Shown here: positions 1 through 64,000 of the stretch, one piece after another | How the letters are laid out: each line of letters begins with the position of its first letter | Position numbering within the stretch: position 1 is the first letter of the stretch | Origin: Shewanella polaris | Lineage (GTDB): Bacteria; Pseudomonadota; Gammaproteobacteria; Enterobacterales; Shewanellaceae | Length of the DNA: 64,000 bases | NCBI RefSeq assembly: GCF_006385555.1 | Contig: NZ_CP041036.1 | Location: 806,001 to 870,000 of the forward strand | Direction of reading: 5' to 3' | Notes under the pieces: model-generated | Database searches by the model: none | Seen by the model: only the letters and a program-made list of their open reading frames with translations | What the model was told of the DNA's origin: nothing | Program-made: the position numbers and the translations under genes

Positions 1-815
1 TGCTCAAAACTCACGGTTTTGATCATCTCGCCGCCAGTGAGCATTGGGGTTAATTGATCGAGTTGATGAAATCGACCATATAAAATTCCCACGCCTGTTG
101 GTCCATACATTTTATGGCCTGAAAACACATAAAAGTCACAATCAATTTGTTGCACATCAACAGTTAAATGGGCAATGGCCTGAGCGCCATCAACCAAGGT
201 TAGCGCGCCGACGGCTTTGGCTTTTGCGACCAGCTCATTGACTGGGTTTAATGTACCTAAAGCATTTGACACATGGCATAGGGCAACCACTTTAGGTTTT
301 AGGGCTAATAGTTGATCAAAAGCGGCGATATCCAGTTGCGCGTCAATTGTTAACGGGATCGGTTTGATCACCGCGCCGGTTCGCTTTGCTAGTTCCTGCC
401 AAGGAACAATATTGGCGTGGTGAGCTGCGGTATCAATTAAGATCACATCATTTGGCTTGATCTGCGAAGTCAGTCCGTAGGCCACCATATTGATCGATTC
501 TGTGGTGCCGTGGGTAAAAATGATTTCGTCTTGACGCTGGGCATGGATAAATTCAACCACTTGTTGCCGAACGGCTTCATATTGCTGAGTTGCCCGCGCA
601 GACAATTGATGCGCCGCACGGTGCACATTGGCGTTGTTGAGTTGGTAGTACTCGGTCATCGCATCAATCACCGCTTGCGGCTTTTGGCTAGTGGCTGCGG
701 TGTCTAAGTAGCACAAAGGATGATCGCCAATGGTCTGTTTAAGTGCCGGGAATTGATCGCGCAATGCTTGATGATCAAATAAAACGGCAGACGATAATGA
801 CGATGCAGGCTTCAT
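1..815 (-). CDS. csdA: Cysteine desulfurase, SufS/CsdA class (3' end outside window)
   Basis: Class V PLP aminotransferase fold that takes sulfur from cysteine for Fe-S cluster or thio-cofactor synthesis. The first 271 residues are present and the frame is open at the left edge, so the catalytic cysteine loop and C-terminus are not seen. Visible landmarks are LDTAATSQKP near residue 38, NVHRAAHQLS near 64, HHANIVPW near 133 and the PLP-lysine motif FSGHKMYGPTG with the lysine at about 236. One oddity is AAHHAN where the family usually has EHHAN. The ATG at 815 gives the normal N-terminus. The split between SufS and CsdA is an inference, since no suf genes are visible. Confidence 0.9.
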   Translation of the reverse strand, partial: MKPASSLSSAVLFDHQALRDQFPALKQTIGDHPLCYLDTAATSQKPQAVIDAMTEYYQLNNANVHRAAHQLSARATQQYEAVRQQVVEFIHAQRQDEIIFTHGTTESINMVAYGLTSQIKPNDVILIDTAAHHANIVPWQELAKRTGAVIKPIPLTIDAQLDIAAFDQLLALKPKVVALCHVSNALGTLNPVNELVAKAKAVGALTLVDGAQAIAHLTVDVQQIDCDFYVFSGHKMYGPTGVGILYGRFHQLDQLTPMLTGGEMIKTVSFE

Positions 816-914
816 AAATAAGGGTTTCTGTATTAAAAAGAAAAGGCATCAAGATCTTCAGTGATCTTGATGCCTAATGCAAGGCTTTGTGGCAATAAGC
901 CTAATGACGTGAGC

Positions 915-1955
915 TTACGGACAAGGGAAACGATATAACGCCGATAACTCGTTAATTCTGCCCATCAACTCAGCAGATAAGCTGACTTTATGACTGTCGA
1001 TGTTTTGCTTTAACTGATGTAAATCGGTGGCCCCAATAATGTTAGCGGCGACAAATTTGCGGCTATTTACAAACGCTAGGGCCATTTCGGTGGGAGATAA
1101 ACTAAACTCACGGGCCAAATCGATATAAGCTTGCGTCGCTTCCAGTGCCATTGGGGTACTGTTGTAGCGGGCAAAACGTTTAAATACCGTTAAACGCGCG
1201 CCTTCAGGCCACTGATTATTTTCGTATTTACCAGTTAAAGCACCAAAGGCTAACGGCGAATAAGCTAATAACGGCACATCTTCACGATAACTGATTTCAG
1301 ACATGGCGATTTCGTAGCTGCGATTCAGCAAGTTGTAAGGATTTTGTACACTGATAATACGCGGCAAATCGTGCTTTTCGGCTAATTTTAGATATTTCAT
1401 AAAGCCCCAAGGGGTTTCATTAGAAATGCCGATATAACGTACTTTACCTTGCTTAATGATTTCTGCTAAGGCTTCAAGAGTGTCTAAAATAGGAGTGAAA
1501 TGTTCAGCTTCGTCATGTTCATACATCATTTCGCCGAAGAAATTGGTGTTTCTATCCGGCCAATGTATTTGATACAAATCGATAGTATCGATTTGTAAGC
1601 GCGCTAATGAGTCATCAACTGCTTGATGGATGTTGCGCCAATCGAGAGCCATATCTTTACGGATGTAATCACCTTTACCACCAGGGGCAGCCACTTTAGT
1701 GGCAATCACTAAATTGTCGCGATTACCTTGTGCTTTGAGGTAGTTACCAATAATGCGTTCGGTTTCACCTTGGGTTTCTGCTTTAGGTGGAACAGGGTAC
1801 ATTTCAGCAGTATCAATAAAGTTAACGCCTTGACCAATAGCATAATCGAGTTGAGCAAAAGCTTCGGCTTGAGTATTTTGTTCACCCCAAGTCATGGTGC
1901 CGAGGCAGATTTTACTCACCTCAAGGCTAGAATGCGCGATACGTTGATATTCCAT
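915..1955 (-). CDS. Aldo/keto reductase, Tas-like
   Basis: NADPH-dependent aldo/keto reductase of about 346 residues with an (alpha/beta)8 barrel, closest in layout to E. coli Tas. Seen in the protein: LGTMTWGEQNT near the N-terminus, DTAEMYP with the catalytic Asp and Tyr, VIATKVAAPGG with the catalytic Lys, and LYQIHWPDR with the catalytic His. The ATG at 1955 is preferred over an upstream start at 2006 because AGGAGG lies about 6 bases before it and family members begin MEYR-like. Its substrate cannot be told from sequence. It appears monocistronic and lies about 100 bp downstream of the desulfurase start, on the same strand. Confidence 0.9.
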   Translation of the reverse strand: MEYQRIAHSSLEVSKICLGTMTWGEQNTQAEAFAQLDYAIGQGVNFIDTAEMYPVPPKAETQGETERIIGNYLKAQGNRDNLVIATKVAAPGGKGDYIRKDMALDWRNIHQAVDDSLARLQIDTIDLYQIHWPDRNTNFFGEMMYEHDEAEHFTPILDTLEALAEIIKQGKVRYIGISNETPWGFMKYLKLAEKHDLPRIISVQNPYNLLNRSYEIAMSEISYREDVPLLAYSPLAFGALTGKYENNQWPEGARLTVFKRFARYNSTPMALEATQAYIDLAREFSLSPTEMALAFVNSRKFVAANIIGATDLHQLKQNIDSHKVSLSAELMGRINELSALYRFPCP

Positions 1956-2134
1956 TATGATCCTCCTATGGAATGTGCTTAATCTGAGGCTACCAAGCTT
2001 TTGCATCCTTGCAAAGCGCTATAGCTGCGTCGAAGTAAGACTGCTTAAAAAATATTCAGAATCACATGTTAATGAGGTTATCTTCTTTAATTATGATATG
2101 TTTTCGCCAATGGAGTTGTTATCAAAGGATTGTT

Positions 2135-4090
2135 ATGAAGTTTCGAGTGTGGATAGTACTAGTAGTCATTTTATTTGTGGCTTTGACTGGTTGGTTTTAT
2201 TTCAACCAACAGTTAACCGATCCGATTGCATCTTCACCATCTCAGCCCAGTAAAACACTAGGTAATCAAATTCAAAATCTTCCAGGGCCCTCTCTCGAAA
2301 CCGATGTTAAAGTTATTCCGACTAACAATTATGCTGTTTGCAAAACACTACTACAAAATAATGATAAACAAAGTGGTGATTGGGCTAGTGATAATTACCT
2401 TGGTTGGGACAAATATCTCAATGAATACAGTCTCGACGAAGTCACGCTAGTCGTCGAAAAACTATCAAGCGAGTACGCTGCAGTAAATTTTAAAGTGACA
2501 CAACTACGGAAAAATTCCGAATTAGTGCAATTCAACCAAAAGTATACTCAACTATTGCATCAAGATCTTGTCAATCAAGGCGTAGATTTAAATGATGAGT
2601 TTTTTCGTGAAGCAACAGTGACAAGAAAAGTACCATTACCAGAATTTGAAAATATTTCGAACCTATCACTAGAGCAACAAAAAGCCCTTTTTGACAACGT
2701 AACACCTACTATAGATGATGCTGCCGCGTTGATGTTAGATAAACACGTTTCAGATCAAATGATGATTATCATACTTGATCATATCAATGGCCTAAATGCG
2801 ATTGTTGGATTTGAAGAACTCGATACTGTTTCAATTCTCGACTATGCCATATATGGTTCTCGAATCGATGTCGTGAAATATCTACTAGAGAGTGGTGTGG
2901 AACCAACACAAGATAGTTATTTGGCATCATCAATGGAATGGGCATTAAGTGGATTAACTTATAAACCAAACCATCAGACAGCAGCGATCGAAATGATAAA
3001 AATGCTACAAGCTCGCCAAGTGAATGCACGTTTTAACCAACAAGACCGAACATTAGTTGAGGGTTTTTTTCCAAAAAATTATTATCAATTTGAAGCGGAA
3101 AAAATTGAGTCCTTACTGCAACTATACGGGCTCGACTTACTAAGTATTGAGGGGAAAACGCTTCCTCGTATCGCTGAAGACCATCCGCTATTACAAGCTT
3201 TGCAAGCACAACAGTTGGCTTTTTCCGAACAAGAGTTAAACGTTACAGACTTAGGTAATGTATTATCTCAATGTCGTACTACAGTGAATCATATTAATCA
3301 GCAGTGGCAACCCAAAAGTTCAGCCTCTTTGCTTGATCAAGCCGAAAAAGATTACTTACTAGATCCCCAACAAACCATCAACCAACTCGCTAAAATCGAT
3401 CCGAGCTTAGTCGATTGTCTAATCACTCGAGTGACACCTTATCAACGTCCACAGAGGTATATTCCGAACTTAAATCAACAATTTAGATTACTTGACGATG
3501 GTAATATCAATGGTTTCATTGATGCGGTATTAACCTTGCCATTAACAGATGCGAATAAGAATTTGCTTTTTACCCAAGCATTAGAATTCGATAGCTATTT
3601 TTATGATGAGTTATTGAATAGCGAGTTATATGTGGATCCCATCCAGTACTACGACTTTAATTCTCATATGTTTAGTCCTAAGTTTTTAAGTGGATTGGAT
3701 GACTCAGGCTATGATTTATATGAACAGGATAATCGCGGTAAAACCTTACTTTATTATGCAGTTATCAACGGTAATTTGATTAATATTACCTATATTGTTG
3801 ATCAGAAACTTCCCTTTAAAGGCCGCAGTACTGAACCACTATTGAGTAAAGGGCTCGATCCCTTACATGTGGCATTAAGTATTGAACCTTGGCAATTTAA
3901 GCCAGAAGATGCCGTTGAAAAAGTGGATTTGTTAATGCGCTATCAACCTAAAATCGATGAGTTTCATTTACGTCGAATGGGTTTGATAAAGTTAAAATAC
4001 CCCGATGTTTATCAACAAATTATTAGTGCCTACTCACAACTCAAAGTTATTGATGACAACGCGTTACCTTTGAGTATATGTGGGATATAG
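2135..4090 (+). CDS. Membrane-anchored protein with ankyrin-like repeats
   Basis: About 651 residues with function unknown. The N-terminus MKFRVWIVLVVILFVALTGW is a signal anchor, so the rest is probably periplasmic. Two segments read as ankyrin repeats: one near residue 225 (SILDYAIYGSRIDVVKYLL) and one near 545 (GKTLLYYAVINGNLINITYI), with looser helical pairs between them. Scattered cysteines (CKTLL, CRTTV, CLITR) could form disulfides. The ATG at 2135 has an aaagga site upstream and gives the membrane segment directly; longer starts only add out-of-character sequence. It is divergent from the aldo/keto reductase and stands alone. The ankyrin assignment is by eye. Confidence 0.72.
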   Translation: MKFRVWIVLVVILFVALTGWFYFNQQLTDPIASSPSQPSKTLGNQIQNLPGPSLETDVKVIPTNNYAVCKTLLQNNDKQSGDWASDNYLGWDKYLNEYSLDEVTLVVEKLSSEYAAVNFKVTQLRKNSELVQFNQKYTQLLHQDLVNQGVDLNDEFFREATVTRKVPLPEFENISNLSLEQQKALFDNVTPTIDDAAALMLDKHVSDQMMIIILDHINGLNAIVGFEELDTVSILDYAIYGSRIDVVKYLLESGVEPTQDSYLASSMEWALSGLTYKPNHQTAAIEMIKMLQARQVNARFNQQDRTLVEGFFPKNYYQFEAEKIESLLQLYGLDLLSIEGKTLPRIAEDHPLLQALQAQQLAFSEQELNVTDLGNVLSQCRTTVNHINQQWQPKSSASLLDQAEKDYLLDPQQTINQLAKIDPSLVDCLITRVTPYQRPQRYIPNLNQQFRLLDDGNINGFIDAVLTLPLTDANKNLLFTQALEFDSYFYDELLNSELYVDPIQYYDFNSHMFSPKFLSGLDDSGYDLYEQDNRGKTLLYYAVINGNLINITYIVDQKLPFKGRSTEPLLSKGLDPLHVALSIEPWQFKPEDAVEKVDLLMRYQPKIDEFHLRRMGLIKLKYPDVYQQIISAYSQLKVIDDNALPLSICGI

Positions 4091-4153
4091 TCAACCAAAA
4101 TGACACTGATTAATGGGGGGAACTAAGCTCTCCCCATTATTCTAGCGGTGATT

Positions 4154-4675
4154 CTACAAGGTTTTTATCATCGCGATTTCGCAGGCATCGTGACCAGTTT
4201 CGCCTAAATGCTCACAGTGGATAAAGCCCAATTTTTCATATAAACCCAGGGCTTCAACCAATATGGCGGTGGTTTCTAAATACATCGATTGATAGCCTTG
4301 CTGTTGGGCAAACTCAATACATTGGCGTGTTATAGCCTTGGCCATACCTTTGCCCCGAATAGTGCGGGCAAAATACATTTTCTGTAGTTCACACACGCCA
4401 TCATTTTCTGCTAATGGCGCAATACCTGCGCCGCCAACCACTTTACCTTGGTATTCAATCACCCAGTATTGTGAGCCTTCAGCTTGATATACCTCACTTA
4501 AACAGTCGAGGGTTGTGTCTGCTACGCTAAAGCCTTTGTCTGGGGTTAAGCCGTATTCTGCTGACACTTCACGAATAACTGCTGCTAATGCGGCATTGTC
4601 TTGGGCTAGTAGCTCGCGGATCACGCTTGGATGCATGTTAGCGTTAGTGGCATTTACTGGATGATTATCAGTCAT
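4154..4675 (-). CDS. GNAT family N-acetyltransferase
   Basis: 173-residue acetyltransferase. The acetyl-CoA binding loop is visible as the RTIRGKGMAKAITRQCIEFA segment (R/Q-x-x-G-x-G/A type) near residue 107, followed by YLETTAILVEALGLYEKLGF, the usual beta5/alpha4 end of the fold. The start overlaps the end of the yjjX-like gene upstream by 8 bases, so the two are very likely translated together. The acceptor substrate is not predictable; the pairing with a nucleotide-sanitising enzyme is not by itself informative. Confidence 0.88.
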   Translation of the reverse strand: MTDNHPVNATNANMHPSVIRELLAQDNAALAAVIREVSAEYGLTPDKGFSVADTTLDCLSEVYQAEGSQYWVIEYQGKVVGGAGIAPLAENDGVCELQKMYFARTIRGKGMAKAITRQCIEFAQQQGYQSMYLETTAILVEALGLYEKLGFIHCEHLGETGHDACEIAMIKTL

Positions 4676-5240
4676 TAAAAAACTCCATATTGATAAAAGG
4701 CGCCATTGCCAGCACTAACGCTTGGGTATAAATACTTTCTCGGGTGGCTAAACCTCGGGTTAACAAACCGATAGCGCCGCCTTTTTGTTTTATATTATGG
4801 GTGTTAAACAAACGATCCATCACGTGGCCAAGTTCTTCGCCAGCTTGCAAGGCGTTAAACACTTTCTGTGGCAAAGGTAAATTAGCACTGCGGCCGACTG
4901 ATAATGTGTCGTTATGGATAATGGCCATATAAGCAAAGGTGGCTGGTCCGTTATCACACTGGTCAACACCGCCTTCCATTGCCACATAAAAATCAGCATG
5001 TTGATTTAGGCTTGTTGCATTAGCTTGGCAAAATTGAGCACGGTTGATAGCCCCCAGTTTTGTTTCTGCTTCGGTCATGGGTTGGTCTGCCACTAATGAG
5101 GGGGCATGCATGCCACTACAACGTATTTGAACATCTGGGAAGTATTGTTCAATGGCGTGTTGTGCTGCACTTATTTTTACTGGGTTGGTTGAACCCACAA
5201 TGATAACTAAAGTGTTTGGTATTGCTGGAGACGTCGACAT
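4668..5240 (-). CDS. yjjX: Inosine/xanthosine triphosphatase (YjjX family)
   Basis: 190-residue house-cleaning NTPase of the NTPase_I-T family, which hydrolyses ITP and XTP so that deaminated purines do not enter RNA or DNA. The family signature GSTNPVKISAAQHAI is at residues 16-30; YVAMEGGVDQ near 88 and the Gly-rich IKQKGGAIGLLTRG near 150 are also family-typical. The length fits the family (about 170-190). The reading frame ends inside the following GNAT gene, making a two-gene unit. Confidence 0.9.
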   Translation of the reverse strand: MSTSPAIPNTLVIIVGSTNPVKISAAQHAIEQYFPDVQIRCSGMHAPSLVADQPMTEAETKLGAINRAQFCQANATSLNQHADFYVAMEGGVDQCDNGPATFAYMAIIHNDTLSVGRSANLPLPQKVFNALQAGEELGHVMDRLFNTHNIKQKGGAIGLLTRGLATRESIYTQALVLAMAPFINMEFFND

Positions 5241-5529
5241 AGGGCTATTTTCTTTGTTGTTTTAGTTAACTGTAATGATCACGGTAATGATAACAGTGGT
5301 GAAGTTAACCACATTGTATGGGATTTTAATCCTTTTTGGTTTAATGGCTGAGTTACTTTTATTAGTGATAACTCTAAGCTGTTGTAAAGTATTAATTTGT
5401 TTAGTTGGTATGAAAAATGCTACTTGATGGTTAATTACCGCTAACTCATACAAACATCAGTTAACCTTGTTAATAAAAATTGTTTAGTGAGCTAAGCTTA
5501 TTTTTATCCTCATAAAGGGAATTAATCTA

Positions 5530-6390
5530 ATGTCTATTCGTATCGCAACCATTAGTGTCACGGTCGGGCTTATTTTAGGTGCGACAATATTTGGTGCTTC
5601 GCATAGTGAAGCAGAGTCAGTATTTTCATTATCGCAACAGTCTGATCAAGCTCATCCAGATCTTAACTTAGTACAACAGCAATTGAAGCTTGATACGGGT
5701 TCATTAACCGAATTAGTCGCCAAAACAGGGGCTGGTAAGTTAACTGTTGTCGGCGTTGAAGGTCTAAAAGAAGTCGAAGTCCATGCCGACATCTATACCC
5801 CGTCATTAGATCAAGATGATATAGAAATTAAACTCAGTTTGACCCGCAAAGGTGACAAAGCCTATTTGTTATCAGAAATACACAGCGACCAATTTTTTGG
5901 CGAGTCACCTTTTATCGATTTATTGGTTAAAGTGCCGTCAACGTTAGCTCTCAATATTAAAGACGGTTCAGGTTCTATTAAAATTGAGGATGTCAGTGCT
6001 GATATTGAGTTAATCGATGGGTCGGGCAGCATTGTAATCAATAATATTGGTAACTTAGTATTAACCGATGGTTCGGGCAGTGTCGTGTTGAATAATACTG
6101 GTAAATTGTCACTTATTGATGGTTCTGGCTCTATCAATATTACTGACGTTAATGGCGGCATCATATTACAAGATGGCTCTGGGTCTATTGGTATTAACAA
6201 TGTTATTGGTGATGTGAGTATTGACGATGGTTCGGGTTCAATCAAGGTTGAACAAGTCTCTGGATTAGTTAAGATAAATGATGGTTCCGGTGGTATTGAT
6301 GTGGCTAATACCAAAGGTTTGACCATTGTTAATTCGGGTTCTGGTAGTGTTGATTATCAAAATATCGATGGACCACTGAGCCTAGACTGA
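5530..6390 (+). CDS. Exported DGSG-repeat protein (DUF4097-like beta-helix)
   Basis: 286 residues. A signal peptide ends near ASHSEA (residue 29). Residues 140-285 hold about eight to nine tandem units of roughly 19-20 residues, each with an (I/L)xDGSGSI(V/K/N)I core, for example IKDGSGSIKI, LIDGSGSIVI, LTDGSGSVVL and LIDGSGSINI. This is the layout of DUF4097/putative auto-transporter adhesin head domains, which fold as right-handed beta-helices. The last unit drifts (VNSGSGSVDYQ). The gene stands alone between yjjX and the RNase H gene. Surface or periplasmic location is inferred; ligand unknown. Confidence 0.75.
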   Translation: MSIRIATISVTVGLILGATIFGASHSEAESVFSLSQQSDQAHPDLNLVQQQLKLDTGSLTELVAKTGAGKLTVVGVEGLKEVEVHADIYTPSLDQDDIEIKLSLTRKGDKAYLLSEIHSDQFFGESPFIDLLVKVPSTLALNIKDGSGSIKIEDVSADIELIDGSGSIVINNIGNLVLTDGSGSVVLNNTGKLSLIDGSGSINITDVNGGIILQDGSGSIGINNVIGDVSIDDGSGSIKVEQVSGLVKINDGSGGIDVANTKGLTIVNSGSGSVDYQNIDGPLSLD

Positions 6391-6553
6391 TCCCCAGCAA
6401 AGCCAGTCAAATTTAAGTAATTGGCTTAAAATGTTCAAGTTAACTGCAACTGTTACATACAACATGCATTTTTGTTTCAAAGCCGAGTTTAATCATGGCA
6501 TCATGCAACCACGTTATCAGCGAAGTTAGCATTATTGAAATTAGAGTCGCATC

Positions 6554-7345
6554 ATGGCAAAGAAGTTTTACGTAGTATGGGCCGGTCGAGAAACGGGCAT
6601 TTTTACCAGTTGGGATGTCACTAAGCGTTCCGTTGACAAGTACCCGCAAGCTAAATACAAATCTTTTGCCACAGAAACGGAAGCTAAAGCCGCATTTGCT
6701 AAATCGCCAGCAAGCAGTATAGGCAAAAGTGCGCCCGCAAAAACGGCCAGCGGTTCATCAGCTGTTAAATCTGCTGGAGTTGGAGTATCAACCAAAACCC
6801 TTGCGGCTAATCAAACGGTACTAAGCCAATTCGATGTAGTGATTTACACCGACGGTGGTTGCGAACCTAATCCTGGCAAAGCAGGTTCTGGAATGGCGAT
6901 ATACCGCAAAGGCGAGTTAGCCGAGTTATGGTTTGGTTTGTATAACCCTAATGGCACCAATAATACCGCCGAACTCAATGCGTTACATCAGGCACTCATT
7001 AAGGCAAAAAAAGTGCTTGATGGCGGTGAAACCGTGCAAATTATGAGTGACTCACAGTATTCGATTAAATGTGTTTGTGAGTGGGCATATGGTTGGAAAG
7101 CTAAAAACTGGACTCGAAAAACCGGTGAAATCGCCAATCTGGAGATCATCAAACAAGCTCATGAGCTATATGATGCAATGAAAGACGATATCGTGCTTCA
7201 ACATGTTGCAGCGCACATTGGTATTGAAGGTAATGAACTGGCAGACAGAATGTCAATTCATGCGATTGATCAGCAACACAAAGCATTTAGCCAATTTACT
7301 GCACCATTAGATATCAATAAAATTCTTGCGTTGCGCACAGGCTAG
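6554..7345 (+). CDS. rnhA: Ribonuclease H with N-terminal RNase H1/viroplasmin domain
   Basis: 263 residues. Residues 1-50 (KKFYVVWAGRETGIFTSW...YPQAKYKSFATETEAKAAF) form the RNA:DNA hybrid-binding domain known from eukaryotic RNase H1 and caulimovirus viroplasmin. A low-complexity Ala/Ser/Lys linker follows (about 55-90). The catalytic domain shows the D-E-D-D set: YTDGGCEPNPG, NNTAELNAL, IMSDSQYS and the EGNELADRMS end with a preceding His (AAHIG). It removes RNA from RNA:DNA hybrids. Bacteria often carry this two-domain form beside a plain rnhA elsewhere, so the symbol is tentative. Confidence 0.88.
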   Translation: MAKKFYVVWAGRETGIFTSWDVTKRSVDKYPQAKYKSFATETEAKAAFAKSPASSIGKSAPAKTASGSSAVKSAGVGVSTKTLAANQTVLSQFDVVIYTDGGCEPNPGKAGSGMAIYRKGELAELWFGLYNPNGTNNTAELNALHQALIKAKKVLDGGETVQIMSDSQYSIKCVCEWAYGWKAKNWTRKTGEIANLEIIKQAHELYDAMKDDIVLQHVAAHIGIEGNELADRMSIHAIDQQHKAFSQFTAPLDINKILALRTG

Positions 7346-7396
7346 TTATTGTTCTAATTCTACATTAACGCCTTAGATTCCTTGAAACACCACTAC

Positions 7397-7424
7397 AAAA
7401 AAGCCGGATCGCTCCGGCTTTTTG
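7397..7424. terminator. Bidirectional intrinsic terminator
   Basis: GCCGGA-TCGC-TCCGGC hairpin flanked by A and T runs, between the convergent RNase H and GNAT genes. Confidence 0.88.
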
Positions 7425-7458
7425 TGTTTAATTTACAATGACTTATAATAACTTACGC

Positions 7459-7908
7459 TTACTTAGTGTTTTCTTCATACATTAAGTAATGGCTTTGCTC
7501 CATACCCAGAGATTCATAGGTTTTTTGGGCAATTTTATTGTCATGTTCAACATACAAACGAAAACTTGCCGTGCCGCCATTATCTGCCGCTAAGTCTTTT
7601 ACCGCTTGATAAAGCTTGCCATAAATACCCTGACGACGATTTTGCGGACGTATGTACACGCTTTGGATCCAATAATAATTACTTGCGCGCCAGTCGCTCC
7701 ATTCGTAAGTGACCATTAACGAGCCAGCTATTTCACCATCAACTTCTGCCACTAAATATACCCCTCGTTCAGGATGGGTAAGCAGTCCTTCAACACCGCG
7801 AGTCAATTGCTCGGTGTCTAATGATAGATTTTCAGTTTCCATTGCCATTGCTTGGTTAAACTGAACTAGGGCGTTTAGGTCGGCATGTTGGCCTATTCTA
7901 ATTGTCAT
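7459..7908 (-). CDS. GNAT family N-acetyltransferase
   Basis: About 149 residues from the ATG at 7908; a longer reading from 7956 adds sequence that does not look like a GNAT start. The fold is visible: an N-terminal IRIGQHADLNALVQF helix, VYLVAEVDGEIAGSLMVTYEWSDW, the acetyl-CoA loop PQNRRQGIYGKLYQAV (Q/R-x-x-G-x-G-like) and the final YVEHDNKIAQKTYESLGM, where the Tyr and LGM end are typical. Substrate unknown. It converges on the RNase H gene and shares its terminator. Confidence 0.85.
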   Translation of the reverse strand: MTIRIGQHADLNALVQFNQAMAMETENLSLDTEQLTRGVEGLLTHPERGVYLVAEVDGEIAGSLMVTYEWSDWRASNYYWIQSVYIRPQNRRQGIYGKLYQAVKDLAADNGGTASFRLYVEHDNKIAQKTYESLGMEQSHYLMYEENTK

Positions 7909-8416
7909 GAATTTCTCGTTTTTATAGGGTATTTTGTTAATATCATACCGCGACATGTGTAAAATGTATTGGTTTACGGCGGCAGTAAATGTGTACGTTT
8001 TTACTCTATTTATTGCTTAGTAGTAGCAAGCATGGCCAAGCATGATTATGGCATCTCGTAACAGAATTCAATCACGGTAAAATAAACACCTTAATGTGAC
8101 TCAATTAACTTGGTATTGTTATTATGAGGATAAATAAAACACCTAAATGAATTTTATTCAATATCGTAAATTTCTAAGGCATACATAAAACTGCTTACAA
8201 AATAACCAAGACACCAATTTATGCTGTATTTTAGATTATTTCTGTAGTAACAAATGCTTATAGCTTTCAGCTTGTTGCCATCAAGCTGTGAATTAGCGCT
8301 CACTTATTTATACCTCTCCACTAACGTATAATTGAAATTTTTGTGACTTTGCAGTAATGTGACGCCACGACAATTTAGATCTATGTCACAAACTGCATAA
8401 ATTGATGGAGATAATT
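7909..8416. other. Intergenic region upstream of mdh
   Basis: About 500 bp with no credible gene. It separates a GNAT gene from mdh and should hold the mdh promoter. In several Shewanella and Vibrio genomes the arginine repressor gene argR is divergent from mdh; no argR coding remnant is visible here, but see the ARG-box-like palindrome at 8148. Confidence 0.5.
8148..8160. promoter_or_regulatory. Possible ARG-box-like palindrome
   Basis: TGAAT-TTT-ATTCA, an inverted repeat resembling an ArgR half-site pair but with a 3-base spacer instead of the usual 4. It lies about 260 bp before mdh. AT-rich palindromes occur by chance, so this is weak. Confidence 0.2.
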
Positions 8417-9352
8417 ATGAAAGTTGCTGTATTGGGTGCTGCTGGTGGTATCGGCCAGGCTCTAGCTTTACTGTTAAAAACTCAACTGCCTGCGGGCTCA
8501 AAGTTGTCTCTTTATGACATCGCTCCTGTTACTCCTGGTGTTGCGGTTGACTTAAGTCACATCCCAACAGACGTAGAAGTAAAAGGTTTTGCTGGTCAAG
8601 ATCCTACCGATGCATTGGTTGGTGCTGACGTAGTGTTAATGTCTGCTGGCGTTGCGCGTAAGCCTGGTATGGATCGCTCAGATCTATTCAACATCAACGC
8701 TGGTATCGTGCGTAACCTAATGGAAAAAGTGGCTGTAACTTGCCCTAAAGCATTAGTGGGTATTATTACTAACCCAGTTAACACGACTGTTGCGATTGCT
8801 GCTGAAGTATTAAAAAATGCTGGTGTATATGATAAAAACCGTTTGTTCGGAATCACAACACTTGACGTTATTCGTAGCGAAACCTTCATCGCTGAGCTTA
8901 AAGGCTTAAAAGTTGCTGACGTTAAAGTTAACGTCATCGGCGGACACAGCGGTGTGACTATTCTTCCACTACTTTCTCAAGTTGAAGGTGTTACTTTCAC
9001 TGACGAAGAAGTGGCAGCAATGACAACTCGTATTCAAAACGCAGGTACTGAAGTTGTTGAAGCTAAAGCCGGTGGCGGTAGCGCAACATTATCAATGGGC
9101 CAAGCTGCATGTCGCTTTGGTTTATCATTGGTACGTGGTCTTCAAGGCGAAGCTAACGTAGTCGAATGTGCCTATGTTGACGGCGGCAGTGAGCACGCTA
9201 CATTCTTCGCCCAACCAGTACTTCTTGGCAAAAACGGCGTAGAAAAAGTATTACCTTACGGTGAAATCAGCGCATTCGAAGCTAACGCTCGTGATGCAAT
9301 GTTAGACACCCTTAAAGCTGATATTAAATTAGGCGTTGAATTTGTTAAGTAA
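8417..9352 (+). CDS. mdh: Malate dehydrogenase (NAD-dependent)
   Basis: 311-residue TCA-cycle enzyme interconverting malate and oxaloacetate, and the same length as E. coli Mdh. NAD-binding loop GAAGGIGQ at residues 7-14; substrate arginines in ARKPGMDR near 80; catalytic His in IGGHSG near 177; GQAACRFG near 230. The ATG at 8417 has a gatggag site 7-12 bases upstream and gives the standard [11 protein letters not shown] start. A strong terminator follows directly, so it is monocistronic. Confidence 0.98.
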
Positions 9353-9372
9353 TTAACAAATCGATGGTCTAA

Positions 9373-9404
9373 AAAACGCGAAGCCAAGGCTTCGCGTTTT
9401 TTTT
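9373..9404 (+). terminator. Intrinsic terminator of mdh
   Basis: 13-bp stem (AAAACGCGAAGCC paired with GGCTTCGCGTTTT) with a 2-base gap and a run of T. Confidence 0.92.
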
Positions 9405-9437
9405 GGTTTATCAGTTATAATTCGCTAAAAAAATCCA

Positions 9438-9635
9438 TTAATTTTTACTGCGTAAAGACTCTAACTCTAATGTTATTGCTGCTATCTCTTTGCTTGGTAC
9501 ACCTGGTCGTTTAGTCAATGACTCAAGCTTTTTCTCTTTAAGTTGTTGCAGTTGCTTAGTTTCTGTAGCACTAAGTTGTTGTTTATCTTCTAATGCGTAA
9601 ATTTGTTCGTTTAGACTGTTGATTTAAAGTGTCAT
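9438..9635 (-). pseudogene. Small coiled-coil ORF interrupted by a nonsense codon
   Basis: Reading leftward from an ATG at 9635, codon 4 is TAA and the frame then stays open for about 62 codons to a stop at 9438. The product is Glu/Gln/Lys-rich and looks like a short coiled coil (LNEQIYALEDKQQLSATE, ... LQQLKEKKLESL). A single CAA to TAA change would explain the stop. No good ribosome-binding site is visible and I do not recognise the family, so chance openness cannot be excluded. It fills most of the gap between mdh and the SDR gene. Confidence 0.3.
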
Positions 9636-9677
9636 TAACTTAGCAGATTTGAATGTGTTGACTAAATCGATGTTCCA

Positions 9678-10520
9678 TTACCAACTTATCTCTTTGCCTT
9701 GCCAATCTAAGTAACTGGCTTCGCCATTGGGCTCAATATTAACCATGATGTTATACAGCTGGCTGGCGACAAATTCAGGGGTAAAAAGCTTGCCTGCGGG
9801 TACGTTAGCCTGAAAAGGTTTTGATAATGGTGTGTCAGTAGTGCCAGGGTGAAACGCAATGAGTTTGACTCGTTTAAGTCGTCTGGCATATTCCACCGCA
9901 GTGGTTTTAATAAGCATGTTTAACGCAGCTTTTGAGGCGCGATAGCCGTACCAGCCGCCAAGTCTGTTGTCTGAAATGCTGCCAACGCGGGCACTCAAAA
10001 TACTGATTACACACTTGGGGTTGTCGATCTTATGAGGTTGCTGTAGCAGTAACTCAGTTAAGGCGCTTAGCCATAACATGGGCACAATACTGTTAGCGTA
10101 AAATAGTTGCTGTAGGGCATCACTATTAATGTCTTCAATGCGTTTTTCAGGCATCAAATGAGTTGTGCCTGTGTTTTCGTTATCGGTGGTTTCATTAGTC
10201 GTTTTAGAATGCAAAATGCCGTTACATATGATGATTTTTGTAATGGTGCCGACCATCGATGACATCTCAGCAATACAAGTTGAAATAGAGGCTTGCTGAT
10301 AATCACAGCTAACATGGTGGTGAGTGACATTTTGGGTCATATTGTCTGCAAGTGTAGGCCGTGTCATTGCAGGCGGTATCAGTGAAGATTGACGACTCAC
10401 GGAGATAATGGTCAAGGGTAAATCGTGTTCTTTTTCTGATATGGCTTGGTTAATAAAAGCTTGGGCAATGAATGATGACGCGCCAACCACAATAATTGTT
10501 TCTGTCGTTGAATCGCTCAT
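9678..10520 (-). CDS. SDR family oxidoreductase (CsgA/C-factor-like)
   Basis: 280-residue short-chain dehydrogenase. The N-terminal dinucleotide loop is atypical (VVGASSFIAQAF rather than TGxxxGxG). Downstream landmarks are ICNGILHS (NAG-like), the catalytic Ser in SILSARVGS and the YxxxK motif YGYRASKAALN; AFHPGTTDTPLSKPF is the typical PG-x-x-x-T loop. The residues before YxxxK (DNRLGGWYGYRASK) match the C-factor type of SDR. Substrate unknown. It is 11 bp downstream of the DCC-family gene, so the two are probably an operon. Confidence 0.85.
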   Translation of the reverse strand: MSDSTTETIIVVGASSFIAQAFINQAISEKEHDLPLTIISVSRQSSLIPPAMTRPTLADNMTQNVTHHHVSCDYQQASISTCIAEMSSMVGTITKIIICNGILHSKTTNETTDNENTGTTHLMPEKRIEDINSDALQQLFYANSIVPMLWLSALTELLLQQPHKIDNPKCVISILSARVGSISDNRLGGWYGYRASKAALNMLIKTTAVEYARRLKRVKLIAFHPGTTDTPLSKPFQANVPAGKLFTPEFVASQLYNIMVNIEPNGEASYLDWQGKEISW

Positions 10521-10531
10521 ACTGTTTGTCC

Positions 10532-10924
10532 TTATTTGATGTTACAGCTGCCGTTATCACAGCGTTTCTTACCTGTAAGCAAATAAGATATACGGTAACG
10601 ATTACGGGCAAAGGCTAAATACGCGAGGTCAGCAACAGGTTTGATGAGCGGCAAACGTAATAATTTTATCCAACCATGCTTACCCGTTAAACCCCATGCT
10701 TTGGCTGTTACATCTAAGCCATACAACCAACTACCGTCAGCTTGTAATCCATGTAGTACCGTATTAGCTTTTACGACATCTAAGTCAGGGAAACGCTGAT
10801 TAATATCAGCGGCGTTAATGTCTTCAAGGCCGATGCGGTTTAAATTGTCATGACGCTTTAATTGCTTCATTTCATTAAGACACAGCGGGCAAGTGCCATC
10901 GTAAAAAATAGTTAGTTCCATCAT
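10532..10924 (-). CDS. DCC family thiol-disulfide oxidoreductase-like protein (DUF393)
   Basis: 130 residues with the family signature DGTCPLCLNEMKQLKRHD at residues 10-27 (DxxCPLC), a thioredoxin-like fold predicted to carry a redox-active or structural CxxC. WGLTGKHGWIKLLRLPLIKPVADLAYLAFARNRY is the typical C-terminal part, and CDNGSCNIK adds two more cysteines. ATGATG at the start leaves two possible first codons 3 bases apart behind GAGGT. Role unknown for the family; it is co-transcribed with the SDR gene. Confidence 0.85.
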   Translation of the reverse strand: MMELTIFYDGTCPLCLNEMKQLKRHDNLNRIGLEDINAADINQRFPDLDVVKANTVLHGLQADGSWLYGLDVTAKAWGLTGKHGWIKLLRLPLIKPVADLAYLAFARNRYRISYLLTGKKRCDNGSCNIK

Positions 10925-11113
10925 TTACCTCATTTATGTCTAATGCTTGTTGAACACACTTATTGAACACAGATCGTAACCATTGTACGCCCCAAACGCC
11001 AAGCCAGTTTACTTTAGTTGGTATGTTCAAAATTTTAGTCAAATCGTTTCGGTTTATGATCTTTTTATTTCAGCTAGGCGTATAGTTTAAAAACAAATCA
11101 TAAGGGCTGAATC

Positions 11114-11476
11114 ATGCCATTAAGCCAAGCAATCATTAAAGTCACTAATTTACGTTTGCGTACCTTTATTGGTTTTAACCAAGACGAACGCGACAAGCAA
11201 CAAGATGTGGTGATCAACATTGAGATCCATTATCCAGCCGATCGATCGTTTCAAACCGACGACGTTGCCGACGCGCTAAACTACAAAGTGATCACCAAAA
11301 AAGTGATCCAACATGTCGAAGAAGGTCGTTTCTTGTTATTAGAAAAGCTGGTTGCTGACGTATTAGATATTTGTCGTGAACACCCCAGTGTAACCTTGGC
11401 AAGAGTGACCATCGATAAGCCCCATGCACTGCGTTTTGCCGATTCAGTGTCGTTATCTTTAGAGTACCAAGCCTAA
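11114..11476 (+). CDS. folX: Dihydroneopterin triphosphate 2'-epimerase
   Basis: 120-residue FolB/FolX fold enzyme. [23 protein letters not shown] at the N-terminus and the Lys in [13 protein letters not shown] match FolX more than FolB. It epimerises dihydroneopterin triphosphate to the monapterin form. It is followed after 21 bp by folE and then by folM, the three steps from GTP to tetrahydromonapterin, the cofactor used by bacterial phenylalanine hydroxylase. The RBS is aagggc ahead of ATG 11114. Confidence 0.92.
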
Positions 11477-11497
11477 TCATTATTTAAGGATGTTATT

Positions 11498-12166
11498 ATG
11501 ACCACCATTAATGACATAACTCGCGCAGAGTTGTCTGCAGAAGCATTGAAAGTACAGCAAGCATTAGTCGCCCACGGACTTGAAACACCACTTATTCCAA
11601 ATGATATGACCAGTGAACAAAAGTATCAGCGTATTAAAGGCTTAATGACCGAAGTGGTATCCACATTAGGGCTAGATTTAACCGATGACAGCTTAGCTGA
11701 AACCCCGCATCGTATTGCTAAAATGTACGTTAATGAGATTTTCTCGGGCCTCGATTATGCTAATTTTCCTAAAATAACCCAAATTGATAATAAAATGGGT
11801 GTTGAAGAAATGGTTAAAATTAGCAACATCAGTGTGGTCAGTACCTGTGAACATCACTTTATTACCATCGACGGCTTCGCCAAAGTGGCTTATATACCCA
11901 AAGATAATATTATTGGTTTATCTAAAATTAACCGTATCGTGCGATTTTTTGCTCAGCGTCCACAAGTGCAAGAGCGGTTAACTCAGCAGATTTTAGTGGC
12001 CCTGCAAACGTTACTGGCGACTAATGATGTAGCCGTGAGCATTAACGCGACCCATTATTGCGTAAAATCTCGTGGCATTATGGACACCTCATCAAGCACA
12101 CAAACCACTGCGCTTGGCGGCTGCTTTAAGGCCAATCCCGCTAGCCGAGCCGAGTTTCTAGCATAA
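11498..12166 (+). CDS. folE: GTP cyclohydrolase I
   Basis: 222-residue FolE1, making dihydroneopterin triphosphate from GTP. The zinc and active-site motif [12 protein letters not shown] is near residue 114, [26 protein letters not shown] near 143, and the second Cys region [24 protein letters not shown] near 186. The start at 11498 lies 7 bases after an aagga site. It is coupled to folX, so this copy probably feeds monapterin synthesis rather than being the only folate enzyme. Confidence 0.96.
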
Positions 12167-12254
12167 GGTCTAGCGTAACTTTTAGCATAACTTTTAACAT
12201 GACGTTTAGACATAATCAGCCTGAACTCAAAGTGGCTAGTACCACAGCTTTTAA

Positions 12255-12286
12255 AAATGACTTCACATATTGAAGTCATTTTTTTT
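12255..12286 (+). terminator. Terminator-like hairpin after folE
   Basis: AATGACTTCA-CATAT-TGAAGTCATT stem followed by eight T. It lies between folE and folM, so folM may have its own promoter or depend on readthrough. Confidence 0.75.
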
Positions 12287-12401
12287 ATGAACATACTATC
12301 GATTGTCATTATTAGGCGGTAGGATGGTTTACGTCGAGATAACCATCTAATTTAATTATGATAAAGGCTCAATGTATCGAGCTAAAAATAAAGAGAATAT
12401 T

Positions 12402-13130
12402 ATGGAACGTACAATACTGATCACTGGCGTAGGTAAACGCATAGGCTATGCACTGGCTAAATATTATTTGGCCCAAGGTCATCAGGTCATTGGCACCTAT
12501 CGCACCCATTATGACAGTATTGAGCAGCTCGGTAAGTTGGGGGCAAGCTTGCACTCATGTGACTTAACCGATCCGACTGCCATTGATGCATTAGTCAATC
12601 ATATCAACCAACATCACGATAGCCTCGATACCATTATTCATAATGCGTCTGACTGGTTACCCGACAACAGCGGTTTAAGTCCAGCTGAGACTATGGCGAG
12701 AATGATGCAAATTCATGTTTCAGCGCCGTATCAAATCAATCTTGCTTTAGCACCATTATTGATTAATGCAGCTAAAACCAATGATGACAGTATTGGTGCC
12801 AGCAACATTATTCACATGACCGACTTTGTTGCCGAAAAGGGCAGTAAAAAGCATATCGCCTACGCTGCCAGTAAAGCTGCACTTCATAACATGACACTCT
12901 CGTTTGCTAGCTTGTTAGCACCGCATGTCAAAGTGAACTCTATTGCCCCAGCAATGATTTTATTTAATGAAGATGACGGTGAGGCATACAAAGCCAAAGC
13001 ATTGGCTAAAGCCATATTGCCCAAAGAAGCTGGTAATGCCGAAATCATGTCTTTGGTCGACTACCTACTGGGCAGCCATTATGTAACGGGTCGAAGTTAT
13101 GCTGTCGATGGTGGCAGACATTTAAAATAA
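12402..13130 (+). CDS. folM: Dihydromonapterin reductase (FolM, SDR)
   Basis: About 242 residues. The cofactor loop is ITGVGKRIGYALAKYY (GxxxRIG, the pteridine-reductase pattern), with HNASDWLPD for the NNAS-like motif and IAYAASKAALHNM for YxxxK. The short insert and the GKRIG loop point to pteridine reductases rather than FabG. It reduces dihydromonapterin to tetrahydromonapterin with NADPH. The ATG at 12402 has aaagagaat upstream. It is 235 bp downstream of folE with a terminator between. Confidence 0.88.
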   Translation: MERTILITGVGKRIGYALAKYYLAQGHQVIGTYRTHYDSIEQLGKLGASLHSCDLTDPTAIDALVNHINQHHDSLDTIIHNASDWLPDNSGLSPAETMARMMQIHVSAPYQINLALAPLLINAAKTNDDSIGASNIIHMTDFVAEKGSKKHIAYAASKAALHNMTLSFASLLAPHVKVNSIAPAMILFNEDDGEAYKAKALAKAILPKEAGNAEIMSLVDYLLGSHYVTGRSYAVDGGRHLK

Positions 13131-13178
13131 TTCATAAAACGACAAGCGGTAATGTGTGCTGCAAAGTTGACGCAATTT

Positions 13179-13208
13179 TATAATGGACTTCTAGACGGCT
13201 AGTTGCTA
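13179..13208 (+). promoter_or_regulatory. metY promoter with MetJ-like operator
   Basis: A TATAAT -10 box at 13179-13184 is followed by consecutive 8-mers GGACTTCT and AGACGGCT; the second differs by one base from the Met-box consensus AGACGTCT and the first by two. MetJ binds tandem 8-mers, so repression of metY by S-adenosylmethionine is likely. No convincing -35 was found at the right spacing. Confidence 0.5.
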
Positions 13209-13259
13209 GTGTAGATATTAATCAATATCCACACTCGCTATTATCGAAAGGAAGTCACT

Positions 13260-14567
13260 ATGTCTGCAGAAAACATGAAGCTGGAATCATTGGCGTTACA
13301 TTATGGTTACGAGTCTGAAGCAACAACCAAAGCTGCAGCCGTGCCGATTTATCAAACCACCTCATATACCTTCGATGATACCCAGCACGGTGCCGACCTG
13401 TTCGACTTAAAAGTGGCTGGCAATATTTATACTCGCATAATGAATCCAACCACCAGCGTACTTGAGCAACGTTTAGCCGCAATTGAAGGCGGTATCGGTG
13501 CGCTTGCAGTGGCGTCTGGCATGGCCGCCATTACTTATGCTATCCAAGCATTAACCCAAGTGGGCGACAACATTGTCAGTACCAGCCAGTTGTATGGCGG
13601 CACGTATAACTTATTTGCCCATACACTGCCACGTCAAGGCGTTGAAGTCCGTATGGCTGCGTTTGATGACTTTGATGGTCTCGATGCGCTAATTGATGAC
13701 AACACCAAAGCCCTGTTTTGCGAATCAATTGGTAACCCGGCCGGTAATATTGTCGACTTACAACGTTTAGCCGATATTGCTCACAAACACGGGGTGCCAT
13801 TAATTGTCGATAACACTGTGGCTACGCCTGTGTTGTGCCGTGCATTTGATCATGGTGCCGACATTGTTATCCATTCGCTCACTAAATACATTGGCGGTCA
13901 CGGTACAACCATTGGTGGGGTGATTATTGACTCGGGTAAATTTGACTGGGTTGCCAACAAAAAACGCTTTGCGATACTTAATGAGCCAGATCCGTCTTAT
14001 CACGGCGTGGTGTATACAGACGCCTTTGGGCCTGCTGCCTACATTGGCCGTTGCCGTGTTGTGCCACTGCGTAATACTGGCGCAGCATTATCACCACACA
14101 GTTCATTTTTGTTACTTCAAGGCTTAGAAACCCTCAGTTTACGCATGGAACGTCATTGCAGTAATGCGCTCACGCTAGCTGAATATTTACAACAGCATCC
14201 TAGTATTAGTTGGGTTAATTACGCAGCACTGCCAGACAGCCCTCATCATGCAACTTGCCAAAAAATCACTGGTGGTAAAGCCTCTGGTATTATTAGTTTT
14301 GGTATTAAAGCTGATAACGCAGAAGCGGGTAAAGTGGCTGGTGGTAAGTTTATTGATGCACTGCAAATGGTGCTGCGTTTGGTGAATATTGGCGACGCTA
14401 AATCGCTGGCTTGTCATCCTGCCAGTACAACGCATCGTCAACTTAGCGGGGCAGAATTAGCTAAAGCTGGAGTGTCAGAAGATTTAGTGCGTATTTCTGT
14501 GGGTATTGAGCACATAGACGACATCATTGCCGATGTCAGCCAAGCATTAGAGAAAGCAATTGTGTAA
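13260..14567 (+). CDS. metY: O-acetylhomoserine sulfhydrylase / aminocarboxypropyltransferase
   Basis: 435-residue Cys/Met metabolism PLP enzyme. MKLESLALHYGYE at the start and YQTTSYTFDDTQHGADLF are typical of MetY; SGMAAITYAI, YGGTYNLF and the PLP-lysine motif HSLTKYIGGHGTTIGG near residue 205 are clear. The roughly 60-residue insert after the lysine (YTDAFGPAAYIGRCRV) separates MetY from MetB/MetC. It makes homocysteine from O-acetylhomoserine and sulfide. The RBS gaaagga precedes ATG 13260. It is monocistronic, with a terminator after it and a Met-box-like site before it. Confidence 0.95.
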   Translation: MSAENMKLESLALHYGYESEATTKAAAVPIYQTTSYTFDDTQHGADLFDLKVAGNIYTRIMNPTTSVLEQRLAAIEGGIGALAVASGMAAITYAIQALTQVGDNIVSTSQLYGGTYNLFAHTLPRQGVEVRMAAFDDFDGLDALIDDNTKALFCESIGNPAGNIVDLQRLADIAHKHGVPLIVDNTVATPVLCRAFDHGADIVIHSLTKYIGGHGTTIGGVIIDSGKFDWVANKKRFAILNEPDPSYHGVVYTDAFGPAAYIGRCRVVPLRNTGAALSPHSSFLLLQGLETLSLRMERHCSNALTLAEYLQQHPSISWVNYAALPDSPHHATCQKITGGKASGIISFGIKADNAEAGKVAGGKFIDALQMVLRLVNIGDAKSLACHPASTTHRQLSGAELAKAGVSEDLVRISVGIEHIDDIIADVSQALEKAIV

Positions 14568-14593
14568 ACCCATTTTTAGTCTAATCAGTAACT

Positions 14594-14632
14594 AAAAAGC
14601 CCCATCAATAGCGTGTATTGATGGGGCTTTTT
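14594..14632. terminator. Bidirectional terminator between metY and fau
   Basis: 17-bp perfect stem (AAAAAGCCCCATCAATA with its complement) around a 5-base loop; A and T runs on both sides serve both convergent genes. Confidence 0.93.
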
Positions 14633-14652
14633 ATTACGAAACGGTAGCTATT

Positions 14653-15348
14653 TTAAATAGCTAATCTTCTCGTTGGGGTAATAATCACTGGTAAAGGAAT
14701 ATCCCAAAAATCAGTTGGAACCTGGCTCACTTGTTGGCAATCATGGGCAAACCCGACGGCTAATGGTTTGTTGTTGGTCACTTGTGCCAAGGTGCGATCG
14801 TAATAACCACTGCCCATGCCCATGCGATTACCATGTTCATCAAATGCCACCATAGGAGTGATAATCATATCGAGTTTGTCTACAGGGATAATGTGTTGCA
14901 CATTCAGTTGCGGCTCGCTAATACCATATTTGTTATTAACCATCACAGAGTCTCGGTCATAACGCACAAACAGTAAATGCCCTTTACTAAACGGATGAAT
15001 GCATGGCAAATAGAGGTTAATGTCTAGTTCCCATAATGCTTCAATGAGTTTTTGGGTGGCGAGTTCACCATCTTGGGTAAAATACAATGCAACGTGCTGA
15101 GCTGACTGCGCCTGAATTTCGGCGAGCATATGACGGCTGGCGATTAACGCTAATTGATTTTGTTCTTCAGAGCTGAGGCTATTACGTTCTTGTCTGATAT
15201 GACGACGGATATTATCACGGCTCATGTCTGTACTATCAAATAATGGATCTTCAAGTTCTGTTGGTTTGGCAAAGTAGCTAATGCGTGCCGAAGAGGTTGA
15301 CGTAACAGGACGGTGATCCTTGTTAGTCATAAAACGCGAGATACTCAT
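14653..15348 (-). CDS. fau: 5-formyltetrahydrofolate cyclo-ligase
   Basis: YgfA/MTHFS family, ATP-dependent conversion of 5-formyl-THF to 5,10-methenyl-THF. The C-terminal signature DEHGNRMGMGSGYYDRTLA is clear, as are the N-terminal RRHIRQERNSLSSEEQ helix and YLPCIHPFSKGHLLFVRYD. Family members are about 180-200 residues and the conserved part starts near MSRDNIRRHIR (15225), so a 45-residue leader precedes it. Possible starts are 15369, 15366, 15348 and 15225; 15348 has a GGAG about 12 bases upstream. In gammaproteobacteria this gene normally lies right after zapA and 6S RNA; here a 6-kb cluster separates them. Confidence 0.9.
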   Translation of the reverse strand: MSISRFMTNKDHRPVTSTSSARISYFAKPTELEDPLFDSTDMSRDNIRRHIRQERNSLSSEEQNQLALIASRHMLAEIQAQSAQHVALYFTQDGELATQKLIEALWELDINLYLPCIHPFSKGHLLFVRYDRDSVMVNNKYGISEPQLNVQHIIPVDKLDMIITPMVAFDEHGNRMGMGSGYYDRTLAQVTNNKPLAVGFAHDCQQVSQVPTDFWDIPLPVIITPTRRLAI

Positions 15349-15503
15349 GTGTAGGGAGGACTCCATCACTTATAAATGAAATTAAAAACGATAATCAACA
15401 AACAACTCAAAGTAGGTTATCGCGTTCTGAAAAGATATGAAAGCACTGGTTGATAGTCGGTTAACGTAGAATCATTTTGCATCAAACTAAACCAACAAAT
15501 CAA

Positions 15504-15540
15504 AATGCAGCATAATTTTATTACATTATGCTGCATTGTT
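15504..15540 (-). terminator. Terminator of the 15.5-21.5 kb cluster
   Basis: 13-bp perfect inverted repeat (AATGCAGCATAAT and complement) with an 8-base loop, just after the stop of the leftward gene at 15563. Confidence 0.75.
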
Positions 15541-15562
15541 TTAATCAAAGGAAACTGGCGTG

Positions 15563-17455
15563 TTATTTATCCATATTCATTGATTTTAGTAGCACTGGAC
15601 TATCGTAATCCGCCACCATGGTCTTTGCTTTTAACCAAAATTTTCTACGTGTTAAAAAGTAAGTAAAGCTGATTGATAACAAGCCCCACTCAATTAAATT
15701 ATGCGCCATAAAATCTAAACCAGATGATAATAACACAGCCACTTCGCTAACGTAATTAGCATGGTTTGCAATAAAACCATAAGTCGGGTTAATGAAGAAA
15801 AAACCATATTGAAGGGCACAATAAATACCAATGCCAGCAATCAAGCCAAACAGTTTGCTGTACCACTTTTCTGGCCATTTTACACCAATCACCAGTAAGT
15901 AAAGTCCAACCAGTAATGAGCCACTAACAAGCGTGCTCGCTATTGTGGGTGAACGGTTAAGCAGGTCAACTATGTTGTAATAAAGAGTAAAAGCGAAATG
16001 TGGTAACAACAGTGTAATGCTGATAGCTAAAATCCATATTTTAGCTTTACTAATACTTTTCCAATACCAGGTCTTAATACTTTGGTAGCTTAACCACAGT
16101 AACCCAAGTACAAAAGCGTAATTAACAAAAGCGGGTAGCCCGAAAAGGCCAAATTTCATCGTCAATAACGCCATCATCCATTCAGGTATTTGAGTCACAC
16201 TCATGCGATTACCTGAATCAACTGCAAATGAAGGGTATAGCAGCGCGATTAACATCCCTAAAGTAAAGAATAAATAAGTGTATTTAATCAAGCTCAAGAA
16301 CATGTTTGGTGCAATACCTTTAACACTGTGTTTTTTTAATTGTGTCACTAAGTTTTGGTAATTAGATATTACAGCGTCTTTAATTTCAGTAGACACCCAG
16401 TTTTCATCTAATAGTGCAATTTGGCTGTTGGTTACATTGGCTTCAATAATGTTTTTAACAGCAGGCGTTGCTAATGCCATTTTGTCTGCCGATTGACTGC
16501 CGCCAGCCATTTTCTGTGCCACACTCCATACCGCTGGGTCATAAACTCCACCAGCATTATGGGTAGTATCTTTTTTACCTGCAAAGCACATCTTGGTATC
16601 GACTTTATCAATCGTAGCGGTAAATTGTAGTGTTGGCAGTTTAGCGGTAAAAGCGAAAATAAAGGTACAGCCATCCAAGGTGCCTTCAACATCAACTTCA
16701 GTTATCTCAGTTAAATGATAGACCAAGTTTAAACCGTTATTTTTAACAAACTCAGAGGTCCATTCGTGGTAATCGTTGCTGTTATAAGCCCATTTAGTGC
16801 TACGTTTTGCATCACCGTCAATGGTGTAACTGTAATAGAGATAACCACCACCATTACAAGTATTACACGTTACCGAGCCTGAGCCACCGCAAGTATGACA
16901 CGTTGTTTTACCTCGTCCCCAACAGGACGAACATGATTCTGTAGTATAAACAGTGCGATTATTGTAACTATCGTAACGCGACACACTAACGCGACCACTA
17001 CCACTACAACGATTACAAGAATTACTGCCAGAACCATAACAACTAGAACAGCTTTGTGTGCCAGAACCACTGCAGTTGTAACACAACTTACTGCCTACAT
17101 AGGTTTCTGGTGCAGATTTTAGGTCTCTATTCCTTATTAAGAAATTGCTAGATATATCAGGACCAAGAATCTTTAAAAAGCGATCGTTAAATAACGTGTT
17201 CTGTCCGCTAGCGTACTCTTTAGCTTTTTCATGGGCACAATCCCGAGCATTCGATGCCGTGCCAGATTTAATCCCTGACGGACAATAGCCTCCATGTTCG
17301 TGTGTACTCACCCCAACTTCGATAGTCCACCCAAAGGTAAACTTAAGTTGAGGAAGCTTTTCTTGTTCATTGCTTAATTTTATTGGTACATCGACACCCG
17401 TGAGCTCTTTACCGTTACGGCGAATAAAATCTTGGAATTGTTCTAATTTACTCAC
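15563..17455 (-). CDS. Membrane protein with six DnaJ-type CxxCxGxG zinc motifs
   Basis: About 630 residues, unknown function. Residues 125-204 carry six CxxCxGxG-type motifs (CYNCSGSG, CSSCYGSG, CNRCSGSG, CSSCWGRG, CHTCGGSG, CNTCNGGG), compared with four in DnaJ, with a Tyr/Asn-rich insert after the third. A beta-rich soluble part follows (about 205-380), then about six hydrophobic segments from 385 to the end. No J domain and no signal peptide. The GTG at 17455 is chosen because AGGAAG sits 7-8 bases upstream; a TTG at 17476 would overlap this site. It is the last gene of the leftward cluster, 44 bp after the preceding frame. Confidence 0.72.
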   Translation of the reverse strand: MSKLEQFQDFIRRNGKELTGVDVPIKLSNEQEKLPQLKFTFGWTIEVGVSTHEHGGYCPSGIKSGTASNARDCAHEKAKEYASGQNTLFNDRFLKILGPDISSNFLIRNRDLKSAPETYVGSKLCYNCSGSGTQSCSSCYGSGSNSCNRCSGSGRVSVSRYDSYNNRTVYTTESCSSCWGRGKTTCHTCGGSGSVTCNTCNGGGYLYYSYTIDGDAKRSTKWAYNSNDYHEWTSEFVKNNGLNLVYHLTEITEVDVEGTLDGCTFIFAFTAKLPTLQFTATIDKVDTKMCFAGKKDTTHNAGGVYDPAVWSVAQKMAGGSQSADKMALATPAVKNIIEANVTNSQIALLDENWVSTEIKDAVISNYQNLVTQLKKHSVKGIAPNMFLSLIKYTYLFFTLGMLIALLYPSFAVDSGNRMSVTQIPEWMMALLTMKFGLFGLPAFVNYAFVLGLLWLSYQSIKTWYWKSISKAKIWILAISITLLLPHFAFTLYYNIVDLLNRSPTIASTLVSGSLLVGLYLLVIGVKWPEKWYSKLFGLIAGIGIYCALQYGFFFINPTYGFIANHANYVSEVAVLLSSGLDFMAHNLIEWGLLSISFTYFLTRRKFWLKAKTMVADYDSPVLLKSMNMDK

Positions 17456-17499
17456 GTAATACTTCCTATAAATCAATGCGTGATGAATGGTTTACTTTT

Positions 17500-18336
17500 T
17501 TATGACTGCTTGGTCGAATTGGCTAATGACAAATTGATATTAAAATCAGTTTCATCGGCTTTTAAGTACACCCATTTTCTAATAGGTGTATATCCAGGCG
17601 CGGTGATTTTAATGTCATAACTGCCAGCAGGTAACATCATGCCTGCTTTATATTTGGGTTTAATATTCATTACTGACACTTTGGCATTGGCGATATTACT
17701 TGTGATGCTAAGGGGTAATAAAGCCGCTTTATTAGACGCGTTTTTAACCACTTTAGTTGAATCATGTACAGGCATTACCGCTGAGTCAAAGCGGTTAATC
17801 GGCTCACTGATTGCATTAAATCCTTTCGTAATAAATAAGCTCTGGTCTATGGATGAACCAATAGGTTGCACCATCGGCAGCGTCACTAATAACCATTTAA
17901 GGGTAAATGAAATAGTGGCGGAGTCATTCTTCTCCATTTGTTCAAAAAAGTAATGTACTGCAGAGCCTTTAGCTGTGTATTGATTACTGCCCATGGATAG
18001 CGGCACGACAAATATAGACGCTAATAATAATGTTGATATCGTCGGTTTTATAAAACGATTAGGCTTTGACTTTGACGCTGAGTCCATCCCCTTTGCCTGT
18101 ATCAGTTCCACGGCTTTCATCGGTAACTTTAATACGGTTAATAGCACCAGAACCAAACTTATCGACATCGAAATTGGCGGAATAATCGTTGATCTTAATG
18201 CCGATTTACCTGTTGATTCAAAAGAACCGCCATCGGCAAACTCAACTAGTTGGGCTTCGAGTACATTTAGATACTCGGTGGTTTTCCGTCGAATATTGGG
18301 TTCAATGATTTTCTGTTTAAACTCACGGTATTCCAA
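17500..18336 (-). pseudogene. C-terminal part of a frameshifted membrane protein, with PEGA-like domain
   Basis: An open frame of 278 codons whose only possible start is a TTG at 18336, right after an in-frame TGA and without a ribosome-binding site. It overlaps the end of the upstream frame by 70 bp. Two membrane segments (SISLVLVLLTVLKLPMKAV and ISTLLLASIFVVPLSMG) are followed by a C-terminal domain of PEGA type (SVMNIKPKYKAGMMLPAGSY, ITAPGYTPIRKWVYL). It reads naturally as the continuation of the 573-codon frame (LADW then EYREFKQKI) if one G is restored at about 18335-18340. It is therefore annotated as the second half of one broken gene, or of one gene with a sequencing error. Confidence 0.65.
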
Positions 18337-19988
18337 TCAGCCAGCGTAGGGTTTACGTAAAGCTCTTTCATTTCTCGTTGAATACGTTGTTGAATAACGC
18401 CTTGTTGTTGAAAGGTTTGCCAGCTCAAGTTTGGTGGCATATCGCTGTTTTTGGCTTTCATTTTCGATCGCCACTCAGCATCTGCTTGTTGACGCACTTT
18501 TTTAGCGACTGCAATGTCAAAGCTATTACGATCGATCAGAGACCAAGAAGGAGATAAGGTTAAGCCTTTTTGTTTCAGCTTTTTATTCACTTTTATGCTG
18601 GTAAGTTCATTGACTCTAAATTCATGGATTGAGTTAATTCCCAATGGATAGCCACCCGATTCTTTAACAAAATCAGGTTCCATTTTTACCATCAACACGT
18701 TTTTATAATGATTCACATCGTTGGTATACACCATTCGATGATCTTTAAATCCCGCGTCGCCACCCGTTACGGCATCAGCGGCTTGCATTGCAGTGTAAAG
18801 GCCAAATGTCAAAATCCCTGAAATAATGGAATTACCAACGTTTTCAGACGTCGAAATTTCCTCACGAACCAACCAATCATTAGGTGGAATATAAGGCATG
18901 CTGTATTTGGCTATTTCTTTGTCATAACCGGTTTGCAGTCGCTCGAAACAACGGTCTTTATTACTGCCACTTTTCTTCTCTGCACATTTATTACGGCGTT
19001 CAAAATAATCGTATAATTTAGGGGCTATTTTTTGCGCACGTGATTCGACCCTAGCTTCATAAGCCTTAGTGCCTTTTTGGTATTGCTCCCAGCCCTGTTT
19101 AACCTGATTTTGGGTATCGAGCCAGTAAGCGTCAGATCGTGTTTGTACGCTAGCTAAAGCTTGATTATATTGATTAGAACCAGCAGCATATTCAGTGTAT
19201 TTATCGCGAAGCGTTTGGCGGAAATTATCATAGTTGGCGTAGTGTTGATCAAATTGAGACATAGCACGGTCACGAACAAATTTTTCCATGATCAGGCGTT
19301 TTTTCTGTTTTAAATCGTCCACTAATTTATCGTCAGCGTATACCAGCCCGCCAAATACGGATAAGAACGTTTTTTCGACCGCGCTGTGTTTTTTATCTGG
19401 ATCGTAATCAATGCCTTCAAATGCGATTGAATTTTCAATCAACGCGCTACGAAGCACTTGAGACAAGTAAGCTTGTTGACGTTCTTCAGGAGTTGAAGCA
19501 TCAATAATAAAATGATCCACCAACCACTTCTGACCAAAAAAGACGGTTGGCCAAACTATCACAGCAATTAACGTAAAATAACCCAACGCGCGAGTGGCTT
19601 TAGCCACTTGCTTACCTTTTAATAATAAGTCAGCTAAAAGCAGCGTAACGCCAATACCACTAATAGTGCGGCCAAATAATTCCACTGCGCGTAAGTCTTC
19701 CGCACTGGAGTTACGACCGCCAGCAACATCGGTTAACGCAGCATTAAACACAGCCTCAGGGAACAAATACACTAGCGAACAAATGAACATCAACAACATC
19801 CACCAGAAAGGTTTACCCGTGTTAATAATTTGGGCTTCTACTGCTTGTTGTTTTTTAGCTTTGGCAGCCGTTGATTGTTGATGTTTCTGTGTTTTCTTTA
19901 GCTCTTTTTCTGCGGACTCCATTTTTGTGTGTGTTGGGGCAGTGTTAAGCAAATTTGTTGCAAATGGACTTTTGTTTTTCTCAGTCAT
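18267..19988 (-). CDS. Large membrane protein, N-terminal part (frame broken near its end)
   Basis: 573 codons, no recognised family. A charged, Ala/Lys/Gln-rich cytoplasmic N-terminus (about 1-55) is followed by three or four hydrophobic segments (WWMLLMFICSLVYLFP, ISGIGVTLLLADLLL, ALGYFTLIAVIVWPTVFFG) and a long soluble, probably helical region (about 170-560) with a Cys pair (RRNKCAEKKSGSNKDRCFER). The final 20 residues (TVSLNRKSLNPIFDGKPPSI) look like out-of-frame sequence. The intact protein would run on into the next frame and be about 850 residues. ATG 19988 lies about 42 bp after the GDPD-type lipoprotein gene, in the same operon. Confidence 0.7.
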   Translation of the reverse strand: MTEKNKSPFATNLLNTAPTHTKMESAEKELKKTQKHQQSTAAKAKKQQAVEAQIINTGKPFWWMLLMFICSLVYLFPEAVFNAALTDVAGGRNSSAEDLRAVELFGRTISGIGVTLLLADLLLKGKQVAKATRALGYFTLIAVIVWPTVFFGQKWLVDHFIIDASTPEERQQAYLSQVLRSALIENSIAFEGIDYDPDKKHSAVEKTFLSVFGGLVYADDKLVDDLKQKKRLIMEKFVRDRAMSQFDQHYANYDNFRQTLRDKYTEYAAGSNQYNQALASVQTRSDAYWLDTQNQVKQGWEQYQKGTKAYEARVESRAQKIAPKLYDYFERRNKCAEKKSGSNKDRCFERLQTGYDKEIAKYSMPYIPPNDWLVREEISTSENVGNSIISGILTFGLYTAMQAADAVTGGDAGFKDHRMVYTNDVNHYKNVLMVKMEPDFVKESGGYPLGINSIHEFRVNELTSIKVNKKLKQKGLTLSPSWSLIDRNSFDIAVAKKVRQQADAEWRSKMKAKNSDMPPNLSWQTFQQQGVIQQRIQREMKELYVNPTLADWNTVSLNRKSLNPIFDGKPPSI

Positions 19989-20030
19989 AGTAATATTTAT
20001 TAGCCATCAAATTTTATTAAAATTGTTTAT

Positions 20031-21485
20031 TTAGTCAGCCTGTCGACTTGGTAATCTTAAAATTATGGTGTCACCCGTGTCTGTATCTATTATTTCATCG
20101 GTAATAGTGGGGAAACCATGTTCCAACAAAGGCGTAGGTATGTTGTTAGGTACCTTGTTAACCGGAGTGCTATGGATGGCTTTAAGGCCAGAAGCTAATG
20201 GCAGATAATAACCTTCTGTTTGATAACCTAGCATTTCGTCAAAGCGGTCAAAGTCAGCATCTTGGGGTAAAGAGGTAATATAACGACCCACATTACTTGC
20301 TGCTTGATAACGTTTTTTAGGTTTGGCTCCATTGAATAAACGCTGGCAAATTTTGTAAGGCGTGGCATCTACAATTGCGCCATCAGGTAGCTGATCTATT
20401 GTTAACTTAAGTAATTGTGTTTGATGATAATCACTGCCATTAAGCGAATAGGTATAAACCTTCATTCCGAGTTGGTGAGCACTATACCTCACGCTGGGAT
20501 GCTGCATAAAACTGCGAATGTCTAAATGTAAACCAGAGTTGCTACCCAGCTTTTTTTGCAATTGGGTTAATGATGATTTTGCGGTGTAGTCTTTATAACG
20601 CGAGCGGTAACGTTTAGTTCCGTAGCGACCAGCAAGTTCGAGATTATGTTGATTATCTAAGTAATAGGCATCATTTTTTACGCCTTTACGTAAATCTGCT
20701 GCTAACTTTTCAACGCTGGTAGGGTGTCCACCTTGAATAAAGCCTAAATAAACCGATGGGTTAATGCCGCGTAGCTTATAGAGGACATCAAGTTCTGCCG
20801 CAGAATAATAAAAGCCACCCAAGCCAATATATTTTCTGAGCATATTATCGAGCTCTACCAGCTTTTGGCCATTGGTATCAGATTTTATTTCTACATTGAG
20901 TCGCTGACTTTGATCGCGATATGCGCCAAATACTTTAAAGGCTTCTGCAGCCGTTATTGGGCGTTGATTGAGTAAATTGTTACTGTGTTTATCTCGCAGT
21001 TTCAGATTAGAGAACTGCTGAAAACTCATGCGATTTAGTTTGAAACGTTCACCTGTGTAATACACGGTAGCGCGACCGGTTTGACTATCGTGATGATCCA
21101 CCCAAGTGCCATCTTTCAGAAGCATTACATCAATTTCGACACTGTTAAAGTTATCGTTCAAGGCTGAAGAAATTGCATTCGCGCTACTTTCTGGTTGACG
21201 AAAATCTCCACGGTGCGCCGAAATATCTAACTGACATTGTGCGGTCGAGACCATTTTGATATTGCCATTGTTGGCAAGATATAAATTGCGATCACCTAAG
21301 CTCAATTGAACATCAATGATATCTAAACCTTGGTTTGCCGCATCGGCAGGCAAATGAGATAACGCAGCAGGAATGACATAACTAGGTTTAACAGGGTCGG
21401 GTGTGGATTTACAACCAGATAAGCTGAAAATGAATACAATTAAAATGGTGCAGTAAACCTTGAGATGAATAGAGCAGCTTGTCAT
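20031..21485 (-). CDS. Glycerophosphodiester phosphodiesterase-like lipoprotein
   Basis: 484 residues. The signal peptide ends in a lipobox (FIFSLSGCKS, Cys near 25), so it is anchored in a membrane. The GDPD barrel is seen from residue about 90: HRGDFRQPESSANAI (HRG...PE[N/S]), SVEIDVMLLKDGTWVDHHD (E-x-D and the second catalytic His), LNVEIKSD and a final MKVYTYSLN. GDPDs cut glycerophosphodiesters to glycerol-3-phosphate and an alcohol. The usual N after PE is S, and the C-terminal 80 residues are not part of the barrel. It is the first gene of the leftward cluster; why it sits with the membrane proteins is unknown. Confidence 0.82.
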   Translation of the reverse strand: MTSCSIHLKVYCTILIVFIFSLSGCKSTPDPVKPSYVIPAALSHLPADAANQGLDIIDVQLSLGDRNLYLANNGNIKMVSTAQCQLDISAHRGDFRQPESSANAISSALNDNFNSVEIDVMLLKDGTWVDHHDSQTGRATVYYTGERFKLNRMSFQQFSNLKLRDKHSNNLLNQRPITAAEAFKVFGAYRDQSQRLNVEIKSDTNGQKLVELDNMLRKYIGLGGFYYSAAELDVLYKLRGINPSVYLGFIQGGHPTSVEKLAADLRKGVKNDAYYLDNQHNLELAGRYGTKRYRSRYKDYTAKSSLTQLQKKLGSNSGLHLDIRSFMQHPSVRYSAHQLGMKVYTYSLNGSDYHQTQLLKLTIDQLPDGAIVDATPYKICQRLFNGAKPKKRYQAASNVGRYITSLPQDADFDRFDEMLGYQTEGYYLPLASGLKAIHSTPVNKVPNNIPTPLLEHGFPTITDEIIDTDTGDTIILRLPSRQAD

Positions 21486-21883
21486 AAGTCATGATTGCAA
21501 GTTGTTAATATTGAAGACTTTATACATTAATATACTTTGTAAAACAATCTTATCAATAAAGTAAACAAATGTAACAACCTGAAAGTGTGAAAGCGGGACT
21601 GTTTTGCATAAAAAACGGTCACAAATTATAACAATTTGAGCAGAAGGACTTATACCAAAGTTTATGTTGTAGATCGATTCAATGCTTGAAAATGATCGAT
21701 GACCTAATAGTGCACATGGATCTAGTGAACATGGGAGTAATGGATGAAATAATAGTGAATAAGGAATAGCGCTCGAAATAATAATGCGTGGGATAATAGC
21801 GCCTAGACATAAAAATGGCTTGAGGCAAAACGAAGCATGAGTTGGGTGACGACAGGTATTAGCTAAAAGGTAGTAATTAGGAT
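21486..21883. other. Intergenic region between GDPD lipoprotein gene and 6S RNA
   Basis: About 400 bp without a gene. It must hold the promoter of the leftward cluster. The 21700-21810 stretch repeats loose AATAGTG/AATAGCG-like words at uneven spacing; nothing firm. Confidence 0.4.
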
Positions 21884-22062
21884 GCTCCCCAAAATACCGC
21901 TGCTGGCGCAGCCCTTGAACCGTAGGTTCAAGGCGGGTAAATGTTCATTTCCTAAGGCTTCTCGGTATAATCCGAGCATGCACAATGTCAACGAAAGCAT
22001 TCACCCTGGGTTTGTAATTATCGGCACAGGGACTTAACCAACGAGCAAATATCCCAGGGAGC
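21884..22062 (-). ncRNA. ssrS: 6S RNA
   Basis: On the minus strand the sequence contains the conserved 6S core: GCATGCTCGG, then ACCGAGAAGCCTTA about five bases on, and CCTTGAACC...GGTTCAAGG. The ends pair as a closing stem, GCTCCC at 22062-22057 with GGGGAGC at 21890-21884, and the long imperfect duplex with a central bubble is preserved, giving about 179 nt (184 in E. coli). It binds sigma70-RNA polymerase in stationary phase. It lies just downstream of zapA, its usual place. Confidence 0.95.
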
Positions 22063-22115
22063 AAAACAGGGTAGAATCAAGTTATTCTTAATTCTGAAAT
22101 CTTAGTTTAGCCTTC

Positions 22116-22415
22116 CTAGCGACTTCGTTCAACCAACGATGTTTCCAACGTTGACTGTAATAACGAAATGCGCTCATCCATTTGCGCCATGTATTGTTTG
22201 TTTTTTTGCTTTTCTTCGTACAATTCATTACCAATGTTAAGCGCTGCCATTATAGCAAGCTCTTCACGGCTTAAGTTATTGGTACGAGACTTTAGCGTTG
22301 TTAGTTGGTTTTCTACTTCTCTGGCTACCGTGCGCAAAGCATCTTCGCGTCCTTTTGGACATGCGATAGAGTAGGTGCGCCCTAATAGGGTAATATCAAC
22401 AGCACTGTTACTCAT
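22116..22415 (-). CDS. zapA: Cell division protein ZapA
   Basis: 99 residues, the family's usual length. VDITLLGRTYSIACPKGREDALRTVAREVE is the FtsZ-interacting N-terminal domain; the second half (NLSREELAIMAALNIGNELYEEKQ...) is the dimerising coiled coil. It bundles FtsZ filaments at the division ring. zapA followed by 6S RNA on the same strand is the conserved gammaproteobacterial order. ATG 22415. Confidence 0.96.
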   Translation of the reverse strand: MSNSAVDITLLGRTYSIACPKGREDALRTVAREVENQLTTLKSRTNNLSREELAIMAALNIGNELYEEKQKNKQYMAQMDERISLLQSTLETSLVERSR

Positions 22416-22863
22416 AATGTTGCCACGGTTCCTTAATTAACCTCAACCCGATTAAGAGGTGGGGTAAACAAGTGAAAATCAGAAAGCTTGGTATATTTTA
22501 TATCAAACTTATCATTTGTTTTGCTAACAAAACGCCTGCTAGTATTTCTTTTGGAAATTAATAGCTGCGACAATAGCAAGTTGACTGCAAAATCAATTGT
22601 AACGCAGATCGTGGAACAAAAGATCGTTTAATAACCGTTTATTAATTCCAGCTGTGGTTAACCATATTCAGCATATGGGCGAACTATATAGCGCTGAATT
22701 TAAAAGAGCAAGGCAACAACATCCCTTTTTAACTATTTGCTGTTTGTGTGAACAAATCCGCTACAGTCAATGCATATTTTAGCCACAATAGGCAGTTGCA
22801 TTTGGAGCATCATAGTAACTCTGCTAGCATTGAAGCAGTAAATTGCGTTAATAGGAATAAACC
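22416..22863. other. Divergent promoter region between zapA and ygfB
   Basis: About 450 bp, AT-rich, with no gene seen. It should carry the promoters of zapA/6S RNA (leftward) and of the ygfB-ubiH-ubiI unit (rightward). Confidence 0.5.
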
Positions 22864-23439
22864 ATGGCAATCCCACCTTCGTTATGTATCGATAAACTAA
22901 AAAAAGCCTTAGATTTCGCTGAAGTCGGCCATCATCCCGTAGAAGTACACGGCATGCTTGTTGGACTCATTTGTGGTGGCGTAAAACAAGAAAAACTTAC
23001 CTGGTTAAAACCGCTAGTAGAGTTAATGAACGACGGCCAGCCGTTAGAGCCAAAATTGCAACAGCTGATCATCGAATTGTATCAAGACACTGTCACACGT
23101 TTAGCCGATTTTGAGTTCGGCTTTACCTTGTTATTACCAGAAGAAGAAGTGCCATTGAGTGAACGCGTTGAAGCGTTAGCATTATGGACCCAAAGCTTTT
23201 TAACTGGCATTGCTATTATTCAACCAAAACTTGCCAAAGCAACACCCGATGTACGCGAAGTGATTAAAGACCTTGCAGACATTGCCCAAGTAGAATTTGA
23301 TGTCGGTGATGACGAAGAATCAGAAGTTGCTTATGAAGAACTGCAAGAGTTTGTCAGAATGTCGGCTATTTTATGTTATTCAGAGTTTGGCTTAGACATG
23401 CCTTTAAATGACACCGACGAGCATTCAAATATTCACTAA
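22864..23439 (+). CDS. ygfB: UPF0149 family protein YgfB
   Basis: 191-residue all-helical protein of the YgfB/YecA family. VHGMLVGLICGG at residues 29-40 is the family hallmark, together with FEFGFTLLLPEEEVPLSERVEALALWTQSFLTGI and the acidic DDEESEVAYEELQEFVRMSAILCYSEF end. YgfB lacks the SEC-C metal motif of YecA. Molecular role not settled. Directly ahead of ubiH, as in E. coli (ygfB-pepP-ubiH-ubiI), but here pepP is absent from this position. Confidence 0.93.
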   Translation: MAIPPSLCIDKLKKALDFAEVGHHPVEVHGMLVGLICGGVKQEKLTWLKPLVELMNDGQPLEPKLQQLIIELYQDTVTRLADFEFGFTLLLPEEEVPLSERVEALALWTQSFLTGIAIIQPKLAKATPDVREVIKDLADIAQVEFDVGDDEESEVAYEELQEFVRMSAILCYSEFGLDMPLNDTDEHSNIH

Positions 23440-23468
23440 CATTTTTGGTATAGGCAGCAACGCAGCGT

Positions 23469-24725
23469 ATGACCACAGCACAAACAAATACAACACCACT
23501 TACCGTTGATATTGCCATAGTGGGTGGCGCCATGGCGGGTGCCACGCTAGCCTTAGGCTTAGCTAAGTTATCTGCCTCGCAGTCGCGTCCGTTGCGCATC
23601 GCCTTAATTGAAGCCCATGTTGCTAACAACAATCATCCAGGTTTTGACGCCCGCTCCATTGCTATCGCCCAAGGTTCTATATTCGAACTCACCCGTTTAG
23701 GTATTTGGCCTAAATTGCAGCATCTTGGCACGGCAATCGAAAACATCCATGTGTCTGATCGCGGCCACTTTGGCATGACCGAGCTAAACGCTAAGCCACT
23801 AGGGTTAGACGCGTTAGGGCAAGTGGTCGAGTTAGCTCAAGTCGGTAAGGTGTTATTTGATGAGCTGACTAAATCACCTGTCAGTTTATTTTGTCCTGCT
23901 AAAGTCACCGATATACAAGCCCAACAAGACGGCCACCTAGTAAGCTTAGATGACGGCACGCAATTGCATTGTCAATTATTGGTGGCGGCCGATGGTGCTC
24001 ATTCAGTAGTTCGTCAACAGCTGCAACAAACCACAGAAATAATCGATTTTGACCAAACCGCCATAGTCGCTAATGTCATCACCAATCAAGCACATCAGCA
24101 TTGGGCGTATGAGCGCTTCACCCAAACAGGTCCAATAGCACTGTTACCAATGACATCGGTGCCATCAGCACCCTCTGCGCAATCACGTTTTTCACTGGTG
24201 TGGGCCGTACCGCCAGCAAAAGCGGATGAACTAAAGCATGCCGACAAAACTGAGTTTTTAGCGGCACTACAGCAAGCCTTTGGTCATCGTGTTGGTCGCT
24301 TTATTGATGTCGGCCAGCGGGCCAGTTATCCATTAACCTTATCGTATATGCCAAGACCCATTTTTCACCGTTGTGTGTTTGTCGGTAACGCCGCACAAAC
24401 CCTGCACCCAATTGCAGGGCAAGGTTTTAACTTAGGTTTACGTGATGTCATTGGCTTGTTAGACGTCATCGAAAACGCGTTAACTCAAGCCAATGTTAAT
24501 GCCAAAACTGAAGTCGATGTCGGTAGCAGCGCCATAGTGCACCAATATTTAGCCGCGCGACAAGGCGACCGTGACACCACACTGCGTAATATTGAATTTT
24601 TAGTCCGTGGTTTCTCTAATCAATATTGGCCGCTGGTGGCAGGGCGCAATATCGGTTTGCGTTTATTGTCTTGGTTTCCCCCACTTAAACGTCCCGTTGC
24701 TCACACTGCAATGGGCTGGCGTTAA
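23469..24725 (+). CDS. ubiH: 2-octaprenyl-6-methoxyphenol hydroxylase
   Basis: 418-residue FAD monooxygenase of the UbiH/UbiI/UbiF/Coq6 family, adding a ring hydroxyl in ubiquinone biosynthesis. FAD loop IVGGAMAGATLALGLA (residues 17-32), LLVAADGAHSVVRQ (the DG motif near 173) and CVFVGNAAQTLHPIAGQGFNLGLRDV (second FAD motif GNAAH-like; here GNAAQTLHP, typical of UbiH). It follows ygfB by 29 bp and is followed after 23 bp by ubiI. Confidence 0.94.
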   Translation: MTTAQTNTTPLTVDIAIVGGAMAGATLALGLAKLSASQSRPLRIALIEAHVANNNHPGFDARSIAIAQGSIFELTRLGIWPKLQHLGTAIENIHVSDRGHFGMTELNAKPLGLDALGQVVELAQVGKVLFDELTKSPVSLFCPAKVTDIQAQQDGHLVSLDDGTQLHCQLLVAADGAHSVVRQQLQQTTEIIDFDQTAIVANVITNQAHQHWAYERFTQTGPIALLPMTSVPSAPSAQSRFSLVWAVPPAKADELKHADKTEFLAALQQAFGHRVGRFIDVGQRASYPLTLSYMPRPIFHRCVFVGNAAQTLHPIAGQGFNLGLRDVIGLLDVIENALTQANVNAKTEVDVGSSAIVHQYLAARQGDRDTTLRNIEFLVRGFSNQYWPLVAGRNIGLRLLSWFPPLKRPVAHTAMGWR

Positions 24726-24748
24726 CTCTTTCAAGGTAAGGATCCACC

Positions 24749-25969
24749 ATGTATTCAACTCAAACATATGATGTTGCCATCGTCGGCGGTGGTATGGTCG
24801 GGCTAGCAACCGCAATCGGTTTAGCCAATGCCGATCTTAACGTGGTGGTAATCGATGCAGGTGCAACCCAAGTCGTCAGCGGTGAACCTAAATTACGGGT
24901 TAGCGCCATTAATAAAGCCAGCCAGCAACTCCTCGAAAACCTCGGTGCGTGGCAATATCTTGACGACAGCCGTATCAGCCCTTATCAAAAAATGGCGGTG
25001 TGGGACAAAGACGGCCTAGGCAAAATAGAATTTGATGCCAACAGTATTGGCGAAGCTTATTTAGGCTCGATTATCGAAAACGATGCTATTAGTTTTTCCC
25101 TTGCCAAGCGCGCTAGCGAAATCGCTAATTTGACTCATATAGAAGGTCAACGCCTTGAACGGATAGCTTTTGGCGAACGCGAAGCTTGGCTCACCTTAGC
25201 CAGTGGCGACAACATTAGCGCTGCCGTAGTCGTGGCTGCCGACGGAGCAAACTCTTGGGTGCGTCAACAGTGCAGTATTCCACTGACTTTCTGGGACTAC
25301 GGCCATCATGCTATTGTCGCCACAGTACGCACCGAACTCGGCCACGATGCCACCGCCAGACAAGCCTTTTTACCCGGCGGACCATTAGCCATGTTGCCAT
25401 TATATGATGACAACTTATGTTCAATTGTATGGTCGGTATCGCCAGATCAAGCCCAGCACTTATTAGCCTTAGACGAAGCCGAGTTTTCTAAAGCATTAAC
25501 CGCCGCGCTTGATGGTCGTTTAGGCATGTGCCAAGTAATAAGCGAGCGCCAGTCATTTCCATTACGTATGCGCTATGCGCGCCATTTTGCTCGCCATCGT
25601 TTGGTGCTGGCCGGTGACGCTGCTCATACTATCCATCCGTTAGCTGGCCAAGGGGTTAACCTAGGCTTTTTAGACGCAGCCAGTATCATCGACACCTTTA
25701 CCGAGCTACATGATCAAGGCAAAGATTTAGGCGAATATAGCCATTTACGCGCCCTTGAACGTTGGCGTAAAGCCGATGCCATGGAGATGATTGCCACCAT
25801 GGAAGGCTTTAAAAGACTGTTTGCTGGCAGCAATCCACTTAAAAAAGCTATGCGAGACATTGGATTAACCCTAGTTGATAATGTCGCTGGGCTGAAAACA
25901 GTGTTCATCAAACAGGCTATGGGTAACAAAATGACATTACCTAAACTTTGTCGTGAGCCAATTTCGTAA
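24749..25969 (+). CDS. ubiI: Ubiquinone biosynthesis hydroxylase UbiI (VisC)
   Basis: 406-residue paralogue of UbiH, responsible for C5 hydroxylation. GxGxxG is AIVGGGMVGLATAIGLA; VVAADGANSWVRQ and LVLAGDAAHTIHPLAGQGVNLGFLDA are the two further FAD motifs. GDAAHTIHP is the UbiI/UbiF form. RBS caaggtaagga upstream. Assigned UbiI by order after ubiH; UbiF is the alternative, and no separate ubiF is visible in this window. Confidence 0.9.
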   Translation: MYSTQTYDVAIVGGGMVGLATAIGLANADLNVVVIDAGATQVVSGEPKLRVSAINKASQQLLENLGAWQYLDDSRISPYQKMAVWDKDGLGKIEFDANSIGEAYLGSIIENDAISFSLAKRASEIANLTHIEGQRLERIAFGEREAWLTLASGDNISAAVVVAADGANSWVRQQCSIPLTFWDYGHHAIVATVRTELGHDATARQAFLPGGPLAMLPLYDDNLCSIVWSVSPDQAQHLLALDEAEFSKALTAALDGRLGMCQVISERQSFPLRMRYARHFARHRLVLAGDAAHTIHPLAGQGVNLGFLDAASIIDTFTELHDQGKDLGEYSHLRALERWRKADAMEMIATMEGFKRLFAGSNPLKKAMRDIGLTLVDNVAGLKTVFIKQAMGNKMTLPKLCREPIS

Positions 25970-26060
25970 TAGCTAATATAGAAACTTGTTTAATATCAGT
26001 AGATACAGTTAAACCCGCAATTTTATTGTAAAAAATTATGTAAAAAAATTACAACAATGG

Positions 26061-26094
26061 ATTAGCTAAACTAATGCGACCGCACTCGGATTAG
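26061..26094 (+). promoter_or_regulatory. Putative GcvA box upstream of gcvT
   Basis: Three CTAAT-type motifs (ATTAG at 26061, CTAAT at 26071, ATTAG at 26090); the first two form ATTAG-N5-CTAAT. CTAAT is the known recognition core of GcvA, the LysR-type regulator of the glycine cleavage operon. They lie 35-70 bp upstream of a TATAAT box at 26129-26134. Confidence 0.45.
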
Positions 26095-26146
26095 AAAATT
26101 TTTTTGTATACAATTTAGGTCTGCGGAGTATAATTTTGGTCGCATT
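26073..26146 (+). promoter_or_regulatory. gcvT promoter region framed by a 9-bp inverted repeat
   Basis: AATGCGACC at 26073-26081 is exactly inverted as GGTCGCATT at 26138-26146. Between them lie TTGTAT (26104) and TATAAT (26129-26134), a plausible sigma70 promoter although the 19-bp spacer is long. The repeat could be an operator or the start of a leader hairpin. Confidence 0.4.
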
Positions 26147-26191
26147 TTATCAAAAACCTACATAAGAAAGGCCTCAAAAAAAGGGATAATA

Positions 26192-27286
26192 ATGGCTAGC
26201 AAAACTGTACTTTTTAACAAGCATTTAGAATCAAACGCCAAAATGGTTGATTTTCACGGTTGGGAAATGCCGATCAATTACGGCTCTCAAATCGAAGAAC
26301 ATCACGCAGTACGTCAAGACGCGGGCATGTTCGATGTATCGCACATGACAGTCGTTGACGTCACCGGCAGCGATGCTTGTGCCTTTTTACGTAAGTTACT
26401 TGCTAACGATGTTGCCAAGCTTACTGTCCCTGGTAAAGCCCTTTACGGCGGAATGCTAGACGAAACCGCTGGCATTATCGACGATCTTATTACCTACTAT
26501 TTAACCGACACCCATTACCGTGTGGTGGTTAACTCAGCGACTCGCGACAAAGACCTCGCGTGGATCAACAAGCAAGCCGCCGCGTTTGATGTTGTGATTA
26601 CCGAACGTCCAGAACTCGCCATGATTGCAGTACAAGGCCCTAACGCTAAAGCCAAAGCGGCGAGCGTATTCACTAGTGAGCAAAATGCTGCAGTTGAAGG
26701 CATGAAGCCATTCTTTGGCGTGCAATCAGCTAACTTATTTATTGCCACCACAGGTTACACCGGTGAAGCAGGCTACGAAATTATCGTCCCAGAAGCCGAA
26801 GCCGAAGCGTTATGGCAAGCACTATTAGATGTAGGCGTTAAGCCTTGTGGTCTTGGCGCACGTGATACCTTACGCTTAGAAGCGGGTATGAACCTATATG
26901 GTCAAGACATGGACGAGTCAATTAATCCATTAGCCGCTAACATGGGCTGGACCATCGCATGGGAACCTAGCGACCGTGACTTTATTGGCCGCGAAGCATT
27001 AACCGCCATAAAAGCGGCTGGAACCGACAAACTTGTTGGTTTAGTCATGGAACAAAAAGGCGTTTTACGCCATGATATGGCAGTGTTTTTTACCGACGCC
27101 GAGGGTGTTGAACATCAAGGTGTTATCACCAGTGGTTCGTTCTCGCCAACCTTAGGCTATTCAATCGCCATGGCTCGCGTACCTAATGGTATAGGTGCTA
27201 CCGCTGAAGTTGAAATGCGTAAAAAACGCGTCAACGTAAAAGTTGTTGCCCCAAGCTTTGTGCGCAATGGTAAATCCACTCTTTAA
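26192..27286 (+). CDS. gcvT: Glycine cleavage T protein (aminomethyltransferase)
   Basis: 364-residue THF-dependent aminomethyltransferase that releases ammonia and makes methylene-THF from the H-protein-bound aminomethyl group. [35 protein letters not shown] near the N-terminus, [10 protein letters not shown] near 191 and [21 protein letters not shown] near 227 (the catalytic Asp region) are canonical. First gene of gcvT-gcvH-gcvP. ATG 26192 follows an aaaggcc/aaaaaaaggga stretch. The gap after ubiI holds the gcv promoter. Confidence 0.97.
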
Positions 27287-27355
27287 TAGAGTCGTTTTAG
27301 CCCAACAGAATTTATTGATTAAGTACTTAGAACATTTGATTAAGGAACAGTAACA

Positions 27356-27745
27356 ATGAGCACTATCTTAGCAGACTTGAAATACGCCTCTTCACACGAA
27401 TGGATCCGTAAAGAAGCAGACGGTAGCTACACAGTTGGTATCACTGAGCATGCTCAAGAGCTATTAGGTGACATGGTATTCGTAGAATTACCAGAAGTGG
27501 GCGACACAGTGACTGCTGGCGAAGATTGCGCCGTAGCAGAGTCAGTTAAAGCTGCATCAGACATTTACGCACCTATTTCTGGTGAAGTGATTGCGGTAAA
27601 CGAAGCATTAGAAGATTCTCCAGAGTTGGTTAACAGCGACGCATTTGGTGATGGTTGGTTCTTCCGCGTAATGCCTTCTGACGAAGCAGAAATAGATATT
27701 TTACTTGATGCCGACGGCTATCAAGAAGTTATTGACCAAGAATAA
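27356..27745 (+). CDS. gcvH: Glycine cleavage H protein
   Basis: 129-residue lipoyl carrier. The lipoylation site is the Lys in [16 protein letters not shown] near residue 65; [32 protein letters not shown] and [10 protein letters not shown] are the flanking conserved parts. It shuttles the aminomethyl arm between P, T and L proteins. It lies 69 bp after gcvT with a clear aaggaacag RBS. Confidence 0.97.
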
Positions 27746-27756
27746 TCGTCAATAAC

Positions 27757-27784
27757 CGAAAAAGCTCCTTAGGGAGCTTCTTTG
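27757..27784 (+). terminator. Attenuating terminator between gcvH and gcvP
   Basis: AAGCTCC-TTAG-GGAGCTT stem followed by a short interrupted T run. It would lower gcvP expression relative to gcvTH. The remaining 170 bp before gcvP hold no convincing gene. Confidence 0.7.
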
Positions 27785-27960
27785 TTTATGCAAAGTAAAA
27801 AAAAGCTGTGCAGACTCACTCGAACCTATGGCACCCATAAAGCCAAGGGCGAGGGCACGGCAAATAAACCCGTAATGGGTTATTTACGTATTACACGTTT
27901 TCACCTAATCCAGTTCTGTGCCCTACCGCCTGAACTGGTCGATTTGGAACAAGGTTTAAC

Positions 27961-30849
27961 ATGACCAAGCAACCCCTGACACAACTAGAACAGCACGAAC
28001 TTTTCCTCACTCGTCACATCGGCCCAAGTGCAGAACAACAGCAACAAATGTTGAACTTCATTGGTGCTGAGTCGTTAGACGACCTGACCGCACAAACGGT
28101 CCCAGGCAAAATTTTGTTACCGCAAGATCTCACCATCGGTGACTCATGTGGCGAAGCTGAAGGTATCGCCTATATCCGCAACATAGCAGACAAAAACAAA
28201 GTCTTTAAAAGCTATATCGGTATGGGTTATTACGGCGTGCAAGTGCCCAATGTCATTTTGCGTAATGTGTTTGAAAACCCGGGTTGGTACACGGCTTACA
28301 CGCCATACCAACCAGAAATCGCCCAAGGTCGTTTAGAAGCCACATTAAACTTCCAACAAGTGTCAATGGATCTTACTGGTCTTGACCTTGCATCAGCATC
28401 ATTGCTCGACGAAGCCACCGCAGCAGCGGAAGCCATGGCATTAGCTAAGCGCGTATCTAAAGCCAAAAAAGCTAACATATTCTTTGTTGCCGATGACGTA
28501 TTCCCACAAACACTCGACGTTGTTAAAACTCGCGCTGAATGTTTTGGTTTTGAAGTGGTCGTAGGCCCTGCAAAGGATGCGGTAAATTACGAATTGTTTG
28601 GTGCCTTGTTCCAGTACACTAACAGAATTGGCCAAATTACTGATTACACCGAACTATTTGCCACACTACGTGACAACAAAGTGGTGGTGACTGTAGCTGC
28701 CGACATCATGTCATTGCTGTTACTTAAATCACCTGGCTCTATGGGCGCAGATGTCGTATTTGGTAGCACCCAGCGTTTTGGCGTACCAATGGGATACGGC
28801 GGACCGCACGCAGCCTTCTTTGTTGCCCGTGACGAGCACAAACGTTCAATGCCTGGCCGTATTATTGGTGTGTCTAAAGACACCCGTGGCAACAGTGCAC
28901 TGCGCATGGCAATGCAAACGCGTGAACAACATATTCGCCGCGAAAAAGCCAACTCGAACATTTGTACGGCACAAATCTTATTAGCCAATATGGCCTCATT
29001 TTATGCGGTATTCCATGGCCCACAAGGCTTAAAAACCATTGCATCACGCATTAACCGTTTAGCCGACATTTTAGCTGCAGGCTTAACAGCAAAAGGGTTA
29101 ACCTTAGCCAACAACACCTGGTTCGACACCATCAGTGTTAAAGGTGCCGACGTAGCCGCCATTAATGCCCGCGCCATTGCCGCGCAACTTAACTTACGCA
29201 TTGATGCAGACGGCGTGTTTGGTATCAGCTTAGATGAAACCACTACCCGTGAAGACATCGCAGACTTATTTAACGTTATCTTAGGCGCAGGCCATGGTTT
29301 AGAGGTTGCAGCACTTGATGCAGATATTCTTGCCAATGGCAGCCAGTCAATACCGGAAGCGCTAGTACGCCAAGATGCAGTATTAACTCACCCAACGTTT
29401 AATCGCTACCAAAGCGAAACCGAGATGATGCGTTATATCAAGCGTCTCGAAAACAAAGATTTAGCCTTAAACCACTCAATGATCTCGTTAGGCTCATGCA
29501 CCATGAAGCTCAACGCGGCAGTGGAAATGCTCCCAGTCAGCTGGCCAGAGTTTGCTAACATGCACCCATTCTGCCCGCTAGACCAAGCAGAAGGTTACAC
29601 CCAGTTAATCGACGAATTGTCTGAGTTTTTAGTTAAAATCACTGGCTACGACGCTGTGTGTATTCAACCAAACTCAGGTGCCCAAGGCGAATACGCTGGC
29701 TTGTTAGCCATTAAGAAATACCACGAGTCTCGCGGCGACGCGCACCGTAACATTTGCTTAATTCCACAATCGGCTCACGGCACCAACCCTGCATCGGCAC
29801 AGCTTGCTGGTATGAAGGTTGTGGTTACCGCGTGTGACAAGCAAGGCAACGTTGATTTAGAAGACCTACGCGCTAAAGCGGCAGAACTTGCCGACAGCTT
29901 ATCGTGCATCATGGTTACTTATCCGTCGACTCACGGCGTATACGAAGAGTCAATTCGTGAAATATGCGAAATCGTCCATCAATATGGTGGCCAAGTCTAC
30001 TTAGACGGCGCCAACATGAACGCACAAGTTGGGGTAACATCACCAGGCTTTATCGGCGCAGACGTATCGCATCTAAACTTACATAAAACCTTTGCTATCC
30101 CGCACGGCGGCGGTGGTCCAGGTATGGGCCCTATCGGTATAAAATCACACCTTGCCCCATTTGTGGCAGGTCATGTAGTGGTTAAGCCTGGTCGCGAAAG
30201 CGACCATAACGGCGCAGTATCTGCTGCACCTTACGGTAGCGCCAGCATCTTGCCAATCAGCTGGATGTACATCAAGTTGTTAGGCACTAAAGGGGTTAAG
30301 CAATCAACTCAAACTGCATTGTTAAACGCTAACTACATCATGAAAAAGCTGTCAGCATACTATCCTGTGTTGTTCACCGGCCGTAACGACCGTGTGGCAC
30401 ATGAATGTATTATCGACTTGCGTCCATTGAAAGAAATCTCTGGCGTAACCGAAATGGATATCGCTAAGCGTCTTAACGACTATGGTTTCCATTCACCAAC
30501 CATGAGTTTCCCAGTAGCGGGAACCTTAATGATTGAGCCTACGGAATCTGAGTCTAAGGTTGAGTTAGACAGATTTATCGAAGCGATGGTGTCTATTCGT
30601 GGTGAAGTTGACAAGGTAGCAGCAGGCGAGTGGCCAGTGGACAATAACCCACTGCATAATGCACCTCATACCCTAGCGGATATTATGGACCCAGAGTTTG
30701 ATTCACGTCCGTACAGTCGTGAAGTGGCCGTGTTCCCAACAGCAGCGGTTAAGGCGAATAAGTTTTGGCCAACGGTGAACCGTATTGATGATGTTTATGG
30801 GGATCGCAATTTGATGTGTAGCTGCGTACCAATTGCAGACTACGAATAA
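27961..30849 (+). CDS. gcvP: Glycine dehydrogenase (decarboxylating), P protein
   Basis: 962-residue fused alpha/beta P protein, the full gammaproteobacterial length. [17 protein letters not shown] opens the protein; [10 protein letters not shown] lies in the N-terminal half; the PLP-lysine motif is [20 protein letters not shown] near residue 706; [15 protein letters not shown] follows. It decarboxylates glycine and hands the aminomethyl group to GcvH. Last gene of the gcv set. It is followed by an unusual array of terminator-bearing repeats. Confidence 0.97.
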
Positions 30850-30867
30850 ATGATAATGGCTACTTGG

Positions 30868-31050
30868 CCTCGATAGTACGGCGTCAGCCGACACTTTTCT
30901 CTTCTCATTGACACCAGTCAACTCCGAGGAGAAAAGCATCGGCTTCCTTGTCTTCTCATCGGCAGTAACGCCATTATCGTGGTAGTAGACTTCATTTAGC
31001 ATTTTGAGTAAAAACATTAAAAAAGCGAACCGATTGGTTCGCTTTTTTGT
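30868..31050 (+). repeat. Structured terminator-repeat, copy 1
   Basis: First of three tandem units after gcvP. It holds a long imperfect hairpin (CTTTTCTC...GGAGAAAAG around TTGACACCAGTCAA), a second conserved block (CATCGGCAGTAACGCCATTA) and a final intrinsic-terminator hairpin AGCGAACC-GATT-GGTTCGCT with T6 at 31024-31048. Relative to copies 2 and 3 the stem bases change on both sides. Confidence 0.75.
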
Positions 31051-31052
31051 TA

Positions 31053-31250
31053 GCTCCTTGATCTCGATAATACGGCGTTAACCGAGAGTTTTCGCATAGT
31101 TCAAAATAAGGAGTTTGACACCAGTCAACTCCGCGGCGAAAACCTCAAACTTCATTGTCTTATCATCGCCAGCGACGCAATTATGATGGTAGTGGACTTC
31201 AATTGAAGTTTTAGAATTAAAAAGCGACCGCAAGGTCGCTTTTTTGTCTT
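31053..31250 (+). repeat. Structured terminator-repeat, copy 2
   Basis: Core at 31084-31192 is identical to copy 3 (offset 195) except for three bases. Hairpin TTTTCGC...GCGAAAA encloses GGAGTTTGACACCAGTCAACTCC-type pairing. It ends in a terminator hairpin AGCGACC-GCAA-GGTCGCT with a T run (31223-31245). Confidence 0.78.
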
Positions 31251-31450
31251 ACTTTCGGCAGTAACGCTATTTACAGCTGAGAGTTTTCGCATAGCTCGAA
31301 ATAAGGAGTTTGACACCAGTCAACTCCGCGGCGAAAACCTCAAACTTCATTGTCTTATCATCGCCAGCGACGCAATTATGGTGGTAGCAGGCTTCATTCA
31401 GTATGTTGAGTAATAGCATTAAAAAGCGACCGAAAGGTCGCTTTTTTGTT
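31251..31450 (+). repeat. Structured terminator-repeat, copy 3
   Basis: Core 31279-31387 matches copy 2 at all but three of 109 positions. It ends in AGCGACC-GAAA-GGTCGCT followed by T6 (31425-31447). The remaining 170 bp up to hemB are AT-rich and should hold the hemB promoter. Confidence 0.78.
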
Positions 31451-31624
31451 GATAAAATGAAGCTTACTCTAACCCTGACTCAATTTGCCTACTCCTATCG
31501 TCATGGTGATAAAATATTTAGCGATAATTACATAGAACTTTTCATACAGCTTAAGGTCTTATTATGTAAGGTTTAAATTTATTTAAACTGAGTCCCTAAC
31601 AATATCTGAATAGGTAACTCCATT

Positions 31625-32608
31625 TTGAATATCACTCCATTACGTCGTATGAGACGATTACGTAGCTCAGAAGCTATGCGCGATCTATTGCGTGAAAACC
31701 ACCTTTTATTAGACAATTTAATCCATCCCATATTTGTCGAAGAACATATCGACCAACCAGTCCCTATTTCTACTCTACCTGGTATCAGCCGTATTCCCGA
31801 AAATGCCCTAGCCGATGAGATTCGTCAGCTTTATGCGCTAGGCATACGGTATGTTATGCCTTTTGGCATATCTCACACTAAAGATGCTCAAGGAAGCGAC
31901 ACTTGGAATGATAATGGTCTACTTGCTCGTATGGTCAAGACAATAAAATCTGCCGTACCAGAAATGATGGTTATTCCAGATATTTGCTTCTGTGAATATA
32001 CCGACCATGGTCATTGTGGAGTCATGAAAAACGACAAAGTTTGTAACGACATGACAGTTGAAAATCTAGTTAAGCAATCGGTGACAGCTGCTAAAGCTGG
32101 TGCAGATATGTTAGCACCGTCGGCAATGATGGATGGCCAAGTAAAAGCCATTCGTCTAGGACTGGATGCAGCTGGTTTTGAGGACGTGGCTATCTTGGCA
32201 CATTCGGCAAAATTCGCTTCTTCTTTTTATGGTCCATTTAGAACGGCTGTAGACTGTGAACTTAGCGGGGATAGGAAAGGTTACCAACTAGATTACGCCA
32301 ATGGTCGTCAAGCTTTACTTGAAGCATCACTTGATGAGGCCGAAGGCGCAGATATTCTTATGGTTAAACCTGGAACACCTTATTTAGACGTGATCTGTCG
32401 TTTAAGACAAGAAACTCATTTACCCCTAGCTGCATATCAAGTGGGTGGGGAATATGCCGGAATTAAGTTTGCGGCTCTTGCTGGCGCACTCGATGAAAAA
32501 GCCGTAGTAACTGAAACTTTTATTGGGTTAAAACGTGCTGGGGCTGACCTAATTGTTAGCTACTATACGAAACAATATGCTACGTGGTTAATCGAGGAAA
32601 AAAATTAG
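31625..32608 (+). CDS. hemB: Delta-aminolevulinic acid dehydratase (porphobilinogen synthase)
   Basis: About 327 residues. It condenses two 5-aminolevulinates to porphobilinogen in heme synthesis. The zinc cysteines are in DICFCEYTDHGHCG near residue 118; the active-site lysines are in HSAKFASSFYGPFR near 196 and ILMVKPGTPYLD near 248. It is of the E. coli type (Zn-dependent). The first codon at 31625 is TTG with a poor RBS; an ATG at 31649 would give MRRLRSSEAMR and is a fair alternative. It stands alone between terminator-repeats. Many Shewanella carry two hemB genes, so this may be a paralogue. Confidence 0.93.
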   Translation: MNITPLRRMRRLRSSEAMRDLLRENHLLLDNLIHPIFVEEHIDQPVPISTLPGISRIPENALADEIRQLYALGIRYVMPFGISHTKDAQGSDTWNDNGLLARMVKTIKSAVPEMMVIPDICFCEYTDHGHCGVMKNDKVCNDMTVENLVKQSVTAAKAGADMLAPSAMMDGQVKAIRLGLDAAGFEDVAILAHSAKFASSFYGPFRTAVDCELSGDRKGYQLDYANGRQALLEASLDEAEGADILMVKPGTPYLDVICRLRQETHLPLAAYQVGGEYAGIKFAALAGALDEKAVVTETFIGLKRAGADLIVSYYTKQYATWLIEEKN

Positions 32609-32644
32609 TTTTATCGAAATTCTCCCGCAGTTCTTTCATTTATT

Positions 32645-32805
32645 TTGCCAGCCAACTCCGCGCTAGAGCCTTCGGTTCGCCTGTGCAGAGCTGCTTATGT
32701 AAGAGTAGCTTCGCCAGCGATGCGATTATGGTGGTAGTGGGCTTCATTTGATAATCTGAATAAAAGCATTAAAAAAGCGAACCGAGTGGTTCGCTTTTTT
32801 ATTGA
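32645..32805 (+). repeat. Structured terminator-repeat, copy 4 (degenerate)
   Basis: Downstream of hemB. It keeps CCAACTCCGCG, CTTCGCCAGCGATGCGATTATGGTGGTAGTGGGCTTCATT (in pieces) and the terminator AGCGAACC-GAGT-GGTTCGCT with T6 at 32776-32800. The 5' half has diverged. It terminates hemB. Confidence 0.7.
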
Positions 32806-33010
32806 TTCCGTCTTATCTGCAATATGTCTGAGTAGGTCAATCATTTATGCCCAATTCTTTGCTAGCTCTCATTGTAGCTACTGGACGGGAACAGAATCGT
32901 GAGAGGATATTCCTCCTGACAACCACAGTCGGGTAAGTGTTATGGGGTCAGTATGAGAAACTGCCGTGGCCAATTTTATTTGGACACGACATAGACGTTG
33001 AAGATTAAGA
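32806..33010. other. Intergenic stretch between hemB terminator and ferredoxin gene
   Basis: About 200 bp with no gene visible; includes one GGGGTCAGTATGAG word that loosely resembles the IS ends found further right. Confidence 0.3.
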
Positions 33011-34225
33011 CTAATGACCTATACGATCCAGTTTTTGTATCAGCTCCATCTTTATATCTTGAGGGGTTTGGCTGTGCCAGTAACCGCTTACATAGGCAAA
33101 TAACGGCACCATAAACATAAGAGTAAAAAGTAAGATCATTAATCCTCTGGCAGAAAGTTTAATGCCATTACGAGTGCTAAATTGTAGCGCTTCTTTTTTA
33201 GGGCAAGCTGACATACAACGCATACAGGCTTGGCATTCGTCTGAGTGAATATTTTTTTGAGTATGAACTGATATATTTGCTGGGCAAGCACGGGTACATT
33301 TATCGCAACTCATACCTTTGGTCTCAATTAAACAATGTTGCGTATCGCGACGAATTTTAAACGGGCTAAAAAAGCTCACTATGCCTAGCATTGCACCATA
33401 AGGGCAAATGTAACGACAAAACCCTTGACGACGCCATGCGGCTAACGCAAAGATGATGCTGAAGCCAATCAAAGCAATCATTGATGGCATCATAAAAAAT
33501 ACTGCCATTTTTAAGTCAGCTACCTTGTGGTAGTTGCCTGTCAAGTAATTAGGAAGGCTTGCCGTTGGCATTGAAAAGACCAAATAAACCAGTGCGGCTA
33601 ATAATAAGTATTTAAGCATGCGCAGTGGCCAGTCTAACCATGCTGGTGGCATAAGTTCAGCTGGGATAAAGCGCTTTCTGAGTTTATACAAGTATTCGCC
33701 TGCTAAGCCTAATGGACAAGCCCAGCCACAAAAAGCCCGTTTGCAAATGAGCCCTGTTAATAGCACAACACACAGCATAACCACGGCAGCGGGGTGATTT
33801 TGATCCCATAAACCTAAGGTTAAAATAGCTTTAAGTTCAATACCGCCAGCAATGGGTAAAAAGGCATCACCGACATCTGGTCGCATTAACCAAGGTGTTT
33901 CGCCTGCATACAACATAGCGGCATTAATGGCATATTGTACGCCCACCAACAACATGGAAAGGGCAAAGAAATGTTGGCAAATTTCACGTATTCGATTGGG
34001 TCTTCCTTCTGCTTTAGCAAATGCAGGCTGGTATTGACCTAATGCTGTTACTGCAATCACGGCGGCTAATAATATAAAAAGTAATGGCCAGAAAAAACTC
34101 GCTATAGTTGCGCCGAGCAATAATGCCCCACTGACCAATGCCCCCCATTTTTTGCCACCCCAGTACAGTAAACTGGTGCTATATGCTAGGGCTAGCATTA
34201 AGGTGATTGATTCAATTGTACTCAT
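33011..34225 (-). CDS. NapH/CcoG-like membrane polyferredoxin
   Basis: 404 residues with about seven hydrophobic segments. Two cytoplasmic-side motifs of the NapH/NosR/CcoG type, CGWACPLG near 166 and CRYICPYGAML near 268, are followed by two [4Fe-4S] ferredoxin clusters, CDKCTRACP and CQACMRCMSACP, near 305-345, and a final membrane helix. Such proteins move electrons across or along the membrane, or act in copper or heme-oxidase maturation. Which partner it serves is unknown; no nap, nos or cco genes are nearby. It lies beside a Crp/Fnr regulator, with an FNR-like palindrome before its start. Confidence 0.88.
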   Translation of the reverse strand: MSTIESITLMLALAYSTSLLYWGGKKWGALVSGALLLGATIASFFWPLLFILLAAVIAVTALGQYQPAFAKAEGRPNRIREICQHFFALSMLLVGVQYAINAAMLYAGETPWLMRPDVGDAFLPIAGGIELKAILTLGLWDQNHPAAVVMLCVVLLTGLICKRAFCGWACPLGLAGEYLYKLRKRFIPAELMPPAWLDWPLRMLKYLLLAALVYLVFSMPTASLPNYLTGNYHKVADLKMAVFFMMPSMIALIGFSIIFALAAWRRQGFCRYICPYGAMLGIVSFFSPFKIRRDTQHCLIETKGMSCDKCTRACPANISVHTQKNIHSDECQACMRCMSACPKKEALQFSTRNGIKLSARGLMILLFTLMFMVPLFAYVSGYWHSQTPQDIKMELIQKLDRIGH

Positions 34226-34244
34226 AGAGGATCCCTATATTGTT

Positions 34245-34258
34245 TTGTTTGCTGTCAA
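34245..34258 (-). promoter_or_regulatory. FNR/DNR-like palindrome upstream of the polyferredoxin gene
   Basis: TTGTT-TGCT-GTCAA fits the TTGxx-N4-xxCAA half-site plan of Crp/Fnr-family operators, about 20 bp before the start codon. It is close to the RBS and therefore would act as a repressor or roadblock site if real. Confidence 0.35.
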
Positions 34259-34399
34259 TAATGGATAAAGGTTCTGCCTAAAGGCAGTTTCAACCACAAC
34301 ACTCTGTTATAGTTGCCATTTCGTGTCTTGTTGCCATGAGTCTGCAGTAAGGTCGATGATGATAAAAAATACGTTGCAGTTTATTAAGTTCGGCTTATG

Positions 34400-35068
34400 T
34401 TACGTGTTACTCTCTAATAATTTTTTTAGGTCATCTAATCTACTGATAATAAAGTGTTTTCTTCCATCTCTATATAAGTACCCATTGCGAATGAGGTTAT
34501 TCATCAATGAAGAGGTTGTTTGGCGTGTCGTCCCAATCAGTAGTGAAATATCTTCCATACTTAAATCGCATTCAAATCGGAGTCCTTCGGCTGTATGTTC
34601 ACCCGATGTTTGTCCCCATGACAGCACAAACTCGATTAATCGATACCTAGCATCATGAAATATTAAACCCTCGATGAGATCCAAAGTACTGCCTAATGCT
34701 TCACCTAAAATGCCTGTCATCACGATTGATAATTCAGGAAATTTCGCGATTTTATCGCGAAAAATATCAGCCCCGACAAGCATCAAAGTTGAATCCTTGC
34801 ATGTCTCCAAAAATGCTCGAGTATGTGTGCTGAATATATCGCCAGGCTCAAGAAAGCAGAGGGTAAACTCACGACCTTCATAAGAAAGATAAACGCGTAT
34901 CCGGCCTGAATGCACAATAAATACTTCATTGTTTCCCATACTCGGGATGCTAAATAGTTGTCCTTCAGGAAAGCTTTTGCATCTGAATTCATCCAGAAAC
35001 CCTTCGTATTGAGGTTCTCTAAGTTTCTCAATGATATTTATTCGTGACATTCTCATTTTTGATTGCAT
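34400..35068 (-). CDS. Crp/Fnr family transcriptional regulator
   Basis: About 222 residues. A cyclic-nucleotide-binding-like beta-roll (GQLFSIPSMGNNEVFIVHSGRIRVYLSYEGREFTLCFLEPGDIFST) is followed by a dimer helix and a winged helix-turn-helix whose recognition helix is GTTRQTTSSLMNNLIRNGYL. There is no N-terminal FNR cysteine cluster; single Cys residues (RCKSF, CFLEPG, TCKDS) remain. RFECDLSMEDISLLIG is the first HTH helix. The ATG at 35068 has GGAG eight bases upstream. The ligand is unknown: NO, CO or redox are options by analogy to DNR/CooA. Same direction as the polyferredoxin gene, 174 bp upstream. Confidence 0.88.
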   Translation of the reverse strand: MQSKMRMSRINIIEKLREPQYEGFLDEFRCKSFPEGQLFSIPSMGNNEVFIVHSGRIRVYLSYEGREFTLCFLEPGDIFSTHTRAFLETCKDSTLMLVGADIFRDKIAKFPELSIVMTGILGEALGSTLDLIEGLIFHDARYRLIEFVLSWGQTSGEHTAEGLRFECDLSMEDISLLIGTTRQTTSSLMNNLIRNGYLYRDGRKHFIISRLDDLKKLLESNT

Positions 35069-36160
35069 GTCGCGCACTCCATATTATTTACGATAGAAAA
35101 TGCTGTTAAGAGTTTAATTAAGGATTTATAAAATTATCAATTAGTTACTGGTGATTTGTTAACTAATATATACTCTACATTTTTTGTCTACCTTGTTACC
35201 TTTGTTTGTTAGATTAATTATTAAACATAAAATTCTATCTTCTTGTACAAGAAAAATATGGACGATGCTATTAGCTATAAAAGATATGTCAGGCCCGTTT
35301 CCCTTATGCCATTGCAAGCTATGCAATCCTAGTTTTGAGCATTCGGTATATACTATTTCATGCGCTCAGGTTTATCATTTCCATCGGCAATAACTTTAAG
35401 ATAGTAGCTTTTAAAATATTGGACATGCCTTAATGTCCAGATCTCGCTTAGTAGCAAAAGCAACACTTCAACCCAAGCTAAAATCGAGTTTCAAACATGC
35501 AACTCCTCGTTATCTTGTGCAATAACTACAATAAACTGGGACAAATGTAATTCAGATAGGGAGACAGATCTGTCGCCTTGCTGACAGTAGAACATCAATA
35601 AATTTCGTTGCATGGTTTTACATAATGGTTTGTGCATTAAAATAAGCCATTTGATATTTTTTTATTGTCAGCACTGTAATTTTATTTAAATTAAGATATT
35701 GAAATAAAACGATAAAATCATATCGATTTTATTTTTTATAAAGACAAGGTCTTTATACACTCAATTTTAAAGAAATAAATATGAATTCTCATTTTTATGA
35801 CATAACGCACTGTTAAACAATTTATAGAATTGCAGAGAACAACATATGATGATTAGTGGGGGCTATAAGTGGGGTCGGATAAGGATAAGTGAGGTCAGAT
35901 TCTGCCCTCCCACTTATTTACCTCATTTATTACTTATTCGCGCCTTTATTGCCGGTTTTATTATTCAAAACAATTAATTTGTAAACGGCTGCTACAGTCC
36001 GTTGTTATTCGTATCTTTTAACAGACTTTGGTCGCTATACTGGGGCGTCAGTATGTGCTGGTTTTTGAATGGGAACGAACGGTTGTTACCCAGCCAAATG
36101 CTGTTGCACACCAACTCATAAAATGACTACGAACTAATTCTGAATGAAGGAGAAGCTCTC
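35069..36160. other. Long intergenic region upstream of S9 peptidase
   Basis: About 1.1 kb with no convincing gene on either strand. It is AT-rich at 35100-35260 and 35630-35800. It carries an IS-end-like palindrome at 35886-35916. A 69-codon frame at 35184-35393 lacks a ribosome-binding site and family character and is not called. Confidence 0.55.
35886..35916. repeat. IS-end-like palindrome
   Basis: TAAGTGAGGTCAGA and CCCTCCCACTTA are an imperfect inverted pair around TTCTG, a diverged relative of the AAGTGGGGTCAGAGTCTGA ends found at 42926 and 43536. Another partial half (AAGTGGGGTCGGAT) lies at 35867. Confidence 0.55.
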
Positions 36161-38191
36161 GTGAAAAAAGTAGGGATTCTAATACTGTGTTTGTTGATGC
36201 CAATGGCATCAGCTTTTGCAGAGCAAACCAAAACATTATCGGCAGAGGTGCTTTGGCAAATCAAGCGTATCGGTAGTCCGATTGTTTCACCTCAAGGCGA
36301 TCATATTATTGCTGCCGTCACTGAGTACGACATACCAGAAGATAAAGGCACGACTCAGCTATGGTCGTTTGCAAAAGATGGCTCAGGTCAGCGTGCACTT
36401 ACTGCAAAAGGTTTACGCGCTAGTGAGCCTGTGTTTTCTCCAGACGGAAAAACCTTAGCTTTTGTCAGTAAACGTGACAAAGATGAAGCAGGGCAAATCT
36501 ACTTACTACCAATGAATGGACCGGGCGAAGCGCAACGCTTAACTGAGGTTCCCGGTGGCGTTCATGGCATTAAGTGGGTTGGTGAGCACATTTACTTCAT
36601 TAGCCGTATTTTCCCAGGCAAAGACTGGGAGCAAATGACCGAACAGCTCAAAGCTAATAAAGACGATAAGGTCTCCGCCCACCAGTGGAATGCACTGCCT
36701 TATTCAAATTTTGACCATTGGATTGATGAAGAAAGAGACGCACATGTTTTTCGAATTTCAGCCAAAGGGGGAGACGTTGAAGCCGTCACCCAACCACTGA
36801 AAAAGCAATTGCCACGTTCTTCACAAAACGCTGACAGCTACGATATCGACCCAAGCGAACGTTGGATTGCTTTTAACTCAAACGGCTCCGCTAACCAAGT
36901 TGACCCTAAAATTGATGTATTTCTTGCTGAAATCGGTAGCGGAAAATATGAAAATTTAACCCCGAACAATCAAGCACCTGATCGTGAACCTAAATTTAGT
37001 CCCGATGGTAAAACACTTGCCTTTACCCGCCAATTAATTCATGGCTTCTACGGTGACACTTCACGCTTGGTGTTGTTCGATATGGGCAAACGTAGCGAAC
37101 GTGTGGTGACCAAAGATTGGGACCGGTCTGTTTCTAAATATCTCTGGACGCCAGATAGTAAGGGGTTTTATGCATCAATAGCCGATGTAGCCACAAACCG
37201 CATTTACTACATCAATGCTAAAAATGGCAAAGTTAGACAAGTCACCAACAATACCGATTTTGGCAAACCCTCTATCGCCAAAGACGGTACTTTGGTTGCA
37301 GCCAATCAAAGTTTTATACATCCCGCACGTGTGGTGAAGATTGACTCCCGCAATGGAAAAATAACGCGTTTAGATAGCTTTAACGATGATGTATTGGCCA
37401 ATGTGGACATGGGTACTTATGAGTCGGTGACTTATAAAGGTTATAACGGAGATGATATCCAGATGTGGGTGCACTACCCGCCGGGATTTGATAAAACCAA
37501 AAAATACCCTTTGATGATGTTGATCCACGGTGGTCCTCATGGCGCAATTTCAGACAGCTTCCATTACCGCTGGAATGCGCAGACGTTCTCCTCTTGGGGT
37601 TACGTGACCGCTTGGCCCAATTTCCACGGCTCAGGCAGCTTCGGCCAGAAATTTACTGACAGTATTAACCCTGACTGGAAGAATAAGTCGCTCGAGGATA
37701 TCTACAAAGCAACGGATTGGTTTAAGAACAAAGGCTGGATTGATAGCGAACGTTTAGTCGCTGGTGGTGGCAGTTATGGTGGTTACTTAAGTTCGATTAT
37801 TTTGGGGCAAAAAGATAATCCTTTTAACGCGCTATTTATCCACGCAGCGGTTTATAACATGTACTCACAAATGGCGGGAGATTTCGCGGTACACAGTACG
37901 CGTTTTGGTAGTTTTTGGGAAAAACCTGAAATTTATAAATCTATATCACCTCACTATGGAGCGGCCAATTTTGATACGCCAACATTGGTTATCCACGGTC
38001 AGTTAGACCAACGAGTGCCCGTAGGGCAAGGGTTTGAGTTATTCCGTACATTGCAAACGAAAGGTATTGAATCGCGAATGATTTACTTCCCTGATGAGAA
38101 TCACTGGGTGCTGAAGCCAAATAACTCGATTTATTGGTACGGCCAAGTGAAGGACTGGGTGACTCGTTTTGCAGAACCCGGTGGTAAGTAA
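36161..38191 (+). CDS. S9 family prolyl oligopeptidase-like peptidase, exported
   Basis: 676 residues. The signal peptide is KKVGILILCLLMPMASAFAEQ. An N-terminal beta-propeller of WD40-like/TolB repeats (FSPDGKTLAFVSKRD, FSPDGKTLAFTRQL) is followed by the alpha/beta hydrolase: HGGPHGAISD oxyanion region, nucleophile Ser538 in GGGSYGGYLSS, the acid in HGQLDQRVPVGQ and the catalytic His in PDENHWV. It is a dipeptidyl- or acylaminoacyl-peptidase-type enzyme of the periplasm for peptide use. The start is GTG at 36161 behind gaaggagaag. Monocistronic. Confidence 0.94.
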   Translation: MKKVGILILCLLMPMASAFAEQTKTLSAEVLWQIKRIGSPIVSPQGDHIIAAVTEYDIPEDKGTTQLWSFAKDGSGQRALTAKGLRASEPVFSPDGKTLAFVSKRDKDEAGQIYLLPMNGPGEAQRLTEVPGGVHGIKWVGEHIYFISRIFPGKDWEQMTEQLKANKDDKVSAHQWNALPYSNFDHWIDEERDAHVFRISAKGGDVEAVTQPLKKQLPRSSQNADSYDIDPSERWIAFNSNGSANQVDPKIDVFLAEIGSGKYENLTPNNQAPDREPKFSPDGKTLAFTRQLIHGFYGDTSRLVLFDMGKRSERVVTKDWDRSVSKYLWTPDSKGFYASIADVATNRIYYINAKNGKVRQVTNNTDFGKPSIAKDGTLVAANQSFIHPARVVKIDSRNGKITRLDSFNDDVLANVDMGTYESVTYKGYNGDDIQMWVHYPPGFDKTKKYPLMMLIHGGPHGAISDSFHYRWNAQTFSSWGYVTAWPNFHGSGSFGQKFTDSINPDWKNKSLEDIYKATDWFKNKGWIDSERLVAGGGSYGGYLSSIILGQKDNPFNALFIHAAVYNMYSQMAGDFAVHSTRFGSFWEKPEIYKSISPHYGAANFDTPTLVIHGQLDQRVPVGQGFELFRTLQTKGIESRMIYFPDENHWVLKPNNSIYWYGQVKDWVTRFAEPGGK

Positions 38192-38235
38192 AACCGTTCG
38201 CACTTAACATCGCGGGTACATCTACGCACAAGACT

Positions 38236-38268
38236 GCCCAAGAGAGCCAGTATCTCTTGGGCTTTTTG
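38236..38268 (+). terminator. Intrinsic terminator of the S9 peptidase gene
   Basis: GCCCAAGAGA-7-TCTCTTGGGC stem followed by T5. Confidence 0.9.
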
Positions 38269-38280
38269 TTAGGATAGGAT

Positions 38281-38307
38281 AAATGGGGCTAGAGTCTGGC
38301 CCCATTT
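38281..38307. repeat. 27-bp near-perfect palindrome, IS-end type
   Basis: AAATGGGGC and GCCCCATTT at the two ends, with TAGAGTCTG in the centre; the whole reads almost the same on both strands and resembles two IS ends joined tail to tail. Confidence 0.6.
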
Positions 38308-38392
38308 GTTTTAAAATAAGGGTGTAACACAATTTGCATTACACCCTTTGGGTTATACTTTTAAGTCGTTAATTTAAGCACTCTACTTATCA

Positions 38393-38968
38393 CTAGAAAC
38401 GATATTCAACACCGATGCTAGCCTGCTTAAAATCTGTTTCTGTGTCGGAACCGTTAGATACATTATCTAAGTTAATTTCTGCATCATACCAAGTGTACTC
38501 GGCATTAATTAAAAAACGATCTGTTACTTTAAACGCTACACCTGCACCGGCAAATACACCTTCATCATCTTTATTGCCAGAAAAGCCAACCACGTCATAA
38601 TCTGTTGAATACCATAACTGACCACCTTTAGCATACAGCTCTACTCGATCAGCAATTGGCAATGTCACTTTTAGGCCTGCGGTATAACCATCTGTTTCAG
38701 CGCTAGATAAGTTGTTGCCGTAACTACCAAAATCAATATAGCTACCTTCTAGAGCTAAGTAGTTGTTGAAGCGATAACCGACTAGGCCCTGGAGAACATC
38801 ATTGTCGTCGTCAAAGTCATCTTCGCCATCGACTTTTAGGTAACCATAATTAGCGCCGACATAAACGCCATTTTCTGCTACGTCTTTCTTGAAGTCATCA
38901 GCGTGAGAAAAAGTACTAATAGAGGCTAACGAAATAAGTCCAGCTAAAGTAATAATCGTATTTTTCAT
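38393..38968 (-). CDS. Outer-membrane beta-barrel protein, OmpA/OmpW-like
   Basis: 191 residues. Signal peptide MKNTIITLAGLISLASISTFSHA, then an eight-stranded barrel pattern of alternating residues: GVYVGANYGYLKV, LVGYRFNNYLALEGSYIDFGSYG, YTAGLKVTLPIADRVELYAKGGQLWY, GVFAGAGVAFKVTDRFLINAEYTWYDA and the final ASIGVEYRF with the C-terminal Phe required for BAM insertion. This is the outer-membrane beta-barrel (OMP_b-brl) family, with no periplasmic OmpA C domain. Function unknown. RBS taggagtac ahead of ATG 38968. Confidence 0.88.
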   Translation of the reverse strand: MKNTIITLAGLISLASISTFSHADDFKKDVAENGVYVGANYGYLKVDGEDDFDDDNDVLQGLVGYRFNNYLALEGSYIDFGSYGNNLSSAETDGYTAGLKVTLPIADRVELYAKGGQLWYSTDYDVVGFSGNKDDEGVFAGAGVAFKVTDRFLINAEYTWYDAEINLDNVSNGSDTETDFKQASIGVEYRF

Positions 38969-39641
38969 AAGGTACTCCTAGTTAATTACGTAGATACATC
39001 TAACTACATTTAACTAGTTACAAAACGGATGCCAACTTTATAAAAGTAACAGAGAGCTATTTATCTGAGTTTGATATTTATAATTTAATATCAATTAGTT
39101 ACGTTTACTTTTTTGTGAGTAACGGTGGGAGAAGAGTATATATATCCAATGACACTGCTTGTTTTTTACCCGCTTAATGAGGTCTTGATAACGTAAAACG
39201 GTATTTATTTCTGATTAAATTGTAATATTTTCATATTGAATAACATAATTTTATCAATAAGTTGCGTATTGCTTTGTTGTTGATAAGTGGGATCCCTCAG
39301 ACTCTGACCCCATTTATTGCTTGTTGCTTTTATGGCCTGCGGCCACTAACGTCGTGGCGCGTCGCCCACACCAGACCAAGAGGAAACCAACGGCTGTTCC
39401 CTCTTTATTCTTTACAAAAGAATTGGCCCTGCGCCCCGTAATATTTTTATTAATTACTTAAATATCAGATGTGAAAAGATCATCATGGGAATTTATCCAA
39501 TATTATTAATATCAACAGTGACTTTTTGAGATCTTGCTTTTAGAAAGATTAATTTTAATTATTTATGATTATAGCGTGTTGGTTAATTTGTTTTCTGTAG
39601 CTGACTTAGTCAGCCATTTAACATAAAAATAAGGTAATAGT
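38969..39641. other. Intergenic region with an IS-end remnant
   Basis: About 670 bp without a gene. The rightward half holds an IS 3'-end remnant (39287-39318) and GC-richer filler (39330-39440). The AT-rich end, 39480-39640, should contain the promoter of the cold-shock-domain gene. Confidence 0.5.
39287..39318 (+). repeat. Solo IS end, inverted copy of the end at 42923-42955
   Basis: GGATCCCTCAGACTCTGACC with flanks is the exact reverse complement of the IS 3' end at 42926-42952 apart from small differences. The two copies are in opposite orientation and bracket the 39.3-42.9 kb block. Confidence 0.75.
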
Positions 39642-40307
39642 GTGAAAGGTATCGTTGTTGCTTATATCTCAAGCAAAAAATATGGTTTTATTAATGGTGA
39701 AGATGGTGAAAGTTACTTTTTACATTTCTCAAGTTTGCTGGATAAATCATCAGAATATAAGTTGATAAAAGGTGCTGTTGTCGAATTTGATCCGATACCC
39801 ACTCCCAAAGGGCTTGCTGCAAAAGATGTTTGTATTCAAGAAACTTATGTTAAGAAAAAAATGGTTGAGTTTTTCATAACCAAACAGAAAATACCAAAAG
39901 GTCTCAATGTTGAAGCGTCACATCCAATCAGTACTCATTTTTTTAAAGACCCTAGTGAAGGCCGTGAATACATAAAGCAACTTGCCATTGAAGCAGGGGC
40001 TAATGCCATATTGGGTATTGAGTTTGAGAAGAATACTTTCTCAGAGGGTAACTATAAGTATACAGTTCATGCATTTAAAGGTGATTTTGCATTTGTATCG
40101 GAGAATGTACCTTGTAGTAAAAAAAGGGATGAACTTGAATCAGCTCTCGAGCTTGATTCTTTATTAGCGAATTTTAATAGCCAGTTTAAAGTGATTGAAG
40201 CGCGTGAACACCAACTCAGGGAAAAACAGCTTAAGACTAGCCATACAGGTTGTTTTATAGCACTTATTATTTTATTTGTTATCATCATGTTTATATTTAG
40301 CCGTTAA
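39642..40307 (+). CDS. Cold-shock-domain protein with YbjQ-like middle domain and C-terminal membrane anchor
   Basis: 221 residues. Residues 1-65 ([32 protein letters not shown]...[20 protein letters not shown]) are a cold-shock/OB fold: YGFI and YFLHFS correspond to RNP1 (KGFGFI) and RNP2 (VFVHFS). Residues 70-150 ([18 protein letters not shown]...[16 protein letters not shown]...) recall the YbjQ/heavy-metal-binding-like family. A helical linker and a terminal membrane helix ([17 protein letters not shown]) follow. The start is GTG 39642 behind aaggtaat. Likely a membrane-tethered nucleic-acid-binding protein; role unknown. It is AT-rich and followed directly by an IS fragment. Confidence 0.75.
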
Positions 40308-40312
40308 CAGTG

Positions 40313-40513
40313 CTAAGTGTTTTGTGCGTTAACGGGGTGGCAAGTGAGGTGCATTTTGATAAAACGTGTTTTGCATTCATGGCATTGACTCGTGGTAATT
40401 TTTGTTTGGCGATAAATTTGATCACCAAATGCCATGAATGCTCCTCAGTTTTTAACCTATCTCGTTATTTTTATTCATTATTTTGTGGGGGTTGTCAGAC
40501 TCTGACCCCACTT
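40313..40513 (-). mobile_element. IS fragment: 5' end with internal hairpin, copy A
   Basis: About 200 bp nearly identical to 43350-43554. It ends in the terminal repeat TCAGACTCTGACCCCACTT (40495-40513). Inside, GCATTCATGGCATT (40373) is exactly inverted as AATGCCATGAATGC (40428), forming a hairpin that would lie upstream of the lost transposase start. No transposase codons remain. Confidence 0.75.
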
Positions 40514-40688
40514 ATCGAGTCACTTTTAAGTGTCTTTTTATCGGATGCTGCTGATCTATAAAGTATCCGTAGGAAATTTTAACTAAATATTTGTATATGA
40601 TGATTTTAAGAATGAATTTTTTGCCATGTTTTCAGAGTTAAACTCTATTTCTATAAAAAAAACATTGACATAGAGATTGTATTTGAAT

Positions 40689-40855
40689 AGTTTCATCATA
40701 CAAAGGCAAGTATGAAGAAACTCATATACGCAAAGATTACGACCTTAATGTATCAAAAAAAGGTGGCGTGTCTGCTAACACGAATCTCAATAACCTTCCA
40801 TTGTATACTTCAAAAAATTCATTATTAAAAATACTTTTTAAAAAGTATTTGTAAT
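40689..40855 (+). pseudogene. Possible 3' remnant of an unknown gene
   Basis: An open frame of about 55 codons with no start (it begins after a TGA and reads VSSYKGKYEETHIRKDYDLN...) and ends in TAA at 40855. It sits just right of IS copy A, so the 5' part may have been lost on insertion. Too short to assign; chance openness is possible. Confidence 0.25.
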
Positions 40856-40885
40856 AAAAAACACATCATATTTAAAAGGATACAT

Positions 40886-41224
40886 ATGAAATGACTAAAG
40901 AACATTATCGTTGCTGGTTTATCTATAATACTCGTTGCCTGTGGAGGGCATGGTTATGAAGGTACGTATCAATCAAGTATTGATTCTAAAATGATGAATC
41001 AATACATGAATAAAATGCCGAAATTAACTATGACTATTGGTCGTGACTATATAGAAAGTAATGGTAGCCGAACTGAAGTAGATGAAATATTTGTCCGAGA
41101 AAGCAATGGCAAAGAATATTTGATAATTAAAATAGGCAATAAAGAAGATGCTATAGAAATTGTTGATGAAAATACTCTTCAGCAAGATATGGGTATGATG
41201 AAAATTAAATTTAAACGGGTGTAA
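40886..41224 (+). pseudogene. Small lipoprotein gene with in-frame UGA at codon 3
   Basis: ATG at 40886 follows a good RBS (aaaagga, 5 bases). The frame reads ATG AAA TGA CTA AAG and then runs 110 codons: a lipoprotein signal (LKNIIVAGLSIILVACGG, lipobox LVAC), GYEGTYQSSIDSKMMNQ, and a beta-rich domain (KLTMTIGRDYIESNG...VDEIFVRESNGKEYLIIKIG). A single T-to-G change (TTA to TGA) would explain the stop. Downstream ATGs at 40991 and 40994 would give a 76-77-residue protein without the signal. Family not recognised. Confidence 0.6.
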
Positions 41225-41326
41225 TGTTAAGTAGTTTGTTCAATATAAGCGCTAAGTAACGTATTTAGTTTGTCGAATATTAATAGTTAATATTCATTCA
41301 AAGGTAAGAATAAAGTAGGAAGTAAT

Positions 41327-42727
41327 ATGAAAGATATTTTTAAGTTTAAATTAATGGTAGTTCTTATGATTATATTGACAGCTTCAGGATGCTCTAAGCA
41401 CCCAGATACTGTTGCTATTGATACGAGTACTATGCCAAAGGGTGTTGAAATCTCATCAACAGCTTACATTTTCAATAGTGAGCTTGCATCGCTTGCTGAA
41501 GGTGTTAAAAAAATTGGAAAATTTAATAGCCGAAATAGTGATGTTATTAGTGGGAATGTTGTACCGTCATTTTCTGTGTCGAATGACAGCACTAATGAAT
41601 ATATGACAGCACTAAATGAAGTTAAAGCTATTCATTCAAGCATTCCATCAAAAGTACAAAAAGCACAGACTGAAAAGGTGGCTATCGAAGAGGGCAAAAT
41701 AGCAGAGATTCAAAGCAACATAGATCAGCAAAATGCTTTGCAAGCAAAGCTTGATAATTTTACCAAAGCTGAGCGTGGCTTATTAGCAGACATAAATAAA
41801 GAAATTGAAGATAAGCAACAAGTACTTAAACAGCAGCAAACAAAAATTATTCACGTGGTGAACAATTATATTGTGAGTAATAAATTGCCTATTAAGAAGC
41901 TTGATGAAAACGCTAATAAACCATTTAACTGGGACACCCTAAAGGCATACAAAGGTAAATGTTCAGAAAGAAAAGGTAGATATTACACCGAGGGAACATC
42001 TCATCTATCACAGTGTCTCTATTTCAACTTAAATTACAAGTTAAGTCGTGAACAGGGTGCTAATGAGTTAGGACAAGTAGTAAAAGCAAATATCAACTCT
42101 TATATAGAAGCAGATTGGTCTTTGAAAATGAGTGTGGGTGATAAGCACGGTCTTTATCGTAAAAAAATTGATGCTGAAAAGTCATTACAACAAGCCATTG
42201 TTATTGCAGAAAACCAAACTGACATTAGCAAGAATACTATAGAACGAACGTTACGCACTTTAAATAGGAATTTGGAACGAGCAAAAAAATCTCTTGTAAA
42301 TGTCAATAATTATCCAGTAACAGAAAATGATATTTTACGTCAAAACCAAGAGTACTCTAATGGTCTTAACCGAATGGATAAAGCACTCAGCGCTATTAAA
42401 AGAGAACTCCTTAAAGGTGCTATTGAAAATGGCATTCTCGTCGAAAAAGCTCCTGTGATAGGAACCGAGGGTGAGTTACCTTCGAACACTGGCGATTATT
42501 TGTTGATGGATATGTTGCTGAATGTGGGATACATAAAGAAAAGTTCATATGGTTTTACTAACCTTAATCAAGAGTGGCAAGATAAAGTTTACTTAGATAA
42601 AAATACCGCTGTATTTGGTTCTTCAAGTTCAGTAGATGATGACCTTAGTGCTTTAGAGTTAGCTGTTGTTGCAATGAATAAGTATCAGCGTAAACATGAA
42701 TCTGCAGATAACGGTAATAGTCTGTAA
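41327..42727 (+). CDS. Coiled-coil lipoprotein of unknown function
   Basis: 466 residues. Lipoprotein signal MKDIFKFKLMVVLMIILTASGCSK (Cys at about 22), with Ser-Lys after it. Residues 95-190 are a strong coiled coil (KAQTEKVAIEEGKIAEIQ...IEDKQQVLKQQQTKIIHVV), and a second one spans about 280-370. The C-terminal third (YLLMDMLLNVGYIKKSSYGFTNLNQEW) looks globular. The RBS is aagtaggaag before ATG 41327. AT-rich and with no recognised family; it follows the disrupted small lipoprotein gene by 102 bp on the same strand. Confidence 0.65.
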   Translation: MKDIFKFKLMVVLMIILTASGCSKHPDTVAIDTSTMPKGVEISSTAYIFNSELASLAEGVKKIGKFNSRNSDVISGNVVPSFSVSNDSTNEYMTALNEVKAIHSSIPSKVQKAQTEKVAIEEGKIAEIQSNIDQQNALQAKLDNFTKAERGLLADINKEIEDKQQVLKQQQTKIIHVVNNYIVSNKLPIKKLDENANKPFNWDTLKAYKGKCSERKGRYYTEGTSHLSQCLYFNLNYKLSREQGANELGQVVKANINSYIEADWSLKMSVGDKHGLYRKKIDAEKSLQQAIVIAENQTDISKNTIERTLRTLNRNLERAKKSLVNVNNYPVTENDILRQNQEYSNGLNRMDKALSAIKRELLKGAIENGILVEKAPVIGTEGELPSNTGDYLLMDMLLNVGYIKKSSYGFTNLNQEWQDKVYLDKNTAVFGSSSSVDDDLSALELAVVAMNKYQRKHESADNGNSL

Positions 42728-42925
42728 TAACTTAGACTTAGTCATCTTTAACTATTAAATATAATTGCAAATTTGAGAGTTACCCGTTTTGATAAAGGTA
42801 TCGAGCCCATAATGAAAACTAAAAAAAGGTAACTCTCAGATCAAGCCTGAGCTACTACAGAATGAAATGCCGTAATCACAAATTACAATAGGCGGTGACT
42901 TTATTGAAAACAATAAGTGTTGAAT

Positions 42926-43554
42926 AAGTGGGGTCAGAGTCTGAGGGATCCCCACGAATTTAATAGAATGCTTGCGGATCCTTGATTAACGATTTTAGCG
43001 TCTTAATTCCTGTTAGCCAGTGTGACTTCAGTAGCCTCAAAGACTTATCTTTGTAGGCTCTTAATCCTATAAATTGATTTGATAAAACATTACGATGCTT
43101 GATTGAATTCGCTTGGTATTGTCTATGCTTATCAGTAGATTTAACTGCCAATCCTAGCAGGTATAACATAAATTGAGATAAGCAGGCGATGAGTAGCAAT
43201 ACGCTGAGCTTATGTATAATCCTTGAGCCACTATCATTCATTTTCAAACCCGTTTTCACATCCCTAAAGCTCGGCCAAGCCCTGTGATTGATAGGGAGCC
43301 ACCATTCATTGCGCTTTCGATTGCAGAGAATAAACTCTGTCGGCGAGTTTTGTGCGTTTTATGTGTTAACGGGGGGTGACAAACGATAGGCATTTTGATA
43401 AAACTTGTTTCGCATTCATGGCATTTACTCGTGGTAATTTTTGTTTGGCGATAAATTTGATCACCAAATGTCATGAATGTTCCCATCTAATTTAAAATAT
43501 CTTATTGTTCCTGTTTGTTATTTCATGGGGATTCGTCAGACTCTGACCCCACTT
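42926..43554 (-). mobile_element. Gutted IS4-like insertion sequence with 19-bp perfect terminal repeats
   Basis: AAGTGGGGTCAGAGTCTGA at 42926-42944 and its exact complement TCAGACTCTGACCCCACTT at 43536-43554 frame 629 bp. Inside lie transposase N- and C-terminal scraps on the minus strand, far below the roughly 1.3-1.5 kb of complete IS4-family elements. The 5' portion (43350-43554) is nearly the same as copy A at 40313-40513, including the GCATTCATGGCATT hairpin. Confidence 0.75.
42960..43350 (-). pseudogene. IS4-family transposase remnant (N- and C-terminal scraps)
   Basis: Reading leftward, RRQSLFSAIESAMNGGSLSITGLGRALG is the typical N-terminal motif of IS4-type transposases. It ends in a stop at 43256, and the last 90 residues (KLSVLLLIACLSQFMLYLLG, ... 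HRQYQANSIKHRNVLSNQFIGLR) pick up in another frame, as the C-terminal helix region of the same family. The whole DDE catalytic core is deleted, so the element cannot move by itself. Confidence 0.75.
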
Positions 43555-43594
43555 TTACTTAACAATTTAGGCGACAATTGTCTTGAAAAACGCC

Positions 43595-43620
43595 GGATTC
43601 GTCAGACTCTGATCCATTTA
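43595..43620 (+). repeat. Solo IS end abutting the membrane-protein gene
   Basis: GGATTCGTCAGACTCTGATC repeats the 43530-43550 end and stops one base before the stop codon of the leftward gene at 43621. The IS may therefore have trimmed that gene's 3' end. Confidence 0.6.
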
Positions 43621-44769
43621 TTATATTTTTTCAAACAAAATAGCAACAATGACATAAGTTGAAACTAATACAATAATAAAGTTTTTTAACTTTTGAATTT
43701 CACGTTTACAATCTTCAGCAGTATCTTCGACAGATTTTATTGCAGCATTGATTTTTTCTAAAATTGTCTGTTGTGCAAAGGTGTTTTTTATATCAGCAGT
43801 TCTTTTTTTATAAATACTTAATTTGGTAAGTGTATTGTCTGCTACTCGCGTAATGAATTTTGTTTTACTTTTAAGTGAGCTGAAGACAATTGTAAGTGCT
43901 AATACTGTACTAAATAATAATGCTACACTTATACCTTTATCTGCGCCTCTGAATGCTGAAGCAAGTATTACTGCACCAGGAACAGCCAATGCTTGTACGT
44001 AAAACCCTTGAATTTGCTCTTCAACCTTACTTATAAAATCACCTACATCATCTTCTAGATCTTTAATAAAATCCTCAAATGAGAAACTTCTTAAATAGGT
44101 TTCATAGTTCTTGTGAAATGTATTTAGTAGTGTTTCTCCTAGGCTTAATATTTCAATAAGTGAAATGTTTTTATTTCTAATCATCTTCAATAATGAACTT
44201 TTTAGAGTTGCTCTCTTTTCGCCTTGATGGGCATCCTTTTGCAAGCAAGATTTGAGTAGTAATTTTGGGCTGCTTATTGATTTTATTAATTTATATATAT
44301 CTTTCTCTGAGACGTTATCAATATTCATACTTAAAACTGTAGAGTTTTTATCATCATTTTTTTCTATGAAAATATAATTTCTACCCGAACTTAAATCATT
44401 TACAGGGTATTGGTGATCTGCAATCTCATCAAAAATCTGTATCCATTCCTTATAATGTTGAGCAAATTCACCTAATTCGATAATACCATCGCTATCTAAA
44501 ATAACTTTATTATAAGAGTTGCCGATTATTTTTAAATCATTATATTCGATATATTCAATTAATGTGTGAAAATCTTTAAAAATAAAATTTATATCTTCTA
44601 TATCAACAGTGCCAATGCCGTCAGTGAAGTCAGAACTTGGATAAATATCTATTGGAAATAGAATGTTAAACTTTTCTTTAGATAGATCTACAGATGTAAA
44701 GTAATTACCCTCAAAATTGAATGCTCCCTTAGCGTAGCATTCTATAATCTCACATTGTAATTTATCCAT
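43621..44769 (-). CDS. Membrane protein partner of NdpA-like protein, unknown family
   Basis: 382 residues. The first 240 residues are soluble and acidic (GNYFTSVDLSKEKFNILFPI, ...SLGETLLNTFHKNYETYLRS). Then come a helix (EDDVGDFISKVEEQIQGFY), two closely spaced membrane segments (AVPGAVILASAF, GISVALLFSTVLALTIVFS), an about 60-residue helical loop with two Cys-poor coiled stretches, and a last segment at the very C-terminus (FIIVLVSTYVIVAILFEKI). It overlaps the upstream NdpA-like gene by 8 bases (ATGGATAA), so the two are translationally coupled. Very AT-rich. An IS end abuts the stop, so the C-terminus may be altered. No family recognised. Confidence 0.7.
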   Translation of the reverse strand: MDKLQCEIIECYAKGAFNFEGNYFTSVDLSKEKFNILFPIDIYPSSDFTDGIGTVDIEDINFIFKDFHTLIEYIEYNDLKIIGNSYNKVILDSDGIIELGEFAQHYKEWIQIFDEIADHQYPVNDLSSGRNYIFIEKNDDKNSTVLSMNIDNVSEKDIYKLIKSISSPKLLLKSCLQKDAHQGEKRATLKSSLLKMIRNKNISLIEILSLGETLLNTFHKNYETYLRSFSFEDFIKDLEDDVGDFISKVEEQIQGFYVQALAVPGAVILASAFRGADKGISVALLFSTVLALTIVFSSLKSKTKFITRVADNTLTKLSIYKKRTADIKNTFAQQTILEKINAAIKSVEDTAEDCKREIQKLKNFIIVLVSTYVIVAILFEKI

Positions 44770-45862
44770 TCTGGATTTTTATTAGTTCAGCAATAATGTC
44801 AGCATCATTTATTTTTGTCTTAACTATAAGTTCATTATTCTGTGGATTGAAAACAATATTACCCACCTTACTTTTTTTGCTAAATAGTGATTTTTTAAGC
44901 TTTAGGTTACCTACGTCTGTATCCATCGTAATAAATTCTAGAGTTTCTCTTTCTTTCTTGCTGACACTAAATTCTTCATTAACTTTGTAATTATTATCTT
45001 GCACAAAATCTTCGAATGAATCTTTTTTTATTTTTAAATTTTTATCTATTCTTAATGTATTATAAATTACGCTACTCAAATCTTGTAGCTTAGTTGATAT
45101 CTTATTCCTTTCATTACGCTCTATATGTGACTTGACATTTTTTTCACATAACTCTCTTTGCTTTCGTGTTAATTTCTTAGTTAATAGGAAATTATTTAGT
45201 GCAGTTAAAACATTAGAAACACTTTCTTTATTCTTTATTACATCTTCAGCGTCAAAGAAATCTATAAAATAATCAGTAGTCCCGCCTACTCCATTAATAA
45301 ATGAAACGTCAATATCTTCCTTCTTGGATATAGAATTAGAAAATTCAGCTATATTAATTAGCGCTGCTTGCATCACATCATCAAAATCTATGATCTCAGT
45401 ACCTAGAGGTTCGCCATCATTTCCAAACATTAATGCAGATTTATCTTTTAATAACATGACCAATAAGTTTTCAATAAATATTGGCGTTGTGCTAGTGCTG
45501 TCCTCATGCTCTTTTTTGTATTTGAGGAATATGAGCACAAGTTTACTTTGGGCTCTTGAGCTCTTGAGAACTAGGCTATTGGTTTTCTGGATTGTCTCAA
45601 CTAGTTTTTTAAAATCTATATTATTTCGAGGTTTTAAATGTATCACTAATGAAGATGCAAGGGACTTTATTTTTGGTGGATATCCAATTTTTCCATGATT
45701 TTTTGAACGCCTTCTTACTTTAAGGTCGGCTTCTTTCGCAAACTCTTGGACATAATGATTACCCAAATTCCACTCATATACTTTATTAAAACTCCACTTT
45801 TTGGTCTGGTTATCCTGCTGATACGGGACGCTGATTCCGCCAAGCACTACGATTTTAGTCAT
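44762..45862 (-). CDS. NdpA/YejK-like nucleoid-associated protein
   Basis: 366 residues. The second half follows the NdpA/YejK (37-kDa nucleoid-associated) plan in order: DYFIDFFDAEDVIKNKESVS (YejK has a DFF-like stretch here), an NNFLLTKKLTRKQRELCEKN helix, LQDLSSVIYN, FEDFVQDNNYKVNEEF, and a final GNIVFNPQNNELIVKTKIND strand pair. The N-terminus (KIVVLGGISVPYQQDNQTKKWSFN...) differs from E. coli YejK. The family binds DNA. RBS aaggaa before ATG 45862. It is coupled to the membrane-protein gene behind it. The assignment is by eye from motif order and needs a profile search. Confidence 0.6.
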   Translation of the reverse strand: MTKIVVLGGISVPYQQDNQTKKWSFNKVYEWNLGNHYVQEFAKEADLKVRRRSKNHGKIGYPPKIKSLASSLVIHLKPRNNIDFKKLVETIQKTNSLVLKSSRAQSKLVLIFLKYKKEHEDSTSTTPIFIENLLVMLLKDKSALMFGNDGEPLGTEIIDFDDVMQAALINIAEFSNSISKKEDIDVSFINGVGGTTDYFIDFFDAEDVIKNKESVSNVLTALNNFLLTKKLTRKQRELCEKNVKSHIERNERNKISTKLQDLSSVIYNTLRIDKNLKIKKDSFEDFVQDNNYKVNEEFSVSKKERETLEFITMDTDVGNLKLKKSLFSKKSKVGNIVFNPQNNELIVKTKINDADIIAELIKIQNG

Positions 45863-46010
45863 TTAAATTCCTTACAATAATAAGTAGGGTTAGAATAAAA
45901 TTTTCATTTTGTGCTTGTGTGATGCAACTGAGCTGGTTAATACAAGCAAATGATTGGCTTCTTCTTCCCTGAAAGGCGTTTAGGCCTGCGTTTTACATTG
46001 GTTATACATT

Positions 46011-46080
46011 ACGCTATTTTTTCTGTTTAGTGCAATGCTTTAACGCATGATAAATGAAATAAAGTCATTTAAAATAGCGT
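46011..46080. repeat. 10-bp inverted repeat in intergenic DNA
   Basis: ACGCTATTTT at 46011-46020 is exactly inverted as AAAATAGCGT at 46071-46080, with a 50-base loop. It lies between the NdpA-like gene's promoter and the 3' end of the gene at 46109; either a relic of an element or a chance repeat. Confidence 0.35.
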
Positions 46081-46108
46081 GTTATATTCCGTTTCAAATT
46101 CAGAGGTG

Positions 46109-46591
46109 TTAATTTACCTTTGTACATGCGGCTTCTTTTTGTTTTTTAATAACTTCGCTGTTGTCCTGCATCGACTCGAGAATGAGTTGATTACATAGCT
46201 TGTCTGCTAACTGCTGCGCTGTTTTCGCTTTGGGTTGGCTGATTTGAGCAACTATAGGTTTGTAGTTAATAGAAGCATTACAATACATATTCGAAATACT
46301 TCTTCCTTTCGTACTAAGCTTTTCGTTACTTGAAAGCTTAATGCATACCTCGTTAAACATGTTTTTTGCAAGTTGAGTGCATTTTGAATACTGGGTTGAA
46401 TCTTGAATCAAATTAGCACAAACACTGTCGTTTCTTATCCGCCATAATTGGTGTTGGAAACGGATTTCGGTATCCTCATATTGCAACGCTTTAGTCGTAA
46501 CTGTAGTGTTATGGGTATCGCTGTAAACTTTAGAAACGTTGTTACTCACACTTTCTAAATATGCTGCAAACAGTTGTGATAAAGGATCCAT
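46109..46591 (-). CDS. Hypothetical cysteine-containing protein
   Basis: 160 residues, no signal peptide or membrane segment, no family recognised. Six to seven cysteines are spread over the length (SVCANLI, YSKCTQL, NEVCIKL, MYCNAS, KLCNQLI, AACTKVN), which would suit disulfides only if exported. ATG 46591 is preceded by gagaa. It follows the DUF6988-like gene by 48 bp on the same strand, so it may be the last gene of a leftward unit with it. Confidence 0.55.
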   Translation of the reverse strand: MDPLSQLFAAYLESVSNNVSKVYSDTHNTTVTTKALQYEDTEIRFQHQLWRIRNDSVCANLIQDSTQYSKCTQLAKNMFNEVCIKLSSNEKLSTKGRSISNMYCNASINYKPIVAQISQPKAKTAQQLADKLCNQLILESMQDNSEVIKKQKEAACTKVN

Positions 46592-46639
46592 GCACAGTTC
46601 TCATATTAGGTTAAATAATCGATTAAAATTTTAATTATT

Positions 46640-47275
46640 TTAGTTTTTTAATCGATCGGAAGGTAGACAATCTCTGAACTCATTAAATGACTTCATCACT
46701 TCTTTAGGTTTGTTTGCTTGGCCTGTCAGCTGTGACCAAAAATATGCTGTAGTACCATTTAAACCATTCGAGTTTCTTAATACTTGTTCAATTAATTCAA
46801 TCGGATAACCTTTGCTGTGGCGATTGATGGCATGAATGCCTCCGTGAATATATGAACTTAATGGTTTCCATGAATATTGTTTAAATTCTAATAGTGGTAA
46901 TAGCGCATTTTCTGGAGCTTTCCCTTCCATTTTTTCAAGCATTTCAGTCAACATAGGTATCTTTGATGCCCTATTTGCGCTTTCATTCGTGAGATCTGCA
47001 AGATGCTTATTTATTTGAATCTCAGTAGCAGAAAAGTGAAACCAATGGGCTCTGACTAACGCTTCGAACTGTAATCTTAGTAGACCAATAGCTGAGGTGA
47101 AGTTACCTGTTGCTAGTAAGATTTTGATACTCTCTGAATGTTCAAAAGCCACGCTGCACATGATTCTACTAGCATGATTCTTAGGTGAAGCGACTGCTGG
47201 AGGAATTGCTAAATATTGACTCATTAGTTTTTCATATTCAGCAGATCTTATTAGCAATGAATCTAGATTCATCAT
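46640..47275 (-). CDS. DUF6988-like protein
   Basis: 211 residues, mostly helical. The stretch CSVAFEHSESIKILLATGNFTSAIGLLRLQFEALVRAHWF near residue 40-80 and SSYIHGGIHAINRHSKGYP near 138 are the recurring features of the DUF6988 family, as I recall it; the E-x-(L/V)-R-A-x-W and H-G-G-x-H sites look like an active or binding site. Function unknown. Its ATG overlaps the stop of the NERD-like gene by 4 bases (ATGA), which couples them. Confidence 0.65.
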   Translation of the reverse strand: MMNLDSLLIRSAEYEKLMSQYLAIPPAVASPKNHASRIMCSVAFEHSESIKILLATGNFTSAIGLLRLQFEALVRAHWFHFSATEIQINKHLADLTNESANRASKIPMLTEMLEKMEGKAPENALLPLLEFKQYSWKPLSSYIHGGIHAINRHSKGYPIELIEQVLRNSNGLNGTTAYFWSQLTGQANKPKEVMKSFNEFRDCLPSDRLKN

Positions 47276-47769
47276 TTTCCTACCTCACTCTTACTCAAAC
47301 ATCTCTGTGCCACTTGATACACAATCGCATCGACTTGTTGTTGGCTGAGTGTTTGAGTGCGGACGGCTGGTATGGTTTTGACCAGCTGTTTGTGATTTAA
47401 GATGGGGAACGGTGGCTTTGTTTGGCTTGTAACATACCAGCCGGGGAATACCAGTACGGGGCTGGAGAAAACCTGTTGGCCGGTAGCTTTGGTTAGCCAC
47501 TGGCTGACCTGCTCTTTATTAGGGATTGCTTGGCGAATTACTTGTTCTATTGGCTTGGTTTCAGTCCACGATGAAAAGCATAAGCGGCCGTCTTTAAAAT
47601 GCAGTGGCAGTAAACCAAAAGCGGGAATTCGTTGAAGTTGTTCGCGATCGACTGGTAGTTTAACTGTTCTGTCGCGATGTTTGAGTAAAACAAACATCAC
47701 CCCAATGGTGACGAACATGCTCGAAAGAAGAATGCCTACTGATAATAAACTGGAGGTGAAGCTTGTCAT
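47272..47769 (-). CDS. Truncated membrane NERD-like protein
   Basis: About 165 residues from the ATG at 47769, chosen because AAGGA sits 6 bases before it; a start at 47823 is possible. One N-terminal membrane helix (SVGILLSSMFVTIGVMFVLL) is followed by the C-terminal half of a NERD (nuclease-related) domain: DGRLCFSSWTETKPIEQVIR, QQVFSSPVLVFPGWYV and FPILNHKQLVKTI. The N-terminal half with the catalytic Glu/Asp-ExK residues is absent, so nuclease activity is unlikely. Either an internally deleted relic or a divergent short form. Overlaps the DUF6988-like gene. Confidence 0.65.
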   Translation of the reverse strand: MTSFTSSLLSVGILLSSMFVTIGVMFVLLKHRDRTVKLPVDREQLQRIPAFGLLPLHFKDGRLCFSSWTETKPIEQVIRQAIPNKEQVSQWLTKATGQQVFSSPVLVFPGWYVTSQTKPPFPILNHKQLVKTIPAVRTQTLSQQQVDAIVYQVAQRCLSKSEVGK

Positions 47770-47823
47770 TGGCGTCCTTGATCGTGGTGTGGCCTTAGTC
47801 ATAGGCCGCAATTCTAAATCCAT

Positions 47824-48202
47824 GAATCTGCTGGATTAATATACTCCGAGTTTGGCAATATTGTAAGTGGAAATTTTCATCAATCGTTATGCGTCGCAAT
47901 TGAGAGAAATGGGCTGTTGCTGTAGTCAAAAATATCATTGCATAATAATGGCTTGTATCAGTGTGTATCTTAATGGGGTAGCGTCACTGTGACCATTTTA
48001 CCTGAGTGTGACACATAAAAAGGCCTGCTAATTTAAAGCAGGCCTTTTGGTATTCGCTTTCGCTGTTAGTCATGTTCACTTCAAAAACATCACTTAAGCT
48101 AGTCACTATTTGGGTAAGTCACTTTCTACACAAGCAGTTTACAAAATCAGTCTATAAATCTGTTTATAAAAGCAATTATAAAATCAGACTATAAAAGTGG
48201 TC
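47824..48202. other. Intergenic region with aceA-side terminator
   Basis: About 380 bp without a gene, containing the terminator at 48018-48048 and, nearer aceA, repeats of the word TATAAAA(T/G)CAG at 48140-48200. Confidence 0.45.
48018..48048. terminator. Intrinsic terminator between aceA and the NERD-like gene
   Basis: Perfect 12-bp stem AAAAGGCCTGCT / AGCAGGCCTTTT with a 7-base loop; A and T runs on both sides. For aceA the hairpin lies about 155 bp after the stop. Confidence 0.88.
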
Positions 48203-49783
48203 TTAGAACTGGTTCATTGTGTTGTCTTTACCAGACGCTTTAAGCGCTTGGTCACCAGAGAAGTACTCTTTATGTGCATCACCCATATCTGAACCAGCCA
48301 TGTTTTGATGTTTAACACAGGCGATACCTTGACGGATTTCCTTACGCTGAACATTGGCAACATAACCCAACATACCTTGGTCACCGAAGTATTCTTTAGC
48401 CAAGTTATCGGTAGATAATGCTGCAGTATGGTAAGTCGGTAGTGTAATAAGGTGATGGAAAATACCTGCTTCACGTGCCGAGTCAGCTTGGAAAGTACGA
48501 ATCTTTTCATCAGCTTGGATAGCAAGCTCAGTGCCATCGTAATCAACACTCATTAATTGAGGGCGGTCGTAAGCTGATACGTCTTGTCCTGCTTTTTGCA
48601 TCGCATCAAATATTTGCTGACGGAAGTTAAGCGTCCAGTTAAACGATGGCGAGTTGTTATACACAAGCTTGGCATTAGGAACAACTTTACGGATTTCGTT
48701 AACCATGCCACCGATTTGCGATACATGAGGCTTTTCAGTTTCAATCCACAATAAATCAGCGCCATTTTGCAATGAGGTAATACAGTCAAGTACACAACGT
48801 TCTTCACCCGTACCAGCACGGAACTTAAATAAACCATTTGGTAGACGAGCCGGTTTTACCAGTTTGCCACCTTGCTTGAATACCACATCACCATTTTCAA
48901 GTTTTGCAGCATCAACGGCTTCAACTTCAAGGAAGCTATTGTATAAATCGCCTAGATCGCCAGCTTCTTTAGTGACAGCAATTTTTTGAGTTAAGCCTGC
49001 ACCTAATGAATCGGTACGAGCAACAATCACGCCGTCATCGATACCTAGCTCTAAAAATGCATAACGAACCGCGTTAATTTTTGCTAAAAACTCAACATGT
49101 GGCACGGTGACTTTACCGTCTTGGTGGCCACACTGTTTTACATCTGACACTTGGTTTTCTAATTGAATACAACAAGCACCGGCTTCAATCATTTGTTTTG
49201 CCATTAAATAAGTGGCTTCTTCGTTACCAAAACCAGCATCAATGTCGGCAATAATCGGTACAACATGGGTTTCGAAGTTTTCAATTTTTTGTTGAATCGC
49301 GGCTTTATCTGACTCTTTGGCATTATCTAATTCGCGGAAAAGACCACCTAGTTCACGGGCATCAGCTTGACGTAGGAAGGTGTATAGCTCTCTAATCAAC
49401 GCAGCAACAGAAGTTTTTTCATGCATAGATTGGTCAGGTAATGGACCAAACTCACTACGCAGTGCAGCTACCATCCAACCTGAAAGATATAAGTAACGAC
49501 GCTTGGTGGTTAAAAGATGTTTTTTAATCGCGATCATTTTTTGTTGGCCGATAAAACCATGCCAGCAACCTAAAGACTGAGTGTACTGCGATGAGTCCTT
49601 GTCGTAGTTGTCCATGTCTTCACGCATGATCTTAGCAGTGTATTTTGCGATATCTAACCCAGTTTTAAAGCGATTTTGTAGACGCATACGAGCGACTGAC
49701 TCTGGATTGATGGCATTCCATGCACTACCTTCTGAATTTATCAAGGTGGCAGCTTCATCGATATTATTTTTGTAGTGAGTCAT
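48203..49783 (-). CDS. aceA: Isocitrate lyase (long form)
   Basis: About 526 residues, the long form of Pseudomonas, Shewanella and some yeasts-like enzymes rather than the 434-residue E. coli type. The catalytic loop is VSDVKQCGHQDGKV (K-x-C-G-H, Cys near 211), with PIIADIDAGFGNEEATYLMAKQMIEAGACCIQLENQ before it and NSPSFNWT near 392. It cleaves isocitrate to succinate and glyoxylate in the glyoxylate shunt. ATG 49783 has aaggaat upstream; longer starts add a non-family leader. Divergent from the LysR gene. Confidence 0.96.
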   Translation of the reverse strand: MTHYKNNIDEAATLINSEGSAWNAINPESVARMRLQNRFKTGLDIAKYTAKIMREDMDNYDKDSSQYTQSLGCWHGFIGQQKMIAIKKHLLTTKRRYLYLSGWMVAALRSEFGPLPDQSMHEKTSVAALIRELYTFLRQADARELGGLFRELDNAKESDKAAIQQKIENFETHVVPIIADIDAGFGNEEATYLMAKQMIEAGACCIQLENQVSDVKQCGHQDGKVTVPHVEFLAKINAVRYAFLELGIDDGVIVARTDSLGAGLTQKIAVTKEAGDLGDLYNSFLEVEAVDAAKLENGDVVFKQGGKLVKPARLPNGLFKFRAGTGEERCVLDCITSLQNGADLLWIETEKPHVSQIGGMVNEIRKVVPNAKLVYNNSPSFNWTLNFRQQIFDAMQKAGQDVSAYDRPQLMSVDYDGTELAIQADEKIRTFQADSAREAGIFHHLITLPTYHTAALSTDNLAKEYFGDQGMLGYVANVQRKEIRQGIACVKHQNMAGSDMGDAHKEYFSGDQALKASGKDNTMNQF

Positions 49784-49844
49784 GTGTTTATTCCTTAACA
49801 AATAGATTAGCGGCAATTGATTACGTTGAAAATAATAGCTATAT

Positions 49845-49862
49845 TTGGTTAAATAAACCTAA
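49845..49862. promoter_or_regulatory. LysR-type palindrome between aceA and lysR
   Basis: TTGGTT-AAATA-AACC-TAA, a GGTT-N5-AACC inverted repeat of the T-N11-A type in the 109-bp divergent gap. A good candidate site for autoregulation and for control of aceA by the neighbouring LysR protein. Confidence 0.4.
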
Positions 49863-49892
49863 TTTATACTTACTATCTTCGGTATTCACCAT

Positions 49893-50843
49893 ATGAATGT
49901 ATCTCGTATCGACTTGAACCTCCTTGTTTATTTAGATGTTTTACTACGTGAAAGAAATGTTACTAAAGCGGCAGACCAGCTTGGGATCAGCCAGCCTGCA
50001 ATGAGTAACGGCCTAAAACGCTTACGAAACTTGTTTGATGATCCCTTACTTATTCGCACTAGTCAGGGTATGACGCCGACCGAACGAGCAAATGAATTGC
50101 AACCCATTATCAGTGAGTTGATTATTGGACTGGAAAAAGCCGTACAACCGCGTGCCAATTTTGATCCACTAGAAAGTGATAAAGTCTTCCGTGTTATGGC
50201 AAGTGATTATGCTGAAGCGACGTTAATTCCGCCGCTAATAGCCAAGCTTCGTACTCAAGCGCCCAACATTATTTTAGATATCATGACCCCAAGTGATGTC
50301 AGTTTCCCTGATGTAGAACAAGGAAGAGTCGATATGGTGATCAACCGTTTCGACAGTATTCCGCAATCATTTCATCAAAAAATATTGTGGAGTGATGATT
50401 TTAGCTGCTTGATTAGTAAGGGTAATCCTGTTTTAAAGAAGTTTTCTTTAGACAGTTATTTAAAAGCTAAGCATGTGTGGGTGAGTAAAACAGGTATGGG
50501 TGTTGGGGTAGGGATGAACCCAGATGATGTTCAGCGTTTGGGCTGGGTAGATGAAGCATTAACGCGAATGGGTGTGAAACGCCAGATCACCGTTTTTACA
50601 CGCCATTATCAAGCAGCCTGTTTGTTGGCTGAGCAACAAGATTTGATCGCAACCATACCAAGTAAGATGGCACGTCATCACATTCATAATGAACGGGTGA
50701 GTATTGTGCCGCCGCCTTTTATTATCCAACCCATTGCCTTGACTATGGCTTGGAGCCCTTTGCTTCAACATAATCCCGCGCATCAATGGATGCGACAACT
50801 TATCACTAAAACCGCAGAAGAGATAAATAGAGGTGATGTTTAA
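49893..50843 (+). CDS. LysR family transcriptional regulator
   Basis: 316 residues. N-terminal winged HTH (RIDLNLLVYLDVLLRERNVTKAADQLGISQPAMSNGLKRLRNLFDDPLLIRTSQGMTPT) is followed by a PBP2 effector domain (VFRVMASDYAEATLIPPLIAKL...). The HTH with NLLVYLDVLLRERNVTKAA is of the NodD/PA2758-like (YbeF) branch. It lies between aceA (divergent) and the malate synthase gene (same strand), so control of the glyoxylate shunt is likely. Effector unknown. Confidence 0.92.
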   Translation: MNVSRIDLNLLVYLDVLLRERNVTKAADQLGISQPAMSNGLKRLRNLFDDPLLIRTSQGMTPTERANELQPIISELIIGLEKAVQPRANFDPLESDKVFRVMASDYAEATLIPPLIAKLRTQAPNIILDIMTPSDVSFPDVEQGRVDMVINRFDSIPQSFHQKILWSDDFSCLISKGNPVLKKFSLDSYLKAKHVWVSKTGMGVGVGMNPDDVQRLGWVDEALTRMGVKRQITVFTRHYQAACLLAEQQDLIATIPSKMARHHIHNERVSIVPPPFIIQPIALTMAWSPLLQHNPAHQWMRQLITKTAEEINRGDV

Positions 50844-51113
50844 TCTTACTGTTATTGTGATTTTTAGTTACGTATATGTTGTAAATTAACCAAAAAACAC
50901 CATTTTGCCATATCTTTGGTGAATAGTGGTGATAATAAGCATAAATTGGATAAATAAGGTGACTTTGATATAGAGTAAAGTATTACTGCGTATGAACAGT
51001 AAGCTGTTAACAGTGGAATGAGTTTGCGCTAGTTATTTATGACTAATGATTTAGGACTATGATTTAAGGCTAAGTTTACGGTCAACGCACAGAAATTAAG
51101 GTAGGGATATAAA

Positions 51114-53315
51114 ATGACTGCACGTATTCAAGTAGGTGGATTACACATAGCGCAAGCATTGTGGCAATTGGTCGACAGTGACATTTGCCCAGGTACTGGC
51201 ATTGATTCAGCAACCTTTTGGGCAAAATTTGAGGACATTATTAGCGAATTTTCTCCCGTTAATGTGAAGCTGTTAGAAAAAAGACAACAACTACAACAGC
51301 AAATTGATCAATGGCATATTGACCATCCCACCAAAGATTTTGACCCTGCAAAATATAAAGCTTTTCTATTTGAAATAGGTTACTTGGTTCCTGAGGGGGA
51401 GGCTTTTCAAATTAGTACTGAAAATGTCGACCATGAAATTGCCGCGCAAGCTGGACCACAACTTGTGGTGCCAGTAAAAAATGCTCGTTTTGCGCTTAAC
51501 GCTGCCAATGCTCGTTGGGGCAGCCTGTATGATGCGCTATATGGCACTGACGCGATATCTGAAGAAGGTGGCGCGGAGCTCACTAAACAATACAACCCGG
51601 TACGTGGCAACAAAGTTATCGCTTTTGCTAAACAACACTTAGATACAGCTGCGCCCTTAGCACAAGGCAGCCATTCAGATGTGACCCGTTATTACCTCGA
51701 CGCGGGTGTGTTACGGGTGCAATTAACTGACGGCTCTACCACAACCTTAGCCCAGCCAGAAAAGTGTGTGGGTTACCAAGGTAGTGCCGATGCACCAAGT
51801 GCTATTTTGTTAGTTAATAATGGTCTGCATATCGAAATTCAAATAGATCCAAGCAGTGTTATTGGTGGCAGCGATCGCGCTGGCGTTAAAGACTTGCTGG
51901 TTGAAGCCGCTGTTACCACCATTATGGACTGTGAGGATTCTGTCGCTGCAGTTGATGCTGAAGATAAGGTTGAAGTTTATCGCAATTGGTTAGGTTTGAT
52001 GCAAGGTAACTTAGCTGCCTCGCTGACTAAAAATGGTAAAGAGATAGTAAGAGAGCTCAACGATGATCGCGTCTATACCGCTGCTAATGCCGACCAGAGT
52101 GCCAACCAGAATGCAGATGTAAAAACAGTCACTTTACCTGGTAGAAGTTTGCTATTTGTGCGTAATGTGGGTCACTTGATGACCATTGATGCTGTGCTGG
52201 ATAAAAATGGCAACGAAGTACCTGAAGGGATACTTGATGGCATGATCACTGTGCTTGCTGCGATGCACGACCTTAAAGGTAACAATAATGGTCGTAGTAA
52301 TAGCCGCAAAGGTTCGGTGAATATTGTAAAACCTAAAATGCATGGCCCTGAAGAAGTGCAATTTACCTGTGACCTGTTTACTAAGATAGAAGATGCGCTC
52401 AAGCTTCCACGTAATACTATTAAGGTAGGCATTATGGATGAAGAGCGCAGAACGACACTGAATTTAAAAGAGTGCATTAGGGCTGCGAAAGATCGCGTCG
52501 TGTTTATTAATACTGGCTTTCTTGATCGTACGGGTGATGAGTTGCATACCTCAATGCTAGCGGGTGCATTTGTGCCTAAATCTGTGATGAAACAGCAAAA
52601 GTGGATTAGTGCTTACGAAGATTGGAATGTCGATATTGGGCTTGAATGTGGCTTACAAGGTCGTGCTCAAATCGGTAAAGGCATGTGGCCAATGCCAGAT
52701 GAAATGGCAGCGATGCTTGAGCAAAAAGCGGCTCATCCTAAAGCGGGCGCAAATACAGCGTGGGTGCCGTCGCCAAATGGTGCCGTGCTGCATTCTATTC
52801 ATTATCACCAAATTAATGTGGCAGACGTTCAGCAAAAAATTAAGCAACGCCCACGTGCTAGCATTGACAGTTTGTTAACCATTCCTTTACTTGCTGAAGG
52901 GGTAGCACTCACCAATGAGCAAATTGCTTTTGAACTAGAAAATAATGCTCAGGGTATTTTAGGGTATGTTGTGCGCTGGATTGATCAAGGTGTGGGTTGT
53001 TCAAAAGTGCCTGATATTAATAATGTCGGCTTGATGGAAGACAGAGCAACCTTGCGAATTTCATCGCAATATTTAGCTAATTGGCTTGAGCATGGCATAT
53101 GCAGTGAAGCACAAGTGATGGCCGCGTTGAAAAAAATGGCCGCTGTGGTCGATACTCAAAATGCAGGGGATCCGCTGTACACTAATATGGCGCCTAACTT
53201 TGACGGCATTGCCTTTAAAGCGGCATGCGATCTGATTTTTAAAGGCAAATCTCAGCCATCTGGTTACACAGAGCCTTTGCTACATGCTTATCGAATTCAA
53301 GCTAAAGCAGGTTAA
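51114..53315 (+). CDS. glcB: Malate synthase G
   Basis: 733 residues, the long MSG isoform, condensing glyoxylate and acetyl-CoA to malate. Landmarks are [23 protein letters not shown] near 267 (catalytic Asp/Glu region), [37 protein letters not shown] near 437 (catalytic Arg-Glu loop) and [13 protein letters not shown], plus [18 protein letters not shown] at the end. RBS aaggtaggg before ATG 51114. It partners aceA of the same locus, making a complete two-enzyme shunt. A terminator follows. Confidence 0.96.
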
Positions 53316-53364
53316 TTTTTAGCGTTAATACTGGCTCTGAGTTGATGTAGTCACTCAATAAATA

Positions 53365-53397
53365 AGCCCTGATCTTGCAAAGATTAGGGCTTTTTTT
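53365..53397 (+). terminator. Intrinsic terminator of malate synthase gene
   Basis: AGCCCTGATCTT-GCAA-AGATTAGGGCT stem with a run of seven T. Confidence 0.9.
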
Positions 53398-53577
53398 GTG
53401 GTCACTTTATCAGTGGTATCAGAGTAAAATTTTAAAGTACTAGCTAACCTGCGGTGTTTTGACCTGATTGTTGGGCCGATTTAATTCAGGACCAAGATGC
53501 AGAGCTTTTAAGCGTGGGTCTGATTTATGATTGTTTTCAATGCCAGATTAAGCGAGTCTATATAAAACCGATTAGAA

Positions 53578-54312
53578 ATGAGCCTTATGAAATATTCGTT
53601 ACTCGCTTTGGGATTACTGTTAAGTAGCCCGACACTGTTTGCTATGGATGTTGATTATACTGCGACGCCTATTAAGATTGATGGTGTTGCTGACGCAGCA
53701 TGGCAGCAGGCTAAGTGGCAGACGATGCCGTATTTAATGGATGGAGTATTGCCTGATTCAACGAGTGATTTCAGCGGTAAATATAAGTTACTGTGGGATG
53801 AGCACTATTTGTATCTGCAAGCTGAAATTACCGACGATGTGTTGCTTGATACCCATGCCGACCCAACGGTGAATTATTGGGATGATGACACGTTAGAGAT
53901 TTTTATTGATAGCGATGCCTCAGGCGGCGATCATCAGTTTAACCACAGTGCATTTGCGTACCATATTGGCCTAGACAATCAGGCGGCTGATTATGGTCCA
54001 GACAAACAAGCTCACTTGTATACGTCGCATTTAAAAAGTCGTTGGCAGCGCAGTAGTGATGCGCCTTACAACGTGATTTGGGAGGTGGCGATTAAGCTGT
54101 ATCCTAATGATTTTAAAGAAGGTCAGGAAGATAAGCCTTTATTGCTAACGCCGAATAAAATGATTGGTTTTATGCTCGCCTATTGCGATAACGATGGCAG
54201 CCCAGTAAGAGAGCATTTTATGGGTTCTCATGAGATCACCCCGGTTAACGGCGATAAAAACAGAGGCTTTATTGATGCTAGTGCCTTTGGCCGTATGACT
54301 CTTAAACGTTAG
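53578..54312 (+). CDS. Exported CBM9-like sugar-binding protein
   Basis: 244 residues. Signal peptide MKYSLLALGLLLSSPTLFA (with an alternative ATG at 53587). The rest is a carbohydrate-binding family 9-like beta-sandwich: PIKIDGVADAAWQQAKWQ, KLLWDEHYLYLQAEITDDVL, YWDDDTLEIFIDSD and the final GFIDASAFGRMTLKR. These domains in gram-negative periplasm bind sugars or heme-like ligands; the ligand is unknown here. It stands alone downstream of malate synthase. Confidence 0.85.
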   Translation: MSLMKYSLLALGLLLSSPTLFAMDVDYTATPIKIDGVADAAWQQAKWQTMPYLMDGVLPDSTSDFSGKYKLLWDEHYLYLQAEITDDVLLDTHADPTVNYWDDDTLEIFIDSDASGGDHQFNHSAFAYHIGLDNQAADYGPDKQAHLYTSHLKSRWQRSSDAPYNVIWEVAIKLYPNDFKEGQEDKPLLLTPNKMIGFMLAYCDNDGSPVREHFMGSHEITPVNGDKNRGFIDASAFGRMTLKR

Positions 54313-54438
54313 CCAACATCTAACACCATGATCCATTTGTAAAGTGACTTGAGTTAAAGAGTATTGCTGACAATTTAAAGTTTACTCTGATCCCATTTAC
54401 TCCAATTTTACCGGTTATTTTATCTAACTCGTCACTGC

Positions 54439-54975
54439 CTATATGCGCTTAAAGTCTTTATCTATCATATTACTGAGTAGTAATTGTCCTGCTTGATTAA
54501 CTCTAAACTCGCCATATTTTGATTGTTCAAAGTCTGCTGCTCGACCTTCTTGAAAGAAAAAAGCATTACTGGCCAGTTTAATACTGCCGTCACGGACGCG
54601 ATATTGAATCAATCGCTGGGTTGGGGTTAAGGCATCACCATTGTAGAGGCCATCGAACTGGGCGACGCGATGTTTGTCGAGTGTCACAATAAACAAACCA
54701 TCATGGTTATTTTGCGTGCTTGAGTGCTGATTAACTGACTGGCTAACCACTCTCGCGATGTCATAATTTAGCGCCATGTAATCGCCTTGCATTAGGGAGC
54801 GTGGATCGACAGGGGCCAGTTCAAACAGTATGACTTCGCCATTGGCTAATAGTTGTTCTTGTGTAAATATCTTGTAGTTAATGAGTGCGAGTATTACTAA
54901 TGCCGCAATAATTGCCCATAGTGACCGCTTACTTAGCTGGCGAGAATTAAGCAAGGTGTTGTTATTCGATGTCAT
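54439..54975 (-). CDS. GDYxxLxY motif membrane protein
   Basis: 178 residues. One N-terminal membrane segment (LWAIIAALVILALINYKIFT), then the signature RSLMQGDYMALNYDIARVV near residue 62-80 (GDYxxLxY), and DGSIKLASNAFFFQEGRAADFEQSKYGEFRV, which is the usual C-terminal motif. Function unknown; genes with this motif almost always follow a DUF4401 gene. Its ATG overlaps the stop of the DUF4401 gene (TAATG). Confidence 0.88.
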   Translation of the reverse strand: MTSNNNTLLNSRQLSKRSLWAIIAALVILALINYKIFTQEQLLANGEVILFELAPVDPRSLMQGDYMALNYDIARVVSQSVNQHSSTQNNHDGLFIVTLDKHRVAQFDGLYNGDALTPTQRLIQYRVRDGSIKLASNAFFFQEGRAADFEQSKYGEFRVNQAGQLLLSNMIDKDFKRI

Positions 54976-56240
54976 TATGGTTGCTCCTTATTTTGTACTC
55001 TTGTTGCTGGAGCCGTTTCAATTACATCGTTAACGTCTTCTGTATCCGCTGTTGGAGCCATCAATCCAACTTCATCATTATTTTCAGCCCCATTTTTAGA
55101 ACCATTTTCAACACCACTAGCAACAGTATTTTCGACGCTATTTTTGGTGCAATCTTTGGCTTTAGTGTTCATGGCCAATCTGAGCAGTAATAGTACTGTG
55201 CCACTGGCCATTAACCACAATGATTTATCAAACAAGTCTATGTGGAGTGAGTAGTAATACAGGCTGATAAAGGCGAGTAGGGCACACACCGAAAGGATCA
55301 CTAATTTGCGTTCGTTATAGAAATAGCCCAGCAATAACATGAGTAGCGAGGCGCTTAATCCGCTCATGACTATTGAAAGTAAACTGATTAATATTGCAGC
55401 AAGGATCACCATTCGCTTACTGCGAGTATGCGAAGCCTTAGCTTGGTTGGTTTGGTTGTTGGGCGCTAGCTGGTTAAAGATTTGATTAATGAGCCACAGC
55501 GCTGATAACAAGCTGATGGCGATAGCGATATAGTCATTAATGCTGGCGTTAAATGTCATCAAAAAACTAGGCTGATCTATTATGTCATCTAATTCAAACA
55601 GCATGACATTAACCAGTAGCAAACCGATGGCAACTGCGTAACCTAACATTCTGATACGTTGATAATGTTGTGGCCATCGGTAAATTTGTGACCAGATAAC
55701 GACTGAACTTAGTACTAACAATGGCAATATAAGTAGCGATAAGTGGTTGATGGCTAAAATAGCTAATAGGCTGGGGACCATACCGAACGCAGCAACAAAT
55801 TGGTTTGCTTTGTGAGGGATGACTATCCAGTGAATGGCAAAGGTGGCGGCATAAATCACCGCGATTAGGGTCTCGTTGCTGTCTTCTAGGCTTTCGAAGG
55901 TGCCAAAAAGCAACATTATTTGTCCGCATAGACTAAATGCGAACACCATCTGCAGGATAAACTCTTGGCGATTTTCGCCAAGTCGATAATATGCCAAGCA
56001 GCCTAGGCTTAGCACAAGACCAAAACTGATAAATGATGATTCGGTAATATCGCTTACCGAAGATGCACTCAGCAATACAAACGCCAATAAAAACAGCGCT
56101 GCAATCCAGCCTCCAATAATTTGTGCGGCAATGATATACCAAGGACTGCTTAGCATGGCCTGTGGTGCAATATCCGTGGTTACCAGCCCTTTATTAAACA
56201 GCGATTGCCATAATGTGTTACTCGAACTGAGGTTACTCAT
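54975..56240 (-). CDS. DUF4401 multi-span membrane protein
   Basis: About 421 residues from ATG 56240, chosen because gagggaacc sits before it. Ten or more hydrophobic segments (for example ILSVCALLAFISLYYYSLHI, IALLSAL..., MVILAAILISLLSIVMSGLSASLLMLLLGYF). The last 60 residues are a charged tail rich in Asn, Glu and Asp. It overlaps the DUF2157 gene by 8 bases. Function unknown; it is the central gene of a conserved trio. Confidence 0.88.
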   Translation of the reverse strand: MSNLSSSNTLWQSLFNKGLVTTDIAPQAMLSSPWYIIAAQIIGGWIAALFLLAFVLLSASSVSDITESSFISFGLVLSLGCLAYYRLGENRQEFILQMVFAFSLCGQIMLLFGTFESLEDSNETLIAVIYAATFAIHWIVIPHKANQFVAAFGMVPSLLAILAINHLSLLILPLLVLSSVVIWSQIYRWPQHYQRIRMLGYAVAIGLLLVNVMLFELDDIIDQPSFLMTFNASINDYIAIAISLLSALWLINQIFNQLAPNNQTNQAKASHTRSKRMVILAAILISLLSIVMSGLSASLLMLLLGYFYNERKLVILSVCALLAFISLYYYSLHIDLFDKSLWLMASGTVLLLLRLAMNTKAKDCTKNSVENTVASGVENGSKNGAENNDEVGLMAPTADTEDVNDVIETAPATRVQNKEQP

Positions 56241-57384
56241 GAGCGGTTCCCTCTTTTTTAACATCACTATTGCTCGCGTTATTATCCGTAAGCATCGTCA
56301 TTTCATCAAATTGTTGGTGCCATTTTTTTAGCCAATATAAACAGCCACTGGTTAGGCCTACAACCACTATGCCCATGATAAAAAACGCTGCAATGGTATC
56401 GCTAGTTTCGAATAACTCACTTGATAGTAGCGATATTATAGCGGCACTCACGCTGGTTAATACCAATGTGAGTGGATATAAGGCGGGTGAACGATAACGG
56501 TACCAAACAAATAAGCTGACCATAGTGACTAGGTACACTAGCGCATAATAGGCAACATATTCGTTGGAGTCGTAATGGTAATTAAAGTCAAAAATGACCC
56601 AAATGATTAGCCAGGTGAATCCGCTTACGCTAGCAAGTAAACTACTAGCTTCTACCATGGGGCAATTAAAATGCAATTGTACGCGCCATTTACAGCGTTT
56701 AGCTAAGGAAAATGTTAGATGAATGACTAAGTTAACTAAGCCGAAAATAGCAATTTGTTGAATGTCTTCAAGTAGAAAACTAAATACAGAAGCAAAGGAT
56801 TGAAGATATAACCCTAGGCTGACGTTGAGTAATACCACCACCAATAACCACAACAGATCAAAACCTGCGATGTAAGCAAAGGGTAGAATTAACACCGCCC
56901 AAATGGCAAACAGTTGCCAAGGATCGGCGCCTGTTTGATAGGTTTGCCCCACCAACGCCAGTAATGCCCCGAGCATAATACTGGCTCCAAGTAACATTGC
57001 ATTGGCTAGGCTACAGCCATAAGTCTGTTGAATATGTTGGTTGTGTTGATCATGTAGAACATGTTGGCCGTCGGCCTGTAAAGATGATTTTTTACGGGCG
57101 CGGTTAGCGAGATAAAATCCGCCAATAAACAGGGCAAATAGGGTTTCGACTATGGCAAACTTATTGAGGTGCGACAACGCATCCCAGTTAAACGCCATGA
57201 AAAATATCACCCCAGCGCCAAGTAATAAAACCCCGAGATAGAGTAATATATTGGCGATTAATAGCTGCCATTTATTCGCTGTTGGGTGAGGGTAAGCCAC
57301 TATCATTGCGGCTTTAACATTAACAGGCTCTATTTTACCGTCTATAAACCACTGCCATATGGTTGAACGCTTTTGAGTCATCAT
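56233..57384 (-). CDS. DUF2157 multi-span membrane protein
   Basis: 383 residues. The N-terminal DUF2157 motif is a short soluble part (WQWFIDGKIEPVNVKAAM) and then a first membrane pair ending ANRARKK, with MLLGASIMLGALLALVGQTYQTGADPWQLFAIWAVLILP near 130, the classic core of the family. Nine to ten hydrophobic segments in all. A second ATG at 57381 is equally possible. First gene of a leftward DUF2157-DUF4401-GDYxxLxY operon with overlapping reading frames; role unknown. Confidence 0.9.
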   Translation of the reverse strand: MMTQKRSTIWQWFIDGKIEPVNVKAAMIVAYPHPTANKWQLLIANILLYLGVLLLGAGVIFFMAFNWDALSHLNKFAIVETLFALFIGGFYLANRARKKSSLQADGQHVLHDQHNQHIQQTYGCSLANAMLLGASIMLGALLALVGQTYQTGADPWQLFAIWAVLILPFAYIAGFDLLWLLVVVLLNVSLGLYLQSFASVFSFLLEDIQQIAIFGLVNLVIHLTFSLAKRCKWRVQLHFNCPMVEASSLLASVSGFTWLIIWVIFDFNYHYDSNEYVAYYALVYLVTMVSLFVWYRYRSPALYPLTLVLTSVSAAIISLLSSELFETSDTIAAFFIMGIVVVGLTSGCLYWLKKWHQQFDEMTMLTDNNASNSDVKKEGTAHE

Positions 57385-57692
57385 CCCTTGTCTGCTATCC
57401 CTTTTATTGAACTCTTGGCCGTCGATACGCTGTCGCTCGCTAAGCTAAATGTAAACTAACGCTGCCTATATGCAATTAAAAATCATATGTACTTAAAAAC
57501 CCATAGAAAAGATCATGCAGGATTTTAAACACAGGCACTTAGCTTAACACTGATGCTTAGTATTTATGATTGGTGCTTCTTTCCTGATAAACGGTATCTT
57601 TTAGGGGCTACTCACATTTATCACCACCGCTATTGAGCATCACGCTGGTATTGCCTACAATAGCGCATGTTTTACTCACTACAGACCAGACA

Positions 57693-57941
57693 ATGAACGA
57701 CACTACAGCTAAACCTGCTTTACCTGATCGCCTTAGCGTTAATCCACGTAGCCCACATCATGTGGAAGCCATTTTCGAACACGAAATTGGCATTTTGTTT
57801 AATGGTAAAGAGCGTAATGATGTCGAAGAATATTGCATCAGCGAAGGCTGGATAAAAGTCGCATCGCACAAAGCATTAGATCGTCGCGGTCAACCGCTTA
57901 CGATGACAGTAAAAGGTAAGATTGAAGCTTTCTATAAATAG
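57693..57941 (+). CDS. DUF3297 family protein
   Basis: About 82 residues from the ATG at 57693. PDRLSVNPRSPHHVEAIFEHEIGILFNGKERNDVEEYCISEGW and KALDRRGQPLTMTVKGKIEAFYK are the complete family signature. Longer reading frames from 57633 add an unrelated leader. Family function is unknown. Monocistronic, with a terminator after it. Confidence 0.92.
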   Translation: MNDTTAKPALPDRLSVNPRSPHHVEAIFEHEIGILFNGKERNDVEEYCISEGWIKVASHKALDRRGQPLTMTVKGKIEAFYK

Positions 57942-57974
57942 AACTGAGTAAACTGACTCTTTAGCGTCAAAAAC

Positions 57975-58005
57975 AAAGGCTAGCCGTTACGGCTGGCCTT
58001 TATTA
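57975..58005 (+). terminator. Intrinsic terminator after DUF3297 gene
   Basis: AAAGGCTAGCCG / CGGCTGGCCTTT stem (one G-T pair) and a T-rich tail. Confidence 0.8.
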
Positions 58006-58173
58006 TTTATACTTCTTTGGTTTATAACCACTTAGTAATTCTAACCGTAAACAAACCCTGCCAACTGTGCCTCTGCTTTAAACACCTGTAGCCGCTTAAC
58101 ATGATTTTCATTCATGTTGGATAGCGGTAGAATCCGCGCCTTGTTTTAGCATTCGTTTAGAATTTGTGTATTT

Positions 58174-58818
58174 ATGATAATTGATCTGGCTTTACTTCCC
58201 GTTTATTTAACCACAGTGGTTGCCTTACTATTAATTCCTGGGCCTGACATGCTGTTGATCGCCAGTTCTAGCTTGAGTTATGGCCGCAAAGTGGGTGTGT
58301 ATGCCAGTTTTGGTAATGCGACCTCGGGACTTATTTTAACCTTACTTGCTGCAATGGGCGTTTCCGCATTAGTGGCAATGAATCCAATGGCGCTAGAGTT
58401 GTTGCGAGTGTTAGGCGGGGCTTACTTGCTTAAAATGGGTTGGGATTGCATGCGCAGCAGTGCAAGCGATGCACCTGAAATTACTCAGCAGGGTAACCTC
58501 GCTAAATTACTTTATCGCCGAGCGGTAATGAGTAATCTACTTAATCCTAAAGCGCTGATATTCTTTGTGTTGTTTTTGCCTCAGTTTGTTTCAACTCAAT
58601 TGAGTGCCAGTTCTGGTGAACAAATGCTGGCATTAGGGTTGCTGCTTAATGTGATGGGATTAGCGTTTAATTTGTTATTAGTCGCGTTAGTGGGCAGTTT
58701 AGGCAAACCCTTACTCAAAAATGAAAAGTTTCGGACTTATCAGAACAAGTTTATGGGGGTAATATTTTTTGCTTTAGCGATTTGGTTACTGGCGTCGCAG
58801 GTGCAAAGTATTAGCTAA
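58174..58818 (+). CDS. LysE/RhtB family amino acid exporter
   Basis: 214 residues with six hydrophobic segments. The family signature IPGPDMLLIASSSLSYGRKVGVYASFGNATSG is at residues 21-53; RAVMSNLLNPKALIFFVLFLPQFV near 118 is the second conserved loop (NLLNPKA). Exporter of amino acids or homoserine/threonine-like compounds across the inner membrane; substrate not predictable. No adjacent regulator. Terminator follows. Confidence 0.93.
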   Translation: MIIDLALLPVYLTTVVALLLIPGPDMLLIASSSLSYGRKVGVYASFGNATSGLILTLLAAMGVSALVAMNPMALELLRVLGGAYLLKMGWDCMRSSASDAPEITQQGNLAKLLYRRAVMSNLLNPKALIFFVLFLPQFVSTQLSASSGEQMLALGLLLNVMGLAFNLLLVALVGSLGKPLLKNEKFRTYQNKFMGVIFFALAIWLLASQVQSIS

Positions 58819-58845
58819 GTAAGTCGTAATAAGATTTCAATTAAT

Positions 58846-58877
58846 AAAAAACCACGGTGATAGCCGTGGTTTTTTTA
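58846..58877. terminator. Bidirectional terminator after LysE-family gene
   Basis: ACCACGG-TGATAG-CCGTGGT stem between A and T runs; serves the convergent DsbA-like gene too. Confidence 0.88.
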
Positions 58878-58938
58878 TTGATACATTCAAATATTGTTAC
58901 GTAAACTACAAACTAAAAGCATTCAATATGTTGTGACA

Positions 58939-59559
58939 TTAATGCTTTGATTGCTTGATGGCATCCATTTCTTTTTCAACGGCTTCAACTACCGCTTGGG
59001 GATTGCTCAAGTATTGTGAGTGATCAACAAAGATGGCGTTGTCATCAACTGTTATCACGATAGCAGGGAATCCTGCCGTGCCAATAACTTGTTGAATTTC
59101 CTCAATGCCTTCGAGTACGTATTCGGCATCCATACTGAGTTCATCTTTAAATATTTTATTCGATGCTGACAGCTTAAATTTTTCTACTATGTCATTAAAG
59201 TCGTGTTTATTGGTAAGCGGGTTGCCTTCAATGAAATGGGCTCTTTGTAGCGCATTAAGCACTGGCAATTGCTTATCGGCATGCTTGGTTTGCAACCATG
59301 CCATTAAGTTTGCGACTTTTATTGAGCTTTTAGGACTGTTTGCGTAGCGAATATGGTCGCGACCAAACTTAAGCCCACTGATTTTTGCAGCGGCTTGCAT
59401 TTGTTCTTCGCCTGCACTGTCTTTGCCGATGTAATGCGCGCTATGTAGTAAGTGTACATTCATCTCTGGATAGGCTTGTTGCAGTGCATTCACCAAAGGT
59501 GTGGCAGCATAGCTCCAAGGGCAATGTGAGTCGTAGATAAAATAAAGCTCAATGGTCAT
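58939..59559 (-). CDS. DsbA family protein (FrnE/HCCA isomerase type)
   Basis: 206 residues, thioredoxin fold with a long helical insert. The active-site position reads DSHCPWSYAAT: only one cysteine, C-P-W-S instead of CxxC, as in 2-hydroxychromene-2-carboxylate isomerase and glutathione-linked relatives. There is a cis-Pro-like site at GTAGFPAIVI near 165. No signal peptide, so it is cytoplasmic. Likely a glutathione-dependent isomerase or reductase; substrate unknown. Converges on the LysE gene. Confidence 0.88.
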   Translation of the reverse strand: MTIELYFIYDSHCPWSYAATPLVNALQQAYPEMNVHLLHSAHYIGKDSAGEEQMQAAAKISGLKFGRDHIRYANSPKSSIKVANLMAWLQTKHADKQLPVLNALQRAHFIEGNPLTNKHDFNDIVEKFKLSASNKIFKDELSMDAEYVLEGIEEIQQVIGTAGFPAIVITVDDNAIFVDHSQYLSNPQAVVEAVEKEMDAIKQSKH

Positions 59560-59963
59560 TAAGTGGATTCTTGTTTGCGATCAGATGTGGTGATCCTAAA
59601 TAGTTTATTACTATTATTCAATCATTGAATTTATGCAGATTCATCCTGAAATGTATTATCGATTAACGTGACGTGCAGAATTGGACGCGTATCTGTTATC
59701 GACTGATGCAAGCGATTGATTACTTAGCGCAAACCAATCAAGCATAATGGAACTCTTATTGGCTCTGATTTAGTCATCTTAACTTGTTGGCAGTGAAAAG
59801 GGCTTCAATTTAATTATTCTTTAATAACGATCGTCATTAGTACCATTAAACGATATCGACTCATATCGGTGCGTTTAAGCATTAGCTAGATTGACGACGC
59901 AGAATGAAGCGTGTTGTGGGTTAGCGACTGTAACTGATTATTACCGGTTAATTAGAATTGTAA
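59560..59963. other. Intergenic region
   Basis: About 400 bp without a gene, repeat or clear hairpin; it holds the promoter of the DsbA-like gene. Confidence 0.5.
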
Positions 59964-61166
59964 TCAGGGGGTAAATAGTTCAAATCCAGCCAAATTTTGT
60001 TCGAATGCTTTCGCGATGGATTCAAATCCTGGTGTTTGTGCTAGCTTGCGATAGCATGCTTTGGCTTCTGGCCATTTTTGAGCTAACCAATAATTTTGCC
60101 CCATTAATAATAATGCCTGCCCTTGTTGCTGATTGCGCTTTTGTCGAGCATATTTAATTTCTTTAGCTGTGCCAAGTGTGAGTGGTTGTTGTCCTACCTT
60201 TTTCCATGAGTTTATTGCACTGTCATTTTGTTTTAATACGGCAAATAATTGCCCTTGAAGTAAATAATAGTCGTCGTATAAGGTTGTATTAAGTTTGGAA
60301 TTAATGACAAATGATTGCATAAAATCTAACGCCCGCTGATATTGGCCAGAAAGCCAAGCATACTGCGCACAAGTAAAATGTTGCGAGGTAAACACTTGGC
60401 CTTGCTGCTGCGATATACATTCAACGGCAAAGTTATATGCTTTTAGGTTACCTAATAGGTTAACGTTTACGTTTGTTTTTTTACCATCTATTACACTAGA
60501 AACATCCGTCGCGACAGCTGCCGCTATGGGATTATTTAATCCCATTTCACTTCTAGCTAAAATTTGCCAAGCGCTTAGATTATCTGGTGAGCTCTTTAGC
60601 CACTGCAGCGCACTATTTTTAGCCCCTTGCCAATCTTCTAAAGCTAATTGACTATAACTAATCAAAGGCCACCAATGTTGTTTTACTGGCGATATTAATA
60701 GTATGTCGATAACCGCTTGATATTGTGTCAATTGATAATAAGAATAACCCATTATATAACGAGTTTGCACAAGTAGAGCTTGATCGCTACTTGATGCCAG
60801 TAATGGTTTTAATAGATTAATAACCATCTGATATTGATTAGATTTTAAAAGCGAATCTGCTAAGTTTATGGCTAAATTAATATCATTAGGGTAAAGCTTG
60901 TATCCTTTCGTCCAGCAGTTTAATGCTTCAGTTAACTTTCCGGTGTCAGTTAAGAGTTTGCATCCATACTTAAATACGGTTGCATGAGGTTTTTCTTGTT
61001 CAAATAGTGGCTTAATTATGTTTGATGCGGCATCATAATTTTTGTTTTCAAGTAATTGATTCATTTTATAAAGTTGGTTCGACTCAAAATGACTGAGCTC
61101 GCGAGATTGAGCGTTAACACCAACCAATAAAAAGAATATCAATATAGAAGCGGTAAGATAATTCAT
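59964..61166 (-). CDS. TPR-repeat protein of the TonB2 operon
   Basis: 400 residues. Signal peptide ends about ANAQS (LTASILIFFLLVGVNAQS). Tandem TPR-like units follow: KMNQLLENKNYDAASNIIKPLF, LTEALNCWTKGYKLYPNDINLAINLADSLLKSNQYQMVINLLKPLL and RYIMGYSYYQLTQYQAVIDILL. TPR proteins of this kind close tonB2 operons in Vibrio and Shewanella, with a role in energy transduction or assembly of the complex in the periplasm. Five bases after tonB2. Last gene of the operon in this direction. Confidence 0.85.
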   Translation of the reverse strand: MNYLTASILIFFLLVGVNAQSRELSHFESNQLYKMNQLLENKNYDAASNIIKPLFEQEKPHATVFKYGCKLLTDTGKLTEALNCWTKGYKLYPNDINLAINLADSLLKSNQYQMVINLLKPLLASSSDQALLVQTRYIMGYSYYQLTQYQAVIDILLISPVKQHWWPLISYSQLALEDWQGAKNSALQWLKSSPDNLSAWQILARSEMGLNNPIAAAVATDVSSVIDGKKTNVNVNLLGNLKAYNFAVECISQQQGQVFTSQHFTCAQYAWLSGQYQRALDFMQSFVINSKLNTTLYDDYYLLQGQLFAVLKQNDSAINSWKKVGQQPLTLGTAKEIKYARQKRNQQQGQALLLMGQNYWLAQKWPEAKACYRKLAQTPGFESIAKAFEQNLAGFELFTP

Positions 61167-61171
61167 CTAAA

Positions 61172-61813
61172 TTAATTGACCTTAAAGTTAATGGGTACAT
61201 CAACAAACACCTTAACGGCCTCGCCAGACAATATTGCGGGTTTAAAGCGCCATTTTCGCGCGGCTTGGGTTGCTGAATCATCAAATACTTTTTCAGGATT
61301 AGATTCTAATATGTTTACTTGGCTTACCAATCCATTCGCCTCAACTATCAATCGTAATAGTACTTTGCCACCGTCTTTATATTTTCGTCCTGCAATAGGC
61401 ATTTGGGGTTGAATATATTTCAGTAATTCAGGCGGTTGGTCGACATCTTTAATCCCCATCGTCATTGGGCCTAGACTGGGTAGGGGAGTGCTATCTATTG
61501 ATGGTGCGACAAAAATAGGTTGATGTACCGGCGTATCTGCAACTCCCGCCATAATTGGTAAGTTCATGGTGAGTGGTGGAGCGACTTTTGCTGCAGTATG
61601 TCTTACTTCAACGCTTTCTATTTTCGATAATTTTTGTTTTTCGACTTCAGGCAACGCTATTGCCAGAGTGATAGGCTTGTTATTTATTAATCGTTGCGAA
61701 GGTTTGTGGTTTAAATAGTTGGGCAGATAAAAACAAAGCAAAATAGTCAATCCAATTGATAATAATAATCGGATACTCACAATCGTCATTTTATAATGCG
61801 GCTTTTGTTTCAT
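61172..61813 (-). CDS. tonB2: TonB2-type energy transducer
   Basis: 213 residues. One N-terminal membrane anchor (IVSIRLLLSIGLTILLCFYLP) follows a short cytoplasmic end; a periplasmic linker leads to the C-terminal TonB fold: PIAGRKYKDGGKVLLRLIVEANGLVSQVNILESNPEKVFDDSATQAARKWRFKPA and the final VFVDVPINFKV. The linker is short with few Pro-Lys repeats, as in TonB2. It couples the proton-motive force to outer-membrane receptors. Its ATG touches the ExbD stop. Confidence 0.93.
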   Translation of the reverse strand: MKQKPHYKMTIVSIRLLLSIGLTILLCFYLPNYLNHKPSQRLINNKPITLAIALPEVEKQKLSKIESVEVRHTAAKVAPPLTMNLPIMAGVADTPVHQPIFVAPSIDSTPLPSLGPMTMGIKDVDQPPELLKYIQPQMPIAGRKYKDGGKVLLRLIVEANGLVSQVNILESNPEKVFDDSATQAARKWRFKPAILSGEAVKVFVDVPINFKVN

Positions 61814-62214
61814 TAGTCACTCTCTGAGGCCACAGAGCTATAGCTGATGCCTGCTTTTTTTGCTATATCGAGTACTTTTATGGTCACCCCAGTTGGACAG
61901 TTGGTATCAGCAACAATCAATAATTTTATTTTGGGTGTTTGGGTGACGATTTGCTGTAATTTGCCGGGCAAATAATAGATATCAATTTCTTTAGATTCAA
62001 AGTAGACCCTTCCAGTGGTATCTAATGTCACTATGATAGGGCTACCATCAACACGTGTTGCGGTGCTGGCGTATGGACGGTGTATTTCAACTGCAGATTG
62101 TTGAACAAAATTGGTCGATACAATAAAGAAAATAAGTAGAATGAATACCACATCGAGCATGGGAGTCATGTTGATTTCTGGGTCTTTATCTTGCCTAAAA
62201 CGATCACTCAGCAT
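61813..62214 (-). CDS. exbD2: ExbD-type proton-channel subunit
   Basis: 133 residues. PEINMTPMLDVVFILLIFFIVST is the N-terminal membrane helix with the proton-carrying Asp (MLDVVFILLIFF), preceded by DKDPEINMTP. The periplasmic domain follows (IIVTLDTTGRVYFESKEI... KAGISYSS). It partners ExbB2 and overlaps its end by 11 bases. Confidence 0.95.
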   Translation of the reverse strand: MLSDRFRQDKDPEINMTPMLDVVFILLIFFIVSTNFVQQSAVEIHRPYASTATRVDGSPIIVTLDTTGRVYFESKEIDIYYLPGKLQQIVTQTPKIKLLIVADTNCPTGVTIKVLDIAKKAGISYSSVASESD

Positions 62215-62725
62215 GGTAGCCTCTTACAAGATCAATCCTTTGAATTTTATTCAATTTTCTTTGCCAGAAAAATGCTAATAACGCTCCACTTAACCCAATA
62301 AAAAGTCCTGTTTGAGTGGTGACCATTGCCATGGATATTCCCGCAGAAATCACCGCAGGGTCATGAAAACCGTAGTCTGCACCAGCAGTAAACATGGCTA
62401 TCATTCCGCTAACGGTACCGAGTAACCCTAAAAGCGGTGCGACCATGGATAAAAGTTTTACGCCTTGAAGATCAAAGTATTGTTGTTGATACGCTTTTCT
62501 TAATGCAATTGAATCCAGTCTATGATTAAGCCAGTCTGGACAAGTTTGCGTTGTCGTGCGGATATAAGATAAATCATATGACTTAAATATGATCTGGCTT
62601 GCCAACCATAACATCCATAAGCAACAGGCAAAAAGTGGCCACATTACTAATCCGCCCATGTCTATAAACGCGAGGATAGAATGTTCAAACTGACTAATGG
62701 AATAAATAATATTATTGATTGTCAT
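62204..62725 (-). CDS. exbB2: ExbB-type proton-channel subunit
   Basis: About 173 residues from ATG 62725; a TTG at 62743 would give six more residues but the ATG fits the family better. MotA/TolQ/ExbB proton channel: DMGGLVMWPLFACCLWMLWLA, then LLSMVAPLLGLLGTVSGMIAMF and MVTTQTGLFIGLSGALLAFF. It forms the pentameric channel with ExbD. It overlaps the TtpC-like gene by 14 bases. Confidence 0.93.
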   Translation of the reverse strand: MTINNIIYSISQFEHSILAFIDMGGLVMWPLFACCLWMLWLASQIIFKSYDLSYIRTTTQTCPDWLNHRLDSIALRKAYQQQYFDLQGVKLLSMVAPLLGLLGTVSGMIAMFTAGADYGFHDPAVISAGISMAMVTTQTGLFIGLSGALLAFFWQRKLNKIQRIDLVRGYHAE

Positions 62726-64000
62726 GTTTATCACCAGATTCAATATACAGTGCTAGCAACAAAGCCGCTTGTTGTTCCATATTCAAGCTAAGAGCTTGTG
62801 CACGGCGTTTCAATGGGTAATGAAGTAATAGTAACGGTAGTGCAACCAGTAAGCCTGCTTGAGTGGTTATTAATGCTTTACTGATACCTTGTGATAATAA
62901 TTTAGGATCGCTGTTACCAAATTCGGTGAGCGACTGGAAGGTTTCAATCATCCCCGATACCGTACCTAGCAGGCCTAACATAGGCGCCATCGCAGCCAGT
63001 AATGCTATAAAACCTAAACCTCGTTCAAACTTGGACATTTGCTTTAGCATAAGTTGTTTAAGTCTGAGGTCCATAGATTCAACACTTGAATTGATTACCA
63101 TTGAGTTTGCTAATACCAATGCAGCAGGTATACGGGAAGCCTTTAACAATTGCTGTTTAATCAAAGTTAAGTCAGTACTTGCTAGGTTATCTTCGTCGAT
63201 TAAATGGGCTAACGGTCGCCACCTAAACAACACAATTGCTCGCCATAGGGCAATGATTACACCGATCAAGGCTAAAATAAGGATAGGCCAGAGCACTTCT
63301 CCTCCTTTTTTTACCCAATCAATAAAGGTTTGTTTATCAGCCAAACTTGGCAGCATCCGCCCTTGGCTTAAATCAAGCGGCAGTAATTGAGTTTGATTAG
63401 TTAACCACTGGTTGATGTTGTTACTGATTGTCGAATTATTGGGGGTAATTGCCGTTGGTAATTTATCGGTAAACATAATTAATTGTGGCTTCTTGCTTTC
63501 ACTAACTGCCATTAATCCACCAATAATGCTAAGGTTTTCTTCACTTACGTGGCCGTCTTCAAAGCTAATAGCTGTATGAGATTTTGATACTTTAGCGGTC
63601 ATCTTCATATCGTCAACAGCATAGGTTATTAACGCATTTAAGCGGGCCATGTCAGGAAAGCCAGGATGAGATTGCGCTTTTTCCAGTGATTGACGTCTTT
63701 GCGGCTCAATTAGCTGGGTCGGACTTAGTTGCCATTGTTGCGATAAGCTGCGTATTGTTTTTTGGTATGCACCTTGGACTAGTTTCATATCATCAACAAT
63801 GCTTTGATAATCATCGGTTAATGTATTTTTTTGTTTGCTTAACGTTGCTAGTTTTTGATTAATAACAGCAAGCTTTTGTTTTTTATCATCCAAGCGCTTA
63901 TCTAAGTTTTGTTGATTATTTTTTACTTCAGATATTTCTTGTTTCAGGCGAGCGCGCCACTGTTGGTTTTGTTGGTTGAGATTGTTTGCATGGGTGTTTA
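62712..64000 (-). CDS. ttpC: TtpC-like large MotA/TolQ/ExbB protein (5' end outside window)
   Basis: The frame is open to the right edge; at least 429 codons are visible. The N-terminal part visible is a long periplasmic coiled coil (NQQWRARLKQEISEVKNNQQ, DDKKQKLAVINQKLATLSKQ) followed by the DUF3450-like/TtpC domain (about 100-250), then a membrane helix (WPILILALIGVIIALWRAIVLF) and the ExbB module (LGFIALLAAMAPMLGLLGTVSGMIETF, ALITTQAGLLVALPLLLL). In Vibrio, TtpC is needed for TonB2 function. The start and any DUF3450 gene lie outside the window. Confidence 0.9.
   Translation of the reverse strand, partial: NTHANNLNQQNQQWRARLKQEISEVKNNQQNLDKRLDDKKQKLAVINQKLATLSKQKNTLTDDYQSIVDDMKLVQGAYQKTIRSLSQQWQLSPTQLIEPQRRQSLEKAQSHPGFPDMARLNALITYAVDDMKMTAKVSKSHTAISFEDGHVSEENLSIIGGLMAVSESKKPQLIMFTDKLPTAITPNNSTISNNINQWLTNQTQLLPLDLSQGRMLPSLADKQTFIDWVKKGGEVLWPILILALIGVIIALWRAIVLFRWRPLAHLIDEDNLASTDLTLIKQQLLKASRIPAALVLANSMVINSSVESMDLRLKQLMLKQMSKFERGLGFIALLAAMAPMLGLLGTVSGMIETFQSLTEFGNSDPKLLSQGISKALITTQAGLLVALPLLLLHYPLKRRAQALSLNMEQQAALLLALYIESGDKHDNQ

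Follow-up and report, generated by a model that had tools for sequence, protein, structure and literature searches.

A system with a YejK nucleoid-associated domain is reported as validated in E. coli in the available text of the DefensePredictor paper (Science 2026, PMC13092281). Both halves of a DS1 pair are also named as antiphage in NCBIfam 20.0, as NF053868 (DS1_1_antiphage, "nucleoid-associated anti-phage protein") and NF053869 (DS1_2_antiphage, "anti-phage protein"). We infer that this DS1 is the DS-1 of the DefensePredictor paper, in the main text of which (PMC13092281) DS-1 does not occur as a whole-word term. Our literature search turned up no account of how a YejK-domain defence system works, and PMC9122126 makes no mention of nucleoid, NdpA or YejK. 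Kiwa, according to the accessible part of a review, joins a membrane subunit to a DNA-binding partner that stops replication and late transcription without cutting. The accessible account of SNIPE indicates that a DNA-cutting domain can be restricted to entering phage DNA by tethering it to the membrane, and the excerpts at hand on YejK and StaR describe them as nucleoid-associated proteins that change topoisomerase activity.

The pair presented here lies in a 64,000-nucleotide stretch of the Shewanella polaris genome (the window; the genome is a single contig of 4.65 Mb). It consists of two intact leftward (-) open reading frames, gene 1 at 44762-45862 (366 aa) and gene 2 at 43621-44769 (382 aa), which overlap by the 8 bases ATGGATAA at 44762-44769 (-), just as a preliminary description of this DNA had stated. 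An overlap of equal length is found at loci L044, L054, L055 and L056. The pair is also as AT-rich as described, with a GC content of 0.28-0.35 per kb vs 0.37-0.49 in most of the remaining window. Promoter-like sites occurred at chance level (12 found vs 11.9 in shuffles).

Protein 1 matched the DS1_1 model with 131 bits (E=5.1e-38, residues 15-347) and protein 2 matched the DS1_2 model with 80.5 bits (E=1.2e-22, residues 104-369). Both matches are significant, but both are under the curated NCBIfam cut-offs of 330 and 315 bits, respectively. The window pair shares with DS-1 both kinds of protein and their order, and it fits the wider definition of DS-1-like used here, a DS1_2-like membrane gene with an NdpA-like gene immediately before it on the same strand. 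On the other hand, it is only about 24% (gene 1) and 18% (gene 2) identical to an E. coli prophage pair that passes the cut-offs, and protein 1 lacks a CxxC...CxxC motif carried by 6/7 gene 1 proteins of the DS1 clade and by 0/8 others. The pair very probably belongs to the DS-1-like kind of defence system. The proposal that it represents a new system is not supported: each half has its match in a named antiphage family, and validation of a YejK-domain system in E. coli is reported; what is new is the clade. Because the curated cut-offs exclude related pairs such as this one, such pairs are probably undercounted.

Gene 1 is a YejK (NA37) paralogue additional to the core yejK of the host. NA37 is the 37-kD nucleoid-associated protein family, and its Pfam model PF04245 matched residues 119-348 of protein 1 (44819-45508, -) with E=1.4e-15 and 58 bits, above the gathering score of 24.6, which bears out the NdpA/YejK homology suggested earlier. 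The homology extends nearly throughout the protein. In an hhalign profile-profile comparison, protein 1 matched a YejK set (21 rows, one of which, L021, is a wrong antisense frame) at 98.6% probability over columns 35-361. Since the alignment has this span, the N-terminal part, previously taken for a domain of its own, is largely a diverged YejK N-domain. The sole solved relative by sequence was also YejK (9be2). Even so, protein 1 fits the DS1_1 model (131 bits) better than the YejK equivalog NF001557, where it stays far under the cut-off (57.7 vs 341 bits). The core yejK lies elsewhere in the host genome, separate from gene 1, and a profile search of the 19 kb around it (L059) found no gene 2 match. 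The DS1_1 model also matches core YejK (52/60 relatives, mostly through core yejK, plus E. coli among the controls), and gene 1 scores alone therefore tell little. Protein 1 is acidic in 13/15 members and basic only in the window and Shewanella donghaensis copies (pI 9.0-9.2). The gene 1 alignment (A1) comprises 29 homologues; P0048, P0054, P0057 and P0059 of 33 were omitted, mostly as short or near-identical.

Protein 2 is predicted to be a membrane protein with an acidic N-domain (residues 1-209, 44143-44769), a conserved stalk (residues 210-254, 44008-44142), a membrane hairpin (residues 255-273, 43951-44007, and 279-297, 43879-43935) and a C-terminal membrane segment (residues 364-382, 43624-43680), all on the (-) strand and the membrane segments by hydropathy. 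The soluble acidic domain and three membrane segments of the preliminary description are thus recovered. The N-domain has a net charge of -11 over its 209 residues, and it is acidic in 15/15 gene 2 relatives examined (net -5 to -20). Under the positive-inside rule, lysine-rich flanks of membrane segments are cytosolic; the stretch 298-358 is lysine-rich, and it and the N-domain should therefore be cytosolic. Across 30 sequences, the first 210 residues have a column identity of 0.39-0.57 and residues 211-300 one of 0.76-0.88, with 0.82-0.88 at residues 211-270 including most of the stalk. The underlying alignment (A2) holds 29 homologues; P0001, P0028 and P0030 of 32 were left out, mostly as short or near-identical. 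No Pfam family matched protein 2 at its cut-off, and profiles of close and wide gene 2 relatives gave no convincing solved structure (best E=0.13).

Such a conserved membrane-proximal part (residues 211-300) is what would be expected of a pore, and abortive infection is a possible, if rather doubtful, alternative: gene 1 would sense phage DNA, replication or topology, and gene 2 would open or depolarise the inner membrane and kill the cell. Topology sensing would be in keeping with the effect of YejK and StaR on topoisomerase activity, as given in the accessible excerpts, and it is for this reason that we consider it the main rival. However, the conserved part of gene 2 would equally fit an oligomeric anchor, and no similarity to known pore effectors was seen, as PADLOC models gave no match to protein 2 at E<=1 and none to 15 members at E<=0.1.

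The two genes stay together as a unit, in agreement with the earlier proposal of a conserved two-gene system. At 15/15 loci (12 genome or window loci and three plasmid records) from four lineages, the gene 2 relative has a gene 1 relative immediately upstream; L054 and L001 (Neptunicella marina) were counted as one locus. With profiles, gene 2 was matched in 12/14 loci (13 genome loci and the window), and in 12/12 of these a gene 1 match was directly upstream on the same strand. At L058 the genes are separated by a 176-base gap and the gene 1 frame is short (264 aa). The two loci without a gene 2 match were the core yejK locus L059 and L047 (G350, DS1_2 E=1.3e-4), a frame which we take by eye to be photolyase-like and which was dropped as a pair locus, since neither pair profile matches there. 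The gene 1 profile scored the core yejK (48 bits) above gene 1 of L041, L042, L046, L057 and L058 (30-48 bits), so in these it is adjacency, not score, that marks the pair. Protein searches pointed the same way: 17/32 gene 2 clusters had the length of their longest contig in common with a gene 1 cluster, the remainder not being judgeable. Among 15 pairs, the identity matrices of the two genes correlate with r=0.978 (0/10,000 permutations as high), a value inflated by close pairs, the rank correlation being 0.68. The outcomes that had been named as contrary to the proposal, namely no NdpA similarity, or homologues never adjacent and found in core loci, were looked for and did not occur.

In a maximum-likelihood tree of gene 1, built from the 15 pairs and 13 core YejK rows (12 of 20 usable set rows and the host's yejK), the core copies are separate (94/95, with long branches flagged). 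The window clade (window, L044 and L054) groups at 100/98 with the DS1 clade (L043, L045, L055, L056 and L075-L077), and L041/L042/L046 and L057/L058 form two further lineages. Placement of the window clade in the gene 2 tree is weakly supported (77/79). Both NCBIfam DS1 cut-offs were passed by five pairs (L043, L045, L075, L076 and L077) and failed by the window, G014, G027 and L057, in a scoring that left out L044, L046, L054, L055, L056 and L058. By its sequences the window pair falls in a clade of its own, mostly marine, apart from the DS-1 modelled by NCBIfam. Its S. donghaensis homologues are 93% (gene 1) and 87% (gene 2) identical.

The distribution is sporadic. Profile A2 found gene 2 in 4/152 genomes of the family and 9/394 of the order, which are lower bounds because A2 missed G014 and G027, both found by the DS1_2 model. 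That model matched 4/60 relatives, 0/14 control genomes and 2/369 genomes of a class sample, these two being the window's own and L047, later dropped. Six plasmid records match a DS1_2 protein; three were examined, from E. coli, Klebsiella and Paraglaciecola, and all three hold the pair. In E. coli and Klebsiella it is flanked by holin and antiterminator Q within lambdoid prophage regions. Of 5,426 complete E. coli genomes, 105 carry the E. coli pair, every match at >=99% identity, and the one examined has it at the same site. Both genes are adjacent in 27 of 28 viral contigs (seven with one gene split, short or partial), while the 28th starts inside gene 2; as near-copies they were counted as one lineage. 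Gene 1 had no match in plasmids, neither gene 2 nor the E. coli-type gene 2 had one in phages, and none of the 275 pattern matches in an A2 search of viral_contigs was a relative.

The presence of some pairs in prophages or beside an integrase would also suit a role outside defence, as an accessory nucleoid or mobile-element maintenance pair that, for example, anchors a resident element's DNA at the membrane. NA37 proteins are, in the sources available to us, nucleoid proteins, and protection has been demonstrated for the E. coli relative only. We nevertheless judge such a role improbable, given the antiphage naming of the relatives in NCBIfam, the E. coli validation in the available DefensePredictor text, the sporadic distribution within the family and the company that the relatives keep. 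In line with the defence role suggested in the preliminary description, defence-type genes adjoin several of them. The neighbours of L057 are AbiEi/AbiEii and methylase/specificity pieces. At L058:7290-9068, a FokI-type restriction enzyme (PF09254 E=8.1e-50) overlaps the end of the DS1_2-like gene 2, with a type II methylase beyond. L041 has an AlbA_2 Schlafen protein as neighbour and L045 an integrase; L043 and L056 have no obvious defence neighbour. PADLOC matches at E<=0.001 were obtained for 12/20 neighbours scanned, a figure that is not a measured enrichment because the 20 were picked by eye.

One chromosomal site recurs among these loci. The S. donghaensis pair sits between two genes which, from reading of their frames, we take to be gcvP and aceA. 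The window pair lies between them too, and here about 13 kb of further genes intervene towards gcvP; in G101 a pair from a different lineage sits between gcvP and a Fic gene. This site holds 3/6 of the Shewanella pair loci read; L042 is a short contig and cannot tell. Beside aceA in G020, a close relative, DNA comparison found nothing that matches the pair. What lies there next to aceA (L068:6718-9738) is two separate HamB-like helicase pieces, adjoined by a 236-aa protein without PADLOC match.

Between the window and S. donghaensis copies, dN/dS was 0.069 for gene 1, 0.199 for gene 2 and 0.051 for aceA, values that mark gene 1 and gene 2 as being under purifying selection. Within gene 2, residues 1-200 gave 0.348 and residues 201-382 gave 0.072 in this one sequence pair, the N-domain value being about five times that of the remaining gene. 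A constant membrane part joined to a changing soluble domain would fit an N-domain in contact with some variable factor of the phage. These values also bear on the suspicion that the pair is a trimmed relic left by insertion elements, a decay that we regard as very improbable. Short repeats and possible transposase remnants do lie on one side, and a repeat abuts the gene 2 stop codon. But neither frame is shortened relative to its 29 aligned homologues, purifying selection is evident, and DNA similarity to S. donghaensis begins at 43620, next to the gene 2 stop codon, so that the two copies end at corresponding bases; for the coding parts, trimming is thereby ruled out, and a promoter may have been lost. 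What had been described as an insertion-sequence end at the stop is one of five sites of a short repeat, GTCAGACTCTGA; it does not truncate gene 2, because in 27/29 of the aligned homologues the C-terminus is at most one residue away from that of the window protein (the other two are about 22 residues longer).

The best overall explanation, which we put forward as plausible though short of probable, is that the pair forms one operon encoding a DS-1-like anti-phage system of a distinct clade that acts by tethering and binding. The mechanism, taken by itself, is proposed tentatively. The gene 2 product would hold the gene 1 product at the inner membrane, where the fast-evolving, presumably cytosolic N-domain of gene 2 may perceive infection or contact a phage protein. 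The YejK-like subunit would then bind incoming phage DNA close to its entry site and could block its replication or expression.

Kiwa appears to be the best analogy, and SNIPE would be similar in logic. Like Kiwa, as the accessible part of the review presents it, the window pair has two genes, one for a membrane protein and the other for a putative DNA-binding protein. The resemblance does not extend to homology with KwaB: hhalign comparison with KwaB gave 1.7% probability for protein 1 and 0.4% for protein 2 (vs 98.6% for the control of protein 1 against YejK), PF16162 had no match to protein 1 at E<=1, and a KwaB homologue was rejected as an identity for protein 1. The KwaB profile held eight sequences from 11 loci, L082 and L083 being omitted and L087 being without a central frame. 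PADLOC, which includes KwaA models, gave no match to protein 2 at E<=1. With SNIPE, on the available account, the pair would share the principle that a DNA-acting domain tethered at the membrane discriminates phage DNA from self. SNIPE differs in being a single protein with a GIY-YIG nuclease, whereas no nuclease family of Pfam, GIY-YIG included, matched protein 1 or 2 at E<=1.

A wider reading, which we consider unlikely on present evidence, would be that YejK-plus-membrane pairs make up a superfamily with four lineages or more: DS-1 proper, the mostly marine clade of the window, a Shewanella clade and, at restriction loci, a short YejK-like clade. A chromosome-packaging protein would in this case have become a membrane-held trap for phage DNA, so that the Kiwa principle would have been invented a second time, independently; this trap would also have turned basic in the window species and S. 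donghaensis. The locus raises the question of whether a nucleoid-packaging protein can serve as an immune DNA trap when held at the membrane. With the window clade and the further lineages, alignments become deep enough to set the constant stalk and membrane segments against an N-domain that possibly meets the phage.

Other features of the window deserve a brief mention. A DUF6988 protein at 46640-47275 (-), two genes upstream of the pair, matched PF22491 (E=3.6e-62) and PADLOC PDC-S52 (E=1.3e-78). DUF6988 is newly implicated in defence in the available text of the DefensePredictor paper (PMC13092281), and this protein is a second defence candidate. The 183-aa frame at 47272-47823 (-) resembles the 304-aa protein of L068:9812-10726, apparently with an internal part missing. 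Allowing up to one mismatch, GTCAGACTCTGA occurs at 39296, 40494, 42933, 43535 and 43601, vs a chance expectation of 0.10 matches; its 14-base form has four copies in the genome, three of them in the window. A 111-base repeat pair lies at 40334 and 43373. The 221-aa protein encoded at 39642-40307 (+) has a cold-shock domain at its N-terminus (PF00313 E=4e-9) and an apparent membrane segment at its C-terminus, and it resembles the retron Se72 effector model weakly (34 bits vs a cut-off of 82). Finally, the 466-aa product of 41327-42727 (+), for which no family scored above cut-off, is lipoprotein-like and probably a coiled coil.
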